The notes under the pieces are model-generated. The model saw only the letters and a list, made by a program, of their open reading frames with translations. It was not told the origin of the DNA and ran no database searches. Source: Eubacteriaceae bacterium (lineage in GTDB: Bacteria > Bacillota > Clostridia > Lachnospirales > Lachnospiraceae). Taken from it: DNA of 64,000 nucleotides. The DNA is taken from the NCBI GenBank assembly GCA_910574895.1, contig CAJTDQ010000001.1, forward strand, positions 434,001-498,000, read 5' to 3'. Of this stretch, positions 1 to 64,000 are shown piece after piece. Positions within the stretch are counted from its first letter, which is position 1; every line of letters starts with the position of its first letter. The position numbers and the translations under genes were made by a program.

Positions 1-1140
1 ATATCCTGACATATTCTTATACTGATGAGACTGAATCCCCATAATCGTCCCGTCAGCTGTGCTTTCATCCTTCTTATTTACTGTGTATGTATACTTTGTG
101 CTGACATCACCTGTTTTTTCATTATAAATATAATCCGCAGTTGTATTTGTAATAAAATTAAACGCATAAGGTCTATACTCTTTTGCATAACTAATTCCCA
201 GTTCGTCATTATGTGTTTTACTTTCATAAACCCATGCGAAAGACATATATGCTTTATCTTTTGACGAAAATGTAATTTTTAACTTTCCAATTTTATCATT
301 ATGCGTTGTATCTGTTGTTCCTTCATGGCTTACCGAAGCACTTTCCGGTAGAAACAATGCATAATATTGATATGTAGCACCTGGAAAACCATTTACTGAA
401 CTTGTTATATCATTTGTTCTGAACACTACCATCTTTGCTCCATTATATGTATCCTCATATACAATTTCACTCGGAAATGTCACGCGGAGTTTTTCCAGAT
501 AAATAACATTTGAATCCTCTAATTCTAAAAACATAAAGGGACTTCCCTGTGTCATTGTCGTAACCATTTTCTGACTATCTTTAGATGGATTAGAAGTTAC
601 TGCTCTGTATGACCAAGCTGTAATCTCATCTATATTATTATTCGTACATGTCCACTCCGGTGTAATTTTAAAATCACATAAAGTATCATTATCTTTTATA
701 TTATAAGCACTGACATTTGTTGCATTACTGGTCATTGCAGGTTTCGTTACTCTTAAACCATCTTTTTTCATCAGATAACATAACGGAAATGCATAAGCCG
801 TACCCGATAATGCCTCTGTTTTATCACTGTCTTTATCTCCTTCTAAATCCCATAACCAGTTACTTGCCCAGTCATTCGTATCAAGCGCCAAGTGATTTTT
901 ATTATAATTTTCTGTTGTAAATCTATACTTTCCCTGTGTAGAAATTCTTGGCAGTTTTGCCGCCTCTGTTTCATTGGAACCTATTCCAATACTTCCCCCT
1001 CCTATTGCCTGTACCGGTAATGTATCCGCACTGACTTTTTCTGAAAACGCCCCCTCTCTCACATTAGAAAAAGCAAATGTTAAAAGCATTACCAGACAAA
1101 GAATAATTGCTATAACTTTCTTTATTTTTTTAATATTCAT
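1..1140 (-). CDS. Secreted glycoside hydrolase, probable GH81 endo-beta-1,3-glucanase (N-terminal part, cut by window edge)
   Basis: The minus-strand frame is open from an ATG at 1140 to the left edge (380 codons), so the C-terminus lies outside. A GGAGG sits 6 bases before the ATG. Residues 1-40 form a signal peptide: a Lys-rich start, a hydrophobic IILCLVMLLTF stretch and a likely cut after VSA. Further on come NDWASNWLW, GTAYAFPLCYLMKKDGLRV, MTQGSPFMFLEL and a late IMGIQSHQYK. This order resembles the N-terminal half of GH81 laminarinases: a TNKWWSSL-like motif, a 'PL..K....GL' strand, 'QGSPF' and a 'LYPHQW'-like motif. The inferred role is extracellular hydrolysis of beta-1,3-glucan. The catalytic acids would lie beyond the edge, so activity cannot be judged. 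The next gene downstream on this strand is not visible. Confidence 0.66.
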   Translation of the reverse strand, partial: MNIKKIKKVIAIILCLVMLLTFAFSNVREGAFSEKVSADTLPVQAIGGGSIGIGSNETEAAKLPRISTQGKYRFTTENYNKNHLALDTNDWASNWLWDLEGDKDSDKTEALSGTAYAFPLCYLMKKDGLRVTKPAMTSNATNVSAYNIKDNDTLCDFKITPEWTCTNNNIDEITAWSYRAVTSNPSKDSQKMVTTMTQGSPFMFLELEDSNVIYLEKLRVTFPSEIVYEDTYNGAKMVVFRTNDITSSVNGFPGATYQYYALFLPESASVSHEGTTDTTHNDKIGKLKITFSSKDKAYMSFAWVYESKTHNDELGISYAKEYRPYAFNFITNTTADYIYNEKTGDVSTKYTYTVNKKDESTADGTIMGIQSHQYKNMSGY

Positions 1141-1248
1141 CTTTTCCTCCATATAAGATTTTTCTATGATTGCCAAAATAAATTTTAACATAATGTGCCT
1201 ATGCATTTCAGTGCATTTTTTTTATTCAGGTGTTCTTTTTATATATAT

Positions 1249-1291
1249 AAAAACTACTATTCTACAATTTCAAAATATAAAATAGTAGTTT
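1249..1291 (-). terminator. Rho-independent terminator of the CotH-domain gene
   Basis: Read on the minus strand, the arms AAACTACTATT and AATAGTAGTTT (+ strand 1251-1261 and 1281-1291) are perfect complements. They are followed by a T run. The hairpin lies 7 bases after the stop codon of the CotH gene. Confidence 0.8.
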
Positions 1292-1297
1292 CGCTAC

Positions 1298-3100
1298 TTA
1301 CTTACTAATGATTTTTTTACCTGCATGTTTTACATATGCTTTTACTTTATATCTCTTTTTACTTTTTGTATTTTTTAATACAAACTTATATTTCTTATTT
1401 CCCTTTATAATAGCAACTTTTTTATTTTTTCTATAAATAATATATCCATCAGCACCTTTTATTTTATTCCATGATATACGAACACCTTTGTCTATTTTTT
1501 TCACTTTACATTTTGGTGATTTTAACTTTATAGTCTTATTTACAAAAACAAAATCTGAATATATTTTCCCACCGCCATTCTTAATAAATGACCGCACTTT
1601 AAAAGTATATTTTATTCCAGGTTTCAACTTCTTTATAGTATATTCTCCGGCATATCCATTAAAAATTGTTTTTACAAGTTTATATTTTCCTTTTTGTGCC
1701 CTGCACCAGATTTCATTTCCATCTGCCTCTCCCGAATTGTACCATGATAAAGCAATACTTTTATAAGATTTCTTTACAGCTTCTAAGTCTTCTACTTTGT
1801 TATTTCTGATACCTGCCCATTCTTTACGTAAATAATCAACCCTGTTCTTTAACCAGTTTCTTAACATCGTAACATTTTCGCTGTAAGTTTTCGGATGATT
1901 TTCAAATTCCAATCCGATAGGATTATCGCAAATGGAATACCTCTTTGTCATACTCCATCCGGCACCGCCATTTGATACAGGTTGATAATTTCTTTCAAAA
2001 GATTTCCCATAATGTTCTAATAAAAAGTCAATCCGGCTGATTCCCAATCCGTTTTTAGTATACATATTTTCAATCGTGGTAAACATCTTTTTCACACGCT
2101 CATTTAATCTGTTGATAAACTCATCACTTTTGATTAAATATGAATACCATTTCATTTGTGTGCAGAACAATTTCTTATAACTAATATCACCTTCGTAATA
2201 GTCTTTATAGAATGTCTTAGAAGCATTGCCGGAAGACAAATCCACATCCCATAACGGTCCTGCATACATTTTATTATCTTTAACATAAAATCTTGTAGAA
2301 CTATAATTAAAATCTACAGCCTTAAAAATTTCACTAACAATATAATAGTTAATGAAAGAATCTACATCAATATATTTAGAGTATTCGGACAATCTGTTTG
2401 TTTTTAAAGCATTTTCAACTTTCAGCAAATAACTCTCAATATTTTTATATTGAATGTCTGTAGGAACCTCCGGCTCGTTAATTGCAAAGCGAAGCCCATT
2501 TTTTGTCTGAACATATGTAACATCTGATTCATATCTCTCACGTTCCAGTTCAATCAAAAAATCATTACCGCTCTCATCAATTTCAACTTTACCGGTTCCT
2601 GCCTCAACAGGCTCAGTAATCAGATAATTTCCAATTAATTGATTATTATAATATAAATCCACAAATCCTGTCTGCGAGATATAGTTAAGTCCCATCTTTG
2701 TGCCTAATTCAAGACATAATGCATTCCTCATCAATGTTTTATCAAAAGCGTTTGCCAGTACATTCCACTTCTTTCCTTTATCCATTCCTAAAACAGAAAC
2801 TTTAGAACTGAATTTAATTTTTACAGGTTTCTTTTCCGCTTTTAATGTTGAATTTCCTCTTAATTTAACAAAAGCCTGATTATCACTGACATCTACTGTT
2901 CCGTCTTTCTTAACTACTTCAATAGCAGCACTTTCATAGACTGCCTTTGTCAAATGATTCATTTCCTTGTCACAAGTAATATATATTCTGTCAATATCAT
3001 CTGCTTCATAATCCTGTGCCATAACACTCATACCACAAAGCATGATAAAAGCAATTACAAGTGTTACAAAATAAGCTCCTTTTAATCTGTCTCTTCTCAT
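1298..3100 (-). CDS. Secreted CotH-kinase-domain protein with C-terminal fibronectin-III-like modules
   Basis: The protein has 600 residues. The start chosen is the ATG at 3100, 5 bases after GGAGG; an ATG 12 bases upstream overlaps that ribosome site and is unlikely. Residues 1-30 are a signal peptide (hydrophobic core LVIAFIMLC, likely cut after VMA). Residues about 35-415 match the CotH family: an early LRGNSTLK strand, KKPVKIKF with a candidate nucleotide-binding Lys, RNALCLELG, and later GPLWDVDLSSGN, the Asp-rich metal site of CotH kinases. Two Lys-rich fibronectin-III-like modules follow (about 425-600). CotH kinases phosphorylate secreted or coat proteins; the substrate here is unknown. 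There is no LPXTG or dockerin. It is transcribed away from dpaA and need not be a spore protein despite the family name. Confidence 0.82.
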   Translation of the reverse strand: MRRDRLKGAYFVTLVIAFIMLCGMSVMAQDYEADDIDRIYITCDKEMNHLTKAVYESAAIEVVKKDGTVDVSDNQAFVKLRGNSTLKAEKKPVKIKFSSKVSVLGMDKGKKWNVLANAFDKTLMRNALCLELGTKMGLNYISQTGFVDLYYNNQLIGNYLITEPVEAGTGKVEIDESGNDFLIELERERYESDVTYVQTKNGLRFAINEPEVPTDIQYKNIESYLLKVENALKTNRLSEYSKYIDVDSFINYYIVSEIFKAVDFNYSSTRFYVKDNKMYAGPLWDVDLSSGNASKTFYKDYYEGDISYKKLFCTQMKWYSYLIKSDEFINRLNERVKKMFTTIENMYTKNGLGISRIDFLLEHYGKSFERNYQPVSNGGAGWSMTKRYSICDNPIGLEFENHPKTYSENVTMLRNWLKNRVDYLRKEWAGIRNNKVEDLEAVKKSYKSIALSWYNSGEADGNEIWCRAQKGKYKLVKTIFNGYAGEYTIKKLKPGIKYTFKVRSFIKNGGGKIYSDFVFVNKTIKLKSPKCKVKKIDKGVRISWNKIKGADGYIIYRKNKKVAIIKGNKKYKFVLKNTKSKKRYKVKAYVKHAGKKIISK

Positions 3101-3183
3101 ATGAACCTCCATTTAATCCGATACTTTTCTGATAAATTTTATTATAACATTTTCACACCAAAAGAAAAACATATATTTAAATC

Positions 3184-3210
3184 ACTTTTAAACAATATTT
3201 GCATAAATTA
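3184..3210 (+). promoter_or_regulatory. Sigma-K-type promoter of dpaA-dpaB-asnB
   Basis: AC at 3184-3185, a 16-base spacer and CATAAATTA at 3202-3210 match the sigma-K consensus AC-N16/17-CATANNNTA exactly. The dpaA ATG follows 16 bases after the -10. This suits late mother-cell transcription, the known timing of dipicolinate synthesis. Seen: the match. Inferred: the sigma factor. Confidence 0.7.
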
Positions 3211-3226
3211 AATCATGGAGGTGCCT

Positions 3227-4042
3227 ATGAAACCAATTGCTGTATTATCCGGAGACAAACGACAGGATTATATCTGTCAGTATTTAAACAATCATGGATA
3301 CAATGCATATTTGAAATCCACTATGGATTTTAATCAGGACGAATATATTATTTGTTCCACACCATTATGCAAAAAAGGAAAGTATTTAAATTGTGACTTT
3401 TATTCCAGTTTTCCGATGGAAACATTTATGAATCTTCTAAAGCCCGGTCAGACAATTTTTGCCGGAAGCATTCCAAAAGATTTTTATAATAATAAATCTT
3501 TCAATTTCATAGATGTTCTTCATGATGAAACTGTTGTGTGGAATAATGCTGTTCTTACAGCTGAGGGACTTGTTTCATCAATTATCACCCACACTGACTC
3601 TACTATAAAAAATGCCAGAATACTCATTCTGGGTTTTGGTAAATGTGGTATTAATGTGGCAAGAATATTAACTTCCCTATCCGGAAAAGTTTCAATTTAT
3701 GACCACACAGCCCTTCATCTGATACAGGCAAGAGCATATGGATACGAGGGCATTGAATATGAAGACTTAATTCATCATATTCATAAATTTGATATGATTA
3801 TCAACACAGTTCCAACTGATATCTTTCAGGAAATCCACTATATGAAAGCCAAAAACAGTTGTGTGTTATTTGAAATCGCCTCTGCTCCTTACGGTTTTAA
3901 GGAGGATTTCGCAAATAAATATAATTTATCTCTCATTACATGCCCTGGCATACCCGGTGTTACAGCACCGAAAGCTGCTGGGGAATTAATTGCGAAAAGC
4001 ATAATTTCATATTTAGAAAGGACTGAGATAAATGGTTCATAA
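3227..4042 (+). CDS. dpaA: Dipicolinate synthase subunit A
   Basis: This protein (271 aa) is the oxidoreductase subunit (SpoVFA) that, with DpaB, converts the lysine-pathway intermediate dihydrodipicolinate to dipicolinic acid in the mother cell; the product is loaded into the forespore core. A Rossmann motif, ILGFGKCGINVARIL, lies near residue 140. The C-terminus has the family's CPGIPGVTAPKAAGELIAKSI segment. The start is the ATG at 3227, preceded by GGAGG; an ATG at 3215 sits on that ribosome site. dpaB overlaps its 3' end. A sigma-K-like promoter lies just upstream. Its presence indicates an endospore-forming genome. Confidence 0.93.
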   Translation: MKPIAVLSGDKRQDYICQYLNNHGYNAYLKSTMDFNQDEYIICSTPLCKKGKYLNCDFYSSFPMETFMNLLKPGQTIFAGSIPKDFYNNKSFNFIDVLHDETVVWNNAVLTAEGLVSSIITHTDSTIKNARILILGFGKCGINVARILTSLSGKVSIYDHTALHLIQARAYGYEGIEYEDLIHHIHKFDMIINTVPTDIFQEIHYMKAKNSCVLFEIASAPYGFKEDFANKYNLSLITCPGIPGVTAPKAAGELIAKSIISYLERTEINGS

Positions 4043-4637
4043 CTTTAAAGATAAGAACATTGGTGTAGGAATTACCGGTTCTTACTGTACCTACAAAAAA
4101 GTATTTGAAGAACTTAAGCGGCTTGCAGATACAAAAGCAAATATATTTACTATTTTTTCAGATCATGCTTCCACAACAGACAGTCGTTTTGGAAAATGTA
4201 AAGATTTTTTACAAATGGCTGAGGAAATCAGTGGAAGACCACCAATCACAACAATACCGGATGCTGAGCCTATCGGTCCGAAATCCATGTTGGACATTTT
4301 AATTATTGCCCCATGTACCGGCAATACTTTATCAAAATTAGCAAACGGTATCTCTGATACACCAGTCTTAATGGCTGCAAAAGCACATCTTAGAAATAAC
4401 AGACCTTTAGTAATTTTCTTAAGCACAAACGATGCATTGGGAATGAATTTAAAAAATATTGGAATTCTTCTAAATACAAAAAATATTTTCTTCGTACCTT
4501 TCGGACAGGATAACTATATTACAAAACCGAACTCTATGATAGCTCACGTAGATTTAATTGAAGAAACAATTGAAAAAGCATTGGGCGGCAGACAGATTCA
4601 GCCTGTTATTAAAAGTCCACATGTTACGATTCTATAA
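4032..4637 (+). CDS. dpaB: Dipicolinate synthase subunit B (flavoprotein)
   Basis: The protein has 201 residues, the usual SpoVFB length. It belongs to the Dfp/UbiX-like flavoprotein fold: an N-terminal GVGITGSYCTYKKVFEELK nucleotide-binding start, then IAPCTGNTLSKLANGISDTPVLMAAKA, a typical DpaB core. With DpaA it makes dipicolinate for spore heat resistance and core dehydration. Its ATG overlaps the dpaA stop by 11 bases, suggesting coupled translation and equimolar subunits. asnB starts 19 bases after its stop in the same direction. Confidence 0.93.
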   Translation: MVHNFKDKNIGVGITGSYCTYKKVFEELKRLADTKANIFTIFSDHASTTDSRFGKCKDFLQMAEEISGRPPITTIPDAEPIGPKSMLDILIIAPCTGNTLSKLANGISDTPVLMAAKAHLRNNRPLVIFLSTNDALGMNLKNIGILLNTKNIFFVPFGQDNYITKPNSMIAHVDLIEETIEKALGGRQIQPVIKSPHVTIL

Positions 4638-4656
4638 TTTTATTTAGGAGTATTTT

Positions 4657-6501
4657 ATGTGCGGTATCGCTGGTTTTTATCAATTAAAACATGATGTTTT
4701 TAAAGATTATTCTTTTAACCTTTTGAAAAACAAATTAATTAATATGAAAAATTCCATAAAACATCGTGGTCCAAACGATGATGAAATTTATATGGAAGGT
4801 TTCTGCGGATTAGCCCATACAAGATTATCAATTCGTGACTTAAAGGGTGGTCACCAGCCTATGACAAGACGTTATAACGGCAGACGGGCTACCATCGCTT
4901 ACAATGGCGAACTATATAATACGAATGAATTAAAACACCGATTATCATCATATGATATTGATTTGAGAACAACCAGCGATACTGAAATCATCCTTTATTG
5001 CTATCTTGTTTTTGGAACAAAAATTTTTAAAGATTTCAATGGAATCTTTGCATTTGCTATCTATGATAATAATAAATTAATTATTGCAAGAGATCATGTT
5101 GGTGTAAAACCTTTATTCTTCTATATGGATGAAAAGCAGTTTGTCTTCTCTTCCGAACCAAAAGGTATATTCGCCTACGGAATCGAACCAAAACTTAATA
5201 ATGACAGCTGGTGCGAAATCATCGGACTCGGACCTGCCCATACACTGGGAAATGGAGTATTTGCAGGAATTCGTGAGATTCTTCCCGGACATTTTATTTC
5301 TGTTACTCTTAATGAAAATAGAAATATTTCTTTATCAGATACCTGTTTTTGGAAACTAACCAGCAGAATACACAGGGATGATTACGCCTCTACTGTCTGT
5401 TATACAAACTATTTAATTGAAGACAGTATCAAAAAACAGATGGTGTCTGATATCCCTATCTGTACCTTTTTGTCGGGAGGACTGGATTCCAGCCTCGTTT
5501 CTTCTATTGTAAGCAGTAACCTTGGAGACAAAAAGTTGAATACCTATTCATTCGATTTTGTAGACAATGATATCAACTTTAAAGCCAACTCATTCCAGAC
5601 TACAAGAGACAGACCTTTCGTAGACATCATGACTGAGTATATTGGCAGTAACCACAAATATCTGGAATGTAACAATGCGGACCAGATAAACTGTCTGTTT
5701 GAGGCAGTCGATGCCAGAGATATGCCTTGTATGGCAGATGTTGAGTCCTCAATGTTATATTTCTGCAGACTGGTTTCCAGAGAATGTAAGGTAACCTTAA
5801 CCGGAGAATGTGCTGACGAAATATTTGGAGGCTATCCATGGTTCCACAGAACAGATATGTTAAATCAAAATACCTTCCCATGGTCTTACGATATGAATGC
5901 ACGAACTTATTTATTTAAAAAAGATTTTATTGACGAATTAAACATTGACGATTATGTAAAAAATGCCTATGAAACATCTGTAAGCGAATGCGAATATTTA
6001 AATGACGAAAATGAAACGGAAACATTACGCCGAAAAGTTACGTGGCTGAATATCAAATGGTTTATGATGACGCTTCTTACCAGAATGGACCGGTGCAGTA
6101 TGTTTTCAGGGCTTGAAGCCAGAGTTCCTTTTGCAGATTATCGTATATTAGAATATGTATTCAATATCCCTTGGGAATACAAATGCTATCATAATCAGAC
6201 CAAAAGTCTGCTGGTAGAATGTGGAAAGAAATATCTTCCGGATGAAATTCTGTATAGAAAGAAAACTCCATATCCAAAGACATATGATCCAAATTATGAG
6301 AAGATGCTGGGACAAATGGTTTTAGAAGAATATAATTCAAATCTTTTTCTTCAGACAATTATTGATAAAGAAAAACTGCTCAGCTTTGTAAACAGTCCAA
6401 AAGATTACGGCAAACCTTGGTATGGCCAGCTTATGGCAGGCCCCCAGATGCTTGCCTATATATTGCAGATTGGATACTGGCTAAGAAAATATAATTTATA
6501 A
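4657..6501 (+). CDS. asnB: Glutamine-hydrolysing asparagine synthase, in the dpaAB operon
   Basis: This 614-aa enzyme makes asparagine from aspartate, glutamine and ATP. The N-terminal class II glutaminase domain begins MCGIAGFY, with Cys2 as nucleophile after Met removal. The synthetase half has the PP-loop FLSGGLDSSLVSSI (about residue 270) and GECADEIFGGYPWF (about 385). A ribosome site (AGGAG) precedes the ATG, 19 bases after dpaB. The tight linkage to dpaAB behind a sigma-K-type promoter suggests use in the mother cell. Bacillus subtilis has a sporulation-specific asparagine synthetase (AsnO), so there is a precedent, but the link here is inference. It ends at a two-way terminator shared with the convergent gene. 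Confidence 0.93.
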   Translation: MCGIAGFYQLKHDVFKDYSFNLLKNKLINMKNSIKHRGPNDDEIYMEGFCGLAHTRLSIRDLKGGHQPMTRRYNGRRATIAYNGELYNTNELKHRLSSYDIDLRTTSDTEIILYCYLVFGTKIFKDFNGIFAFAIYDNNKLIIARDHVGVKPLFFYMDEKQFVFSSEPKGIFAYGIEPKLNNDSWCEIIGLGPAHTLGNGVFAGIREILPGHFISVTLNENRNISLSDTCFWKLTSRIHRDDYASTVCYTNYLIEDSIKKQMVSDIPICTFLSGGLDSSLVSSIVSSNLGDKKLNTYSFDFVDNDINFKANSFQTTRDRPFVDIMTEYIGSNHKYLECNNADQINCLFEAVDARDMPCMADVESSMLYFCRLVSRECKVTLTGECADEIFGGYPWFHRTDMLNQNTFPWSYDMNARTYLFKKDFIDELNIDDYVKNAYETSVSECEYLNDENETETLRRKVTWLNIKWFMMTLLTRMDRCSMFSGLEARVPFADYRILEYVFNIPWEYKCYHNQTKSLLVECGKKYLPDEILYRKKTPYPKTYDPNYEKMLGQMVLEEYNSNLFLQTIIDKEKLLSFVNSPKDYGKPWYGQLMAGPQMLAYILQIGYWLRKYNL

Positions 6502-6502
6502 T

Positions 6503-6550
6503 AAAATAAGGGAAAATACAAATATTTGTATTCTCCCTTATTTTAATTTT
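6503..6550. terminator. Bidirectional terminator between asnB and the GTPase-nuclease gene
   Basis: The arms AAAATAAGGGA (6503-6513) and TCCCTTATTTT (6534-6544) flank an inner ATACAAATATTTGTAT palindrome. T-rich tails lie on both sides, so it can end asnB (+) and the convergent minus-strand gene. Confidence 0.85.
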
Positions 6551-9175
6551 TTAGTTTATTTCATCCTTTATCAAATAATTTTCAAGGCTGCTGTCCCCCC
6601 TGATACTCTCTTCAATCTGTTTATTAACCCTGTCAATTTCTTCCTTAAAGTTCATCGCAGACATCCTGAGAGCTCCGTGTCCCATAATAATTAATTGTTC
6701 CAATGCATCTGAGGTAGCTACCGTCACACGATATTTACTAGCCATCTGATGAGTTGTCTTTGCAATGTACATATCTGCCGTTTCTGCAGCCTTTGTAAAT
6801 ACCACATAGATATTATTATGTTTATAGATAGTTTCCTTATGTCTGTTTACATTGTAAGCATCAAACACCACAATGACCGTATTATCTTTATATCCCTGAT
6901 AATTGGACATGATATCAAGCAACCGGTCTCTCGCCCCATCAATATTCTTTGACGCAATATCTTTTAATTCTTCCCATGCAAAAATAATGTTATATCCATC
7001 TACCAGAACACATTCGGGAAGATTATTATTCTGCTTTCCTTTGTACTGCTTCGGTTTCTGCTGATAATTCCTTACTGTTGTCTCCGTATATTCCTTTCTC
7101 TTAATTGGTCCGAATGTCTTTTCAAAAATCGCCTCCAGTTCTTTGTCTGTGGCATATGAATCATTCACAGACTTCGTAGTTTTTCTATTAATTATTACAT
7201 CTGAACTATTTGTCTCTTCCACTTCTTTATCTATAGAATTAAGATTCAGTGATGTTTTCACATGCATATAATTTTCTACTTCATTCCACGGAACGTTGAA
7301 TCCAGCCCCATGCGCACAGAATACGGAACCGGTTGGATTTCTCAAATCTGCCTCACTGTCATATCCTGCTTTTTCAATCACTTCTTGTGCATTGTGACAT
7401 GGTGCGTATCCTTTAAACTTCAATGTCAATGTTCCCTGTCCATGGGAATACTCATTCACATCATTGATATAATTCCACATCGTTGAAACGGGTGCATAAC
7501 CAGTCAATACACTTTTCTCATGAACTGTCTCCGGCGGATTCATCGTACCTTCCATCTGACTAATATCAGTCATAGCTCTTCCCACACTATCTGTAGGAAT
7601 CGTTAATGTAAAATCATAATAAGGTTCCAGTAAAACAGATTCTGCTTTCTTTAATCCCTGCCTCACTGCACGATAAGTCGCCTGTCTGAAATCACCACCC
7701 TCTGTATGTTTCAGATGTGCATTCCCACCTACGATTGTAATGCAGATGTCCGTAATCGGTGCTCCGGTAAGCACACCTCTATGCGTTTTTTCTTCTAAAT
7801 GTGTCATAATCAGTCTCTGCCAGTTTTTGCTTAATTCATTCTCACTGACATGGCTTTCAAAAGTCAATCCACTGCCCGGCATTCCCGGTTCTAATAATAG
7901 ATGTACTTCTGCATAATGACGCAATGGTTCAAAATGACCCACACCTTCCACAGTATTCGTTATTGTTTCTTTATATAAAATGCTTCCTGCACCAAACTCT
8001 ACATCCAAGTCAAACCTTTCTTTAATTAGACTTTTTAAAACTTCTATCTGAACCTGTCCCATAACACTAGTGGTCAATTCTTTCTTTTCTTCATTCCAGG
8101 TTATCTTTAATGTAGGGTCTTCTTCCTCTAATTCTTTTAATTGTTGATACACCTGATTCATATGAACCTTATTTTGTACATCTAACTTGTAGGAAAGTAC
8201 CGGTATCAGGCTTGGAGATATTTCCTCTGTCTCAAATCCCAGTCCTTCTCCCTGATAAGTGTTTGTAAGGCCTATGATAGCACAGACATCTCCTGCCTTC
8301 ACTTCACCTACAGCATCATACTTTTCACCGGAGTAAACCCGTATCTCATTGACCTTCTCACTCCATTCAATAGCTCCATTCATTCCACTTAAAATATCTT
8401 TTACCTTTAAACTTCCACCTGTTATTTTCAAGTGTGTCAGACGGTTATTGTTATGATCCTTTGAAATCTTAAATACTTTTGCACCAAAATTTTCTGAATA
8501 AATTGATTCATAGGTATATTGATACAGTCCTTCCAGCAGACTGTCTACACCGTCTAACTGCAGTGCGGAACCAAAATAGCATGGAAACAGATTTCTATTG
8601 TATATCAACTCTGAAATGGTAGTGTCACTAATTTCTCCACCCTCCATGTAAGTTTCAAACAAGTCTTCATCACACATGGCAATATCTTCCATTGTTCCCA
8701 CGCCGGCAGGAAATCTTACCACGGAATCGCTCAGTTTTTCTTTAATTTCATGCAGCAGAAAATCACCACTGACATTCGGCATATCCATTTTATTTACAAA
8801 TAAAAATGTAGGAACATGATAAGTTTCTAACAGTTTCCAAAGTGTCTCTGTATGTCCCTGTACACCTTCACTTCCACTTACAACTAAAACTGCATAATCA
8901 AGCACTGATAATGTCCGTTCCATCTCTGCCGAAAAATCCACATGACCGGGAGTGTCCAGCAAAATAAGACGCATATCATTGTATTCCATCACAGCCTGTT
9001 TCGAGAATATTGTTATTCCTCTGTCACGCTCCATCTGGAATGTATCAAGATATGCATCTTTGTGATCTACTCTTCCTAATTTTCTTATTTTTCCTGTAGT
9101 ATATAATAGTGCCTCTGACAATGTTGTCTTACCACCATCGACATGAGCCACAATACCAATTGTTATTTTCTTCAT
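6551..9175 (-). CDS. TetM-like ribosomal GTPase fused to a C-terminal YacP/Rae1-type NYN endoribonuclease domain
   Basis: The protein has 874 residues against about 640 for Tet(M)/Tet(O). Residues 1-650 are an EF-G-like translation factor: P-loop AHVDGGKTT, switch RGITIF, DTPGHVD, NKMD, then domains II-V. Domain IV-V ends with GSVFCAHGAGF, unlike classic Tet(M). A charged linker (about 655-720) leads to residues 722-860, a clear YacP/Rae1 NYN domain: VDGYNII, ARDRL, VVFDAYNV, AAETADMYI, ATSDALEQLI and GHGALRMSA, with all acidic positions kept. Rae1 of B. subtilis cleaves mRNA in the ribosomal A site. The fusion therefore suggests a GTPase that brings a nuclease to ribosomes; true tetracycline resistance is unproven. 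The start is the ATG at 9175, where Tet(M) homology begins. No Shine-Dalgarno is present and a -10 lies 7 bases upstream, so the mRNA may be leaderless. Confidence 0.9.
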   Translation of the reverse strand: MKKITIGIVAHVDGGKTTLSEALLYTTGKIRKLGRVDHKDAYLDTFQMERDRGITIFSKQAVMEYNDMRLILLDTPGHVDFSAEMERTLSVLDYAVLVVSGSEGVQGHTETLWKLLETYHVPTFLFVNKMDMPNVSGDFLLHEIKEKLSDSVVRFPAGVGTMEDIAMCDEDLFETYMEGGEISDTTISELIYNRNLFPCYFGSALQLDGVDSLLEGLYQYTYESIYSENFGAKVFKISKDHNNNRLTHLKITGGSLKVKDILSGMNGAIEWSEKVNEIRVYSGEKYDAVGEVKAGDVCAIIGLTNTYQGEGLGFETEEISPSLIPVLSYKLDVQNKVHMNQVYQQLKELEEEDPTLKITWNEEKKELTTSVMGQVQIEVLKSLIKERFDLDVEFGAGSILYKETITNTVEGVGHFEPLRHYAEVHLLLEPGMPGSGLTFESHVSENELSKNWQRLIMTHLEEKTHRGVLTGAPITDICITIVGGNAHLKHTEGGDFRQATYRAVRQGLKKAESVLLEPYYDFTLTIPTDSVGRAMTDISQMEGTMNPPETVHEKSVLTGYAPVSTMWNYINDVNEYSHGQGTLTLKFKGYAPCHNAQEVIEKAGYDSEADLRNPTGSVFCAHGAGFNVPWNEVENYMHVKTSLNLNSIDKEVEETNSSDVIINRKTTKSVNDSYATDKELEAIFEKTFGPIKRKEYTETTVRNYQQKPKQYKGKQNNNLPECVLVDGYNIIFAWEELKDIASKNIDGARDRLLDIMSNYQGYKDNTVIVVFDAYNVNRHKETIYKHNNIYVVFTKAAETADMYIAKTTHQMASKYRVTVATSDALEQLIIMGHGALRMSAMNFKEEIDRVNKQIEESIRGDSSLENYLIKDEIN

Positions 9176-9182
9176 AAAGATT

Positions 9183-9211
9183 ATTATAAGAAAGAAAGCC
9201 CCACAAAGCAA
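9183..9211 (-). promoter_or_regulatory. Sigma-A promoter placed for a leaderless mRNA of the GTPase-nuclease
   Basis: On the minus strand, TTGCTT (-35, + strand 9206-9211), a 17-base spacer and a perfect TATAAT (9183-9188) end exactly 7 bases before the ATG at 9175. Transcription would start at or next to the start codon. The -35 matches the consensus at only its first three bases. Confidence 0.65.
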
Positions 9212-9263
9212 TACTGCAATGCAAGACTTTCTATAAAATCTTAACTATTTCCTATAAATAAGA

Positions 9264-10274
9264 TTAAAATTTACCTTCATTTGCTGCTTCCTCTACAGAA
9301 ACAGCTACAGCAACCGTCATACCAACCATAGGGTTGTTTCCTGCTCCGATAAGTCCCATCATTTCAACGTGAGCCGGAACAGATGATGAACCTGCAAACT
9401 GTGCATCAGAATGCATACGTCCTAATGTATCTGTCATACCATAGGAAGCCGGACCAGCTGCCATGTTATCCGGATGAAGTGTACGTCCTGTACCACCACC
9501 TGAAGCAACTGAGAAATATTTCTTGCCCTGTTCAATACATTCTTTCTTGTATGTACCTGCTACCGGATGCTGGAATCTTGTAGGGTTTGTTGAGTTACCT
9601 GTAATAGATACACCAACATTCTCATGATGCATAATTGCAACACCTTCCTGAACATCATCAGCACCGTAACATTTAACTGTTGCACGAAGACCATCTGAAT
9701 ATGCCTTTTCATATACAACATTTAATTTTGCTTCTTTATAATCATACTTTGTTTCAACAAATGTAAAACCATTGATTCTTGAAATAATCTGTGCAGCATC
9801 TTTTCCAAGACCATTTAAGATAACTCTTAAAGGTTTCTTACGAACCTTGTTAGCCTTTTCAGCGATACCGATTGCACCTTCTGCAGCTGCGAATGATTCG
9901 TGACCTGCTAAGAATGCGAAACACTCTGTCTCTTCTTCTAATAACATCTTTCCTAAGTTACCATGTCCAAGACCTACCTTTCTGTGGTCAGCAACAGAAC
10001 CAGGAATACAGAATGCCTGAAGACCTTCACCGATTGCTGCAGCAGCATCAGCAGCTCTTCTGCAGTCTTTCTTAATAGCAATTGCCGCACCTACAATATA
10101 AGCCCAGCATGCATTTTCAAAACAAATTGGCTGAATACCTTTTACCATATCGTAAACGTTTAATCCAGCATCCTTTGTTATTTTTTCAGCTTCTTCAATA
10201 GAAGCAATACCATAACTATTTAAAACAGAATTAATCTGGTCAATTCTTCTCTCATATGATTCAAATAATGCCAT
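9264..10274 (-). CDS. GGGtGRT-family protein, function unknown
   Basis: The protein has 336 residues and a strong GGAGG before the ATG. It carries the signature SVASGGGTGRTLHPDNMAAG (about residue 255) that names this family, then GMTDTLGRMHSDAQFAGSSSVPAHVEMMGLIGAGNNPMVGMTVAVAV. There is no signal peptide and no clear membrane span, so it should be cytosolic. Its stretches of Gly, Ala and Ser look like a ligand-binding fold, but I can assign no reaction. It follows the NifU-like scaffold gene by 12 bases in one operon; that pairing is the usual one in anaerobic Firmicutes, as I recall, and hints at Fe-S or redox metabolism. Eight His-, Asn- or Cys-containing motifs are spread along the chain with no classic Fe-S ligand cluster. 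Confidence 0.85.
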   Translation of the reverse strand: MALFESYERRIDQINSVLNSYGIASIEEAEKITKDAGLNVYDMVKGIQPICFENACWAYIVGAAIAIKKDCRRAADAAAAIGEGLQAFCIPGSVADHRKVGLGHGNLGKMLLEEETECFAFLAGHESFAAAEGAIGIAEKANKVRKKPLRVILNGLGKDAAQIISRINGFTFVETKYDYKEAKLNVVYEKAYSDGLRATVKCYGADDVQEGVAIMHHENVGVSITGNSTNPTRFQHPVAGTYKKECIEQGKKYFSVASGGGTGRTLHPDNMAAGPASYGMTDTLGRMHSDAQFAGSSSVPAHVEMMGLIGAGNNPMVGMTVAVAVSVEEAANEGKF

Positions 10275-10286
10275 TGTCGTTACCTC

Positions 10287-10979
10287 CTATTCCTTTCTTG
10301 GGTCGATAATCTTAGCAGCATCATCAACACGGCCATACTGACCTTTTGATTTTTCCCAAGCTGTTGTAGGATCATCGCCTGCTTTAATAAAGTCTGTCAT
10401 CTTTCCAAGATTTACAAACTGGTAACCAATAACTTCATCATCAGCATCAAGAGCAATACCTGTTACATAGCCTTCAGCCATTTCAAGATATCTGACACCC
10501 TTTGCCTTTGTAGCATACATTGTACCAACCTGTGAACGAAGACCTTTACCTAAATCTTCAAGACCGGCACCTACTACTAAACCATCATCTGAAAATGCAC
10601 TCTGAGTTCTACCATAAACAATCTGTAAGAATAACTCTCTCATAGCTGTATTGATAGCATCACAAACCAAGTCAGTGTTTAACGCTTCAAGAATTGTCTT
10701 TCCCTGAAGAATTTCAGCCGCCATAGCTGCTGAATGTGTCATACCTGAACATCCAATTGTCTCTACTAATGCTTCTTCAATGATACCTTCTTTAACATTT
10801 AATGTAAGCTTGCAGGCACCCTGCTGTGGAGCACACCAGCCAACACCATGTGTAAAACCTGAAATATCTTTGATTTCTTTTGAGTGAACCCACTTACCTT
10901 CTTCCGGTATTGGAGCAGGCTCATGCTTTGCGCCCTTAGCAACCGGACACATCATTTCAACTTCTTTTGAATAAATCAT
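10287..10979 (-). CDS. Iron-sulfur cluster assembly scaffold-like (NifU-N/IscU-type) protein, partner of the GGGtGRT protein
   Basis: The protein has 230 residues, longer than typical IscU (about 130). The start is the ATG at 10979 after AAGGAG. The core GVGWCAPQQGACKLTLNVKEG and ALVETIGCSGMTHSAAMAAEILQG is NifU-N-like: the Cys in IGCSG matches the scaffold Cys of the family, and WCAPQ and GACK add two more. There is a short CPV segment near residue 11 and a C-terminal extension (about 150-230) of unknown role. It is transcribed first and GGGtGRT second. It is not next to iscS/sufBCD here, so it may serve a special partner rather than the general Fe-S machinery. A palindrome overlaps its probable promoter. 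Confidence 0.8.
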   Translation of the reverse strand: MIYSKEVEMMCPVAKGAKHEPAPIPEEGKWVHSKEIKDISGFTHGVGWCAPQQGACKLTLNVKEGIIEEALVETIGCSGMTHSAAMAAEILQGKTILEALNTDLVCDAINTAMRELFLQIVYGRTQSAFSDDGLVVGAGLEDLGKGLRSQVGTMYATKAKGVRYLEMAEGYVTGIALDADDEVIGYQFVNLGKMTDFIKAGDDPTTAWEKSKGQYGRVDDAAKIIDPRKE

Positions 10980-11012
10980 TTGAATAAATACTCCTTTCGA
11001 AATATGTATAAT

Positions 11013-11034
11013 AAAGTGTTGCCCGCAACACTTT
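11013..11034. promoter_or_regulatory. Perfect palindrome overlapping the promoter of the Fe-S scaffold/GGGtGRT operon
   Basis: The arms AAAGTGTTGC (11013-11022) and GCAACACTTT (11025-11034) are perfect inverted repeats with a 2-base centre. On the minus strand a TATTAT -10 (11008-11013) abuts the palindrome, which then covers the -35 region; no consensus -35 is visible. That placement suits an activator or repressor site. The regulator is unknown. Confidence 0.5.
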
Positions 11035-11076
11035 GCGTGCGAGCCATTGCGTAAGCATATTTATCTCTACACGCAA

Positions 11077-11117
11077 CTATGGACTATTCTCTCATAAAAT
11101 GACAAAATAGTCCATAG
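11077..11117. repeat. 12-bp inverted repeat downstream of the F5/8C-Big_2 surface gene
   Basis: CTATGGACTATT (11077-11088) and AATAGTCCATAG (11106-11117) are perfect arms around a 17-base loop. It begins 18 bases after the stop of the surface-protein gene. There is no T run on either strand, so it may be an mRNA 3' hairpin rather than a standard terminator. Confidence 0.6.
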
Positions 11118-11135
11118 TAAAACCTAAAATTTTCC

Positions 11136-13691
11136 TTATAATTTAATCTTTTTCACCTTAGAAAATGTTCCAAATACTTTTTTCTTTCCATTTAACTTAT
11201 ACGCACGGACTTTAAAAGTATATTGAACGCCTTTCTTCAGTTTCTTTTTTATTAACTTAATTTTTTTCGGGTTTTTTATTGTTTTAATTCTCTTAAACTT
11301 GCCTTTACCCTTTTTCATGTATATCTGATAACCTTTTGCATCAGAAATCTTTTTCCACTTCAATGTCACTTTTTTCTTTGACTTCTTTAGTGATTTTATA
11401 ACTACCTTTGCCGGCTTTTTAAAAGTTGGTGCTTTTTTCACATACACACTGCATTTTGCAGTATATTTACCATCCTCACTAATAACTGTTATGATTGCTG
11501 TTCCTTCCTGGAAAGCCACAACTCTTCCATTCGCTTCTACATCAGCTACATTTGGATTGCTGGATATCCAGTTATATTTTTTATTTGTAGCATTTGACGG
11601 GTAAACAACCGCTGACAAAGTTTCGGCTGTACCCGGTTGCAAATTTAATACTGTTTTATTTAATGTAATTTTTGTGACATTTACCTTTACAGTAATTTCA
11701 TATTCCGATTTAAATTCCGGCTGTTTCTGAGAATGCACTGTAATTTTGGCAGTACCTGGAGCAACAGCTTTTACAACACCATTCTCATCTACTGTTGCAA
11801 CATTGTCATTAGAAGATTTCCATACCAAACTTTTATATGTCGTATTTTGTGGATAAATTGTCTCTGTAAGTTTCACTTCTGTTCCCGGCTCGACAGTATC
11901 ACTGACCTTATTTAATATAAGCTTCGTCATCAAAACCGGTTTACAATTAATATAGATATGATCTTTTGCTTTTGGATTATCAATTGATGTTGCTGTAATA
12001 ATTGTCTTTCCTTCTTTGACTGCCGAAACCTGACCATTACTGTTAACCGTTGCAATAGATTTATCACTGCTCTCCCATGTAACTCTTGTGTCTGTCGCAT
12101 TGTTTGGTGTGACATATGCATTAACATAAGAGTTCTCTCCTACAAAAATATCCATTGTAGTATCGTGGATTTCTACATCTTCTACACGAACCGGTACCGT
12201 AATTCTTTCAGATATTACAACCTTGCTGTCACAAATGTATTCCCCATCCTTCGCTTTTGCAACTAAATAATATACATAAGTATTACATTCCAACTTCTCA
12301 TCGGTATAACTCGTTCCAGTCCCGGAATATACTTCAACTTTTTCCTTATCAACAAGTGATCTCTGCAATACATATTTTTGTGCATTATCAACTGCATTCC
12401 ATTTAACAATGACCCCTTCTTTATTTTCTGTTAATGAAACTGATAACTGTGGTGCATCAATTCCCTTTGCTACTGTAACATTACATGTTTTCTTAACACT
12501 AGGATTACTTTGTGAAGCAGCTGTAATAACTGCTTTTCCTACATTCTTAGCTGTAACCAGTCCATTCTCATCTACTGTTGCAATATTGTTATCTGAAGAT
12601 GTCCAAAGAATCGTCTTATTTGCTGTATTAGACGGATTAATTGCCGCATACAACTGCTCCTTAGACACACTTTCTCCGGTAATATCCAATTTAATTTCGT
12701 TTCTGCTGAGATACATATTTTCCGCAACTATCGTAGATTCATTATATACCTCTAATTCCTTTACTTCAAAGCAATAATTACCATATATTGTCCCCTGAAG
12801 TCTCAAATATGCTTTTGTAACCGGCTGTTCTAATTTAATCACCTTATATTCATTCGCTTTTCCATCGCTAATATATGCTACATCTTCCCAGACTCCTCCA
12901 TCATTTGAAACCTGAAGCTTATAACCTGCCATATAACCACCGGACCAAAGAATTTTAACTGTATCAAACTGCTGGGGTGCAGCCCACTTTAATTGAATAA
13001 ACTGATTTGCACGCTCTTCATTTGTTCCCTGTTTCGGTGTCTGCCAGATGGAATTTTTATCGCCATCTATTGCTTTATCAGCAGTATTGTTTCCATCAAA
13101 TGAAGATGCAGTTGCAACTGCATTTAAAGCAATATTATCAGTTGTCTTTTCCTCTGTACTGCCTGGTGTAAATGCTTCTATTTCATATAAATAGTATCCA
13201 TAATTCAATGCTCTGTACTTTAAATCTAATTTAAGATATTTTGCATCAACTGGATCAAATGTATATTTGTTCTTTCCTGCCTTACCATTTGTTTCTGATG
13301 CTACCTTTGCCCAGTTTCCTTCTTTGCCGTCCTTTGAAACATAAATATCGTAAGTCTTTCCACATGATGTTTCCCATACCAAATCAATTGTGTCAATCGT
13401 GTACACAGAATCAAATTGGAAAATCCATTCCTGTGGATCATATAATGCATCTGTTGGTGATGGCTGGTTCATTGATGCCTGCCATCCTGTATTTTCATCA
13501 CCATCTACCAATTTTAGAGCATCGCCTGTTGAATTTGGAATATTTACTCTGGAATTTTTTGCCACATTCATCCCTAGCGGCTGTGACATTCTAAAGATAT
13601 CTGCATCTACCGAAACTTCCAATGCAGATAATGTCATACAAACTGACAAAAAGAAAATTAATAAAGATTTGAAGCTTGTTGTTTTTTTCAT
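11136..13691 (-). CDS. Large secreted surface protein: two F5/8C (discoidin) domains, four Big_2 domains, two fibronectin-III-like domains
   Basis: The protein has 851 residues with a signal peptide (SLLIFFLSVCMTLSALEVSVDA). Two F5/8 type C carbohydrate-binding-like domains follow, at about 35-180 and 190-320 (WQASMNQ, WQTPKQG, YLKLDLKYRALNYGYYLYEIEAF). Big_2 modules with the hallmark 'ATVDENG.VTA...G.A.IT' lie at about 330-410, 510-590, 592-672 and 674-750. Fibronectin-III-like modules lie at about 415-505 and 760-851; the last is extremely Lys-rich. There is no LPXTG, dockerin or catalytic domain, so the likely role is adhesion or glycan binding on the wall, perhaps held by the basic tail. 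The start at 13691 has AAGG 7 bases ahead; the ATG two codons upstream is too close to it. Confidence 0.88.
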   Translation of the reverse strand: MKKTTSFKSLLIFFLSVCMTLSALEVSVDADIFRMSQPLGMNVAKNSRVNIPNSTGDALKLVDGDENTGWQASMNQPSPTDALYDPQEWIFQFDSVYTIDTIDLVWETSCGKTYDIYVSKDGKEGNWAKVASETNGKAGKNKYTFDPVDAKYLKLDLKYRALNYGYYLYEIEAFTPGSTEEKTTDNIALNAVATASSFDGNNTADKAIDGDKNSIWQTPKQGTNEERANQFIQLKWAAPQQFDTVKILWSGGYMAGYKLQVSNDGGVWEDVAYISDGKANEYKVIKLEQPVTKAYLRLQGTIYGNYCFEVKELEVYNESTIVAENMYLSRNEIKLDITGESVSKEQLYAAINPSNTANKTILWTSSDNNIATVDENGLVTAKNVGKAVITAASQSNPSVKKTCNVTVAKGIDAPQLSVSLTENKEGVIVKWNAVDNAQKYVLQRSLVDKEKVEVYSGTGTSYTDEKLECNTYVYYLVAKAKDGEYICDSKVVISERITVPVRVEDVEIHDTTMDIFVGENSYVNAYVTPNNATDTRVTWESSDKSIATVNSNGQVSAVKEGKTIITATSIDNPKAKDHIYINCKPVLMTKLILNKVSDTVEPGTEVKLTETIYPQNTTYKSLVWKSSNDNVATVDENGVVKAVAPGTAKITVHSQKQPEFKSEYEITVKVNVTKITLNKTVLNLQPGTAETLSAVVYPSNATNKKYNWISSNPNVADVEANGRVVAFQEGTAIITVISEDGKYTAKCSVYVKKAPTFKKPAKVVIKSLKKSKKKVTLKWKKISDAKGYQIYMKKGKGKFKRIKTIKNPKKIKLIKKKLKKGVQYTFKVRAYKLNGKKKVFGTFSKVKKIKL

Positions 13692-13804
13692 AGACATACC
13701 TTTCCCATAACAACAACTAAACCCTTCTGCTTATAATGTAAATCGAATAAAAATAATTTTCAACCTTTTCAATGTAACGTTTTTATATTTAGTGACATAT
13801 GCAC

Positions 13805-13853
13805 AAAAAAAGTGTTTCAATCTGTACAATACTTACATTGAAACACCTTTTTA
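13805..13853 (-). terminator. Terminator of asd
   Basis: The arms GTGTTTCAAT (12-bp region at 13812-13821) and ATTGAAACAC (13837-13846) are perfect. Read on the minus strand the hairpin ends in a long T run. It lies about 50 bases after the asd stop. Confidence 0.85.
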
Positions 13854-13901
13854 TATTTACTTTCTGTCTGCACCTGCAGACATTAATTTTCTATTTTTAA
13901 T

Positions 13902-14996
13902 TTACTTTGCTTCGATATAACCTTTTGCTACAAGTAATTCTGCTGATAACACAGCTCCACCTGCCGCACCTCGCAGTGTATTATGTGATAATCCTACAAA
14001 CTTATAATCATATACACTATCTTCTCTTAAACGTCCTACGGACACACCCATACCTTTTTCAAAATCAACATCTAATGCCACCTGCGGTCTGTTGTCTTCT
14101 TCAAGATACTGAATAAACTGTTTTGGAGCACTTGGCAATTCTAACTCCTGTGGCTCACCACTAAAGTTTACCATTGCTTCAATTAACTGTTCCTTTGTCG
14201 GTTTCTTAGCAAACTTAACAAATACCGCTGCTGTATGTCCATCTAATACCGGAACTCTGATACACTGTGTTGTAATAACCGGAGATGATGCCTTAACAAT
14301 CTCACCATTTTCTACTTTTCCCCACAGTCTTAATGGTTCCTGCTCTGATTTTTCTTCTTCACCACCAATAAATGGAATAATGTTTCCAACCATTTCCGGC
14401 CAGTCTTTAAATGTCTTACCTGCACCTGAAATTGCCTGATATGTTGTAGCAACTACTTCTACCGGTTCAAACTCTTTCCATGCTGTCAACACTGGTGCAT
14501 AACTCTGAATAGAACAATTTGGTTTTACTGCTACAAACCCTTTCGTTGTACCAAGTCTCTTCTTCTGTGACTCTATGACTTCATAATGCTCCGGATTGAT
14601 TTCCGGAACTACCATTGGCACATCCGGTGTCCATCTGTGAGCACTATTGTTTGATACTACCGGTGTCTCTGTCTTTGCATAATCTTCTTCAATATTTTTA
14701 ATCTCTTCTTTTGTCATATCTACAGCACTAAAAACAAAATCTACAGTAGATGCAACTGCCTCAACTTCATTTACATTATGAACAATCATATTTTTTACAC
14801 GCTCCGGCATTGGAACGGTCATTTTCCATCTGTCACCGACAGCCTCTTCATATGTTTTTCCTGCAGAACGTGGACTTGCTGCTAATGTAACAACTTCAAA
14901 CCATGGGTGGTTATCTAAAAGAGTAATAAATCTCTGACCAACCATTCCTGTTGCTCCAAGCACGCCTACTTTTAATTTCTTGTCTAATTTCATCAT
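13902..14996 (-). CDS. asd: Aspartate-semialdehyde dehydrogenase
   Basis: This 364-aa enzyme reduces aspartyl phosphate to aspartate semialdehyde, the branch point to lysine/diaminopimelate (peptidoglycan and dipicolinate), threonine and methionine. The NADP motif GVLGATGMVGQRF is at residue 11, and the active Cys is in VKPNCSIQSYAP (about 160). SGAGKTF and the C-terminal SHNTLRGAAGGAVL are typical of the archaeal/yeast-type Asd family, which many Clostridia carry. A GAGAGG ribosome site precedes the ATG. It lies 39 bases after a small membrane-protein gene in the same direction, and its own terminator follows. It supplies the precursor used by the dpaAB product, though the loci are separate. 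Confidence 0.95.
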   Translation of the reverse strand: MMKLDKKLKVGVLGATGMVGQRFITLLDNHPWFEVVTLAASPRSAGKTYEEAVGDRWKMTVPMPERVKNMIVHNVNEVEAVASTVDFVFSAVDMTKEEIKNIEEDYAKTETPVVSNNSAHRWTPDVPMVVPEINPEHYEVIESQKKRLGTTKGFVAVKPNCSIQSYAPVLTAWKEFEPVEVVATTYQAISGAGKTFKDWPEMVGNIIPFIGGEEEKSEQEPLRLWGKVENGEIVKASSPVITTQCIRVPVLDGHTAAVFVKFAKKPTKEQLIEAMVNFSGEPQELELPSAPKQFIQYLEEDNRPQVALDVDFEKGMGVSVGRLREDSVYDYKFVGLSHNTLRGAAGGAVLSAELLVAKGYIEAK

Positions 14997-15035
14997 TTCT
15001 TTATCCTCTCTATTTCATTATTATTTTTAACTGTT

Positions 15036-15476
15036 TTAATAAAAATCTGTCCATCCGTCATCACTGTTTGGATCATTTTTATCCGGCTGGCCGTCTTTCG
15101 TCGTTTTCTCTTCAGTCTGATTTTTTTCCGGCTTCTTTGTTTCACCATTCTTCTTTGTTTCACTAGTTTTTTTTGTTTTATTTTCTACTGCTTTATCTGT
15201 AAAAATATCTACAGCGTAATTATCTCCCTGATTATTACCATAGGTTTTATTTGTAGCAGTCTCGCCGGAATCACTGTTTTTCTCTGTTATATTGTCACTG
15301 CTGCCTGTACTTGTTGTCAAACTACTCTCACCAATGCCTGTTGTTGTAGGTGTTACTGTTGTAACTTTATCTTTCTGTTTTTTCGTTCCGGTATTAACTG
15401 AAGCCACTATTATCACAACTATTATAAGGGCAGCTATTATTCCTCCGGCTATCATCACTTTCTTTTTATTCATCAT
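15036..15476 (-). CDS. Small single-pass membrane-anchored protein with Lys/Thr/Glu-rich extracellular tail
   Basis: The protein has 146 residues and I do not recognise a family. After MNKKK there is one strong membrane span (VMIAGGIIAALIIVVIIVASV, residues about 7-27). The rest is low-complexity Thr, Ser, Lys, Glu and Asp, ending DDGWTDFY, and is predicted to be disordered outside the cell. The ATG overlaps the stop of the upstream gene (TAATG) and GGAGG precedes it, so the two are coupled. It is likely co-transcribed with asd. Confidence 0.75.
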   Translation of the reverse strand: MMNKKKVMIAGGIIAALIIVVIIVASVNTGTKKQKDKVTTVTPTTTGIGESSLTTSTGSSDNITEKNSDSGETATNKTYGNNQGDNYAVDIFTDKAVENKTKKTSETKKNGETKKPEKNQTEEKTTKDGQPDKNDPNSDDGWTDFY

Positions 15477-15994
15477 TACACCTCCAAAATGTTCACCACA
15501 TTTTTTTCAACGTCATATGATACTTTTTTTGTACTTTCACTTTCTTTCTTCGTCTTATTTCCAGTGTCTTTATCTTTTTGCTTTTTGAATGCCTCTTCCT
15601 GTTCCTGCTTTAACTGTTCTGAATAAGCATCTCTTGATTTTACCCATTTATCAGACATACATAATACATTTACCTCTGCCATAAAATAACAGAACATCCA
15701 CACAATTATAATTCCTATAAGTGAAGAACCCACTGTATATTTTTTAAAAAAGGGAAGTTTCTGTCGATATTTAAAATCTGATAAAAAAATCAATGGACTA
15801 AAAAACAATATGGCGAAAAAGATGTATTTATATGCCATCAGTACATAGTCCATAGTTTCAAACTCATAATATCGTAATTCCCCATACACTGAAGCTCCAA
15901 TAAAAAATGCCATAAATGCATAATACAATAAAGCGGGTATCATCTTGTATGATTTTCCTGAACGGAAACCAAAAACCTTTATCCCATCATTCAT
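15476..15994 (-). CDS. Small integral membrane protein with charged C-terminal tail, function unknown
   Basis: The protein has 172 residues. About three membrane segments can be seen (residues about 19-38, 55-73 and 88-110), followed by a Lys/Glu-rich, probably coiled-coil region (about 120-155, EQLKQEQEEAFKKQKDKD). There is no signal peptide and no motif I recognise. An AAGGAGG site sits 7 bases before the ATG. The gene begins 18 bases after tRNA-Thr, so it may be read from the tRNA promoter, and it overlaps the next small gene by translational coupling. Confidence 0.72.
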   Translation of the reverse strand: MNDGIKVFGFRSGKSYKMIPALLYYAFMAFFIGASVYGELRYYEFETMDYVLMAYKYIFFAILFFSPLIFLSDFKYRQKLPFFKKYTVGSSLIGIIIVWMFCYFMAEVNVLCMSDKWVKSRDAYSEQLKQEQEEAFKKQKDKDTGNKTKKESESTKKVSYDVEKNVVNILEV

Positions 15995-16012
15995 ATAGAA
16001 GCCTCCTTAAAA

Positions 16013-16085
16013 AGCTACTGGCGTGACTCGAACACGTGACCTGCTGATTACGAATCAGCTGCTCTACCAACTGAGCTACAGTAGC
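16013..16085 (-). tRNA. tRNA-Thr (anticodon CGT)
   Basis: The minus strand folds as a full cloverleaf. The acceptor pair is GCTACTG/CAGTAGC, the D-arm is GCTCAGTTGGTAGAGC, the anticodon stem GCTGA/TCAGC holds loop TTCGTAA (anticodon CGT, reads ACG), and the T-arm has TTCGAGT. The discriminator is T and CCA is not encoded. It is 73 nt long and has its own promoter. Confidence 0.95.
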
Positions 16086-16090
16086 ATAAT

Positions 16091-16142
16091 GCGTTCTCTT
16101 TAATTTACTATATGACTCATAAAAAGTCAATGTAGAGAACGC
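16091..16142. repeat. 9-bp inverted repeat between the giant repeat-protein gene and tRNA-Thr
   Basis: GCGTTCTCT (16091-16099) and AGAGAACGC (16134-16142) are perfect arms that enclose the tRNA promoter. No T run is seen. It may end the upstream 6-kb transcript or form in the tRNA leader. Confidence 0.45.
16102..16130 (-). promoter_or_regulatory. Sigma-A promoter of tRNA-Thr
   Basis: On the minus strand TTGACT (+ strand 16125-16130), a 17-base spacer and TAAATT (16102-16107) precede the mature tRNA 5' end by 16 bases. The -35 matches 5 of 6 consensus bases. Confidence 0.6.
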
Positions 16143-16153
16143 TATTAATTTTC

Positions 16154-19100
16154 TTATTTATAATTTTTATCACTTTCCAACTGTTCCGGTTCAAATCCAA
16201 TGTCAACTGCCTGACCGATATTATTTAAGTTTGCATCCAGTTTAATGGCTATCAATGAATACAATTTGCACTCAGCATGAAGATTGTTTAAATATCCATG
16301 ACTGTTCCTGTACAAATTAATATCAGTATTTGTAATTGCACCATCTGTCAGACCAGATAAATTCAGTCCAAAATCAAACCTGCTTACATTGTCAAAAGAA
16401 TAAGAACGGATAATATTTCCAAGAGACACATCTTCTATAGCTCCACTATTACTGCTGTCTAAAATTTTATCTCTTATGCTGTCGGACATATTCAATGCAA
16501 AGCATAAATCTGACATAATATTGTTCTGCATTTCTTTATAAGTACGTTTCATATAAAAATCCTTATTTTCCTTAATAGTCTCTGTCTTTTTTGTAGTAGA
16601 CTGTGGTATCCAGAAAAGTACCTTTTTATATTTTGTTGTTGTCACTGTTTTTTCCAACTCGTATTGAATGTTCTTATGAATATATACATGCGTAGGTGTC
16701 ACATAAAAATCTGTAGTAATTTTCTGACTGTCTGATTTCAAACTATAAGATGTTTTTACCTCAGTCTTTGTCTTACTTGTAGACTCTGTTGTTTCTGTTG
16801 TTGTTCCCGGAACCAGTACATTACTGTCTGTTATGCTCTTCATATATGGTACATCTGCATGTACATTTCCATATACTCCTTCTTTCTCTACCTTTAATTT
16901 TGCAGACAATGGAACATCTTTCAGATTAATATCGAACAATCCTAAACTTAATGCAAGACTTGCCTTTGCACTCACATCAAAATTCATGTTTCCTGCTGTC
17001 TCTCCAAAGGCTTTTAATAATGTATCAATACTGCTTACATCAATATATCCACTTCCTTCCGGCTGCATAGAAACTGTTGTTGAATCATATAGTCTGAGAT
17101 AAAATTCGCTGTCTCCAAACTGCCCTTTATAAGAGATATCCTGACCGCTGATATTAAGATTGTCAAATATTTTTGCAATATGAATTTCTTTTCCGCTTAA
17201 GATATCATTCACTCCATCCATATCTGCATACTGTCTGAACATTTCAAGATTAATATCTTTTTCATCTTCTACGATATTAAGCCACTGCAGGACAGGTGTA
17301 ATATCAACATCGTAAATTTTCAAAACAGCATTTATAATTGATGCGACAGAACTATCATCCGACGTTACTTTTAAACCATCAATTTCTACATAAACGGTCT
17401 TATTTTCATATACAACAGATAGTTGTTTCCCACCAATTACAGTCTTCAAAGTGACAGCCGGCTGATTTCTCCATTTTTTCACAAAATCTATTACTGCCTT
17501 TAAGTCTACATATTTTTCGGCATCTGCTATTTCTGTTACTTTTGTATCTATAATCTCTCCCTGAATCATATCATTCACGGAAATTTTCTTTCCTGATACA
17601 GTAATTTTTAATGACGTATCACTATTATAAACAAAGGAAAGTTCTTTACCATCACAACGGAATTGCGAAATTTTACCAAGAATATCCTTCACAGATACTT
17701 CCGTATCAATATTTATTCCATTGTCTTTTAACATAGAAATAATATATGGTAACTCTGTCTTTATATAAACATTTCCTGTATGCAAATATAAATTGCCATT
17801 GAAGTATATTATCTTAGCTGTAAGTTCACTCTGATTGATATTGAACTGAACATCCGCCTCAATTCCTGTAGCATTTAGTAAATCTTCCACACCAAATTGT
17901 TTTAAAACTTCTAAGGCATCTGTTACTTTGCTGTAATCAGTGCTTTCAACTTCAATAGCAGGTGACTGATTATAGATTTCCTGTATATCCAATATCACAT
18001 CCAGCTTTGTATCATTTATTTCTGTTCTAATAGAAATCTGGTCCTTATCAAGACTAATTTCAATCTCCTGCTTATCTGTTAATACTGTTATTACAATCCT
18101 GTCATCTATAATCTGAATGCCTTTTATCTTATCTGTAATCTGAGACAACTCATCATTATTTATAATGCCGGACAAAACTTTACTTATCTTATCGTAAATC
18201 AGGTTAATACCGGATGCATTAATATATAAATTATCTTCCTTTACAGTCGCTGTTATATCAATGCCTTCTATCTGTGTTTTCAATTGACATGCCGGACTCT
18301 CGCCAAATGCAGCTGTTATCTGACCTGTAATTTCATAATCATTCAGCTTTGCCCGGACACCAGCTTTAATACCTTTTGCTTTTATCAGCTGCTCAATTTT
18401 CTGAATGTCGATAATTTCTAACACTTTATTTAAATCAAGATATTTATCATCCTGATATTCTGATTTTTCAATCATTGTTCTATCAAAGAAATCTGCCAGA
18501 ACAATTTTGCCGCTAACTGCTGTATTGCCGATTTTTATCCCATCTAAACTGATCTCATCTCTATGACTTTCCAAAACAGCATTCAGTTTCACATTATTTT
18601 CCCGATACACTATCATAAGTCTGCCATCTTTGAACGTGATATTTTCTATATTTAGCAGCATTGCAAGAGAAATCTGTTCTGTAATATCCTTTCCTGCAAA
18701 TATCTGTTCAAGTTCATATCCGGTATACTTTTTAATAAGATTAAATAATGTTTCCTTTGTTGACTTCAGATAAAACTTACCAAAATGTACATAGATAAAA
18801 TCATCTACATATGTCAGTTCTATGCTCTTATCCTTATAAGGAATAACTATTTTGCATCCATTTACCGATTTATCATAAATAATGTCTGCTGCAATCTGAT
18901 AGTCTCCAAATTTTATATCTGCCTGAAATCCCAACGCTTTGGAATTTTGTATATTACTGATATTATTTTTGATAAGCTGATAAGCATCACCAAAATCAAC
19001 ATACTGCGTCTCATTATCTACAATAATATTCTGATTCTTTGTATTATTTATTTTTGCACTGACATCCAATTGTTTCCCTGAAATCTTTATACCTTTTACT

Positions 19101-22100
19101 GTCACTGTTCTTCCTGTCACAGCGATATCAAGATTGTTGTCTTTCAAACGGTATAAAACTTTCAGTGTTTTTCCATCACATGAGAATGAGCGGACATTCT
19201 GAATCATATCTTTTGCTGACAGTTCTCCTATCATTTGTTCCAGTACTGTAGAGAAATCCTCTGCAAAAACCTTTGAAACATTCTGCTGCTTTAATACCTG
19301 TGATAGAACTTTCTCTAAATCAGACAGTGTGGTTTTTACATGAATATTTGCTGCGTCAACAAAAATCCTGCCATCAATATACTTGATTGTTACCGGAATT
19401 ACAGCCTTTTGGTCTGTAATATTTGTGGAAATTAACAGTGCGACCTTATCTCGATAATCAGCCTTTACATTGGCTTTAATATTCATTCCGGCTATATTTA
19501 AAACAATATCAGTATCAATACCGGTCGATGTAATAATATCTTCTAAACCTAGCTGTTCCAGTACATTGATAATATCAGAAAGTTTTGTATACTCACTACT
19601 GTTTACACTGATAATCGGCGACTTCGTATAAATCTTTTTGATTGTTAATTTTGCATTAAGATTCATGCCAAGTACTGCAGTAGATAACAATAAAGTTTTT
19701 TTCTTTAACTTGATTGTTGCGAGTTGTCCTTTTGCATATTTATATTGAACAATTAAGAAACCTTTTTTATACTGGAACGTTTTTACATTTCCAATAACAT
19801 CTTTGATAGTAAAACGTCCTGCATATTCTTTTATAAGACTTTCAAAGGCATCACCAAAAGACTCTGCCTCAGACAGTGTCTTACTTTTCAGCGGAATACC
19901 TGCTTTTTTCAAAATACCTTTTAGTAACTGATATGTATATTTAGAAGAACCTTTTACGCTGATATTTCCGGATTTTGCATATATCACATCGTTTTTGTAA
20001 ATCAGTGTAATCGGTATCCCTTCAATATTAGTTGTATATTTTATTTGGAAACCTTTATCATAAACTGCCTTCGCTATACCTTTTAATTCAAAACCATTTC
20101 CTGAAATTCTCGTATCTAAAAGAATGCCTTTTGATTTTAATAACTTATAAAGGCTTAATTTCGACAACGATTTCAATATAACCTCAGTACTTACATACCT
20201 CGATTTTTTTACTTTTACTTTCGGATTCTTTTTATACTTTTTTGTTATACGGGCTTTTGCTGTAAAACTCTTTCCCTGATTTATTTTAATGGTATTTTTA
20301 CTTATCGCCAGTTTGAAAGTAAGTTTGTTTATAGATGCCTTAACAATAAGATACCCATCTTTAAAACTTACTGATTTCACATCTTTTAACAACTTTTTAA
20401 TATTGATGTTCCCATCCTTTAATTGCTTAATCGTTTTTGCATACTGTTTTGGTATCAGTTGATTTTTCTTCATGTCGATACCAACCATTACCATCACTTT
20501 TCTAACAGTACTTTCAATATCTTTAAGTTTACATTTAACTCTGATATTTTGTGCGCTGATGTACACAAATTTTCCTACAATAGCCGCATTCAGATTCACA
20601 CCTTCAATCTTTGTCGAAAATTTCAACTTCAAAGGTTCATAACCAAGGACTGCCTTCCCTGAAATTTTCAGGTCCTGTGTTTTCATAGATACTTTAGCTC
20701 CGATGCCTTTTGCCTGTATGGTATCAACCCATGGCTGTATCAATGTAGTGACCTTTGAAATATCGTGAAATCCATTGAACTTAGGAAAATCTGTTTTTGA
20801 TGTAGTTGTTATCTTTGCAGTGACATCACTGTCTGCTAATTTTAATGAAATGTCTGCATATTCAAGATTTACATTCTCATCTTTTAATGCGACTTTTATA
20901 TTTGCCTTAATTCCATCTTTTGAGAATGCCACTTTAATTGCATCTTTGGACTGCTCCATTTTCACATTATTTAACAGTCCGGACACTGTCTTATCATCCA
21001 ATGAAATATGTTTCAGATCTATTTGTGTCAAATAATCTATATTGATTGACTCTGTCTTTGTATCAACTGCTTTACCTATCATTTGGACTGCTTCAAAAAT
21101 ACTGTCAGTTTTCATGGAAACCTTAACATTTCCATATCGCAGATACACTTTTTTATCAGCATACGCAGCAAATAAATTTTTTCCCTTTATTTTAATAATG
21201 CCATTATTGATATCAACAAACATATCCAAATTTAGATTTGTTTTATCTACAACTAAATCCATATGATAGTAAGGCTTATTCGTAAACATGTCTTTAATAT
21301 ATTTGGACATGTCTGTATCTTTCTTTGTCGGCAGATCAGATAATTTGTTTTTATCGTATTTATTTTTAATAAAATCATCTACACTTCCTTCATCCGGCAA
21401 AGCTTTCACTTCACCAAAATCAGAGAATGTTTCTGTAATTTCTCCCTGACAGGTAACATCTCCCACAACTGCAATACTGATATCATAGTTTTCACTATAA
21501 TGAATTACCAAAGGTCTCCACTGCTTATCCATTGTTACCGTGACCTTCACACTATGAAATATCGGATAATCTGACGCACCGCCTTCTGTTCTCATCTGTC
21601 TCTTATAATATACGGTAGATGCATCCGGCTTTAACTCATACTCAAACTTATATTTATCTTTGTCTGTGTCCAGCTTTTTAGACTTTATTATTGTTGTTTT
21701 ATCAATTACATAATTAGTCAGGGCAAATGGTGTCCTTCCATAATTCTGCGAATATGTATCTTTTGAAACTGCTGTAAAATCATCTTCCCATTCAATATCT
21801 TCCATTGATTTTACCTTTTTTGCATTTCTAATAAGTATCGCTCCATCTTTAAACGTACGCTGTTGTCCTGTACTCAATAATGAACTTTCACTTGCTGACT
21901 GTTGTGTAGCATTTCCATTTTTTATAACTTTCCTCGCTGAGATATTCTGGGTATAATTCATAAACAGAACATCTGCTACTGCCGTTCCTTCTGTTTTAGA
22001 AGTCCACGCGTTCATATTTTTTATAACACTCTGGCAGATAGAAATATTCTCTTCCGGTGAATAGTCATCCGGTGTCGAATCATCTTTTGGAATATTCTTG

Positions 22101-22279
22101 TATGTTTCATTTTCTACTACTTTTGTTCTATCTATTGTTTTACTTTCTGTCGTATCTTTGAGAAAAAGGGAATGTACTAAAGTACCGATGATTAATGCCG
22201 CAAACACAAAAAGAATTGCTGCTATTACCTTTTTCTTTTTACTCATAACTTTCTTTTGTTTCTCACTTGTTTTTTTCAC
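16154..22279 (-). CDS. Giant membrane-anchored repeat protein (2041 aa), family not recognised
   Basis: The start is a GTG at 22279, 7 bases after GGGAGG. Residues 1-45 are a basic cytoplasmic start plus one hydrophobic signal-anchor (VIAAILFVFAALIIGTLVHSLFL), so the rest should face outside. Residues about 45-330 are a unique Asp/Lys-rich region. From about 330 to 1750 there are some seven or eight imperfect units, each near 200 residues: a Leu-rich helix plus 'GI..D..I', an alternating-residue beta segment ('TNIEGI.I....Y.D.IYV...NI.VK'), another Leu-rich helix, 'F.YK.GFLIV.Y' and 'KKIY.K.P.I.V..SEY'. The last units are shortened. A different Ser/Thr/Lys-rich C-terminal region ends the protein. 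No LPXTG, catalytic motif or known domain is visible. The alternating beta pattern vaguely recalls LolA/LppX-type lipid-binding folds. Function is unknown. Confidence 0.85.
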   Translation of the reverse strand: MKKTSEKQKKVMSKKKKVIAAILFVFAALIIGTLVHSLFLKDTTESKTIDRTKVVENETYKNIPKDDSTPDDYSPEENISICQSVIKNMNAWTSKTEGTAVADVLFMNYTQNISARKVIKNGNATQQSASESSLLSTGQQRTFKDGAILIRNAKKVKSMEDIEWEDDFTAVSKDTYSQNYGRTPFALTNYVIDKTTIIKSKKLDTDKDKYKFEYELKPDASTVYYKRQMRTEGGASDYPIFHSVKVTVTMDKQWRPLVIHYSENYDISIAVVGDVTCQGEITETFSDFGEVKALPDEGSVDDFIKNKYDKNKLSDLPTKKDTDMSKYIKDMFTNKPYYHMDLVVDKTNLNLDMFVDINNGIIKIKGKNLFAAYADKKVYLRYGNVKVSMKTDSIFEAVQMIGKAVDTKTESINIDYLTQIDLKHISLDDKTVSGLLNNVKMEQSKDAIKVAFSKDGIKANIKVALKDENVNLEYADISLKLADSDVTAKITTTSKTDFPKFNGFHDISKVTTLIQPWVDTIQAKGIGAKVSMKTQDLKISGKAVLGYEPLKLKFSTKIEGVNLNAAIVGKFVYISAQNIRVKCKLKDIESTVRKVMVMVGIDMKKNQLIPKQYAKTIKQLKDGNINIKKLLKDVKSVSFKDGYLIVKASINKLTFKLAISKNTIKINQGKSFTAKARITKKYKKNPKVKVKKSRYVSTEVILKSLSKLSLYKLLKSKGILLDTRISGNGFELKGIAKAVYDKGFQIKYTTNIEGIPITLIYKNDVIYAKSGNISVKGSSKYTYQLLKGILKKAGIPLKSKTLSEAESFGDAFESLIKEYAGRFTIKDVIGNVKTFQYKKGFLIVQYKYAKGQLATIKLKKKTLLLSTAVLGMNLNAKLTIKKIYTKSPIISVNSSEYTKLSDIINVLEQLGLEDIITSTGIDTDIVLNIAGMNIKANVKADYRDKVALLISTNITDQKAVIPVTIKYIDGRIFVDAANIHVKTTLSDLEKVLSQVLKQQNVSKVFAEDFSTVLEQMIGELSAKDMIQNVRSFSCDGKTLKVLYRLKDNNLDIAVTGRTVTVKGIKISGKQLDVSAKINNTKNQNIIVDNETQYVDFGDAYQLIKNNISNIQNSKALGFQADIKFGDYQIAADIIYDKSVNGCKIVIPYKDKSIELTYVDDFIYVHFGKFYLKSTKETLFNLIKKYTGYELEQIFAGKDITEQISLAMLLNIENITFKDGRLMIVYRENNVKLNAVLESHRDEISLDGIKIGNTAVSGKIVLADFFDRTMIEKSEYQDDKYLDLNKVLEIIDIQKIEQLIKAKGIKAGVRAKLNDYEITGQITAAFGESPACQLKTQIEGIDITATVKEDNLYINASGINLIYDKISKVLSGIINNDELSQITDKIKGIQIIDDRIVITVLTDKQEIEISLDKDQISIRTEINDTKLDVILDIQEIYNQSPAIEVESTDYSKVTDALEVLKQFGVEDLLNATGIEADVQFNINQSELTAKIIYFNGNLYLHTGNVYIKTELPYIISMLKDNGINIDTEVSVKDILGKISQFRCDGKELSFVYNSDTSLKITVSGKKISVNDMIQGEIIDTKVTEIADAEKYVDLKAVIDFVKKWRNQPAVTLKTVIGGKQLSVVYENKTVYVEIDGLKVTSDDSSVASIINAVLKIYDVDITPVLQWLNIVEDEKDINLEMFRQYADMDGVNDILSGKEIHIAKIFDNLNISGQDISYKGQFGDSEFYLRLYDSTTVSMQPEGSGYIDVSSIDTLLKAFGETAGNMNFDVSAKASLALSLGLFDINLKDVPLSAKLKVEKEGVYGNVHADVPYMKSITDSNVLVPGTTTETTESTSKTKTEVKTSYSLKSDSQKITTDFYVTPTHVYIHKNIQYELEKTVTTTKYKKVLFWIPQSTTKKTETIKENKDFYMKRTYKEMQNNIMSDLCFALNMSDSIRDKILDSSNSGAIEDVSLGNIIRSYSFDNVSRFDFGLNLSGLTDGAITNTDINLYRNSHGYLNNLHAECKLYSLIAIKLDANLNNIGQAVDIGFEPEQLESDKNYK

Positions 22280-22334
22280 GATCTGCCTCCCAGCACTTCA
22301 ATCACAAATATTATTATGTATTCACAATTTTATA

Positions 22335-22363
22335 ATTTTACTACAATAAAAAATTTTTTTCAA
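22335..22363 (-). promoter_or_regulatory. Sigma-A promoter of the giant repeat-protein gene
   Basis: On the minus strand TTGAAA (+ strand 22358-22363), a 17-base spacer and TAAAAT (22335-22340) lie about 55 bases before the GTG start. Confidence 0.6.
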
Positions 22364-22516
22364 ATTTTTACGACATATATATTTGTTTTTTGTATATACA
22401 TTTTCATTTTTTTTAAAAAACTCTCTCTATCCTTCTCCATGAAATACTTTTACATATATATTTTGTAATTCGACGAAAAAATACATGTAATTCATTTTCA
22501 ATGAATAATGAAAAGA

Positions 22517-22545
22517 TTGAACCGAACCTGTTCCTTTGATATAAT
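22517..22545 (+). promoter_or_regulatory. Sigma-A promoter placed for a leaderless mRNA (DUF5721-type gene)
   Basis: TTGAAC (22517-22522), a 17-base spacer and a perfect TATAAT (22540-22545) are followed, 7 bases later, by the ATG at 22553. No ribosome site lies between. The promoter falls inside the longest open frame (from 22508), which argues that the shorter start is real. Confidence 0.75.
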
Positions 22546-22552
22546 ACTTTTT

Positions 22553-23044
22553 ATGATTAGTTTAAAGGTAAAAGACGTTAATAATTTTATGCACAAACTA
22601 CTAATTTCAGATACTTTTGATAATTTTCTATTATGTGATGGAGAAATCGCTGCTTCGTGTATCATTACATTCAACGGAAGAATTAACCAGAAGTTTTTTG
22701 ATACTGACGAACTTACTTCCCTGACAGATGATTTTGTTTATTGGAGGAATATAAAACACATTGCCTATGAAGCAATTAAAGGAAATAAAGTTCCAAGTAA
22801 GATGAAAATAGTTTTTGCATTATCTAAAACAAAATATGAAGAAACCATTTCTAAATCCGGAATGCATATTACCTCAGACGAGATTGGTGGACTATATATA
22901 CATATTCTCTATGAAGTAGGTCAGATTGAAGTTATTACCGGCACTTCCCTAAATACTTTCACTATGGACAAAACATTAGATGGATATTGGGATAAGACTG
23001 TTACTTCATTCTTTCATCAGCATTTTGATTGTAAAGTACTATAA
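22553..23044 (+). CDS. DUF5721-type protein, function unknown
   Basis: The protein has 163 residues, is cytosolic, and has no signal peptide or membrane span. It matches my recollection of the DUF5721 family of Lachnospiraceae (MISLKVKDVNNFMHKLLISDTFD start, then DGEI, TFNGRINQKFF, KMKIVFALS and MDKTLDGYWD near the end). No enzyme motif is visible; the family has no assigned function that I know. The start at 22553 is chosen because homology to the family begins there and because the promoter -10 lies 7 bases before it. That makes the message leaderless. A compound inverted repeat and terminator follow directly after its stop. Confidence 0.75.
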   Translation: MISLKVKDVNNFMHKLLISDTFDNFLLCDGEIAASCIITFNGRINQKFFDTDELTSLTDDFVYWRNIKHIAYEAIKGNKVPSKMKIVFALSKTKYEETISKSGMHITSDEIGGLYIHILYEVGQIEVITGTSLNTFTMDKTLDGYWDKTVTSFFHQHFDCKVL

Positions 23045-23182
23045 CAGTTCAGCCATCAGCTCGAAAATGCTTCGGATTTCCTTCGCTGATATGGCTTACC
23101 ATATACAAAAAAGAATGGAAATTTAAAGTCCTGCAAGCAGTCCTTTAAATTTCCATTCTTTTTTGTGCATGGCTGAACTGTT
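23043..23182. repeat. Compound nested inverted repeat (about 140 bp) between the DUF5721 gene and htpG
   Basis: The perfect outer arms AACAGTTCAGCCAT (23043-23056) and ATGGCTGAACTGTT (23169-23182) enclose a strong terminator (23107-23164). A second copy of ATGGCT at 23091-23096, next to GCTGAT, can compete for pairing with the left arm. Two mutually exclusive folds are therefore possible. The element could be a long terminator, an attenuator or a small mobile intergenic repeat. Confidence 0.65.
23107..23166 (+). terminator. Strong terminator after the DUF5721-type gene
   Basis: Perfect 22-bp arms lie at 23107-23128 and 23143-23164 around a loop that itself holds CTGCAAGCAG. The right arm ends in six T. 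It isolates the DUF5721 gene from htpG. Confidence 0.85.
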
Positions 23183-23209
23183 TCCAAAATATGAACAAAA
23201 AGTAAATTT

Positions 23210-23236
23210 TTAGCACTCAACTTGATTGAGTGCTAA
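23210..23236. promoter_or_regulatory. CIRCE element (HrcA operator) of htpG
   Basis: TTAGCACTC (23210-23218), 9 bases and GAGTGCTAA (23228-23236) match the CIRCE consensus exactly. HrcA binding here should repress htpG until heat shock or misfolding stress. It sits just upstream of the -35 of the best promoter, which is an unusual position. Confidence 0.95.
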
Positions 23237-23243
23237 TTTCATG

Positions 23244-23271
23244 TTGACATTTTTATTTCTTGCGTTAAAAT
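23244..23271 (+). promoter_or_regulatory. Sigma-A promoter of htpG
   Basis: A perfect TTGACA (23244-23249), a 16-base spacer and TAAAAT (23266-23271) precede the htpG ATG by 67 bases. CIRCE ends 7 bases before the -35. Confidence 0.7.
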
Positions 23272-23338
23272 GACATTGTTGGTGAAATTTACCGCCTAAA
23301 TTTTGTAAATAATTATTTTATATAAAGGAGTGAGCATT

Positions 23339-25327
23339 ATGGCAAAAAACGGAAGTTTATCAATTAACAGCGAAAATATTTTTCCTATCATTAAAAAATG
23401 GCTTTATTCAGACCATGATATCTTTTTTAGAGAATTAGTATCTAATGGTTGTGATGCTATCACCAAATTAAAGAAATTGGATATGATTGGTGAAGCGAAA
23501 GTTGACAGTGATGAGGAGTTCAAGATTCAGGTTCTTGCCAACCCGGAAGAAAAAACATTAACATTTATCGACAACGGTATTGGTATGACTGAGGACGAAG
23601 TTGATGAATACATTAATCAGATTGCTTTCTCTGGTGCTGAAGCCTTTTTGAAACAGTATAAGGATAAAACATCTGAAGACCAGATTATCGGACATTTCGG
23701 ACTTGGTTTCTATTCTGCTTTCATGGTTGCTGACAGAGTTACCATTGAAACATTATCATATAAAGAAGGCGCCAAGGCAGTTCTTTGGGATTGCGAGGAT
23801 GGAACTGAGTTTACCATGAAAGATTCTGATAAAACAGACAGAGGTACCGTCATTACTCTTTACTTAAATGAAGACAGTGTAGAATTCTGTAATCTGTACC
23901 GTGCACAGGAAGTATTAAACAAGTACTGCTCTTTCATGCCGGTAGAAATTTTTGTTTCCGACCCAACTGCTGAAACAGAATATGATACGATTCCGGAAGA
24001 TGAAGTTACGGAAAAAGATACAGTTATAGAACATATTGTAGAACCTGCAAAAACAGAAGAAAAAGAAAACGAAGATGGTACAAAAGAAACTGTTGAGGTT
24101 GAGCCTGAAAAGAATATGGCAAAAATCGTACGCCGCCTAGTAAGTGTCAGCGATACAACTCCTCTTTGGACAAAGCATCCAAATGAATGTACCGACGAAG
24201 AATATCGTGATTTTTATCATCGTGTATTTATGGATTATAAAGAGCCACTTTTCTGGATTCATTTAAATATGGACTATCCATTTAATTTAAAAGGTATTTT
24301 GTACTTCCCTAAAATTAATATGGAATACGAATCCATTGAAGGAACTATAAAATTATATAACAATCAGGTATTTATTGCCGATAATATCAAAGAAGTTATT
24401 CCAGAATTTTTAATGTTACTAAAAGGTGTCATTGACTGTCCTGACCTTCCACTGAATGTGTCACGTTCTGCTCTTCAGAATGACGGATTTGTAAAGAAAA
24501 TTTCTGACTACATTACAAAGAAGGTTGCCGATAAACTTTCCGGAATGTGTAAAACAGATAAAGAAAATTATGAAAAATACTGGGATGATATCAGCCCATT
24601 TATCAAATTTGGCTGCTTAAAAGATGAAAAATTCTGCGAAAAAATGTCAGACTATGTTTTATTTAAAAATTTAGATGACAAATATCTTACATTTACAGAG
24701 GCACTGGAAGAAAATAAAGAAAAACATGAAAACACCATTTTCTATACAAATGATCCTGTACAGCAGAGCCAGTACGTAAATATGTTTAAAGCTGAAGGAA
24801 TTGATGCAGTTATCTTAAAAGATAATATTGACCAGCCGTTTATTTCACAGTTAGAATCTAAAAATGAAGGTGTCAAATTCAAACGTATCGATGATGAGTT
24901 AAGCGATTCCTTTACAGAAGAATTAAGTGAAGATGATGAAAAGACTCTCAAAGAAAAATTATCAGAAACCTTTAAGAAAGCTCTTGGACGTGAAATTGAT
25001 ATCAAAGTCCAGAAATTAAAAGATGAAAAAGTATCTTCCATGATTACTGTATCTGAAGAAACCCGTCGTATGCAGGATATGATGAAGATATACGGCATGG
25101 CAGGCATGGATCCTTCCATGTTTGGCGCCGCCGGAGAAACACTGACATTAAATGCCAACAATGCTTTAGTAAAATATATTGTTGATACTCCGGAAGGTGA
25201 AAATACAGAACTTATCTGTAAACAATTGTATGATTTAGCTTTAATAAGTCATACACCACTCAATCCGGACAGCATGACTGCTTTTATTGAGAGAAGTAAT
25301 AAAATTTTAGAGATATTAACAAAATAG
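23339..25327 (+). CDS. htpG: Molecular chaperone HtpG (Hsp90 family)
   Basis: This 662-aa ATP-driven cytosolic chaperone remodels client proteins after stress. The GHKL ATPase motifs are intact: ELVSNGCDAITKL (about residue 33), DNGIGMTEDEV and GHFGLGFYSAFMVAD. A charged acidic insert (EPAKTEEKENEDGTKETVE, about 235-260) separates the N-terminal from the middle domain. The conserved NVSRSALQ is present in the middle domain. The start is the ATG at 23339, 8 bases after AAAGGAG; the in-frame GTG at 23330 overlaps that site. A CIRCE element upstream predicts HrcA control. Confidence 0.97.
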   Translation: MAKNGSLSINSENIFPIIKKWLYSDHDIFFRELVSNGCDAITKLKKLDMIGEAKVDSDEEFKIQVLANPEEKTLTFIDNGIGMTEDEVDEYINQIAFSGAEAFLKQYKDKTSEDQIIGHFGLGFYSAFMVADRVTIETLSYKEGAKAVLWDCEDGTEFTMKDSDKTDRGTVITLYLNEDSVEFCNLYRAQEVLNKYCSFMPVEIFVSDPTAETEYDTIPEDEVTEKDTVIEHIVEPAKTEEKENEDGTKETVEVEPEKNMAKIVRRLVSVSDTTPLWTKHPNECTDEEYRDFYHRVFMDYKEPLFWIHLNMDYPFNLKGILYFPKINMEYESIEGTIKLYNNQVFIADNIKEVIPEFLMLLKGVIDCPDLPLNVSRSALQNDGFVKKISDYITKKVADKLSGMCKTDKENYEKYWDDISPFIKFGCLKDEKFCEKMSDYVLFKNLDDKYLTFTEALEENKEKHENTIFYTNDPVQQSQYVNMFKAEGIDAVILKDNIDQPFISQLESKNEGVKFKRIDDELSDSFTEELSEDDEKTLKEKLSETFKKALGREIDIKVQKLKDEKVSSMITVSEETRRMQDMMKIYGMAGMDPSMFGAAGETLTLNANNALVKYIVDTPEGENTELICKQLYDLALISHTPLNPDSMTAFIERSNKILEILTK

Positions 25328-25356
25328 AAATTTAATAAAATACAGTGTTACTTGCT

Positions 25357-25407
25357 AAAAAGGTATCAAAACCCTAGATTGAAATTAGGCTTTTGATACC
25401 TTTTTTT
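25357..25407. terminator. Bidirectional terminator between htpG and the beta-CASP nuclease gene
   Basis: The arms AAAAAGGTATCAAAA (25357-25371) and TTTTGATACCTTTTT (25391-25405) are perfect, with CCTA/TAGG pairing inside. T runs occur on both strands, so it serves both convergent genes. Confidence 0.9.
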
Positions 25408-25446
25408 ATTTAAATAGCAATTAATTTTATAAAAATATCTTGCTTT

Positions 25447-27045
25447 TTATCTGTCCCACTTATCGCACAGTGACTGAATCTGACTGGTAAACTTCGCAAT
25501 ATCTTTATTCGTTCCACCTTCATTACGCTTAATAACAGCCATCAGTCTATGACCTGCATTCACAAGATTTTCATAGAGACCTGTTGCTCTTCTTTGTTTT
25601 GCTTTCTGACTGATCCGAATAGGAATACCTTCCTTAACCAATTCTCCTGTTGCCAGATTAATCTGTGTTCCACTATATGGAGCATAAGTCTGATACCCGT
25701 ATTCTTTATTCAATAATTCTGCAAATATATCGCAGACTGTATCTTCCCCATGAACCACAAAAACTTTTTCCGGCCTTTGTTTCATAGCCTGAAGCCATTT
25801 TATCAGCTGTTTCTGATCCCCATGTCCACTGATTCCTTTTAAATTTTCAATATGGGCATTTACTGCAATTTCTTCCCCGAAAAGTTTTACCGTCTTTGCA
25901 CCTTCAAGAATTGCCCGCCCAAGAGTTCCCAGTGTCTGAAATCCTACAAACAAAATTGTATTGTTTTCTCTCCACAAATTATGCTTTAAATGATGTCTGA
26001 TACGACCTGCTTCACACATTCCGGAAGCCGACAGAATCACTTTTGGTTTTGTATTCTCATTAATTGCAATCGAATCATTACTGGTTACTGATAGTTTCAA
26101 TCCTTCAAAACGTAATGGATTGATTCCATTGCGAATCAATTCCATTGTCTCCTCATCAAAGCATTCTAATACATTTCCATTAAAAATTGATGTAGCTTCC
26201 ACTGCCAAAGGACTATCGACATATACTTCAAAATTCGGAAAATTCTTTACCATATTATCTTTTTTAATCTGTCGTATAAAATATAACATTTCCTGTGTTC
26301 TACCTACGGCAAAAGAAGGAATTACAACATTTCCTCCTCTGGCAAATGTTTCGTTTAAAATTCTAGCCAGTTCCCCGACATAATCCGGTCTTTCTCCATG
26401 CAGTCTGTCTCCATATGTAGACTCAATCAAGACATAATCTGCTCCCTCCATGCTAACCGGGTCTTTAATTATCGGTTTGTCAATATTTCCAATATCTCCC
26501 GAGAAAATAATTTTCTTTGAAACATTCTCTTCCGTCAATGTCATTTCAATACTTGCAGAACCAAGTAAATGTCCTGCATCTACATATTTCACTTTAATCT
26601 CATTACATATTTTCACATCTGTATTATACTCCAGAGGCACCATTAGGTCGCATGCCCTGACAGCATCTTCCATAGTATATATAGGCTCCATAGCTTCTCT
26701 ACCGGCCCGCTTTGCTTTTCTGCTCTTCCACTGTGCCTCAAATTCCTGAATATGTGCACTGTCCCGTAGCATAATATTGCATAACTGACATGTGGCTTTT
26801 GTAGCAAACACTTCTCCTTTAAACCCTCTCTTTACCATGAGTGGTATTAATCCGGAATGGTCTATATGTGCATGTGTAAGGAAAATATAATCAATCTCTC
26901 CTGCCATAACAGGTAATTCCTGATTCACGTAGATATCCTTTCCCTGTTCCATACCACAATCTATAATGGCTTTCTTTTCTCCGACCTCAATATAATGGCA
27001 GCTTCCTGTCACTTCATGATCTGCACCTAAAAATGTAAGAATCAT
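25447..27045 (-). CDS. Metallo-beta-lactamase/beta-CASP RNA-processing exonuclease (YSH1/CPSF-like)
   Basis: The protein has 532 residues. The zinc motif is THAHIDHSG (HxHxDH, about residue 50), followed by GHLLGSASIE, SGDIGN, the beta-CASP signature SASGMCEAGRIRHHL (motif B area) and ISGHGDQ near residue 390. The family cuts RNA 3' ends or degrades RNA; the bacterial members are close to archaeal CPSF-like nucleases and distinct from RNase J. A C-terminal Arg/Lys-rich tail (about 485-530) may bind RNA. The start is the ATG at 27045 after AGGAGAGG; the frame upstream lacks homology. It is a single gene between convergent htpG and the following Dus gene, 50 bases from the latter's stop. Confidence 0.9.
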   Translation of the reverse strand: MILTFLGADHEVTGSCHYIEVGEKKAIIDCGMEQGKDIYVNQELPVMAGEIDYIFLTHAHIDHSGLIPLMVKRGFKGEVFATKATCQLCNIMLRDSAHIQEFEAQWKSRKAKRAGREAMEPIYTMEDAVRACDLMVPLEYNTDVKICNEIKVKYVDAGHLLGSASIEMTLTEENVSKKIIFSGDIGNIDKPIIKDPVSMEGADYVLIESTYGDRLHGERPDYVGELARILNETFARGGNVVIPSFAVGRTQEMLYFIRQIKKDNMVKNFPNFEVYVDSPLAVEATSIFNGNVLECFDEETMELIRNGINPLRFEGLKLSVTSNDSIAINENTKPKVILSASGMCEAGRIRHHLKHNLWRENNTILFVGFQTLGTLGRAILEGAKTVKLFGEEIAVNAHIENLKGISGHGDQKQLIKWLQAMKQRPEKVFVVHGEDTVCDIFAELLNKEYGYQTYAPYSGTQINLATGELVKEGIPIRISQKAKQRRATGLYENLVNAGHRLMAVIKRNEGGTNKDIAKFTSQIQSLCDKWDR

Positions 27046-27140
27046 ATAAAACCTCTCCTTTCTAGAACTCCTTGTAATACGCCGAAACATGATTAATTTA
27101 CATATATACTAGCATTCTGTAAGGTGAAAAGCAATTTTAT

Positions 27141-28136
27141 TTACATCAGATTATCAAATATTTCATTCACTGCTTTTTCATACTTAAAAACACTCTGCGC
27201 TTTTCGAATCAGCTTAGCACATTTATGCTGGTCTATAGACATAAAAGACAGATAATTCCACATTTCAATCATCTTATTTAACAAATGCCTGTCTGAACTC
27301 ATCTCTTCGCTAAAATCAGCATATAACTTGTCATGAAATGCACGGATAATCTCTTTCGACACACTTCTATCTTTATTATTTGCTCTATGCTGAATGCTGT
27401 TTTTTACAAAGAAATTATTTACCTTCTGTTCTTCCTTTAACTTTATCTCATTTGCCAGATTAAGATTTCTTAATAGACCACGTCCAAGCATTACCGAATC
27501 AATATCATATCTAGATACAATATTTTCATAATCTTCCACCGTAAAAATATTTCCATTAAAACATAATGGATTTTTACTTACCTGATATGCATAATCAAAA
27601 GCCTTCATATCCGGTTCTCCTTTGTACAGTTGTACTCTCGTTCTTGGATGTATAATAATTTCCTCAAAAGGAAACTTATTGTACACTTCCATGATTTCTT
27701 CAAACTCAGAAGCATCCATTATTCCAATACGGGTTTTAACCGATATTTTCATATCGAGTTTGCAGAACACTTCATCAAAAAATTTTTCCATCAAATATGT
27801 ATCTTTCAAAAATCCTGCTCCCCTTCCCTTTGGAACTACCGTTCCTGAAGGACAGCCTGCATTCAGATTCACTTCTTCATATCCCATATCTGCAATCTGT
27901 CTGGCACCTTTTACAAAAAATTCTGCATTATTCGCCATAATCTGCGGCACCAGATTCACTTTTTTGCTGTTATTCTCCGGCAATAAGTCTTTTATCTCTC
28001 TCCCCTTTAATTTAGGATTATGACACGGAGAAATAAATGGTGCAAAATATTTATCCGGTCCTCCAAAAAATTCTGCAAAGGCATTTCTATATATAAATCC
28101 TGTAACACCATCAAGTGGTGCAAAATATAGTTTCAT
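27141..28136 (-). CDS. tRNA-dihydrouridine synthase family protein
   Basis: This 331-aa FMN enzyme reduces specific uridines in tRNA D-loops with NADPH. The N-terminus is YFAPLDGVTGFIYRNAF (substrate-entry motif); the catalytic Cys lies in NLNAGCPSGTVVPKGRGAGFL (about 94); KTRIG and IHPRTR are the phosphate and FMN contacts; MLGRGLLRN closes the barrel. The C-terminal helical domain is typical. It belongs to the DusB-like clade common in Clostridia, but the target position is not certain. GGAG precedes the ATG. It diverges from argH with 173 bases between. Confidence 0.93.
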   Translation of the reverse strand: MKLYFAPLDGVTGFIYRNAFAEFFGGPDKYFAPFISPCHNPKLKGREIKDLLPENNSKKVNLVPQIMANNAEFFVKGARQIADMGYEEVNLNAGCPSGTVVPKGRGAGFLKDTYLMEKFFDEVFCKLDMKISVKTRIGIMDASEFEEIMEVYNKFPFEEIIIHPRTRVQLYKGEPDMKAFDYAYQVSKNPLCFNGNIFTVEDYENIVSRYDIDSVMLGRGLLRNLNLANEIKLKEEQKVNNFFVKNSIQHRANNKDRSVSKEIIRAFHDKLYADFSEEMSSDRHLLNKMIEMWNYLSFMSIDQHKCAKLIRKAQSVFKYEKAVNEIFDNLM

Positions 28137-28199
28137 TGATTCACTCCAGTCTCTATTATTTATTTATAATTATAACAAAACAAGTTTCATAAAACCACA

Positions 28200-28228
28200 T
28201 TGAAAAAACAATATGCTAATGTTATACT
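28200..28228 (+). promoter_or_regulatory. Sigma-A promoter of argH
   Basis: TTGAAA (28200-28205), a 17-base spacer and TATACT (28223-28228) leave an 80-base leader before argH. The leader contains a short AAAGAGT/ACTCTTT dyad (28262-28277). I see no ARG-box consensus. Confidence 0.7.
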
Positions 28229-28309
28229 CTTTAAAGATAATTAATATCTTAAAACAATTATAAAGAGTTCACTCTTTTTATACAAAATAAAATTAAGCGA
28301 GGTATACAT

Positions 28310-29680
28310 ATGAAATTATGGGGCGGTCGTTTCACAAAGGAAGAAAATCAATTAGTTCACAACTTTAATGAATCTCTTTCTTTTGACCAGAAATTTTATG
28401 CACAGGATATCAGAGGAAGCATTGCACATGTAAAGATGCTTGGAAAACAAAACATCATCTCTGAAGATGAAATGAATCAGATTATAAAAGGATTAGAGGG
28501 CATTAAGGCAGATATTGATGCCGGCAAACTGGAATTTTCCAAAGAAAGTGAAGATATTCACAGTTTTGTTGAGGCAAACCTGATTGAGCGTATTGGAGAT
28601 GCCGGAAAGAAACTTCACACAGGGCGAAGCCGTAATGACCAGGTAGCACTTGATATGAAGCTTTATACAAGAGATGAAGTTGTAGAAATGAATTCTCTGC
28701 TAAAAACGCTTCTCTCTTCTTTATTAAAAGTTATGGAAGAAAACACAGAAACTTTCATGCCTGGATTTACACATTTACAAAAAGCCCAGCCAATTACACT
28801 GGCACATCATTTTGGAGCATACTTTGAAATGTTCAAACGTGACAGAGAACGATTAGAAGATATTTATAAAAGAATGAATTATTGCCCACTAGGCTCTGGT
28901 GCATTGGCAGGTACTACTTACCCTCTGGACAGAGAATACACTGCCAGTCTTTTAGATTTTAATGGTCCTACATTAAATAGTATGGATTCTGTATCTGACA
29001 GAGATTATGTGATTGAACTTTTAAGCTGTCTGTCCACGATTATGATGCATCTTAGCCGTTTCTGTGAAGAGATATGTATTTGGAACTCCAATGAATATCG
29101 TTTTGTAAATATTGATGATTCTTACAGTACTGGTTCCAGTATTATGCCACAGAAGAAAAACCCTGATATCGCAGAGTTAATCCGTGGAAAAACCGGACGT
29201 GTATATGGCTCTTTGATTTCCATTCTCACTACGATGAAGGGAATCCCTCTTGCCTACAATAAAGATATGCAGGAAGACAAAGAACTTACCTTTGATGCAA
29301 TTGATACTGTAAAGGGCTGTATCGTTTTATTTACCGGCATGATTGATACTATGACTTTTAATAATGATATTATGGAAGCCAGCACAAAACATGGGTTCAC
29401 AAACGCAACAGATGCTGCTGATTATCTGGTAAACCACGGTGTGCCTTTTAGAGATGCCCATGGCATTGTTGGACAATTAGTCCTATTCTGTGAAGAAAAA
29501 GGCATTGCACTAGACGATATGACATTGGAAGAATATAAGACTATCAGTCCTGTTTTTGAAGAAGATATCTATGAGGCAATCAGTCTGGAAACATGTGTTA
29601 ATAAACGTATGACAATTGGTGCTCCCGGACCAGATGCTATGAAACAGGTCATTGAAATATATAAAAAGTATTTAAAATAA
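28310..29680 (+). CDS. argH: Argininosuccinate lyase
   Basis: This 456-aa enzyme is the last in arginine synthesis and splits argininosuccinate into arginine and fumarate. The start is KLWGGRF. The fumarase/aspartase signature GSSIMPQKKNPD (about residue 280) holds the catalytic Ser and Lys. HTGRSRNDQVALD (about 107) and HLQKAQPITLAHH (about 157) carry substrate contacts. The length is normal. argG is not next to it, so the pathway is scattered. It has its own promoter and a two-way terminator. Confidence 0.97.
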   Translation: MKLWGGRFTKEENQLVHNFNESLSFDQKFYAQDIRGSIAHVKMLGKQNIISEDEMNQIIKGLEGIKADIDAGKLEFSKESEDIHSFVEANLIERIGDAGKKLHTGRSRNDQVALDMKLYTRDEVVEMNSLLKTLLSSLLKVMEENTETFMPGFTHLQKAQPITLAHHFGAYFEMFKRDRERLEDIYKRMNYCPLGSGALAGTTYPLDREYTASLLDFNGPTLNSMDSVSDRDYVIELLSCLSTIMMHLSRFCEEICIWNSNEYRFVNIDDSYSTGSSIMPQKKNPDIAELIRGKTGRVYGSLISILTTMKGIPLAYNKDMQEDKELTFDAIDTVKGCIVLFTGMIDTMTFNNDIMEASTKHGFTNATDAADYLVNHGVPFRDAHGIVGQLVLFCEEKGIALDDMTLEEYKTISPVFEEDIYEAISLETCVNKRMTIGAPGPDAMKQVIEIYKKYLK

Positions 29681-29711
29681 GGAGAGTACTTGTTTTTAAT
29701 AACACTTTTAC

Positions 29712-29752
29712 ATTAAAAATAGCAGGCATTCAACATACCTGCTATTTTTAAT
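29712..29752. terminator. Bidirectional terminator between argH and the protease operon
   Basis: The arms ATTAAAAATAGCAGG (29712-29726) and CCTGCTATTTTTAAT (29738-29752) are perfect. T runs on both strands serve argH (+) and the convergent protease-partner gene (-). Confidence 0.88.
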
Positions 29753-29839
29753 GCATTATTCAACTAGGTAACTTAACAAACAACACACCTTTCGGTATAA
29801 TAATCTAACATTGAGGCTATTGGAAAATATATTGCCCCA

Positions 29840-30364
29840 TTATTCTTCACTGTTCTTTATAAAATCATATTTTATTTTCACTTTTTTAACTTTTTTTAAT
29901 TTTGATTTTTTGGATTCAATAATATATGTGTTTGCTCCATATATGACCACAGCAATTTTACATTGTCCCTCTTTCAGTAAATCTCTTTTTTCAACATTTA
30001 AAAAGATTTTTTCATCTTTTTTAGTAATAGAGATAAGCTTATAACTCAAAAAATTTAAGTCTATATTTTCTGTTGCAAAAATCAATACATTCTTCTTAAA
30101 ATACGACTTTTTGTATTTATTCAATTTTTTTATATATTTTTTAGGATTATTATAATTTTTCTTTATATATTTTTTTAATTTTACCAAGTCTCTATATGAT
30201 CTTATAATTTTTTTATAACTATTCTTATTATTTGTATCCGAGTATTCGCCAGATACACTGATTGTTTTACAAACATATCCATCTACTTTTGCAGCTTTAA
30301 CATTTGCAGAGTAGATTGATAAAACCATCAATATAATCACAAAATATTTTAATCCCTTTTTCAT
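29840..30364 (-). CDS. Small secreted protein downstream of the subtilisin, possible PrcB-like partner
   Basis: The protein has 174 residues. A signal peptide is clear (KKGLKYFVIILMVLSIYSANVKAA, likely cut after VKA). The mature part is Lys/Tyr/Asn-rich, with a helical YKKIIRSYRDLVKLKKYIKK segment, then beta-like strands (NVLIFATENID, YKLISITKKDEKIFLNVE, KIAVVIYGANTYII). This layout loosely recalls PrcB, the small protein encoded with the subtilisin-type dentilisin in Treponema, but I cannot confirm homology. GAGG precedes the ATG. It starts 11 bases after the protease stop, so it is very likely co-transcribed and may be an inhibitor, chaperone or cofactor of that protease. Confidence 0.75.
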   Translation of the reverse strand: MKKGLKYFVIILMVLSIYSANVKAAKVDGYVCKTISVSGEYSDTNNKNSYKKIIRSYRDLVKLKKYIKKNYNNPKKYIKKLNKYKKSYFKKNVLIFATENIDLNFLSYKLISITKKDEKIFLNVEKRDLLKEGQCKIAVVIYGANTYIIESKKSKLKKVKKVKIKYDFIKNSEE

Positions 30365-30375
30365 ATAATTCACCT

Positions 30376-32082
30376 CTATTTTATTTTTATTGATTTTATT
30401 CCAGAATATGTTGAATATCCTGCGTTATTTCCATTAACTGTACCCGAGCCATGTCCATAATTCATATATCCTCTAACCCTGTAATAATATGTTTTTCCTT
30501 TCTTGACAGATTTGTCAACATAAGACAAATCATCAACAACAGCTATTCTGGAATATGTACCATTAGCTGACGTTGAACGTGAAATACAATAACCTTCTGC
30601 ATTATACAGTTCACTCCACTGAATCTTGGCATTCCCGACTGCTGTTTTTGTGACAGACTTTAAAGTGATACTTTCGCTTCTCAATCCTAAATATTTTGCT
30701 TTTTGGACAGCATAACCTGTATTTACTAATCCTGCCCCAAAATATGTACTACTCCCTATCTTTGTAGCTGTTTCATATATTAATTTTTCTACTTGGGATA
30801 CAGATAAATTATAGTTTATTCCTCTGACTAACGCCACAGTTGCAGATACCATTGGTGTTGCCATTGATGTTCCCGACATTGTAACATATGTATTGCTTGT
30901 ACTACAAGCAGAACTTACAATCTTATTTCCTGGTGCAGCAATATCTACATTTCCATAATTTGAAAATCTGGCTAATTTATTATTTTCATCTGTTGCTGAC
31001 ACTGAAATAACATGATTATAATCAGCTGGATAGTATATCTCTTTTTTCGCATTATTACCTTTTGCTGCAACTACAGTTATCCCAGCATTATAAGCATTAT
31101 CTATTACTTCTTGTAATGGACTGTAGTATGAATTTTCTCCCCAACTCATATTTATAACTTCTGCTCCGTGCGCAATCGCATATTGTACAGATTTTATCAA
31201 ATTTGCATACTCAAAATTACCTTTATTGTTTAATGCTTTTATAGCCATTATCTTACAACAATCATTAATCCAACCACTTCCCACACCAACTGTAGCAAAT
31301 GCATTATCTCCTTTTGCACCTATTATCCCTGCCACGTGTGTGCCATGGCCACTAGGATCTGGCAATTTTGAATCAAAAAGCTTCTGATAATTACCATTTA
31401 TTATATTAGTTATATCTACAGAATATTTTTTCAAATATGCATTATTAAAATCCTTATTTGCCACATACAATCCTGTATCTATAACCGCAACCCAGGTCTC
31501 TTTATATCCAGACCTGCTAAATGTATTCCATGCAGTTTTTGCTCCTATCTTAGATAAGTGATATTGCTTTCCTGAATATGTATCATCAACACCATAACTT
31601 TCTGTGTTTATCACTTCATAATTGTAATCCACATCTTCAATTATGCTTTCTGATTCTAATTTACTTTTTGCCTCCGCTGTTTCCACACCATCCTTTAAAT
31701 CAACTTCAATTATTGTAGTATACTTTTCTTCATCAAGGTACTTTTGTAACCTTTCTTTTTTCTCTTTTGGCAAATCTTCATCAATTTCAAATTCACCACT
31801 AATTATTTCATAACTTTCTGCCGTTTCTCCCAAAGCTCTCTTTATTTGCTTATTTGTAGCATCATTATCAACTTCTACAATTATTTTATCATTATCTATC
31901 CTTGTATGTTTATCCGTTTTTTCACTATTCATTACTCCATTACTAACCAAAATGTTTTCTATATTATTTTGGTATTTCCAAGCACTAGAAATATTGTCCA
32001 ATGAATTCGCCTTAACCGATGTGACACCTAAGTTAAATATAATACTTAATGAAAGTATCCCTGTTAATATTTTTCTTTGCAT
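30376..32082 (-). CDS. Secreted S8-family (subtilisin-like) serine protease with C-terminal fibronectin-III-like module
   Basis: The pre-proenzyme has 568 residues. It has a signal peptide (1-25, cut near VKA), then a long pro-region (about 60-155) with two strand-helix units like I9 inhibitors. The catalytic triad is complete: Asp in VAVIDTGLY (about 206), His in GHGTHVAGIIGA (about 246) and Ser in SGTSMATPM (about 407), with oxyanion Asn in AKGNNA. A C-terminal fibronectin-III-like module (about 475-568) ends in GIKSIKIK. No sortase signal is visible. A strong GGGGAGG site precedes the ATG. It degrades protein outside the cell or matures other surface proteins. The 174-aa secreted protein follows in the operon. 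Confidence 0.94.
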   Translation of the reverse strand: MQRKILTGILSLSIIFNLGVTSVKANSLDNISSAWKYQNNIENILVSNGVMNSEKTDKHTRIDNDKIIVEVDNDATNKQIKRALGETAESYEIISGEFEIDEDLPKEKKERLQKYLDEEKYTTIIEVDLKDGVETAEAKSKLESESIIEDVDYNYEVINTESYGVDDTYSGKQYHLSKIGAKTAWNTFSRSGYKETWVAVIDTGLYVANKDFNNAYLKKYSVDITNIINGNYQKLFDSKLPDPSGHGTHVAGIIGAKGDNAFATVGVGSGWINDCCKIMAIKALNNKGNFEYANLIKSVQYAIAHGAEVINMSWGENSYYSPLQEVIDNAYNAGITVVAAKGNNAKKEIYYPADYNHVISVSATDENNKLARFSNYGNVDIAAPGNKIVSSACSTSNTYVTMSGTSMATPMVSATVALVRGINYNLSVSQVEKLIYETATKIGSSTYFGAGLVNTGYAVQKAKYLGLRSESITLKSVTKTAVGNAKIQWSELYNAEGYCISRSTSANGTYSRIAVVDDLSYVDKSVKKGKTYYYRVRGYMNYGHGSGTVNGNNAGYSTYSGIKSIKIK

Positions 32083-32380
32083 TTTATAATTCCTCCCCTT
32101 ATCTATAAATTATGTATTTACTCTAAAACTATCATTTAAATAATTTTCAACTTAAAAATTATTTTCGAATACAATTGAATAAATCCCTATTTATAAAAAT
32201 GCATATTGCACGCATAAATATACTTAAAGATTTTTTCAATATATCCATAATGAACTACGTTTTCTTTTATTATATTTTCAACATTTGTCGAGGGGAAATA
32301 ACTGACGATATAGAATTTTCCAAATTTGTTATACATTCTGTATAGAAAATTTTTGTTTCATGCTGTCTCCTTCTACATAT

Positions 32381-32421
32381 AAAAATCGCACTAAGCATCT
32401 ATATGCCTGTGCGATAATTTT
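32381..32421 (-). terminator. Terminator for leftward transcripts in the gap (proA or a small RNA)
   Basis: On the minus strand ATCGCAC and GTGCGAT pair (+ strand 32385-32391 and 32409-32415), with GCAT/ATGC pairing inside. A TTTTT tail follows. Confidence 0.7.
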
Positions 32422-32470
32422 AATAACAGCTGTAATAAACAAATAACAACATACATTCTCATTTATACAC

Positions 32471-32537
32471 AGACATATAAGACCTATCGGCTCTCATCTG
32501 TGCATCTGATATGCAAAGTTTAAAGCCAAATATGTCT
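32471..32537. ncRNA. Candidate structured RNA element of unknown class (orientation uncertain)
   Basis: Three nested perfect stems lie in 67 bases: AGACATAT/ATATGTCT (32471-32478 and 32530-32537), GGCT/AGCC (32489-32492 and 32524-32527), and GCAT/ATGC (32502-32505 and 32511-32514) with a 5-base loop. They are separated by internal loops of 10/2 and 9/9 bases. On the minus strand a terminator follows about 50 bases later. This fits a small RNA or an aptamer, but it matches no riboswitch class I know. Confidence 0.35.
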
Positions 32538-32739
32538 ATAATAAATGTACATATACTTTAATATTTTCTTTACTTTATATAGTTTCAGCGTTATTACATT
32601 TATTTAAATTCTTAATTCTCTCAGAATTTTTGCTAGAGTCCCATTCTTTCAATTTGTCACAATATTCTTCTACAAATTTATTTTTTGTTATATGGTATTC
32701 TTCTTTCAAAAATCATTACATCTTCACAAGCTGTTGCAT

Positions 32740-34020
32740 TCATCCCAAATCCTCAAAATGAAAAGCCTTCTCCCCTTTTGCATAATCATCCACAATATTT
32801 CCACTACCATATAGTTTATACTTATAACTTACCAGCCCCTCTAATCCTACCGGACCTCTTGCATGGATTTTACTGGTACTGATTCCTACCTCTGCTCCGA
32901 AACCATATCGGTAACCATCTGCAAACCGCGTAGAGCAATTTTGATATACTCCCGCAGAGTCTACATATCTCATAAAATGTTCTGCGGTCTCTTTATCCTC
33001 TGTGATAATACAGTCTGTATGATGTGAACCAAAATAATTAATATGATCTATCGCCTCTTCCAAAGATTCTACTTCTTTCGCAGACACAATTAAATCTAAA
33101 TATTCTGTCCTGTCATCTTCTTCATTACTTTCAGTACAGCCTGTTAGATTTACAATTCTCTCACTTCCACGCAGTTCCACATGATTTTCTTTCAACTTTT
33201 CATATAGCTTTGGAACAATCTCATCAACAATATCCTTATGTATTAACAATGTCTCAACTGCATTACATGCCGATACATATTGGGTCTTTGCATCAATAAT
33301 AATAGGGATTGCCTTTTCGATATCAGCATTCTTATCCACATAAATATGGCAGATACCATCTGCGTGTCCCATTACAGGAATCTTCGTATTGTTCATAATA
33401 TACTGAACAAAAGCATTGGAACCTCTTGGAATCAGTAAGTCTACGTACTCGTTACATGTAAGAAGTTCTGAAATCTCTGAACGTGCTTCTAGTTGCAGCA
33501 TACAATTCTCCGGCATTCCTGATGCTGTGACAGCGTCATAAATGATATTGAATAGTACTCTGTTACTGTTCATCGTCTCACTGCCGCCCTTTAAGATAAC
33601 ACAGTTACCACTTTTAATGCAGAGGGCAGAAATCTGAATCAGAGCATCCGGTCTCGCCTCAAATATTACTCCAATCACGCCAATTGGACAGGTCTCACGA
33701 ACCAATGTCAAACCTTCATCTAACTGACGGTTCATCTGCTTCCTGAATAATGGGTCAGGAAGATTCACTAAGTCCTGAATTCCTGCAACCACATCTCTCA
33801 ATTTTGTTTCATCAAATTTCAGTCTCTTTACAATTGGAGCTGCCACATGGTCTTTTGCCGCCTGCTCTAAATCTTTTTTATTCGCCTCAAATATTTCTTC
33901 GCTATGTGCTTGTAATGCCTCAACGACTGCATTCAATGCATGATTTCTATGTTCTTCACTACTTCCTGCCATCTTAGGTGATGCCAGTTTTACAAGTTTT
34001 GCCTGTTCTTTTATATTCAT
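32740..34020 (-). CDS. proA: Glutamate-5-semialdehyde dehydrogenase (gamma-glutamyl phosphate reductase)
   Basis: This 426-aa enzyme performs the second step of proline synthesis, reducing gamma-glutamyl phosphate with NADPH. The catalytic Cys is in KTQYVSACNAVETLLIH (about residue 255). GVIGVIFEARPDALIQISALCIKSGN and GGSETMNSN are family marks, and the C-terminus GPVGLEGLVSYKY is normal. AAGGAG precedes the ATG. proB is not beside it. The nuclease-lipoprotein gene lies 18 bases upstream of its start in the same direction, so they may share a transcript. Confidence 0.96.
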   Translation of the reverse strand: MNIKEQAKLVKLASPKMAGSSEEHRNHALNAVVEALQAHSEEIFEANKKDLEQAAKDHVAAPIVKRLKFDETKLRDVVAGIQDLVNLPDPLFRKQMNRQLDEGLTLVRETCPIGVIGVIFEARPDALIQISALCIKSGNCVILKGGSETMNSNRVLFNIIYDAVTASGMPENCMLQLEARSEISELLTCNEYVDLLIPRGSNAFVQYIMNNTKIPVMGHADGICHIYVDKNADIEKAIPIIIDAKTQYVSACNAVETLLIHKDIVDEIVPKLYEKLKENHVELRGSERIVNLTGCTESNEEDDRTEYLDLIVSAKEVESLEEAIDHINYFGSHHTDCIITEDKETAEHFMRYVDSAGVYQNCSTRFADGYRYGFGAEVGISTSKIHARGPVGLEGLVSYKYKLYGSGNIVDDYAKGEKAFHFEDLG

Positions 34021-34038
34021 TTTAAATTCTTCTCCTTC

Positions 34039-35046
34039 TTATGGTTTACAATTCCCGCAAGGTTCATATCCCTGCTTTACTAAATCTTCTCTGCTTCCTG
34101 TGTATGTTCCTTTATTTGCTTCACTCATCGTTTTTACACTGCCACAATTCGGCTTATGAAATTTGTGCGTATTCATATTCAAAACATACTGTGTACTTGC
34201 CGAAGAACTGCTATCGCCTTTTTGTGCAACATTATTCTTCTTTGTTATTTCCTCAACCACTTTTCCATCAACACTGCTATCCCCCGTTCTATAATCAATC
34301 TTCACTCCAGGCTGTGCATTGTAGCAGTATACATTAAACGATATTCCCCTGCCTTGATCTTCAACAGAATAACCTTCCATCTGAACCCCACTGGCAACTA
34401 AATTTTTTCCTTCATATACCGGAGTTACTCTGTAAAGCACGTGGTTATCGTTTTCCTTTACATAGTCCGCCACCATATCTTCAAAAGGCAGCATTCCATC
34501 TACATTCATATATCTTGTTCCGGTAATTAAATTTCTCTCATTTGCATTTTCTCCTGTAAGCTGGTATCCAATCAAATGACATCTGTTATATAAATACTTT
34601 CCATCAACAAACTCATACTTTACTGTGCGCCATCCTGTAGGCTTTATCATGCCAATATTTCCTCTTTTTGCTGTCGGCATAATATCTTTACCGACACAAG
34701 CCTGTGCCACACCACATCTCCCAAGAGCATCGAGTTTACTGTAACTTTCAAAAGACTCCTTTGTTATTTCATTTTTTGAAAAAGAAGGCTCATTATGATT
34801 AATTGTTACATATGGTTCATTATCAAATTCAGAAATTTCATTCAAATGAATATCATCACTTTCTGATTGATACTCTATATTTTTTTCAACAGCGGTATTA
34901 ATATAATCTGCTTCCTGATGATTTGTTTGCGCTGTATCATTAGAACATCCAAACAATAATGACACCATAAACAATAACAATATGAAACTGAAATATTTTC
35001 TATATCTCTTACTGTGTTTTCTGTGCCAACGGAAACTATTTCTCAT
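34039..35046 (-). CDS. Membrane-anchored DNA/RNA non-specific endonuclease (EndA/NucA type)
   Basis: The protein has 335 residues. An N-terminal Arg/Lys/His-rich stretch leads into a hydrophobic segment ending SLLFGCSND, a probable lipobox, so it is likely a lipoprotein. Residues about 110-260 are the beta-beta-alpha-metal nuclease: KYLYNRCHLIGYQLTG replaces the usual DRGH, with His as base, and ERNLITGTRYMNV gives the metal-binding Asn. The C-terminus (about 285-335) is a small HKPNCGSV..CGNCKP module common in such proteins. The start at 35046 overlaps the stop of the upstream gene by 11 bases; an earlier ATG (35079) has no ribosome site. It probably digests extracellular DNA for nutrients or uptake. 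Confidence 0.85.
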   Translation of the reverse strand: MRNSFRWHRKHSKRYRKYFSFILLLFMVSLLFGCSNDTAQTNHQEADYINTAVEKNIEYQSESDDIHLNEISEFDNEPYVTINHNEPSFSKNEITKESFESYSKLDALGRCGVAQACVGKDIMPTAKRGNIGMIKPTGWRTVKYEFVDGKYLYNRCHLIGYQLTGENANERNLITGTRYMNVDGMLPFEDMVADYVKENDNHVLYRVTPVYEGKNLVASGVQMEGYSVEDQGRGISFNVYCYNAQPGVKIDYRTGDSSVDGKVVEEITKKNNVAQKGDSSSSASTQYVLNMNTHKFHKPNCGSVKTMSEANKGTYTGSREDLVKQGYEPCGNCKP

Positions 35047-35437
35047 TTCTCTTATATACCTCTTTAACAATCTTATCATGTGAATATCCCATAAATTCTA
35101 GTGTGCCGATTAATTTCCATCCACTAAGGTTCAATCTGTGGTCAGCCGGATAAACTTTATCCCACCGATATACGATTAATTTCTCCATTTCACTTTGATC
35201 CAAAATATGATTTTCCACAAAGCAGTACTCACCATCTTTTGCATCACTAAAATAATCGTCTGAAATAACATACTCCACAATTCGATTTTCAAATAACTCC
35301 TCCGAATAAGAATTAATATGAAGAACTGCATCTTTTGTCATCTCTACAATATCTCTAATTACATATCGGTCTCTGCTCTGTCTTCTTTCATTAAAATACA
35401 TTCCATTTTTTTGATCTAAACATACAATCCCTATCAT
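35036..35437 (-). CDS. Conserved small protein of unknown function (133 aa)
   Basis: This short cytosolic protein begins IVCLDQKNGMYFNERRQSRD and has GEYCFVENH, IVYRWDKVYPAD and a C-terminal SHDKIVKEVYKR. This pattern is widespread in Clostridia, where it is sometimes mislabelled ribonuclease Z; it has no metallo-beta-lactamase motif, so I reject that name. The many conserved charged and aromatic residues suggest an enzyme or nucleotide-binding role, but none can be assigned. GAGGG precedes the ATG. Its 3' end overlaps the nuclease-lipoprotein gene. Confidence 0.82.
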   Translation of the reverse strand: MIGIVCLDQKNGMYFNERRQSRDRYVIRDIVEMTKDAVLHINSYSEELFENRIVEYVISDDYFSDAKDGEYCFVENHILDQSEMEKLIVYRWDKVYPADHRLNLSGWKLIGTLEFMGYSHDKIVKEVYKRNEK

Positions 35438-35519
35438 TAAAAACCCTCTCTTTATATCATTACTCTTATTTCCTGCAGCAAATTAATTCTCATAAAAATC
35501 TGCCTGACCTGATTTTATT

Positions 35520-36407
35520 CTATCCTTTGCTATTCACATGCACTTCCAACTGATTATATGGGATAATAATGCCATTTTTCTCTAATTCATTCTTAATATG
35601 TTCATTCAAATAAAAATACGCATCCCAGTAATCTTTCGGTTCTACCCATGCTCTTGTTTCAAGATTCACACCACTTTCATCAAGAAGCATTACAACCACA
35701 TCATTTGGTTTATCCTTTAGTGTATATGGCGAATTTTCAATCACCTGTTTTACAATATCTTTTGCCTGTTCAATATTCGCATCATAGTGAATGGAAAACT
35801 TCACATCCACTCTTCGTCCATCCTGATTTGTAAAATTAATAATTGTATTATTTGCCACTTCGCCATTTGGACATTTAATCACTCTGTTGTCCGCTTTTAC
35901 TAATGTAGTATATACAATATCTATCTTGGTCACGGTTCCCTCTTCGCCGTTTATCATTACATAATCGCCTATAATAAAAGGCTTTGACAACAATATTAAC
36001 ACCCCGCCTGCAAAATTAGCAAGACTCCCCTGTAATGCCAGACCAATCGATAACCCGGCTGTTCCAAGCAGCGTTATAAAAGATGTCGTTTCTATACCAA
36101 TCTCACTACAAATAATAATAAGTACAATCACGTACCCTGTAAATTTCACAAGGGAATCTACAAATTTTACCACACCTTCATCTGCATTGGATTTTTTAAA
36201 TATATTTTTTACTAACTTTCTCATTAGCCTGATAACGACTTTACCAACTGCAAATATTGCTATTGCAATCAGAAGATGCCAGCCAAAATCAATCAGTTTG
36301 TCTACCATCTTATCCAATGTTCCTGTCAATGCACTTACCTCTTTATTTAATTCATTTAAACCTGACTCTACTTCCTCTGAAACATTACTTGCCAATATAA
36401 ATTTCAT
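35520..36407 (-). CDS. MscS-family small-conductance mechanosensitive channel
   Basis: The protein has 295 residues. Three membrane helices span about 40-65, 85-105 and 112-140. The pore helix TAGLSIGLALQGSLANFAGGVLILLSKPF is the classic MscS TM3 with its Gly/Ala pattern. The beta domain (FIIGDYVMINGEEGTVTKI) and an alpha/beta C-terminal domain follow. It opens under membrane tension to release solutes during osmotic downshock. The start is the ATG at 36407 after GTGGAG; the in-frame GTG upstream forms part of that ribosome site. It appears to be a single gene in the same direction as the serA operon, whose terminator lies upstream of it. Confidence 0.94.
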   Translation of the reverse strand: MKFILASNVSEEVESGLNELNKEVSALTGTLDKMVDKLIDFGWHLLIAIAIFAVGKVVIRLMRKLVKNIFKKSNADEGVVKFVDSLVKFTGYVIVLIIICSEIGIETTSFITLLGTAGLSIGLALQGSLANFAGGVLILLSKPFIIGDYVMINGEEGTVTKIDIVYTTLVKADNRVIKCPNGEVANNTIINFTNQDGRRVDVKFSIHYDANIEQAKDIVKQVIENSPYTLKDKPNDVVVMLLDESGVNLETRAWVEPKDYWDAYFYLNEHIKNELEKNGIIIPYNQLEVHVNSKG

Positions 36408-36443
36408 ATCATTCTCCACTTAACAATTTAGTATATAAGAAAC

Positions 36444-36468
36444 GGGGCTATTAAACATTAACAGCCCC
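36444..36468 (-). terminator. Hairpin ending the leuB-ilvD-ilvB-serC-serA operon
   Basis: GGGGCT (36444-36449) and AGCCCC (36463-36468) pair, with TTAA/TTAA inside. On the minus strand the tail is T-rich but broken. It lies about 120 bases after the serA stop. Confidence 0.6.
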
Positions 36469-36587
36469 ATTATTATAACTCAACTTTCAAAAATTATATA
36501 CCTATTGTAAACAACAGGCATATAACCCTTGCAACATTCGTCAAACACCCATGTAAACATGGCTATTTTCCTCATTGTCCATGAGAA

Positions 36588-37751
36588 TTATTTTACCACT
36601 CTTACTTTAATAACACCATCTACAGCATTTAACTTCTCAACTAATGCCTCTGATGTTTCATGGTCTAAATCCATAATCGCATAAGCAAAATCACCTCTTG
36701 ATTTATCAACCATATCTGCAACATTTACTCCTTCAGATGCTACTGCTGATGTAAGCTGGCTGATCATATTCGGAATATTCTTATGACATACTGTAACACG
36801 TCCTGCCTTATCACAGACACCAAGTGTTGCAGCTGGATAGTTTACGGAATTCACAATATTTCCGTTTTCAACAAAATCCATAATCTGGTCAACTGCCATA
36901 ATTGCACAGTTATCTTCTGATTCCTCTGTAGAAGCTCCAAGATGAGGTGTCGCAATAACACCTTCCATATTTGCAGTTTTTGCATTTGGGAAGTCTGTTA
37001 CATACTTTTTAACCTTACCGCTCTTTAAAGCCTCTGCCATATCATCATCACATACGAGTAAATCTCTTGCAAAGTTCAAGATAACTACACCATCTTTCAT
37101 CATTGCCATAGTATCCTTGTTAATCATTTCCTTTGTATCATCAACAAGTGGTGTGTGTACTGTAATAAAATCACATTCTTTAAAAATTTCTTCTCTTGTC
37201 TTTACAATATGAACTGTTCTCTTAATACTTAAAGCACCTTCCACAGAAAGATATGGGTCTGTACCATATACTTCCATGCCCATAGAAACACCAATGTTTG
37301 CAACCAGTCTTCCAATCGCACCAAGTCCGATAACACCAAGTTTCTTTCCTTTTAATTCGTTTCCTGCAAAGTTCTTCTTTGCCTTTTCCATCGTCTTGTT
37401 GATGTTTTCATCTGCCTTATTGTCGGCTACCCACTGATTTCCGCCAATAATGTCTCTTGATGCAAGAAGCATTCCACAAAGAACCAATTCCTTAACACCG
37501 TTGGCATTCGCACCTGGTGTGTTAAATACTACAACACCTTTCTCTGCACATACATCCAATGGAATATTATTTACTCCGGCACCGGCTCTGGCTACTGCCA
37601 TTAAGCTGTCCGGCAAATCCATATCATGCATGGATGCACTTCGAACTAAAGCTACTTCTGCCTCTGCAAAATCTTCTGTCATTTCATAATTATCATTTAA
37701 TCTGTCCAGTCCTAAATTTGAAATAGGATTTAAGCAATTTACTTTTGTCAT
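36588..37751 (-). CDS. serA: D-3-phosphoglycerate dehydrogenase
   Basis: This 387-aa enzyme oxidises 3-phosphoglycerate, the first step of serine synthesis. The NAD motif GVIGLGAIGRLVANI is near residue 145, the catalytic Arg region is FARDLLVCDDDM, and the His/Glu pair lies in IATPHLGASTEESEDN. A C-terminal ACT domain (about 315-387, KNIPNMISQLTSAVASEGVNVADM) is the likely serine feedback site. It is the last gene of the operon, 30 bases after serC. Confidence 0.96.
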   Translation of the reverse strand: MTKVNCLNPISNLGLDRLNDNYEMTEDFAEAEVALVRSASMHDMDLPDSLMAVARAGAGVNNIPLDVCAEKGVVVFNTPGANANGVKELVLCGMLLASRDIIGGNQWVADNKADENINKTMEKAKKNFAGNELKGKKLGVIGLGAIGRLVANIGVSMGMEVYGTDPYLSVEGALSIKRTVHIVKTREEIFKECDFITVHTPLVDDTKEMINKDTMAMMKDGVVILNFARDLLVCDDDMAEALKSGKVKKYVTDFPNAKTANMEGVIATPHLGASTEESEDNCAIMAVDQIMDFVENGNIVNSVNYPAATLGVCDKAGRVTVCHKNIPNMISQLTSAVASEGVNVADMVDKSRGDFAYAIMDLDHETSEALVEKLNAVDGVIKVRVVK

Positions 37752-37781
37752 TTTCTATATACCTCCGTTCGCTTTTCAGCA

Positions 37782-38864
37782 CTACATGTTGTCTGCTTCA
37801 AACTTCTCCATAAATTCAACCAAAGCCTTTACACCTTCAATTGGCATAGCATTGTAGATGCTTGCTCTCATACCGCCAACTGTTCTATGACCTTTTAAGT
37901 TTTCAAGACCAGCTGCCTTTGCTTCTGCAACAAATTTAGCATCTAATTCTTCATCACCTGTTACAAATGGTACATTCATAAGTGAACGGTCTTCCTTAAC
38001 AACTGTTCCCTTAAATAACTTACTGTTATCTAAGAAATCATAAAGAATCTGAGCTTTTTCTTCGTTATGCTTCTTCATAGCGTCAAGCCCCCCCATCTTC
38101 TTAATCCACTTAAATACTTTTCCACAAATATAAATACCATAACATGGGGGTGTATTGTAAAGAGAATCCGCATCTGCCTGTGTTTTCCATGCAAGCATTG
38201 TAGGTACTGTTGCATCTACTTCTTCTGGAATTAAATCTTCTCTTACAATAGCAATTACAACACCTGCAGGTCCAATATTCTTCTGAACACCACCGTAAAT
38301 TACACCATACTTTTCAACATCCACTGGTTCTGATAAGAAGCATGATGAAACATCAGCTACTAATGTATGTCCTTTTGTATTTGGTAATGTATGATACTTT
38401 GTACCGTAAATTGTGTTGTTTTCACAAATATATACATAATCTACATCATCATCAATATCCAAATCTGAACAATCCGGAATATATGAGAATGTCTTATCAG
38501 CAGATGAAGCAACTCTCTGTACTTCTACATATTTTTCTGCTTCCTGCGCAGCTTTCTTTGCCCACTGTCCTGTTACAATGTATGCTGCCTTTCCATTCTT
38601 CTTTAAGTTCATTGGTACTGCAGCAAACTGCTGTGAAGCACCACCCTGTAGGAATAATACCTTGTAATTATCAGGAATATTCATCAAATCCCTGATATCC
38701 TGTTCTGCTTCATCAATAATCTGCTGAAACGCTTTAGAACGATGACTCATTTCCATTACGCTCATTCCTGTACCCTTGTAATCAAGCATTTCTTCTGCTG
38801 CTTCTTTTAATACTTCTTCCGGTAAAACTGCCGGACCTGCTGAGAAATTGTACACTCTAGCCAT
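37782..38864 (-). CDS. serC: Phosphoserine aminotransferase
   Basis: This 360-aa PLP enzyme turns 3-phosphohydroxypyruvate and glutamate into phosphoserine. The class V aminotransferase marks are FSAGPAVLPEEVL at the start, FLQGGASQQFAAVPMNL for PLP phosphate, the Schiff-base Lys in YGGVQKNIGPAGV (about 197), and the C-terminal GHRTVGGMRASIYNAMP that binds substrate. A ribosome site (GGAGG) precedes the ATG. It sits between ilvB and serA, joining serine and branched-chain pathways in one transcript. Confidence 0.96.
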   Translation of the reverse strand: MARVYNFSAGPAVLPEEVLKEAAEEMLDYKGTGMSVMEMSHRSKAFQQIIDEAEQDIRDLMNIPDNYKVLFLQGGASQQFAAVPMNLKKNGKAAYIVTGQWAKKAAQEAEKYVEVQRVASSADKTFSYIPDCSDLDIDDDVDYVYICENNTIYGTKYHTLPNTKGHTLVADVSSCFLSEPVDVEKYGVIYGGVQKNIGPAGVVIAIVREDLIPEEVDATVPTMLAWKTQADADSLYNTPPCYGIYICGKVFKWIKKMGGLDAMKKHNEEKAQILYDFLDNSKLFKGTVVKEDRSLMNVPFVTGDEELDAKFVAEAKAAGLENLKGHRTVGGMRASIYNAMPIEGVKALVEFMEKFEADNM

Positions 38865-38913
38865 TTTATAATACCTCCATATATTACTAAGTTTTATCTT
38901 TCTTTAATGATTA

Positions 38914-40605
38914 TTAACAATCGTACCCTTTTTCTGCTAAATCTTCTGCTGAGAACGCCTCACTGATTGCTGTATTTGCTGGAACCATTGGGAATACCTT
39001 ATCATCTTCATCAATCTGTGCTTCAATCACACATGGAATATTCAGTTTAACCGCTTCCTTCAATGCTTCCTCAAATTCATCTATTGTAGTGGCACGGTAA
39101 GCCTTTGCTCCCATACCTTCAGCAATCTTAACAAAATCTACAGCATCATTTAAAACTGTATTAGAATATCTCTTTCCATAGAACAATGTCTGCCATTGTC
39201 TAACCATACCAAGCACATGATTGTTAATAACAATCTGAATAATCGGAATATTATATCTTGTAGCTGTAGCAATCTCATTCATATTCATACGGAAACATCC
39301 ATCACCTGCAATATTAATACAAGTCTTATCTTTGTTTCCCATCTTAGATCCGATACATGCACCTACACCATATCCCATTGTACCAAGACCACCGGATGTA
39401 ATCAGCTGTCTCGGTCTGCTGTAATTATAAAACTGTGCAGCCCACATCTGATGCTGTCCAACATCCGTAGTGATAATTGCCTCGCCGTTTGTAATCTCAT
39501 ATACAGAATTAATAACTGCCGGACCTGTCAGTTTTGACTGGTCAAGGTCTAACGGATACTGTGTTTTCATCTCTTGAATATGAGCCATCCATTCATTGTT
39601 ATCCTGTTTACTTATCTTTTTATTTAATCTGGTTAAAACTTCTTTAATATCACCGATAATACTTGCATCAGCCTTAACATTCTTATTAATTTCTGATGGA
39701 TCAACATCAATATGTACAATGCTTGCATTCTTTGCAAATGCCTTTGCATTGCCAATAACTCTGTCGCTGAATCTTGCACCAAGTACAATCAGCAAATCAC
39801 ATTCTGTTACACCAAAGTTTGATGTCTTCGTACCGTGCATACCAATCATTCCTGTATATCTTGGATTGGTTCCTTCTATAGCACCTTTACCCATCAATGA
39901 ATCACAAACTGGTGCATCAACCAATTCTGCAAACTCTCTAACTTCTTCATGTGCTTCTGAAATAACAGCACCACCACCTACTAAAATAAATGGTTTCTTT
40001 GATGCCTCAATCATCTCTGCTACTGTATTGATATCATCCTCTGTGATGTCAGCTGAATATCTCTTAATTTCCTCAGGTTTTTCAGAAGTAAACTCTATCT
40101 TATTTGCTGTAACATCCTTTGTAATATCTACTAATACAGGGCCCGGTCTTCCACTCTTTGCAATCTTGAATGCCTTTCTAATCGTTGGTGCAAGGTCTTC
40201 AATCTCTTTTACAATAAAGTTATGCTTTGTAATCGGCATTGTTGCACCTACAATGTCTATTTCCTGAAATGAATCTTTTCCAAGTCCTGATTTTGCAACA
40301 TTCGCTGTAATCGCAACAACTGGAACAGAATCCATATATGCCGTAGCAATACCTGTTACAAGATTTGTAGCACCAGGTCCCGATGTTGCCATACAAACTC
40401 CAACCTTACCTGTAGAACGTGCATAACCATCAGCCGCATGTGCCGCTCCCTGCTCATGCGAAACAAGGATATGTGTAATATTGTCTGAATTTTTATATAA
40501 TTCATCATAAATATTTAAGATAGTTCCTCCAGGATATCCAAATACTGTATCAACACCCTGCTCTTTTAAACATTCCATAACTATCTGTGATCCGTTTAAA
40601 ATCAT
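38914..40605 (-). CDS. ilvB: Acetolactate synthase, large catalytic subunit
   Basis: This 563-aa ThDP enzyme condenses pyruvate to acetolactate (valine, leucine) or with 2-ketobutyrate (isoleucine). The catalytic Glu is in SHEQGAAHAADGYAR (about 51). The ThDP-Mg motif GDGCFRMNMNEIATATRYNIPIIQIVINN starts near 440. The FAD region (GARFSDRV) is present, so it is the anabolic form. No small subunit (ilvN) is adjacent, so the regulatory chain must be encoded elsewhere or be absent. It is the third gene of the operon, 22 bases after ilvD. Confidence 0.95.
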   Translation of the reverse strand: MILNGSQIVMECLKEQGVDTVFGYPGGTILNIYDELYKNSDNITHILVSHEQGAAHAADGYARSTGKVGVCMATSGPGATNLVTGIATAYMDSVPVVAITANVAKSGLGKDSFQEIDIVGATMPITKHNFIVKEIEDLAPTIRKAFKIAKSGRPGPVLVDITKDVTANKIEFTSEKPEEIKRYSADITEDDINTVAEMIEASKKPFILVGGGAVISEAHEEVREFAELVDAPVCDSLMGKGAIEGTNPRYTGMIGMHGTKTSNFGVTECDLLIVLGARFSDRVIGNAKAFAKNASIVHIDVDPSEINKNVKADASIIGDIKEVLTRLNKKISKQDNNEWMAHIQEMKTQYPLDLDQSKLTGPAVINSVYEITNGEAIITTDVGQHQMWAAQFYNYSRPRQLITSGGLGTMGYGVGACIGSKMGNKDKTCINIAGDGCFRMNMNEIATATRYNIPIIQIVINNHVLGMVRQWQTLFYGKRYSNTVLNDAVDFVKIAEGMGAKAYRATTIDEFEEALKEAVKLNIPCVIEAQIDEDDKVFPMVPANTAISEAFSAEDLAEKGYDC

Positions 40606-40627
40606 ATCGTATCCCTCTCTTCTATTA

Positions 40628-42295
40628 TTATTTATTTATCTCTAATGTAGCACCTTTATTACCTGATGTAACCATAGATGCGTATCTTGCCAGATAACCA
40701 GTCGTAACCTTTGGTTCTCTCGGTGTCCATGCCTCTCTTCTCTTAGCCATTTCTTCCTCTGACACTTCTACATTTAATGTCATTTCAGGAATATTTATCT
40801 TAATAATATCTCCTTCTTCAATTAAACCAATTGGTCCGCCTACCGCTGCTTCCGGTGAAACATGTCCAATAGATGCTCCTCTCGATGCACCTGAGAATCT
40901 TCCATCAGTAATCAGAGCGACCGTCTCACCAAGTCCCATACCTGCAATGGCTGATGTCGGATTAAGCATCTCTCTCATACCAGGACCGCCCTTTGGTCCT
41001 TCATATCTGATAACAACAACATCACCATCTACAATTTTACCGCCTTTAATTGCTGCAATCGCATCTTCTTCACAATCAAATACTCTGGCTGGTCCTTCAT
41101 GCACCATCATAGAATCTGCAACCGCAGAACGTTTTACAACCGATCCGTCCGGTGCAAGATTTCCCTTAAGAACTGCAAGTCCACCTGTCTTACTATATGG
41201 ATTATCCAGTGGTCTGATAACTTCCGGATTTCTGTTGACACATCCTTTAATGTTTTCACCAATGGTCTCACCTGTTACTGTCATACAGTCTTCGTTTAAT
41301 AATCCAAGCTCGCTTAACTGATTCATTACTGCATATACACCACCTGCCTCATTGAGGTCTTCCATATATGTAGGACCTGCCGGAGCAAGATGACACAAGT
41401 TTGGTGTCTTCTCACTAATCTCATTTGCCATAGCAATATCAAAATCAAATCCGATTTCATGTGCAATAGCCGGCAGATGAAGCATACTGTTTGTTGAACA
41501 TCCAAGTGCCATATCTACTGTCAATGCATTTAAAATTGCATCTTTTGTCATAATATCTCTTGGACGGATATTCTTTTTCACTAATTCCATAACAGCCATA
41601 CCTGCATGTTTTGCAAGTTTTAATCTTTCTGAATAAACTGCCGGAATCGTTCCATTTCCTTTTAAGCCCATTCCAAGAGCTTCTGTTAAACAGTTCATAG
41701 AGTTTGCTGTATACATTCCTGAACAAGAACCACATGTCGGACAAACTTTCTCTTCAAACTCCTTAACCTGCTCCAATGTCATTTTGCCTGCAGCATTTGC
41801 TCCTACTGCCTCAAACATGGAAGAAAGACTTCTCTTCTGTCCCATAACATGACCTGCCATCATCGGACCGCCGGAAACAAAAACTGTTGGAACATTGACT
41901 CTTGCAGCTGCCATCAATAATCCCGGAACATTCTTATCACAGTTCGGAATCATAACCAATGCATCAAACTGATGTGCTTTTGCCATACATTCTGTAGAAT
42001 CTGCAATCAAATCTCTTGTTACAAGAGAATATTTCATTCCCTCATGTCCCATAGCAATACCATCACATACTGCAATCGCCGGGAACATGATTGGTGTACC
42101 ACCTGCCATGGCTACACCCATCTTTACCGCCTGTGCAATTTTGTCCAGATTCATATGACCCGGAACAATTTCATTATAGGAACAAACAATACCAACTAAT
42201 GGTTTTGCAAGTTCTTCTTCAGTCATCCCAAGAGCATTAAACAATGATCTGTGAGGTGCCTGCTGTATACCTGTCTTTACTGAATCACTTTTCAT
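40628..42295 (-). CDS. ilvD: Dihydroxy-acid dehydratase
   Basis: This 555-aa Fe-S dehydratase makes the 2-keto acids of valine and isoleucine. Cluster ligands are visible in CDKNVPG (about 119) and [18 protein letters not shown] (about 190). The C-terminal [21 protein letters not shown] holds the catalytic Ser. It belongs to the oxygen-sensitive 4Fe-4S type as expected for an anaerobe, judged by context. Only 13 bases separate it from leuB, its upstream neighbour. Confidence 0.96.
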
Positions 42296-42308
42296 CTTAT
42301 TACCTCCA

Positions 42309-43391
42309 TTATAGTCGATTAACGATTTCGTCTCCCATTTCTTTACATCCTACCAATGTCATTCCATCAGACATAATATCAATGGTACGGATACCGTCTT
42401 CTAATACTTTCTCTACAGCCGCTTCCACTGCGTCTGCCTCTTTATCTAAATCAAATGAATATCTAAGCATCATAGCTGCTGAAAGGATAGTTGCTATCGG
42501 ATTTGCCTTATTTTGTCCTGCAATATCCGGTGCGGCACCATGGCTTGGCTCATAGAGACCAAACTTGTCTTCTCTAAGAGATGCTGATGAAAGCATTCCA
42601 ATAGAACCTGTTACCATACTGGCTTCATCTGATAAAATATCACCAAACATATTCTCGGTCACAACTACGTCAAACTGTGCCGGATCTTTCACCAACTGCA
42701 TTGCACAGTTGTCTACGAGCATATGCGTCAATTTTACCTCCGGATAATCCTTTGCTACTTCATTTACTACCTTATCCCAAAGTCTTGAACTGTCTAAAAC
42801 ATTTGATTTATCAACACTGATAACTTCCTTACGTCTCTTCATTGCGATTTCAAATGCTTTCACGGCAATTCTTCGAATCTCTTCTTCATTATATGTTAAT
42901 GTATCTGTTGCTGTAAGGACGCCGTTTACTTCCTCAGTCTTTCTTTCTCCAAAGTAGAGACCTCCGGTAAGCTCTCTTACAATAATCATATCAAATCCTG
43001 CATCTGCCACTTCCTCTTTCAGAGGGCATGCGTCTTTTAATTCTTTATAGAGATACGCAGGTCTTAAATTTGCAAAAAGGTTCAGTCCCTTTCTGATTGC
43101 AAGAAGCCCAGCTTCCGGTCTGAGATTCGGTGGCAAATCATACCAACTATCCTTTCCGACGACACCTCCGACGGCTCCGAGCAGGACAGCATCATTCGCT
43201 TTTGCTGTTTCAAGAGCCTCGTCTGTAAGTGGAACACCATGTTTATCAATAGAGATACCACCCATATCCACTTCTGTGTAGTTAAAGCTGTGTCCAAACT
43301 TATTTCCGACGACATCCAATACCTTTCTAGCCTCTGCGACTATCTCTGGACCAATGCCATCGCCGGGAATAACTGCAACATTAAAATTCAT
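42309..43391 (-). CDS. leuB: 3-isopropylmalate dehydrogenase
   Basis: This 360-aa enzyme oxidatively decarboxylates 3-isopropylmalate in leucine synthesis. It has the GDGIGPEI start, [12 protein letters not shown] (substrate Arg/Tyr), [12 protein letters not shown], and the C-terminal [16 protein letters not shown] with [11 protein letters not shown]. It is the first gene of the operon, behind a strong promoter and a short leader. leuA, leuC and leuD are not here, so the leucine pathway is split. The ribosome site AGAAGGAATT is moderate. Confidence 0.96.
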
Positions 43392-43472
43392 TGTAATTCC
43401 TTCTTTCTTTCTAGTTTCATGTTAATGTACATTATTCAGCCATCAAATACAAAATCCCACATTAACTCATAA

Positions 43473-43501
43473 ATTATAACTCAAAAAATGCCATATTTCA
43501 A
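43473..43501 (-). promoter_or_regulatory. Sigma-A promoter of the leuB-ilvD-ilvB-serC-serA operon
   Basis: On the minus strand TTGAAA (+ strand 43496-43501), a 17-base spacer and a perfect TATAAT (43473-43478) leave an approximately 75-base leader. The leader can form a GTTAATGT/ACATTAAC stem or the alternative TAATGTACATTA palindrome. No T-box or leader peptide is visible. Confidence 0.75.
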
Positions 43502-43548
43502 CCATATAGATATAACTAATTAATTGATAAAATTTAATATTTCAACAG

Positions 43549-43601
43549 AAAAAGACCATAGATATGAATGTCTGTTTACCATTACATATCTATGGTCTTT
43601 T
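43549..43601 (-). terminator. Terminator of the AKR-tgt-yajC operon
   Basis: Long perfect arms, AAAAGACCATAGATATG (within 43550-43566) and CATATCTATGGTCTTTT (43585-43601), are followed by T on the minus strand. It lies 65 bases after the yajC stop. Confidence 0.88.
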
Positions 43602-43665
43602 ACTTTATCCAATATATTTAATACGTGTAATTAGTATTATATGAGACAAATCTTGTTCTCTTTTA

Positions 43666-43965
43666 TTATACATTTGCTTTTTCGACATCTACGATTGCTG
43701 CCTTCTGCATCGGGATTCGACAATTCTTGTTTCCTCCAAATTCTACAATAACTGTATCTTCTGTCACATCAATAATCATTCCATAAAATCCGCTGGTTGT
43801 TAAAACGCTGTCACCAATTTCTACACTTTCCATAAGTGCCTGCTGTTTCTTTTCCTGTTTCTTCTGTGGTCTGATTGCTATAAAATACATAAATCCTATA
43901 ATAATTACAACATATACGATTATAACTATCCAACTACCTGCTGCCTGTGTTGCTAAAAGTCCCAT
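43666..43965 (-). CDS. yajC: Preprotein translocase accessory subunit YajC
   Basis: This 99-aa protein has one N-terminal membrane helix (SWIVIIVYVVIIIGFMYFIAI) followed by the family mark RPQKKQEKKQQ and a small beta-rich cytosolic domain (IGDSVLTTSGFYGMIIDVTEDTVIVEF). It associates with SecDF at the Sec channel. The order tgt-yajC, 12 bases apart, is widely conserved. It ends at a strong terminator. The ribosome site is AGGAGG. Confidence 0.96.
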   Translation of the reverse strand: MGLLATQAAGSWIVIIVYVVIIIGFMYFIAIRPQKKQEKKQQALMESVEIGDSVLTTSGFYGMIIDVTEDTVIVEFGGNKNCRIPMQKAAIVDVEKANV

Positions 43966-43977
43966 TTTAAATTCCTC

Positions 43978-45114
43978 CTATTTCTGGTCGTTCTCTTTAA
44001 ATCCCTCTAATTTATTAGCTTTATATTCTTCAAATCGTCCCGCCTCTATGGCATCACGAATTTCTTCCATCATTGTATTATAAAAATATAAATTATGCAA
44101 GACACATAAACGCATTCCCAACATTTCTTTCGCCTTCAATAAATGTCTGATATATGCCCTGCTGTGATATTTACATGCCGGACACTGGCATCCCTCTTCT
44201 ATCGGTTCTGCATCTGTCTCATACTTTGCATTAAATAAGTTTAACTTTCCTTTATTTGTATAAACATGTCCATGACGTCCATTTCTTGCAGGATAAACAC
44301 AGTCAAAGAAATCTACACCACGCTCTACTGCTTCTAATATATTTGCAGGTGTTCCCACTCCCATCAGATATATTGGCTTATTCTTTGGAAGATGCGGTTC
44401 TACTGACTCAATAATCCTGTACATTTCATCATGACTTTCTCCAACGGCAAGACCGCCAATGGCAAACCCATCTAAATCCATGTCAGCGATTGCTTTTGCA
44501 TGTTCTATACGGATATCATCATAAACACCTCCCTGATTAATACCAAACAACATCTGCTCCTTATTGATAGTATCTTCTAAAGTATTCAGTCTATCCATTT
44601 CTACTTTACAGCGCTTCAGCCATCTGGTCGTTCTATCTACAGAATTCTTAATATACTCTTTGGATGCCACACTGGATGGACATTCATCAAACGCCATAGC
44701 AATCGTTGATGCAAGATTTGACTGTATCTGCATACTCTCTTCCGGTCCCATAAATATCTTACGACCATCAATATGAGATCTGAAATGTACCCCCTCTTCC
44801 TTTATACTTCTAAGTCCTGCAAGCGAAAACACCTGAAACCCGCCGGAATCTGTCAGAATTGGCTTATCCCAGTTCATAAACTTATGAATACCACCCATTT
44901 GCTTAACAATATGGTCCCCTGGTCTCACATGTAAATGATATGTATTGGATAATTCCACCTGCGTTTTTATCTGGTACAAATCTTCTGCAGCAACAGCCCC
45001 TTTAATGGCAGCTGCTGTTCCTACATTCATAAATACCGGTGTCTGTATTTTGCCATGTACCGTGGTAAATTCACCTCTTTTGGCATTCCCATCTTTTGCT
45101 AATATTTTAAACAT
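43978..45114 (-). CDS. tgt: Queuine tRNA-ribosyltransferase (tRNA-guanine transglycosylase)
   Basis: This 378-aa enzyme swaps guanine-34 for preQ1 in tRNAs with GUN anticodons, on the way to queuosine. Catalytic Asps are in LTDSGGFQVFSL (about 89) and FDCVYPARNGRHGHVYT (about 268). The zinc ligands are in CQCPACKYHSRAYIRHL (about 308). The start is the ATG at 45114 after AGGAG; the frame extends 19 codons upstream into the AKR gene without homology. It lies 14 bases after the AKR gene. Confidence 0.97.
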   Translation of the reverse strand: MFKILAKDGNAKRGEFTTVHGKIQTPVFMNVGTAAAIKGAVAAEDLYQIKTQVELSNTYHLHVRPGDHIVKQMGGIHKFMNWDKPILTDSGGFQVFSLAGLRSIKEEGVHFRSHIDGRKIFMGPEESMQIQSNLASTIAMAFDECPSSVASKEYIKNSVDRTTRWLKRCKVEMDRLNTLEDTINKEQMLFGINQGGVYDDIRIEHAKAIADMDLDGFAIGGLAVGESHDEMYRIIESVEPHLPKNKPIYLMGVGTPANILEAVERGVDFFDCVYPARNGRHGHVYTNKGKLNLFNAKYETDAEPIEEGCQCPACKYHSRAYIRHLLKAKEMLGMRLCVLHNLYFYNTMMEEIRDAIEAGRFEEYKANKLEGFKENDQK

Positions 45115-45128
45115 GTCTTGTCTCCTAA

Positions 45129-46049
45129 TTATGGTAATATATGTCCTGCTGATAAGTATAATCGATACCACTCATCTCTGGACAACTGAATTTCTGTAGC
45201 TTTTGCAATTTGGATTAATCTATCCTTGTTCGTAGTTCCTGACACCATCTGCATATTGGCAGGGTGTCTCAAAATCCATGCTGCAGCAATCGCTGTATTG
45301 GCTACATTGTACTTTTCTGCCAACTCATCAATTACTTTGTTTAATTCCGGAAATCTGTCATTTCCAAGAAAACTTCCTTCAAACATTCCAAACTGGAATG
45401 GAGACCATGTCTGAATCGTAATATCATTTAATCTACAATAATTCAGTATACTGCCGTCTCTATTCACTGCACCGTCTGTACCCATATTTACTTCCATACC
45501 ACTGGAAATCATATTGGAATTTGTAATACTTAACTGCAACTGATTGCAGACAATTGGCTGTTTCACAGATTTTTTCAACAATTCTATCTGCATAGAATCC
45601 ATGTTTGAAACACCAAAATATTTTACCTTACCGGATTGTTCTAATTTATCAAATGCCTGTGCCACCTCTTCTGGCTCTACCAATGCATCCGGACGATGTA
45701 AAATAAGACAATCTAAATATTCTGTACCTAATCTGCCTAAAATCCCATCCACAGATTTTAATATGTATTCTTCCGACAAATCATACATAACCCCTGGAAC
45801 AATTCCACATTTAGACTGGATAAAGAATTTCTCTCTATTATCACCTTTTAAATCTATAGATTTTCCGAAAAGCTCTTCGCAATATCCACCACCATAGATG
45901 TCTGCATGGTCTATATAATTAATTCCATTTTCCAATGCAGTTTCTACAAACTCTTTCGTTTGATTTTGATCCAGCCCTCCTAATCTCATGCAACCAAGAG
46001 CAACGGCTGAAACTTCCAAGCCTGTCTTTCCTAATTTAACTTTCTTCAT
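45129..46049 (-). CDS. Aldo/keto reductase
   Basis: The 306-aa protein is an NADPH-type TIM-barrel reductase. The catalytic Asp/Tyr/Lys/His set can be followed: IDHADIYGGGYCEELFG (Tyr), FIQSKCG (Lys), CLILHRPDAL (His). The C-terminal SGTTNKDRLIQIAKATEIQLSRDEW binds NADP phosphate. The YdhF-like subgroup is likely (LGRLGTEYLDCLILHRPD). The physiological carbonyl substrate is unknown. It is first in the operon with tgt and yajC and has its own promoter. Confidence 0.93.
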   Translation of the reverse strand: MKKVKLGKTGLEVSAVALGCMRLGGLDQNQTKEFVETALENGINYIDHADIYGGGYCEELFGKSIDLKGDNREKFFIQSKCGIVPGVMYDLSEEYILKSVDGILGRLGTEYLDCLILHRPDALVEPEEVAQAFDKLEQSGKVKYFGVSNMDSMQIELLKKSVKQPIVCNQLQLSITNSNMISSGMEVNMGTDGAVNRDGSILNYCRLNDITIQTWSPFQFGMFEGSFLGNDRFPELNKVIDELAEKYNVANTAIAAAWILRHPANMQMVSGTTNKDRLIQIAKATEIQLSRDEWYRLYLSAGHILP

Positions 46050-46080
46050 TTTAATTTCTCACTTTCTTTTAACTCCTTAT

Positions 46081-46109
46081 ATTCTATTTGATTTAGATAA
46101 GTATTGCAA
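46081..46109 (-). promoter_or_regulatory. Sigma-A promoter of AKR-tgt-yajC
   Basis: On the minus strand TTGCAA (46104-46109), a 17-base spacer and TAGAAT (46081-46086) precede the AKR ATG by about 32 bases. It stands back to back with the aroC promoter. Confidence 0.6.
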
Positions 46110-46132
46110 GCCAATTCATACCTTCTTTTCCC

Positions 46133-46161
46133 TTGAACTTATCCTTCTCAGTTGATATACT
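46133..46161 (+). promoter_or_regulatory. Sigma-A promoter of aroC-azlC-azlD
   Basis: TTGAAC (46133-46138), a 17-base spacer and TATACT (46156-46161) leave an approximately 65-base leader before aroC. Confidence 0.65.
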
Positions 46162-46234
46162 GTTAAAGATATAAAAATTAGTAAAAAGTAAAAAGTGATA
46201 TATAGTTTATTCAGAAAAATACAAGGAGGTCATT

Positions 46235-47335
46235 ATGGCTGGTTCAACTTACGGAAACATTTTTAAAATAACAACCTGGGGCGAATCCCATGGCAAAGCA
46301 TTAGGTGTTATTGTGGACGGATGTCCGGCGGGGATAAATTTATGTGAAGAAGATATACAAATTTTTTTAAATAGAAGAAAACCCGGTCAGTCAAAATATA
46401 CAACCCAGAGAAACGAAGATGACAAAGTTGAAATTCTTTCCGGTATCTTTGAAGGAAAAACAACAGGTACGCCTATTTCTATGGTTGTTCATAATAAAGA
46501 CCATCATTCTGCTGATTATAGTCAGATTGCATCTTTCTACAGACCTGGTCATGCTGACTATACCTTTGATGAAAAATACGGCTTCAGAGATTACCGGGGC
46601 GGTGGCCGTTCCTCCGGCAGAGAAACTATCGGTCGTGTCGCTGCTGGTGCTATTGCTTCCAAAATTTTAGAGCAACTAGGTATTTCAATTATTACCTATT
46701 CAAAATCAATTGGAAATGTCCAGATAGATTATAATAATTTCAATAAAGATGAAATTGAAAATAATCCAATGTATATGCCTGACAGTAATGCCGCCATGAA
46801 AGCCGGAGAGTTATTAAAAGAAAAAATGGCTGAGATGGACTCTGTAGGTGGTGTTATTGAATGCCTTATTAATGGAATGCCTGCAGGTGTGGGTGAACCT
46901 GTATTTGAAAAACTGGATGCAAATTTATCAAAAGCAATTATGTCTATCGGAGCTATTAAAGGATTTGAAATCGGTGATGGTTTCGCAGTGGCTGAATCTA
47001 CCGGTTCCACAGATAATGATGGATTCCGGATGAAAGATGGAAAAATAATAAAAACAACAAATCATGCCGGAGGTATTATGGGAGGAATGAGCGACAGCTC
47101 ACAGATTATTTTGCGGGCTGCTGTAAAACCTACCCCTTCTATTGCTCAGACACAAACAACAGTAAATAAATCCGGAGAAGATATTGAGATTAATATCAAA
47201 GGACGTCATGATCCTATTATTGTTCCCCGTGCTGTAGTTGTTGTGGAATCCATGGTGGCTGTCACACTTGTTGACATGCTCTTTTTGGCAATGACCTCAA
47301 GAATAGATAAAATTGTTGATTTTTGGAAGAAATAA
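46235..47335 (+). CDS. aroC: Chorismate synthase
   Basis: This 366-aa reduced-FMN-dependent enzyme makes chorismate from EPSP for aromatic amino acids and folate. Family marks are WGESHGKALGVIVDGCPAGI near the start, RPGHADYTFDEKYG, RGGGRSSGRETIGRVAAGA (about 122) and GGIMGGMSDSSQIILRAAVKPTPS (about 270). A strong AAGGAGG precedes the ATG. No other shikimate genes are near. azlC begins 45 bases after its stop. Confidence 0.97.
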   Translation: MAGSTYGNIFKITTWGESHGKALGVIVDGCPAGINLCEEDIQIFLNRRKPGQSKYTTQRNEDDKVEILSGIFEGKTTGTPISMVVHNKDHHSADYSQIASFYRPGHADYTFDEKYGFRDYRGGGRSSGRETIGRVAAGAIASKILEQLGISIITYSKSIGNVQIDYNNFNKDEIENNPMYMPDSNAAMKAGELLKEKMAEMDSVGGVIECLINGMPAGVGEPVFEKLDANLSKAIMSIGAIKGFEIGDGFAVAESTGSTDNDGFRMKDGKIIKTTNHAGGIMGGMSDSSQIILRAAVKPTPSIAQTQTTVNKSGEDIEINIKGRHDPIIVPRAVVVVESMVAVTLVDMLFLAMTSRIDKIVDFWKK

Positions 47336-47380
47336 GATATTCTTCTATTATTTAGATAAGATAAGGATGATACATGAACA

Positions 47381-48091
47381 ATGAATAATAAAAAGATTTT
47401 CAGAGAAGGAATGCGTGATGGACTGCCTATTGGTTTAGGATATCTTGCAGTTTCCTTTTCTCTAGGAATCACTGCCAGAAATATTGGATTAACTCCATTT
47501 CAGGGATTTCTGGTCAGTCTGTTAAATAATGCATCTGCCGGCGAATATGCCGGCTTTACTGTTATGGCTGCTGATGCTGCATATATTGAAATCATATTTA
47601 TTACATTCATCACCAATATAAGATATCTTTTGATGAGTTGTGCACTTAGCCAGCGTTTTTCACCGGACACTCCTCTGATACACAGATTCTTCATTGGATA
47701 TGATGTGACAGATGAACTGTTTGGAATTACTATCGCAAGAAAAGGATATCTGAACCCATGTTATACCTATGGTGCCATGCTTCTTGCAATTCCAGGATGG
47801 TCAATTGGTACTGCCATCGGCGTTATGGCCGGAAATATACTTCCAGCAAGAATTGTTGGTGCTTTAAGCGTTGCGTTATTCGGAATGTTTATCGCCATTA
47901 TCATTCCTCCTGCAAAGAAAAACAAAGTGATTTCAGGTTTGGTTATAATTAGTTTTGTCACAAGTTTCTGCTTTTCCAGACTTCCACTGTTATCTGATTT
48001 ATCAGAGGGAACACGGACAATCCTCTTAACTGTTGTTATTTCTGCCATAGCAGCGATATTTTTCCCTGTAAAACAGAAACAGGACACTTAA
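47381..48091 (+). CDS. azlC: Branched-chain amino acid exporter, AzlC subunit
   Basis: The protein has 236 residues and about six to eight membrane helices. It has the AzlC marks GLPIGLGYLAVSFSLGI at the start, LNNASAGEYAG and RYLLMSCALSQRF with a conserved Ser/Gln pair. AzlC and the small AzlD form an efflux pair for branched-chain amino acids. The start at 47381 is preceded by AAGGATG; a nearby ATG gives only a four-residue frame. It sits about 4 kb from the divergent ilv/leu operon, a fitting neighbourhood for an exporter of those products. Confidence 0.92.
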   Translation: MNNKKIFREGMRDGLPIGLGYLAVSFSLGITARNIGLTPFQGFLVSLLNNASAGEYAGFTVMAADAAYIEIIFITFITNIRYLLMSCALSQRFSPDTPLIHRFFIGYDVTDELFGITIARKGYLNPCYTYGAMLLAIPGWSIGTAIGVMAGNILPARIVGALSVALFGMFIAIIIPPAKKNKVISGLVIISFVTSFCFSRLPLLSDLSEGTRTILLTVVISAIAAIFFPVKQKQDT

Positions 48092-48111
48092 TTTTTTATA
48101 GGAGAAATACT

Positions 48112-48417
48112 ATGATACACAATCCATATATTTATATAGCACTTATGGCAATTGTAACTCTATCTATCAGAATTTTGCCATTAACCCTAATTAGAAAACA
48201 AATAAAAAATGAATTTCTACAATCTTTTTTATATTATGTACCATACGTAACATTGGCAGTAATGACTTTTCCTGCTATCATTGATGTTACACAGTCTCCT
48301 ATGGCTGGTGCTATAGCGCTTGTTATTGGAATTGTTGCTGCGTGGTTGGGAGCTAATCTGTTTCAAGTATCAATTACCTGCTGTATGGTAGTTTTTCTTT
48401 TATCTTTTGTATTATAA
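48112..48417 (+). CDS. azlD: Branched-chain amino acid exporter, AzlD subunit
   Basis: The 101-aa membrane protein has four predicted helices and the AzlD pattern IRILPLTLIRKQIKN..LQSFLYYVPYVTLAVMTFPAII. It is needed with AzlC for export. TAGGAGA lies before the ATG, 20 bases after azlC. The operon runs into the end of the convergent gene at 48424 with no terminator that I can see. Confidence 0.92.
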   Translation: MIHNPYIYIALMAIVTLSIRILPLTLIRKQIKNEFLQSFLYYVPYVTLAVMTFPAIIDVTQSPMAGAIALVIGIVAAWLGANLFQVSITCCMVVFLLSFVL

Positions 48418-48423
48418 AGATAC

Positions 48424-48825
48424 TTATTCTTTTGTCAGCATCTTTTCATAAATCAAGCCCACAGCAAACCATAACGGTGCATAATCCCATCGTATAACTC
48501 CCTTTACATTATATTTACTTTTGCTGTAATCCCATGGACATTGATTTCTCTTTTTCAACAATGTTCCTGTGGTATATTCCGTTGCATAAATTCCTGCAGT
48601 ATAAATTAACCCTCTTTCAATTGTTTTCCTGTTATGTTTTCTCAACTTACTGCTTACCGGTTTTATTACTGCAGCCATCCCGTAAATAGGAAACATCCAT
48701 ATGGAAGTCTGCCCGATTAATTTATAATCTTTTTTCTTAATACAACAAGCTGATGTAAAGAGTAACTCCATACACCAGCCTGTTATTCCACACTTTATAA
48801 AGTTTTTATTCATTACACTCTTCAT
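48424..48825 (-). CDS. Putative membrane protein of the ABC-transporter-type-IV (PF06541-like) family, short
   Basis: The protein has about 133 residues with a conserved membrane segment pattern and the late motif NQCPWDYSKSKYNVKGVIRWDYAPLWFAVGLIYE. That matches the C-terminal signature (C-x-W-D-Y-S ... R-x-D-Y-x-P-x-W-F) of PF06541 proteins. The family has no firm function. The start is uncertain: ATG at 48825 or a TTG at 48843; neither has a strong ribosome site. It follows glyA by 29 bases and may be read with it. Confidence 0.7.
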   Translation of the reverse strand: MKSVMNKNFIKCGITGWCMELLFTSACCIKKKDYKLIGQTSIWMFPIYGMAAVIKPVSSKLRKHNRKTIERGLIYTAGIYATEYTTGTLLKKRNQCPWDYSKSKYNVKGVIRWDYAPLWFAVGLIYEKMLTKE

Positions 48826-48854
48826 ATGTGTAATTATTTCCAATAAATATTTCT

Positions 48855-50096
48855 TTATTCGTACAATGGATATTTGTCTGTTAATCCTTTTACCTTAGCC
48901 TTAACACTTTCAGTATTTCCATTCAAATCATCCGCAATATCTGCCATACATTCAGCAATCACATCCATATCTTCTATATTCAGTCCTCTGGTTGTCACTG
49001 CAGGTGTTCCAATTCTTACACCACTGGTAATTCCCGGCTTCTGTGGATCATTTGGAATCGCATTTTTATTACATGTGATATTGGCTGCATCTAAGGCAAT
49101 CTCAAATTCCTTACCTGTAATGTTTTTACTTCTTAAATCAACTAACATCAAATGATTATCTGTTCCACCGGAAACTAAATCAAACCCTCTATCCATCAAT
49201 CCTTTGGCAAGAGCCTGCGCATTATCTACAACATTCTTTGCATATTCTTTGAACTCATCTGATAAAGCTTCTTTGAAACATACTGCCTTTGCAGCAATGA
49301 CATGCATTAAAGGTCCACCCTGAATCCCCGGGAATACTGCTTTATTTAACTTATGTTCTAACGCAAATTCTTCACTTGATAAAATAAGTCCACCTCTTGG
49401 ACCTCTTAAAGTTTTATGAGTAGTAGTTGTTGTTACATGTGCATATGGAATCGGACTCATATGCTGTCCACCTGCAACAAGACCTGCAATGTGAGCCATA
49501 TCCACCATAAGATATGCTCCAACCTCATCTGCAATCTCTCTAAACTTTTTAAAATCTATCTTTCTAGGATAAGCACTTGCACCGGCTACAATCAGTTTTG
49601 GCTTGCACTCCAACGCTGTCTCTCTTACCTTATCATAATCAATAAATCCATTATCATCTACACCGTATGAAACGATATTAAAATATGTACCGGACATGTT
49701 AACCGGTGAACCATGTGTCAAATGTCCGCCTGCATCAAGACTCATACCCATTACAGTATCACCCGGCTGAACTAAAGCAAAGAATACTGCCATATTTGCC
49801 TGTGCGCCGGAATGTGGCTGAACATTGGCATATGTACATCCAAATAATTCTTTTGCTCTCTCAATAGCTAACTGCTCTACTACGTCTACATATTCACAGC
49901 CGCCATAATATCTCTTCCCCGGATATCCTTCTGCATATTTATTTGTAAGATGGCTCCCCATAGCCGCCATAACACTCTTACTTACTAAGTTTTCTGATGC
50001 AATCAATTCAAGATGTGAACGCTGTCTCCCCATCTCATCTTCCATTGCTGCAAAAACTTCTGCATCTGCATTTTTTACTTCATCAAATGAAAACAT
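48855..50096 (-). CDS. glyA: Serine hydroxymethyltransferase
   Basis: This 413-aa PLP enzyme interconverts serine and glycine with tetrahydrofolate and feeds one-carbon metabolism. The PLP Lys is in [14 protein letters not shown] (about 230). [24 protein letters not shown] and [10 protein letters not shown] are standard. AGGAGG precedes the ATG. A stable hairpin lies just upstream of the ribosome site. It uses the serine made by the serABC products encoded earlier in the window. Confidence 0.97.
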
Positions 50097-50118
50097 CTAT
50101 ATACCTCCTAATGTATGT

Positions 50119-50144
50119 ACTGCACTGCCAAAAGCAAGTGCAGT
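50119..50144 (-). other. Leader hairpin of glyA
   Basis: On the minus strand ACTGCAC pairs with GTGCAGT, with TGC/GCA inside, about 10 bases before the glyA ribosome site. It could influence translation. There is no riboswitch consensus. Confidence 0.5.
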
Positions 50145-50301
50145 TTTAATCCTATACTATATTATCATAAGATGGATTATTTTAAAATCTATTTTTTATT
50201 TTTCACAGATTTTCTTTTATACGTGTTGAAATCACATAATTCACATGTTATATATCAATTTCACTGTCAACTCGAAGATTCAACGTTTTTCCCAACTATG
50301 A

Positions 50302-51285
50302 TTATTCATAATCATAATCGCATCTATCATCCTCTTTATCTTCTTTGTATTCCTCTCTGCATTCTTCTGTCTCTCTCTCCATGCAATGGTTTTTACGTGC
50401 CTTTGTACAGCATTCTCTTTCGCATTTTTTCTCTTCTTTCAATCTACCTTCGCATTTTGGTGGTTCTAATTCCAAAGGTTTGATTTCTCTGGATAATAAT
50501 CCGCTTTCTACAAACTTTTTGCAAACACGTTCATCTTCATCCTCTGTATCTGCCTTTGGTGGTGTTGTTTTTTCTCTATAATCTATTTTGTAAGCTTCAA
50601 AATAAACAGTTCTTAAAATAAGAGAAAGTCCAGCTGAAAAAGTACCATCACATGCACTGAAATTCATTGCTTTTCCAACACCTGCAAGATTGATACCATT
50701 TACAACCTGATTTTTGCCTTCTGCCAAACTTACGACATTGACATATTTTTTATTCTTCTCTCCTTTTGTTCCCACACCATAAGGAGTATATAACTCCAAT
50801 GTGATATGAGATGGGTTTGTTTTTTCATCCTTATACTTATAGTCCGGACTATATTTATCTGCTGGTAAATAGTTTACTGTAAGAATTGTGGAAGCTAAGA
50901 ATTTGTCACAGCCATCATACAATTTTACATCATAGGTCACACATACATTTGTCAAAGTTACTTTGCTGCAGTTTGGTTTGCAAGTGGATTTTACGCATGT
51001 TTCCGGATGGTGCATAGGGGGTGCTTTACATACATCCATATCATTTTTCGGACCATACATTTTTTTAGATAAGGAAACATCTATTACATCTGCCCGAATT
51101 GTTTCTACTGTTGGATTTTCCTCCATTATACACTCTGGAATTTTAACAGTTCTACATACATTTACTCCTATTTCATCATAGATGACTGGAGCATAAATAG
51201 ACAAAAATTCCGGTCTTCCGCAAATTTCTTTATTACATACGTCCACTTCTCTACAACATTTTTTACATTTACAAGGTTTTGTCAT
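50302..51285 (-). CDS. Cysteine-rich protein with a sigma-K-type promoter; candidate spore-coat or exosporium protein
   Basis: The protein has 327 residues and about 25 cysteines, many in pairs and short spacings (CKCKKCC at the start, CKPNCSK, ERECC near the end). There is no signal peptide. Conserved-looking parts are the first half (GVNVCRTVKIPEC, TIRADVIDVSLSKKMYG) and a beta-rich centre (LTNVCVTYDVKLYDGCDKFLASTILTVNYLP); the C-terminus is highly charged. I recognise no family. The start is the ATG at 51285 behind AAAGGAGG; the longer frame is a false start. Its upstream sigma-K-like promoter and Cys content together suggest a cross-linked coat protein made in the mother cell. That role is inference. 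Confidence 0.75.
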   Translation of the reverse strand: MTKPCKCKKCCREVDVCNKEICGRPEFLSIYAPVIYDEIGVNVCRTVKIPECIMEENPTVETIRADVIDVSLSKKMYGPKNDMDVCKAPPMHHPETCVKSTCKPNCSKVTLTNVCVTYDVKLYDGCDKFLASTILTVNYLPADKYSPDYKYKDEKTNPSHITLELYTPYGVGTKGEKNKKYVNVVSLAEGKNQVVNGINLAGVGKAMNFSACDGTFSAGLSLILRTVYFEAYKIDYREKTTPPKADTEDEDERVCKKFVESGLLSREIKPLELEPPKCEGRLKEEKKCERECCTKARKNHCMERETEECREEYKEDKEDDRCDYDYE

Positions 51286-51311
51286 TTTTTTCCTCCTTTT
51301 GTTCTTCAATA

Positions 51312-51338
51312 TATTGTATGCTTTTTGAATTTTTTTGT
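51312..51338 (-). promoter_or_regulatory. Sigma-K-type promoter of the Cys-rich protein gene
   Basis: On the minus strand AC (+ strand 51337-51338), a 16-base spacer and CATACAATA (51312-51320) match the sigma-K consensus exactly. The -10 lies about 26 bases before the ATG, with the GGAGG between. Confidence 0.68.
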
Positions 51339-51427
51339 TCTATTTTGTGAAGGAAGAAAATATATATATATGAGGCCCTAAATAATTTTATAAAATAAAT
51401 TAACAATAACATGAAATGGAGAAATAG

Positions 51428-52186
51428 ATGTATAAAATATTAGCATTTGAAAACGGACAACCAATTATTTTATTTTTAGAAAATCAGAAAGTATTCATGT
51501 ATACAGCTTCCGGCGGAAGAATTCTTTCACGCGGTCTTTTATTCAATGATGTAAGAAAGGACTTCGATGTATACTCTTGTAAAGAAAAATATATATACTA
51601 CATATCAACAGATAACAAGATTAAATTAGCTATGTTAAATCGGGATCGGTTTACAGAATTTTTATCCATTCCTATGGAAGACAACGAACATAATATCGAG
51701 ATTGTAAATGTTTCTCCATTGATGTGTCAGAATGAATTATATATTTTTTACTGTAATCATAATAAAGAAGCAGGTAAATATGAAATATATTATATTTTAT
51801 CTTCTGCTCCAAACAAAAGCTGTCTTATTGAGAGAAACATAGATACCAACAATGGATTTGATGTATTTAAAGCAAATGACAATATCGGACTTGTTCTAAA
51901 CTCAAACTATTATTATTTAAGCAAAGACAAAAAATTAGTAACAATTAACAATACATCTGCAAACCAATTGGAAACTGCTTCTCTTGGACAGAATATCGAA
52001 GAATTAAAATCTGCACTATCAGATAAAAGCAGTAAATTAATTGAAGTTCAAAAGCAGTTATACGAAAAGAATAACGAAATTGCTAACTTAAAATCCACAC
52101 AGCAGCATATTACAGAGCAATATAATGAATTGGCTGAATATGCAGGAAAATTACAGGAAGAACTTCGTAAGATTCGATATATGTAA
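51428..52186 (+). CDS. Protein of unknown function with beta-rich body and C-terminal coiled coil
   Basis: The protein has 252 residues, is cytosolic, and I do not recognise a family. Residues 1-180 contain repeated short beta-strand blocks (QPIILFLENQKVFMYTASGGR, EKYIYYISTDNKIKLAML, NELYIFYCNHN), like a degenerate beta-propeller or a simple sensor of similar blades. Residues about 190-250 form a coiled coil (IEELKSALSDKSSKLIEVQKQL and on). A GGAGA site precedes the ATG. It is divergent from the Cys-rich gene and ends at a two-way terminator. A structural or scaffolding role is possible. Confidence 0.75.
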   Translation: MYKILAFENGQPIILFLENQKVFMYTASGGRILSRGLLFNDVRKDFDVYSCKEKYIYYISTDNKIKLAMLNRDRFTEFLSIPMEDNEHNIEIVNVSPLMCQNELYIFYCNHNKEAGKYEIYYILSSAPNKSCLIERNIDTNNGFDVFKANDNIGLVLNSNYYYLSKDKKLVTINNTSANQLETASLGQNIEELKSALSDKSSKLIEVQKQLYEKNNEIANLKSTQQHITEQYNELAEYAGKLQEELRKIRYM

Positions 52187-52213
52187 AAGGACGGGGATAT
52201 TCCCCATCCTTTT
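52185..52213. terminator. Bidirectional terminator between the coiled-coil gene and the ClbS/DfsB-like gene
   Basis: AAAAGGA and TCCTTTT arms enclose GGGGATATTCCCC. T and A tracts flank both sides. It overlaps the stop codons' surroundings of both convergent genes. Confidence 0.85.
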
Positions 52214-52751
52214 ACTTATTGGCACAATTTTTCCTATGTGCTTTTAATTTTTTCATCGCCCAATCATAATGACTTGACGTGACGCTCACAAAATAAGACC
52301 CCAATGTGCTTCCGCCAACCCACTTGTAAATACCTTTAGAAAATAATTCCTCGTTTGAAAAAGATTCAGCTAATTTCAGAACATCAGCATGTGATTTTTG
52401 AAACATACTCTTTGCATCCTCTAATGATGTACTTTGATGTTTTTCCCAAAACTCAACATTCATATCTCCATAACTTCTCCAATTATAAGGTTTTGGAATA
52501 AAGGGTTTATTATCACTATTTTGATTTGATTGTACCCAGTTAATCAATAATTGCTGCCACTCATAGAGATGAATTAAAATATCACGAAGATTTTTATCTC
52601 TTTGCCAGTGTGCTTCTTTCTTTTTCACATCACCCGAAAAATTAAAAGGTTCTCTCAGTTCTTCTTTCATTTCCAATATAAGAGCATTCAACTTTTCATA
52701 ATTTGTTGTCGCTGCGGTTAATAAATCTACTTTTGTTGTTGGCCTTCCCAT
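52212..52751 (-). CDS. ClbS/DfsB-family four-helix-bundle protein (DUF1706)
   Basis: The protein has 179 residues. The start MGRPTTKVDLLTAATTNYEKL is typical, followed by WQRDKNLRDILIHLYEWQQLLINW and the C-terminal KWVGGSTLGSYFVSVTSSHYDWAMKKLK with its conserved Ser-His-Tyr-Asp-Trp. The family includes ClbS, the colibactin self-resistance cyclopropane hydrolase, and DinB-like folds. No biosynthetic cluster is present, so the local role is more likely general detoxification or unknown. AAGGAAAG precedes the ATG. Confidence 0.9.
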   Translation of the reverse strand: MGRPTTKVDLLTAATTNYEKLNALILEMKEELREPFNFSGDVKKKEAHWQRDKNLRDILIHLYEWQQLLINWVQSNQNSDNKPFIPKPYNWRSYGDMNVEFWEKHQSTSLEDAKSMFQKSHADVLKLAESFSNEELFSKGIYKWVGGSTLGSYFVSVTSSHYDWAMKKLKAHRKNCANK

Positions 52752-52832
52752 CGTTCTTTCCTTTCTGTTGTCTGTATTTAAAGATTTACTCTTCTATAAA
52801 TAGTTTTATCAAAGAAATACTGACACCCTGTG

Positions 52833-53420
52833 TCATGGTTTGTTTTTTTCATATATCAATTCTGCCTCTTTCGCTATTACATCCTTCAAATAAGCCGGTG
52901 AAAGTATATCTACCTGTGTTCCAAATGACAACAAAAACCCCGTCAGCCATCTATCCTCAGGCATTTTTGCAGAAACGATATAATCTCCATTTTCCTGTTT
53001 GTGAATTTGTGTTTTATCAAACTCATCGTAAACACGATATGCCATTTCCCTTGGAAAACGAAGCGTAATCAAATTATATTTTCCCTCATCATTGTCTATC
53101 GGTTCTGAAAAATCGGGATACAAAAAACTCTCATCCAAAATCTCTAAATTTAAAATACGATTTAACTTGAAAATACGTAAGTCTTGTTTTTCTTTGCAAA
53201 ATGCTTTCAAATACCAAGCTTTTGATTTGTAAATCAGCTTTAACGGCTGCACTATTCTTTCGCTTATAATTTCATTACAACTTGCATAATGTATTTTAAC
53301 ATTTCTACATTGAAGTACTGCCGATTTCAATAATTCAAATTTTTCTGCTAATTCCGGAGCGGTAGCATGTCCCTTATCCAGTAAGTAATATACAATCTTA
53401 AATAATCTGCTTTCATGCAT
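52833..53420 (-). CDS. WYL-domain transcriptional regulator, internally deleted (HTH broken)
   Basis: The protein has 195 residues against roughly 300 for the family. Residues 1-29 are the first part of the usual DeoR-type HTH (ESRLFKIVYYLLDKGHATAPELAEKFE). In intact homologues this runs on as VSVRTIYRDIDALS; here the text jumps straight to LLKSAVLQCRNVKIHYAS, the start of the WYL domain. The recognition helix and linker are missing. The rest (VQPLKLIYKSKAWYLKAFCKEKQDLRIFKLNRI) is a complete WYL ligand domain with C-terminal extension. DNA binding is therefore probably lost. The frame stays open. Its ATG overlaps the GNAT gene's stop by 8 bases. Confidence 0.85.
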   Translation of the reverse strand: MHESRLFKIVYYLLDKGHATAPELAEKFELLKSAVLQCRNVKIHYASCNEIISERIVQPLKLIYKSKAWYLKAFCKEKQDLRIFKLNRILNLEILDESFLYPDFSEPIDNDEGKYNLITLRFPREMAYRVYDEFDKTQIHKQENGDYIVSAKMPEDRWLTGFLLSFGTQVDILSPAYLKDVIAKEAELIYEKNKP

Positions 53421-54213
53421 TACTATCTCCTTCCCCTTTTCTTATCATTCCTTCTACAAACTCAATCTCCTTTGCAGTAATTTCCACCCACCCTGGTCGA
53501 AATCCACTGCGTATGGCATTTTTCACAGACTTTATATTAGACCATGCAGCACAATAAAATGGTACTTTCCCACGTTCAAAAGTTTCTTTTGCCAGTCTAT
53601 TCGTCAGCGCTGAAGCAATTCCCATTCTCCTGTATTGTGGCAAAACATCTATACCGATCTGCCACATCGTATCACAATCAGCCGAACACCCTGCAAGTCC
53701 CACCAATCTATCATTGTCATAAGCACCTACAGCTAATATATCTAAATGCTTTCTATCTTCACATAATGCATTCTTCCACTCCGGAAGATAGAGTGATGCA
53801 AAATCTTCTTTTTCCAAAACTCTCATCTCATATTCACAAGAAAGTTCTGTACCATACACCACATCAATATCCGGCAAAAAATAGTCTGCCATAAAACAGA
53901 TTTCTGCATTCGCTATTTTCAATATATTATTTAATGGATATATTCCCGGTGTCTCAAAACAATTTTCTATATTAGGTACACTATCCATAAATTTTCTAAT
54001 TTCAGGAAGTAAGTCTTTGCGACCACACGCAACAATATTTGTTCCATAAGAAACCATATGACAAATTAATGGAAGTTTCAAATATCGTCTTGCATTATCA
54101 TTAGGTACAGATTCATTGATTACATTTTCTTTCCTTATAAAATCCTCTGCATTACAATTACAATCATACGCCGATTGCTGCATAGCAATATGCATAATTT
54201 GTTTATTATCCAT
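53413..54213 (-). CDS. GNAT-family N-acetyltransferase
   Basis: The protein has 266 residues. The C-terminal half holds the acetyl-CoA motif IGIDVLPQYRRMGIASALTNRLAKE (about residue 195-220) and the following beta-alpha AAWSNIKSVKNAIRSGF, typical of GNATs. The N-terminal half is a less conserved second domain as in many two-domain GNATs. The substrate is unknown. The start is the ATG at 54213 after AAGGAG, one codon inside a TTG-started frame. It is translationally coupled to the deleted WYL gene, which suggests that the pair was once regulated together. Confidence 0.88.
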   Translation of the reverse strand: MDNKQIMHIAMQQSAYDCNCNAEDFIRKENVINESVPNDNARRYLKLPLICHMVSYGTNIVACGRKDLLPEIRKFMDSVPNIENCFETPGIYPLNNILKIANAEICFMADYFLPDIDVVYGTELSCEYEMRVLEKEDFASLYLPEWKNALCEDRKHLDILAVGAYDNDRLVGLAGCSADCDTMWQIGIDVLPQYRRMGIASALTNRLAKETFERGKVPFYCAAWSNIKSVKNAIRSGFRPGWVEITAKEIEFVEGMIRKGEGDSNA

Positions 54214-54272
54214 CAATTGACTCCTTCAAATTTTCTATAATACTTTAGCTATCTCTATTATAGCACTTATTA

Positions 54273-55124
54273 CTAATTATTTGCTCCAAAAATATCTGCT
54301 ACTTCCGTAATGGATATATAAGCTTTCGGATCAATACTATGGACAATACTTTTCATTTTTCCCACTTGAAATCTATTAACTACAAAATAAATCATCGTCT
54401 TTGATTTGTCAGAATAATAACCATGTGCCTTTAATGTTGTAATTCCATTTTCAAACTTGTCTGAAAGTTCCTTGCAAATTTCATCAGGTTTCTCCGTAAT
54501 AATCATTGCTGATTTTGACCGGTCAAATCCCTCTATAATGTAGTCTACAGTTTTTAAAGCTGCTGCATATGTTACCATTGAATATAATGGTAAAATCCAG
54601 CTTTGAATGATTACACCACACAAAATATACAATAAAACATTATATATCATTACAAAAGTTCCTACTGTAATCCCTAATTTTTTTGCAAAAATAATAGCAA
54701 TAACCTCTATTCCATCCATTGCGCCTCCAAATCTTATGGCAAGACCGCTTCCCACTCCTGAGATGATTCCTCCAAATACTGCACATAAAAACAAATCACT
54801 GCCTGCCATTGGTGACACAATGCTCACATCAACAGGTAATACATCTGTAATCAGCCATGCACATAGAGAATAAATAACTACAGTATATATCGCACAGACT
54901 GTAAATTCTTTTCCCTGCTTTTTTAATCCATATAAGAATAACGGAACATTTAATATAATTAGGAAAACCGATAATGAAAGAAACTCAGGCGTCACCTGAG
55001 ATAAAATCATAGATGTTCCTGAAATACCACTATCATATAACTTTACCGGTGTCAAAAACATTGTAATTCCCAGTGCATTTATAATACCGGCAATGGTTAA
55101 CGCAACAAAATTTTTAAAATTCAT
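54273..55124 (-). CDS. YitT-family membrane protein (DUF161 + DUF2179)
   Basis: The protein has 283 residues. Five membrane helices lie in the first 200 residues (NALGITMFLTPVKLYDSGISGTSMILSQ; GGIISGVGSGLAIRFGGAMDGIEVIAI are family marks). The C-terminal soluble DUF2179 domain (about 205-283) includes MIITEKPDEICKELSDKF and GYYSDKSKTMIYFVVNRFQVGKMKSIVHSIDPKAYISI. Function is not established; transport is suspected. AGAAGG lies near the ATG. It stands alone between the GNAT gene and aspS. Confidence 0.93.
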   Translation of the reverse strand: MNFKNFVALTIAGIINALGITMFLTPVKLYDSGISGTSMILSQVTPEFLSLSVFLIILNVPLFLYGLKKQGKEFTVCAIYTVVIYSLCAWLITDVLPVDVSIVSPMAGSDLFLCAVFGGIISGVGSGLAIRFGGAMDGIEVIAIIFAKKLGITVGTFVMIYNVLLYILCGVIIQSWILPLYSMVTYAAALKTVDYIIEGFDRSKSAMIITEKPDEICKELSDKFENGITTLKAHGYYSDKSKTMIYFVVNRFQVGKMKSIVHSIDPKAYISITEVADIFGANN

Positions 55125-55182
55125 ACCTTCTACTCCTCAGTTCTATCTTCTATCTATTATATTGACATAATTATGTTATTAG

Positions 55183-55224
55183 AAAAAAGACAATGAAATC
55201 TTTTTTTGACTCCATTGCCTTTTT
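55183..55224 (-). terminator. Terminator of the recJ-apt-relA-MBL-hemZ-hisS-aspS run
   Basis: On the minus strand AAAAAGGCAATG pairs with CATTGTCTTTTTT (one mismatch), leaving a T-rich tail. It begins 13 bases after the aspS stop. Confidence 0.8.
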
Positions 55225-55236
55225 GTATCATATTTA

Positions 55237-57030
55237 CTATGCTTCTTCTGTTTCACTCTTCACAATATCAATCGCCAATTCCTCTAACTGCTTATTATCT
55301 ACCGGACTTGGTGCAGATGTCATAAGACAGGATGCATCCTTCACCTTAGGGAATGCGATAACCTCACGGATATTATCTTCCCCAGCCATATGCATTACCA
55401 TTCGATCAAGTCCATAAGCCAGTCCTGCATGTGGTGGAACTCCATACTTAAAAGCATCCAAAAGGAAACCGAACTGCTCATGAGCCTGTTCCTGTGTAAA
55501 ACCAAGTGCCTCAAGCATCTTCTCCTGAATATCTGCCTGATGGATTCTAACACTTCCTCCACCAAGTTCTGTACCATTTAATACAATATCATAAGCTTTT
55601 GCGCGAACCTTTCCTAAATCCGTATCAAGATACTTTAAATCCTCTTCCATTGGCATCGTAAACGGATGATGCATTGCAATAAATCTTTCCTGCTCATCAG
55701 ACCACTCAAACTGTGGAAACTCTACTACCCATAAGAAATTCCATTTATTCTTATCAATTAATTCAAGAGTTTCTGCCAGTTCTAAACGAAGTGCACCAAG
55801 TACATTCCATACAATTTTGTTCCTGTCTGCTGCAAACAATAACAAATCGCCCGGCTCACCTTTCATCTCTTTTACCAAGTTATCTAATTCTTCTTCTGTC
55901 ATAAACTTGGCAAAAGATGACTTGTATGTTCCATCTTCATTAATACAAAGATATGCAAGACCTTTTGCTCCATTTCCTTTGGCAGAATCAACTAACTTAT
56001 CAATCTTCTTTCTCGGCATTGCTCCCTGACCTTTTACATTGATACCACGAACAGTTCCACCATTCTCAATAGCACCGGTAAAAACGCCAAATCCACAATC
56101 TTTGACTACATGTGTTACATTCACTAATTCCATACCAAATCTGGTATCCGGCTTATCAGAACCATATCTGTCCATAGCTTCCTGCCATGACATTCTAGGC
56201 ATTGGAAGTGGTATATCCACATTTAGTATTTCCTTAAACATTGCCTGAATCAGTCTTTCATTCACATCAATTACATCATCTATATCAACAAAAGATAACT
56301 CCATATCTACCTGTGTGAATTCCGGCTGTCTGTCTGCTCTTAAGTCCTCATCACGATAACATCTGGCAATTTGAATATATCTGTCGTAACCGGAACACAT
56401 TAACAACTGCTTAAATAACTGAGGAGACTGAGGAAGTGCATAAAACTCACCATGATGCACACGGCTTGGTACAAGATAATCTCTTGCTCCCTCAGGTGTA
56501 GACTTACAAAGTGTCGGAGTTTCAATCTCTATAAACCCTTCGTCCGACATAAATTTACGGATAAATGTAGTGACATCACTGCGAAGTTTTAAATTTTTCT
56601 GCAATGTAGGACGTCTTAAATCCAGATAACGATACTGCAGTCTTAAATCTTCTCTTGTATTTACATCATCTTCCACCGGAAATGGTGGTGTTTCTGATTC
56701 TGAAAGAATCTTGAGCGTATCTACAGTAACCTCAATATCACCAGTTGCAAGTTCTTCATTGACAGCACCGTCACGCTTTCTGACTTTTCCTTCAGCGGCA
56801 ATTACAAACTCGCTTCGGAGTTCTTTTGCCTTTTCAAAAACTTCCCCATCATTTTCATCAAAAACTAACTGTAAAATGCCTGTTCTATCCCTTAAATCAA
56901 TAAAAATAATACTTCCCAAATTTCTTCTTTTCTGAACCCATCCCATCACGGTAACAGATTCACCGATATTTTTATTACTAACCTCTGTACATCTGTGACT
57001 TCTGTGAAGTCCCTGCATTGACTCTGCCAT
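55237..57030 (-). CDS. aspS: Aspartyl-tRNA synthetase
   Basis: This 597-aa class II synthetase has the OB-fold anticodon domain (VMGWVQKRRNLGSIIFIDLRDRTG), motif 2 (CYRDEDLRADRQPEFTQVDMELSF), a bacterial GAD insertion (about 290-420) and motif 3 (GLAYGLDRMVMHMAG). AGGAGG precedes the ATG. The gene comes 15 bases after hisS, a conserved pair in Firmicutes, and ends the long operon. Whether it is discriminating cannot be told from this window. Confidence 0.97.
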   Translation of the reverse strand: MAESMQGLHRSHRCTEVSNKNIGESVTVMGWVQKRRNLGSIIFIDLRDRTGILQLVFDENDGEVFEKAKELRSEFVIAAEGKVRKRDGAVNEELATGDIEVTVDTLKILSESETPPFPVEDDVNTREDLRLQYRYLDLRRPTLQKNLKLRSDVTTFIRKFMSDEGFIEIETPTLCKSTPEGARDYLVPSRVHHGEFYALPQSPQLFKQLLMCSGYDRYIQIARCYRDEDLRADRQPEFTQVDMELSFVDIDDVIDVNERLIQAMFKEILNVDIPLPMPRMSWQEAMDRYGSDKPDTRFGMELVNVTHVVKDCGFGVFTGAIENGGTVRGINVKGQGAMPRKKIDKLVDSAKGNGAKGLAYLCINEDGTYKSSFAKFMTEEELDNLVKEMKGEPGDLLLFAADRNKIVWNVLGALRLELAETLELIDKNKWNFLWVVEFPQFEWSDEQERFIAMHHPFTMPMEEDLKYLDTDLGKVRAKAYDIVLNGTELGGGSVRIHQADIQEKMLEALGFTQEQAHEQFGFLLDAFKYGVPPHAGLAYGLDRMVMHMAGEDNIREVIAFPKVKDASCLMTSAPSPVDNKQLEELAIDIVKSETEEA

Positions 57031-57045
57031 AATTATTCCTCCTAA

Positions 57046-58305
57046 TTATTTAAACGGATTCTTATAAAACTCCTTAAAGTTCTCATATCCCTGCTCCATT
57101 AACTGTTCCTTCTGGAATTTTTTATTTTTGTTCATTCTTGTAACAAGTACCTGCGTGCCTGTTTTTCTTTCTTCCTGTGCCTGAGCGATTACTTCACAAA
57201 GTCTATCCCCATTCACACCTTTTTCAATAAGATATACAATCTTATCATAATCTTCAGGAATCTTAAATCCCTGTTCCATCAGTAAGAGAACAATTCTCTC
57301 AAACCCAATAGAAAATCCACACGCCGGCACATCATGTCCTGTAAACTTACCGACCATCTTATCGTAACGTCCACCGCCTCCGCAGCTTCCGCCAAACTCA
57401 GGAATGGCAATTTCAAAAATCGTTCCCGTATAGTAAGACATTCCTCTTACAAGAGTCGGATCAAATACAATCTCAAAATCAGATGCCTTTGTTGCCTTGA
57501 CACTGTCGATAATCTCGTCCATCCACTGTTTTACATCATCTCCCATAAAGTCACCCAGCTTCTCAGAAAGATATGCAATCGGCTCGGACTGATTTTCAAT
57601 TTCAGCAAAAAGCTGTGTATACTTTTCAACTGATTCCTGTGCAAAACCATATTTCATTAACTCATCCTTAACACCATCTAAACCTATCTTGTCCATCTTA
57701 TCAAGAATAATAAATACGCTGTCAAAAGATTCCTCCGCAAATCCACTGTATGCAGCCATTGCTTTTAAAATTCTTCTCTCATTAATACGAATCTGGAAGT
57801 TCTTAAATCCTAACTTTCCAAGCGTTGTCGTCGTAGCAAGAATCAGTTCGATTTCAGCCAGGTTACTTGGATCTCCTAATATGTCAATATCACACTGCAT
57901 GAACTGGCGGTATCTTCCTCTCTGTGGTCTGTCCGCACGCCATACATTTCCCATCTGTAGTGCCTTAAAAGGCGATGGAAGATCATTTGCATTCTTTGAA
58001 TAATATCTGACAAGAGGGACTGTAAGATCATATCTTAAACCATTATCTACCACATCCATCTCGTTCTGTGCAGTTTCAAGATTTAACTTTTCTCCTCTTT
58101 TTAAAATCTTAAAGATTAATTTTTCATTTTCTCCACCCTGCTTGTTTGTAAGGTTTGAAATATTTTCCACACAAGGTGTCTCAATCTGTGTAAATCCAAA
58201 TGCATTATAAGTTTCCTTAATTACATTCTGTACATAATTTCTTATTTTCATCTCCTCCGGAAGAATATCCTTCATTCCGGTTACCGGTTTTTTACTTAAA
58301 GCCAT
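57046..58305 (-). CDS. hisS: Histidyl-tRNA synthetase
   Basis: The 419-aa class II enzyme has GMKDILPEEM at the start, motif 2 with WRADRPQRGRYRQFMQCDIDILG (about 115), the His-binding GGGRYDKMVGKFTGHDVPACGFSIGFERI (about 315), and a C-terminal anticodon domain (VLVTRMNKNKKFQKEQLMEQ). The length is normal. GGAGC precedes the ATG. It lies 45 bases after hemZ. Confidence 0.97.
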   Translation of the reverse strand: MALSKKPVTGMKDILPEEMKIRNYVQNVIKETYNAFGFTQIETPCVENISNLTNKQGGENEKLIFKILKRGEKLNLETAQNEMDVVDNGLRYDLTVPLVRYYSKNANDLPSPFKALQMGNVWRADRPQRGRYRQFMQCDIDILGDPSNLAEIELILATTTTLGKLGFKNFQIRINERRILKAMAAYSGFAEESFDSVFIILDKMDKIGLDGVKDELMKYGFAQESVEKYTQLFAEIENQSEPIAYLSEKLGDFMGDDVKQWMDEIIDSVKATKASDFEIVFDPTLVRGMSYYTGTIFEIAIPEFGGSCGGGGRYDKMVGKFTGHDVPACGFSIGFERIVLLLMEQGFKIPEDYDKIVYLIEKGVNGDRLCEVIAQAQEERKTGTQVLVTRMNKNKKFQKEQLMEQGYENFKEFYKNPFK

Positions 58306-58350
58306 CTTTTTGCTCCTTTTTTATTACTAACTTACATATTTTACTATTAA

Positions 58351-59823
58351 TTACGAAAGAAAACAAGATTTTCTATCTATCATTTCATCAATTCTTTCAA
58401 TATACTGGTCTACATTTTTTAAAGTATCAATTCTTGTGGCATTTTTCCTGTCGTCAGACAGTAACTTTGTCACTGCTCCGGCTCCAACTGCCCACACATC
58501 CTGATAATCTCCCATCATAAGAATATTATATAAACCTTCAAGTCCTTCTTTCGAATAACCTACATTTTCCTGATTTCCTGCCATGTTTTTCTGACGATAC
58601 AGATAATAAGGTTTCATTCCCATTTTATACGCATATTCTTTCGTAATATTCATTAATTCCGTGCTGTTTTCCATGGACAATTCTGTGTACTTCTGTTTAT
58701 TCATGCTAAGCCTTGATGCCCGCTTTATCGCAAGTGAATGAATTGTAATTCCATCCGGCTCCAGTTTCATTGCCTCTTCCATAGAATACCGCACCATTTC
58801 CGGTGTTTCTTCCGGGAGTCCCACAATGAAGTCCATATTAATATTATTCATACCACATTCTCTTGCTATCAAAAAAGCTTTCTTTACCTGCTCTATCGTA
58901 TGTTTCCTTCCAATCAAATCAAGCGTTTCCTGATTCATTGTCTGTGGATTAATAGATATACGGGATACTCCCTGCTCTTTTAATACAAGCAGTTTTTCTT
59001 TTGTGATACTGTCGGGTCTTCCTGCCTCCACAGTAAACTCTTTTACAGTCTGAAAATCAAAATTTTCTTTTAATGCAGTATTAAGTCTCTTTAATTGTTC
59101 CGGCTCCAAAGTAGTTGGTGTTCCCCCACCAATATAAACGGAATTTAATTCTCTTCCCCTTAGTTTTTCACCAAGGAAAATAATTTCTTTTATGACAGCA
59201 TCAATATAACTGTCCACTTTGTCTTTATATATTTTTAACGGATATGAAGTGAACGAACAGTATAAACATGTCGTCGGACAAAAAGGAATTCCTACATATA
59301 AACTATATCCTTCTTTATAATTCACATTCGAAAGAACTTTTTTCTCCATCTTCGATACATCCATTGCTAAATCTAACTTATCATCAGAAATAAAATAGGT
59401 TTCTTTCATTTCTTTTCTGACATCCTGCTCACTCATCCCCTGTTCCATCAACATTCCCGGTATCTTTGCAGGCCGGATTCCCGTAAGATTTCCCCATGGA
59501 AGTTGACGCCCAGTATCTTTTTCAAGAAGACAGTACAAAAGCTTTTTAAGGGCATTTTTTGCGTCTCTTCTGTCAGAACCGGATATTTCTGTAATATCCT
59601 TATCTTTCAAAAACTCGCAAGTAATCTGCTCTTTAAAAAGCTCTTTATTTCCATCATACAATCCGGCACAAATACTCTCCCCTGCAAATTCCACCTCAAG
59701 TATCCTGTACGCACTTTCGATATCAGAATTAATCTGAAAAGAAAGTCCCGTATAAAAAGCCTGTACCATAGACTGAACATCATATTCAAATTGTCTGGGA
59801 TGAATCTGTATATCTATCATCAT
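58351..59823 (-). CDS. hemZ: Coproporphyrinogen dehydrogenase HemZ-like radical SAM protein
   Basis: The protein has 490 residues. An N-terminal domain carries LPWGNLTGIRPAKIPGMLMEQGM, the HemZ mark. The radical SAM cluster is FCPTTCLYCSF (C-X3-C-X2-C, about 178), followed by GGGTPTTLEPEQL and NMDFIVGLPEET. Real haem-synthesis activity is doubtful in Clostridia, where HemZ is an anaerobic oxidase-like enzyme of unclear substrate. In this genome region it lies between the MBL hydrolase and hisS, the standard order. The ribosome site is weak (AAGGGAT). Confidence 0.92.
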   Translation of the reverse strand: MMIDIQIHPRQFEYDVQSMVQAFYTGLSFQINSDIESAYRILEVEFAGESICAGLYDGNKELFKEQITCEFLKDKDITEISGSDRRDAKNALKKLLYCLLEKDTGRQLPWGNLTGIRPAKIPGMLMEQGMSEQDVRKEMKETYFISDDKLDLAMDVSKMEKKVLSNVNYKEGYSLYVGIPFCPTTCLYCSFTSYPLKIYKDKVDSYIDAVIKEIIFLGEKLRGRELNSVYIGGGTPTTLEPEQLKRLNTALKENFDFQTVKEFTVEAGRPDSITKEKLLVLKEQGVSRISINPQTMNQETLDLIGRKHTIEQVKKAFLIARECGMNNINMDFIVGLPEETPEMVRYSMEEAMKLEPDGITIHSLAIKRASRLSMNKQKYTELSMENSTELMNITKEYAYKMGMKPYYLYRQKNMAGNQENVGYSKEGLEGLYNILMMGDYQDVWAVGAGAVTKLLSDDRKNATRIDTLKNVDQYIERIDEMIDRKSCFLS

Positions 59824-59886
59824 TGAATCCCTTCTGTCATCTGTCTCATTTCCTTAATAATTATATTACCAATCGAATCAACAACT

Positions 59887-60507
59887 TTAATAATACATTT
59901 TTTCGCTATCTATCGTAGTCATATCCATATGCCCCGGATACACTTCTGTCTCTCCCGGTAAAGTCAGTAACTTTTCTTTGATTGAACGAATAATTGCCGC
60001 TTCGCTTCCACCCGGAAAATCTGTTCTTCCACGGCTGGCATGAAATAAAGTATCACCACTGAATAACACTTCATTTTCAGCTAAATAATAGCAGCCGCTT
60101 CCTTTCGTGTGACCAGGAGTTAAAATAAACTTCATCGTGATTCCCGCCACAGTAAAATTCTCTCCATCTCTCAAAAACCTGTCTGCACACACTGTTGTCG
60201 GTTCACCAAACATAATAGAAAGATTTGCTCTTTTATCCACAAGCAGCATATCTTCTTCCCCAGCTGCGATAACCGGAATATCATATCTCTGCTTCAATGA
60301 ATCTACCGCACCAATATGATCGAAATGTCCATGTGTCAAAAGAATTGCTGTCGGTTTCATGCCCATATCACTGATATTCGTACTTATTTTTAACTGGTCT
60401 CCTCCCGGGTCAACAATAAAACCTTCTTTTGTATCCGTATTCATACATAAATAACAATTCGTATAACACTCACTTACAAGAACACTTCTAATTTTAATAT
60501 CTGTCAT
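59887..60507 (-). CDS. Metallo-beta-lactamase-fold hydrolase (YcbL/glyoxalase-II-like)
   Basis: The protein has 206 residues. The metal motif LTHGHFDHIG (HxHxDH, about 58) is followed by TPGHTKGSGCYYL, FSGDTLFHASRGRTDFPGG and VYPGHMDMTTI, which complete the two-metal site. It is a small thioesterase-like hydrolase, often labelled glyoxalase II-like; the true substrate is unknown. The start is the ATG at 60507 after GGGAG, as the frame's TTG start overlaps that site. It sits between relA and hemZ; in many relatives a dtd gene is found here and is absent in this window. Confidence 0.92.
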   Translation of the reverse strand: MTDIKIRSVLVSECYTNCYLCMNTDTKEGFIVDPGGDQLKISTNISDMGMKPTAILLTHGHFDHIGAVDSLKQRYDIPVIAAGEEDMLLVDKRANLSIMFGEPTTVCADRFLRDGENFTVAGITMKFILTPGHTKGSGCYYLAENEVLFSGDTLFHASRGRTDFPGGSEAAIIRSIKEKLLTLPGETEVYPGHMDMTTIDSEKMYY

Positions 60508-60569
60508 TTTATTCTCCCTTATTTCCAATAGGCTTTATCCAAAACTCCCGGATAAAACCCGCACTTTTA

Positions 60570-62852
60570 TTAACTACTTGTTCGCTCAATATCAATAATG
60601 CTGTCAATCGTTCTGATTTTTGCAATCAGACTGTTGAGCTCCTCTGTACCCTGAATCGCAAAAGTCATGGCAATTGTCGCAATATCTGACTTACTTGTTC
60701 TGCTGTTAATACTATTCACATTGATATTTCTCTCCGTAAATATCTTTGACAAATCTGTAAGAATACCAACACGGTTATTCGCATAAATAACAATCTCTGT
60801 CATATATCTGCCATCCTGCTGTCCCTCATCGGCAGCCCAGCTGGCTTCGATTAATCTGACTCTCTCAATATCCGGCAGATTCATGATATTAATGCAGTCT
60901 GTCCTGTGAATCGAAACACCTCTGCCTCTCGTAACAAATCCTACAATTTCATCTCCCGGAACAGGACTGCAGCATTTTGAAAAACGGACTGCCACATCAT
61001 CCATACCTTCAACAATAATGCCGCTCTTAGAGCCGTTTCTTCTATTCTCATTACTATTTTTGGAAGTATTGGCAGCATTGATAACATCTTCATCTGTAAC
61101 CTGCACTGCATGATCTTTTTCATATTCTGACACCAGTTTATTAACAATCTGCCCTTCTTTCAAACCACCGTGTCCAATGGATGCCACAAGAGAATCCCAT
61201 TCTTTGTAACTGTATTTCAGACGAACCCTCTCCGTATATTCAGGCTTCAAAATATCTGACAAAATGATTCCCTTTGCCTTGCAGTATTTTTCAATGAGTT
61301 CCTTTCCCTTAGAAATATTTTCTTCTTTATTCTGTTGTTTAAACCAGATATTTATCTTATTTTTTGCCTGAGTACTTTTGACAATTTTCAACCAGTCCAT
61401 ACTTGGTCCGGTTGAATTGTTTGATGTAACAACTTCCACTCTGTCACCATTTTGAATCTTGTAGTCAATGTTAACCATCTTTCCATTAACTCTGGCACCT
61501 ACCATCTTATTTCCTACAGCACTATGAATACTGTATGCAAAATCAATCGGCGTGGAACCACTTGGAAGATTTTTTACATCTCCATTCGGCGTAAAACAAT
61601 ACACCCTCTCAGAAAACATATTCAAATCGTCTTTTAATAAATCAATAAATTCATGATTGTCTGACAAATCTCTCTGCCATTCAAGAATCTGTCTCAACCA
61701 GGCAATCTTCTGTTCCTCATTATCACTGTCGCCTGTGATGTTTTCTTTATATTTCCAATGTGCTGCAATACCATACTCTGCAGTTTTATGCATCTCAAAT
61801 GTACGTATCTGGATTTCAAAAGGCTGACCATTTGGTCCAATCAATGTCGTGTGAAGAGACTGATACATATTTTGTTTTGGCATGGCAATATAGTCTTTAA
61901 AACGTCCAGGCACCGGTGTATATTTCTCATGAATAATTCCCAGTGCACCATAACACTCCATAACATTATCCACAATAATACGTACTGCAAATACATCATA
62001 AATCTGGTCTAAAGTCTTACTCTGCATTGCCATCTTTTTATAGATACTAAAATAATGCTTTACTCTTCCATCTATTGTAGCTTTAATTCCTGCTTTTTCA
62101 ATATGTCCGGCCACCTCGGCAATCAGATTGCTCATAAACTCTTCTCGATGCTCCAGACGTTCATGAACGCCGACTACGAGTTCACGATATTTATCCGGCT
62201 CTAGATATCTCAGTGCAAGGTCATCTAATTCAATCTTAATCTTAGAAATACCAAGTCTGTCAGCAATTGGTGCATAGATATCCATAGTTTCTTTGGACTT
62301 TTCCTTCTGCTTTTCCGGTGTCATATACATTAATGTACGCATATTATGCAGTCTGTCCGCCAGTTTAATTAAAATAACCCTGATGTCCTTTGCCATTGCA
62401 AGAAACATCTTCCTGAGATTTTCTGCCTGCTTTTCTACTTTGTCTACATCATAATCTAATTTGGTAAGCTTTGTGACGCCATCGACTAGATCCGTCACTT
62501 CCTCTCCAAATTCCTGTATCATCACTTCTCTTGTGACAGAAGTATCCTCCATTACATCATGAAGAAGCCCTGCCATAATAGACTCTTTATCCAATTCTAA
62601 ATCAGCAAGAATCAAAGCTGTATGAAGTGGATGAATAATATATGGCTCGCCGGACTTTCTTCTCTGGTCTCCATGAGATGTTCTGGCAAAATTGTAAGCT
62701 TTCTCAATCATCTGCAGTTCATCTGCTGACGGATGATAATGTTTAATCTTCTCATTTAATCTTGCATAGAGTTCTTCCGGTGTTGCCTGCTCCTCTTCTT
62801 TTGGAATGACACCATGATTTTCAATTTTAATGTTCATATTATTTTCAGCCAT
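60570..62852 (-). CDS. relA: Bifunctional (p)ppGpp synthetase/hydrolase RelA/SpoT
   Basis: The protein has 760 residues. The HD hydrolase domain (about 50-200) has YIIHPLHTALILADLELDKESIMAGLLHDVMEDT with the metal His/Asp pair. The synthetase domain (about 235-350) has DVFAVRIIVDNVMECYGALG and RFKDYIAMPKQNMYQSLHTTL. TGS (about 405-465, RVYCFTPNGDVKNLPSGSTPIDFAYSIHSAVG), a Zn-finger/RIS region with CCSPVPGDEIVGF, and a C-terminal ACT domain follow. It is a normal long Rel that makes and degrades the stringent alarmone. It is 12 bases after apt in the conserved recJ-apt-rel order. Confidence 0.97.
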   Translation of the reverse strand: MAENNMNIKIENHGVIPKEEEQATPEELYARLNEKIKHYHPSADELQMIEKAYNFARTSHGDQRRKSGEPYIIHPLHTALILADLELDKESIMAGLLHDVMEDTSVTREVMIQEFGEEVTDLVDGVTKLTKLDYDVDKVEKQAENLRKMFLAMAKDIRVILIKLADRLHNMRTLMYMTPEKQKEKSKETMDIYAPIADRLGISKIKIELDDLALRYLEPDKYRELVVGVHERLEHREEFMSNLIAEVAGHIEKAGIKATIDGRVKHYFSIYKKMAMQSKTLDQIYDVFAVRIIVDNVMECYGALGIIHEKYTPVPGRFKDYIAMPKQNMYQSLHTTLIGPNGQPFEIQIRTFEMHKTAEYGIAAHWKYKENITGDSDNEEQKIAWLRQILEWQRDLSDNHEFIDLLKDDLNMFSERVYCFTPNGDVKNLPSGSTPIDFAYSIHSAVGNKMVGARVNGKMVNIDYKIQNGDRVEVVTSNNSTGPSMDWLKIVKSTQAKNKINIWFKQQNKEENISKGKELIEKYCKAKGIILSDILKPEYTERVRLKYSYKEWDSLVASIGHGGLKEGQIVNKLVSEYEKDHAVQVTDEDVINAANTSKNSNENRRNGSKSGIIVEGMDDVAVRFSKCCSPVPGDEIVGFVTRGRGVSIHRTDCINIMNLPDIERVRLIEASWAADEGQQDGRYMTEIVIYANNRVGILTDLSKIFTERNINVNSINSRTSKSDIATIAMTFAIQGTEELNSLIAKIRTIDSIIDIERTSS

Positions 62853-62864
62853 ATTAAAATCCCT

Positions 62865-63389
62865 TTATTTTCCTTCATAAGTTACAACTGCATCTACTCT
62901 GTAATCTGAAAGTTTTTCTCTCCCCTTTAATCCTGCAAGTTCCACTAAGAACAAATTATCAACCACTTCTCCTCCAAGACGTTCAATTAGCTTGATTGCA
63001 GCCTCTATTGTACCTCCTGTTGCAATCAGATCATCTACAAGCACCACTTTCTGCCCCGGTTTAATGGCATCTGTGTGTATTTCAATTTCAGCCTGACCAT
63101 ATTCCAAATCATAACTTTCAGATATTGTTTCACATGGAAGTTTCCCTTTTTTCCGAACCAGAACAAAAGATTTTCCAAGCAAATATGCAATAGGCATTCC
63201 AAAAATAAATCCTCTTGCCTCTAATCCGACAATCACATCAAAATCCAAATCTTTTAACTTTTCTGCCATGGAATCAACGGCAACCTTTAAACCTTCCGGA
63301 TCCTGGGTTACGGTAGTAATATCTCTAAATATAATATCCGGTTCAGGAAAATCCGGTATACTTCTTATATATTTTTCTACTTCATGCAT
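62865..63389 (-). CDS. apt: Adenine phosphoribosyltransferase
   Basis: This 174-aa salvage enzyme makes AMP from adenine and PRPP. The PRPP motif VVLVDDLIATGGTIEAAIKL (about 120) is intact. Other marks are IPDFPEPDIIFRDITTV at the start and GLEARGFIFGMPIAYLLG. AGGAGG precedes the ATG. It lies between recJ and relA, as in most Firmicutes. Confidence 0.97.
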   Translation of the reverse strand: MHEVEKYIRSIPDFPEPDIIFRDITTVTQDPEGLKVAVDSMAEKLKDLDFDVIVGLEARGFIFGMPIAYLLGKSFVLVRKKGKLPCETISESYDLEYGQAEIEIHTDAIKPGQKVVLVDDLIATGGTIEAAIKLIERLGGEVVDNLFLVELAGLKGREKLSDYRVDAVVTYEGK

Positions 63390-63414
63390 CTTTTGTTCCT
63401 CCTTTTATCTGCTT

Positions 63415-64000
63415 CTAACAAAATCTGTCTATAATAATCTGTATCTGGCTGTTTCCATTATATTCATTTATTTTAGGATAATACGTAGCCATTATTTCGA
63501 TATTGTTTTTCTCTCCTTTTAACGCCTTGTCAATCTCTGATTGTCCAAATTTATGCTTTACAAATGCCATAAAATCCATCGCTCTGCCAAAAATCATGGC
63601 AGTCATTCGATAACAATTACTGTTCTCGATTGTGAGACGCAGTACATTTCCGTTTTTTCCAAGTATCTGTATCTTATTTGCCTTCAACTTTTTTTCTGCA
63701 AAAACCGGTTTCTCATTACCTTTTCCATACGGACCAATCACTTTTAATTCCTCTATCATATTCATTGTAACACATTCTAAAGGCAGTTGCATGTCTATCC
63801 ATACTTTTAAATATAAATCTTCTTCTGTCAAATTACAATTTTCATTTAGCTTTTTTCTCAAAATCTCTATATTTTCTTTTTGCAGAGACACTCCCGCTGC
63901 CATTTTATGGCCGCCAAATTTAGTAAATAATTCTTTTACTTTAGAAAATTCTTCATACATATCATAATTTTCTATAGAACGGCCGGAACCTTTCACTCCA
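63415..64000 (-). CDS. recJ: Single-stranded-DNA exonuclease RecJ (C-terminal part, cut by window edge)
   Basis: The minus-strand frame is open to the right edge, so the start lies outside. At the edge it reads GVKGSGRSIENYDMYEEFSKVKELFTKFGGHKMAAGVSL, the DHHA1 signature of RecJ (GGHKMAAG). The rest is the C-terminal OB/RecJ_OB-like domain (EELKVIGPYGKGNEKPVFAEKKL). RecJ degrades ssDNA 5' to 3' in recombination and base-excision repair. It lies 25 bases upstream of apt. The DHH catalytic half is not visible. Confidence 0.93.
   Translation of the reverse strand, partial: GVKGSGRSIENYDMYEEFSKVKELFTKFGGHKMAAGVSLQKENIEILRKKLNENCNLTEEDLYLKVWIDMQLPLECVTMNMIEELKVIGPYGKGNEKPVFAEKKLKANKIQILGKNGNVLRLTIENSNCYRMTAMIFGRAMDFMAFVKHKFGQSEIDKALKGEKNNIEIMATYYPKINEYNGNSQIQIIIDRFC

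Follow-up and report, generated by a model that had tools for sequence, protein, structure and literature searches.

The window, a stretch of 64,000 nucleotides, carries a single open reading frame (P0001) in which a translational GTPase continues into a Rae1/YacP-type NYN endonuclease, and this fusion is the only Rae1 found in the window's genome. On the evidence of sequence comparison, it stands in for the separate rae1 of related bacteria, and it looks like a housekeeping route by which an mRNA cutter would be brought to the ribosome. In our best explanation, to which we give an even chance, the A-site mRNase Rae1 was fused, apparently once, to a GTPase of a subfamily of its own, which would dock on the ribosome in a GTP-linked manner, the two parts acting sequentially after GTP hydrolysis.

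As read in the window, the frame starts with an ATG at 9175 and ends with a stop codon at 6551–6553 of the minus strand, and the plus strand across 6551–9175 contains many stops. The outer coordinates given by the first-pass annotation were exact, and the strand of the gene is the minus one. The start codon matches that of several relatives, and no Shine-Dalgarno sequence upstream of the ATG was evident on inspection by eye. The fused architecture had been proposed on the understanding that a stop codon or frameshift between the domains, or the lack of such a fusion in relatives, would speak against it. It was borne out, since Pfam domains of both kinds lie in one 874-codon frame, neither a stop nor a frameshift is present between the GTPase and the NYN domain, and the fusion was found in many Clostridia. 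The domain bounds, defined by a Pfam profile search of the 874-codon product, are collected in Table 1.

Table 1. Features of the fusion gene, with residue numbers of its product and nucleotide positions in the window.
Feature	Residues	Position	Strand	Basis and remarks
Whole fusion gene (P0001)		6551..9175	minus	Single open frame, 874 codons + stop
GTP-binding domain GTP_EFTU	4-221	8513..9166	minus	Pfam, E 7e-53; G1-G5 intact
EF-G domain IV (EFG_IV)	398-512	7640..7984	minus	Pfam
Domain IV tip loop HLKHTEGGDFR	487-497	7685..7717	minus	Alignments; subfamily signature replacing the Tet SPVST loop
EF-G domain V (EFG_C)	514-596	7388..7636	minus	Pfam
Conserved C-terminal extension of the GTPase, GSVFC..HG region	597-645	7241..7387	minus	Alignment; unfused relatives have the extension too
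Variable charged linker	about 646-720	7016..7240	minus	Alignment, dN
NYN YacP/Rae1 endonuclease domain, with D726, N729, D772, D801, D823	723-866	6578..7009	minus	Pfam, alignment to Rae1
Shortened C-terminus, lacking the E-K-x-R-R tail typical of free Rae1	860-874	6554..6598	minus	Tail comparison

The N-terminal part belongs to the translational GTPase superfamily, as GTP_EFTU with the intact G1–G5 motifs (AHVDGGKTT, RGIT, DTPGH, NKMD and GSA) is accompanied by EF-G domains III (EFG_III, residues 325–395), IV and V; EF-G_D2 was matched at residues 231–308. Domains I–V and the G motifs are common to EF-G and the fusion, but the score with the EF-G model TIGR00484 was 318.9 bits against the required 659.4. 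In addition, the window's genome encodes an EF-G of its own and an EF-G-like second copy.

The C-terminal part matched NYN_YacP with an E-value of 3e-46 and 157.8 bits against a curated cut-off of 24.6, which identifies it as a Rae1/YacP domain, and it could be aligned with Bacillus subtilis Rae1 (PDB 5MQ8/5MQ9) over residues 3–142 of 5MQ9 (E 1.6e-27). With the numbering counted from this alignment, Asp 7, 53, 81 and 104 of 5MQ9 correspond to D726, D772, D801 and D823 of the fusion, all four thus being kept. They are acidic residues of the Rae1/YacP active site. All acidic sites had been described as intact, and this was confirmed: the four Asp and N729 were invariant in 142/142 fused NYN rows, which are not independent and among which the window's own gene was entered more than once. 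The same positions were invariant in 44/44 rows with NYN and without an in-frame GTPase, likewise not independent, which stem from 40 different free genes (two entered twice) and from two broken fusions.

Between the GTPase and NYN profile matches lies a linker with a median length of 76 residues, the longest values being partly an artefact of split matches. In six pairs of relatives, dN was higher in the linker than in either domain, by a factor of 1.6 to 3.3. Relative to the closest genus relative (L027), dN of both domains was about 0.1 with dS near saturation. The GTPase and NYN domains are under purifying selection and the linker is less constrained.

The relation of the fusion to free rae1 was studied in a class-level sample of 195 genomes with a completeness of at least 95%, whose states were assigned by hand from the GTPase and NYN search tables. 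The fusion was present in 72 genomes and a separate rae1 in 60 (52 with rae1 alone and 8 with a separate subfamily GTPase too), while 6 had the subfamily GTPase alone, with no rae1. The remaining 57 had neither part, so the fusion/Rae1 system is dispensable. For six of the 72 fusions, the assembly does not show a single complete frame: two are split into overlapping frames (G099, G194), three are cut by contig ends (G116, G198, G199) and one is short N-terminally (G229). The fusion and a separate rae1 over the curated cut-off were never found in one genome (0/195; Fisher p 7e-16, overstated, like the other Fisher p value given here, because the genomes are related). A second, weak NYN_YacP match (21 bits, against 24.6, in frames of 163–165 aa) was seen in G167, G216 and G245, three of the fused genomes, and may mark a distant second nuclease. 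Since each of five families (f1, f41, f42, f45 and f64) includes fused and separate-rae1 genomes, never both states in one genome, repeated replacement of free rae1 by the fusion is suggested.

In B. subtilis, Rae1 is a free protein encoded beside yacO/rlmB, and for 35 of the 40 distinct free genes, rae1 and rlmB shared a strand and lay at most 160 bp apart. In the window's genome, by contrast, the fusion gene lies away from rlmB. There, a helicase-like gene comes directly after cysS, mrnC and rlmB, which stand in this order (gene names assigned by eye and with TIGR00186), so that the usual rae1 slot is empty. The genome-wide search gave one NYN_YacP match, the fusion itself.

The proximity of free rae1 to rlmB would also suit a role in rRNA/tRNA processing or ribosome assembly, in which the NYN domain would trim RNA and the GTPase would bind ribosomes that are immature or damaged. 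Along the same line, B. subtilis rae1 shares a transcript with yacO, an rRNA methylase gene, according to PMC6613710, and a part in the maturation of rRNA and tRNA has been suggested for the NYN domain in work cited in PMC4342817. Nevertheless, Rae1 is described in passages of PMC12320835 and PMC6613710 as an endonuclease that cuts A-site mRNA. In the window's genome, moreover, the fusion gene is not at the rlmB locus, and no neighbour group was found in more than 13 of the 172 loci, many of them short, the largest being asparagine synthase-like (13/172). A processing or assembly role is thus considered improbable. The likeliest predicted role is still the one first put forward, a ribosome-linked mRNase, given the intact NYN domain, the replacement of free rae1 and the A-site activity of Rae1.

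The fusion is not confined to the window's genome. Among the 23 genomes of the genus, 13 had the GTPase, and all of these had NYN as well; NYN was also present in one further case cut by a contig end, and 9 genomes (1.1–1.7 Mb, 59–96% complete) had neither GTPase nor NYN. Of 299 genomes sampled across the phylum, 26 gave a strong GTPase match, 20 of them in frames of 850–930 aa and 6 in frames of 650–675 aa. When named genomes were searched with a domain IV–V profile, a complete fused ORF was present in 69 of the best 80 of 589 related stretches, one of them in a finished chromosome, that of Hungatella hathewayi (L134), which rules out chance and an assembly artefact. Besides H. hathewayi, the hosts include Lachnospiraceae, Oscillospiraceae, Anaerovorax odorimutans and Desulfosporosinus acididurans. 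A mobile resistance gene is disfavoured, as at least 80% of the fusion was covered in 2 of 72,556 plasmid records; the phage records gave 2 of 50,697, both unannotated human faecal contigs. An anti-phage defence system was also considered and rejected, the PADLOC models matching 0 families.

To judge from the tree and the profiles, the GTPase forms a separate subfamily, distinct from EF-G and from the Tet ribosomal protection proteins although related to them. In the GTPase tree (87 rows, unrooted), all 63 fused rows formed one clade with an SH-aLRT of 100, 19 unfused relatives were placed outside it, and Tet proteins and EF-G were found across a further branch (SH-aLRT 95); rows L093, L121, L168 and L172 are omitted from this tree, and its fused rows were thinned to up to about 66% identity. 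In the NYN tree (103 rows, L002, L012, L121, L226 and L227 omitted), the 63 fused rows also formed one clade (SH-aLRT 92), adjoining some free rae1 of the same family and order. Both trees are of a quick type with SH-aLRT support only, and no root was inferred. As the fused rows make up a single clade in each, the fusion probably arose once in clostridial evolution, from a local rae1 and a pre-existing GTPase.

Unfused GTPases of the subfamily occurred in 14 of the 195 class-level genomes (in G241 with a broken frame). They have no NYN domain, and 6 of these 14 genomes have zero YacP matches. Unfused members such as LSL_RS10690 of Ligilactobacillus salivarius pMP118 share the extension and the type of tip loop with the fusion, at about 51% identity, and a relative of this kind is carried on L. 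salivarius megaplasmids. Among the 195 genomes, no association of the unfused GTPase with free rae1 was found (8 with and 6 without, Fisher p 0.58), and a functional link between the two separate genes was dropped for this lack of co-occurrence. The GTPase therefore seems to serve a function for which Rae1 is not required.

The resemblance of the GTPase to Tet proteins has already led to another interpretation. The first-pass annotation knew of no published description of the fusion, but Atkinson et al. 2015 (PMC4342817) describe, from ten clostridial species, Tet proteins that carry a YacP-like NYN domain, and suggest a role in antibiotic resistance. Compared by description, these proteins have the same two parts, a Tet-like translational GTPase and a YacP-like NYN domain, and also come from Clostridiales. 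They are read there as Tet proteins with a possible resistance role, whereas our comparison points to a non-Tet subfamily and to the replacement of free rae1. In the resistance reading, the protein would protect the ribosome against tetracycline or another antibiotic, and the RNase would be part of a new resistance mechanism. The closest PDB structure to the GTPase is indeed Tet(O) (E 2.9e-78), and the five-domain EF-G-like layout of Tet(O) and Tet(M) is common to the fusion. In addition, NCBI applies the label TetM/TetW/TetO/TetS family to a fused protein of Agathobacter rectalis and to unfused Ligilactobacillus proteins; a fused Monoglobus protein is labelled translation factor GTPase family protein.

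However, the fusion scored 430.6 bits with the NCBIfam tet_protect model (NF012153) against a cut-off of 775, the Tet(M) control giving 879.8, and its identity to full-length tet(O), tet(M) and tet(S) plasmid rows was about 28–31% among the matches listed (50/1336 records); for the Tet(O)/Tet(M) proteins it was about 29–31%. After domain V, the subfamily has a common conserved extension, which is lacking in the Tet sequences compared. The domain IV loops differ as well. The SPVST loop of Tet domain IV displaces tetracycline. It was present in the compared Tet(O), Tet(M) and TetB(P)-like sequences and in none of the fused rows (0/145) or other subfamily rows (0/29). The tip loop of the subfamily is instead H-T-x-G-G-D-F-R, mostly after H-x-K, found in 141/145 fused rows and 27/29 rows without NYN. 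The 145 fused rows include cut pieces and repeated fetches, 132 being at least 800 aa, and the 29 rows are 21 clean unfused genes and 8 others, broken or cut (L168, which is the window's own gene cut off, and L121, L093, L138, L146, L226, L227 and L228). The action of Tet domain IV loops on tetracycline is also described in a part of PMC4342817.

The genomes and one phenotype point in the same direction. A true Tet protection gene over the cut-off was found in 15 of the 195 genomes, and 5 of these are among the 72 with the fusion, which thus carry both. L. salivarius P1CEA3, with an unfused relative on NZ_CP116813 (within the accession set CP116812–CP116815), is tetracycline-sensitive with an MIC of 1 µg/mL, according to passages of PMC10778751; since this concerns an unfused relative, it is indirect for the fusion. 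Although the published suggestion, the labels and the closest structure speak for a resistance function, we regard it as very unlikely. The claim of the first-pass annotation that the protein is something other than a tetracycline-resistance protein is favoured by the failed tet_protect score and the missing SPVST loop, which do not amount to proof.

At its C-terminus, the fusion differs from free Rae1 by lacking the tail usual in the free clostridial proteins. In the class-level genomes, position 162 or beyond of the PF05991 model was reached by 58/60 free Rae1 compared with 26/72 fused proteins, and the match ended at position 150 or earlier in 34/72 fused. A strict E-K-x-R-R end motif was present in 32/40 free Rae1 versus 2/144 fused rows, and a relaxed pattern in 38/40 versus 23/144, with rows L121, L226 and L227 omitted from the counts; this motif is a trait common among the free Rae1 compared, not a curated family criterion. 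It is absent from the window's fusion, as from most fused rows, and a tail of at least 28 residues is still present in 79/144 of them. Since the nearest free Rae1 proteins (L185 and L012) already depart from the strict motif, the difference is partly one of lineage. R166P in B. subtilis Rae1 behaves as a loss of function, according to passages of PMC6613710, and R166, in the tail outside the 5MQ9 alignment, would belong to the free-Rae1 end motif. The erosion of this tail in the fusions suggests that ribosome docking was handed over to the GTPase.

In the mechanism that we favour, the GTP-bound module would dock where translation factors bind the ribosome, choosing one whose A site is empty, and the His-rich tip of domain IV would probe this A site. 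GTP hydrolysis would then release or withdraw the GTPase module, and the tethered Rae1 domain would next cut the mRNA in the A site, after which the cut message would be degraded and the ribosome would become a substrate for trans-translation. Domain IV and the Rae1 nuclease should not fit one A site together, and because they would compete for it, sequential action after GTP hydrolysis is favoured; the order of the steps is only a proposal. The GTP-driven docking on paused ribosomes and the swing of the linker that the first-pass annotation put forward are likewise hypothetical.

The main rival is a loose tether. Here the GTPase would go on with an older task of its own, emptying or resetting the A site of ribosomes that are stalled or idle, and the fusion would merely hold Rae1 near, so that the nuclease would act on neighbouring or collided ribosomes with no need for GTP hydrolysis. 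The expected clash in the A site is consistent with this arrangement, as are the variable, less constrained linker with its median of 76 residues and the unfused GTPase of 14/195 genomes, without clear association with free rae1. Yet the GTPase and NYN are present or absent together in the genus, the fusion is retained across many families, and the tail erosion suggests a docking handover. Therefore, a loose tether is seen as a serious but rather unlikely possibility.

Apart from the report of Atkinson et al., no other mention of the fusion was found in the literature searched, an earlier one being possible in Leroy 2017, Condon 2018, Deves 2023 or Gilet 2025, and the same search gave no functional description of a GTPase–endonuclease combination. 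Nor did that literature yield a statement that the fusion takes the place of free rae1, that all fused proteins form one clade, that the GTPase subfamily is distinct and has unfused members, that the Tet criteria are failed or that the Rae1 tail has been lost.

In its widest form, held with slightly less than even confidence, our reading is that the protein would be an mRNA endonuclease delivered to the ribosome under GTP control, which would sense an empty A site with its translation-factor part and then cut the message there, that it would have replaced free Rae1 in several clostridial families and that its GTPase would represent an uncharacterised class of translation factor. The finding bears on resistome surveys too, since databases often give members of the subfamily a tetracycline-resistance label, TetM/TetW/TetO/TetS in gut bacteria, against the sequence evidence and one sensitive strain, which harbours an unfused relative. 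A fusion that replaces Rae1, with its partner identified, makes it directly testable how Rae1 reaches paused ribosomes. It also draws attention to an uncharacterised GTPase subfamily whose members occur both joined to the nuclease and on their own.

Relatives of the GTPase that lack the NYN domain were found outside the fused clade. The one on the megaplasmid of L. salivarius UCC118 is listed in the table below together with the other features described here; close copies of it are present in 33 Ligilactobacillus records. It is annotated in the database as a Tet resistance protein, and the gene adjoining it is rpsN, encoding S14. Another genome (G155) carries two unfused GTPase genes (loci L151 and L152) as well as a free rae1.

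Coordinates of the unfused relative and of several genes in the window
Feature	Location	Strand	Remarks
Unfused GTPase relative	L172, 3986-5920		L. salivarius UCC118, megaplasmid pMP118; ~51% identity
Dipicolinate synthase A + 201-aa gene + asparagine synthase	window 3215-6501	plus	last two named by eye
2041-codon ORF	window 16154-22279	minus	0 Pfam matches
Beta-CASP metallo-hydrolase + RNA-specificity domain (RNase J-like)	window 25447-27090	minus

No rlmB was found adjoining the free rae1 of loci L208, L212 and L214 (family f42), nor of L003 and L185 (genome G246), with the L208 gene lying close to a contig end and L003 being a short locus; at L212, rlmB lies 1.8 kb away. Relocation or fission is a possible origin of these five genes. 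In the NYN tree, none of them falls inside the fused clade. A second NYN_YacP match was also detected in three genomes carrying the fusion (G167, G216 and G245), in frames of 163-165 aa, and is weak at about 21 bits, under the curated cut-off of 24.6 bits.

In two phage records, MT835563.1 and MT835514.1, the match covers 98% of the fusion, with 50-52% of residues identical. Both are unannotated human faecal contigs with the record label "Bacteriophage sp.".

Within the window, the dipicolinate synthase trio, whose 201-aa member resembles by eye the synthase partner B, is convergent to the fusion gene and was found again in 10-13 of the 172 loci. The RNase J-like gene is a further RNA-processing gene, about 16 kb from the fusion.

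Neither half of the fusion was found in nine genomes of the same genus (G001, G003, G009, G011, G015, G017, G018, G020 and G021), which are 1.1-1.7 Mb in size, several being incomplete. This absence of both halves may reflect loss with genome reduction.
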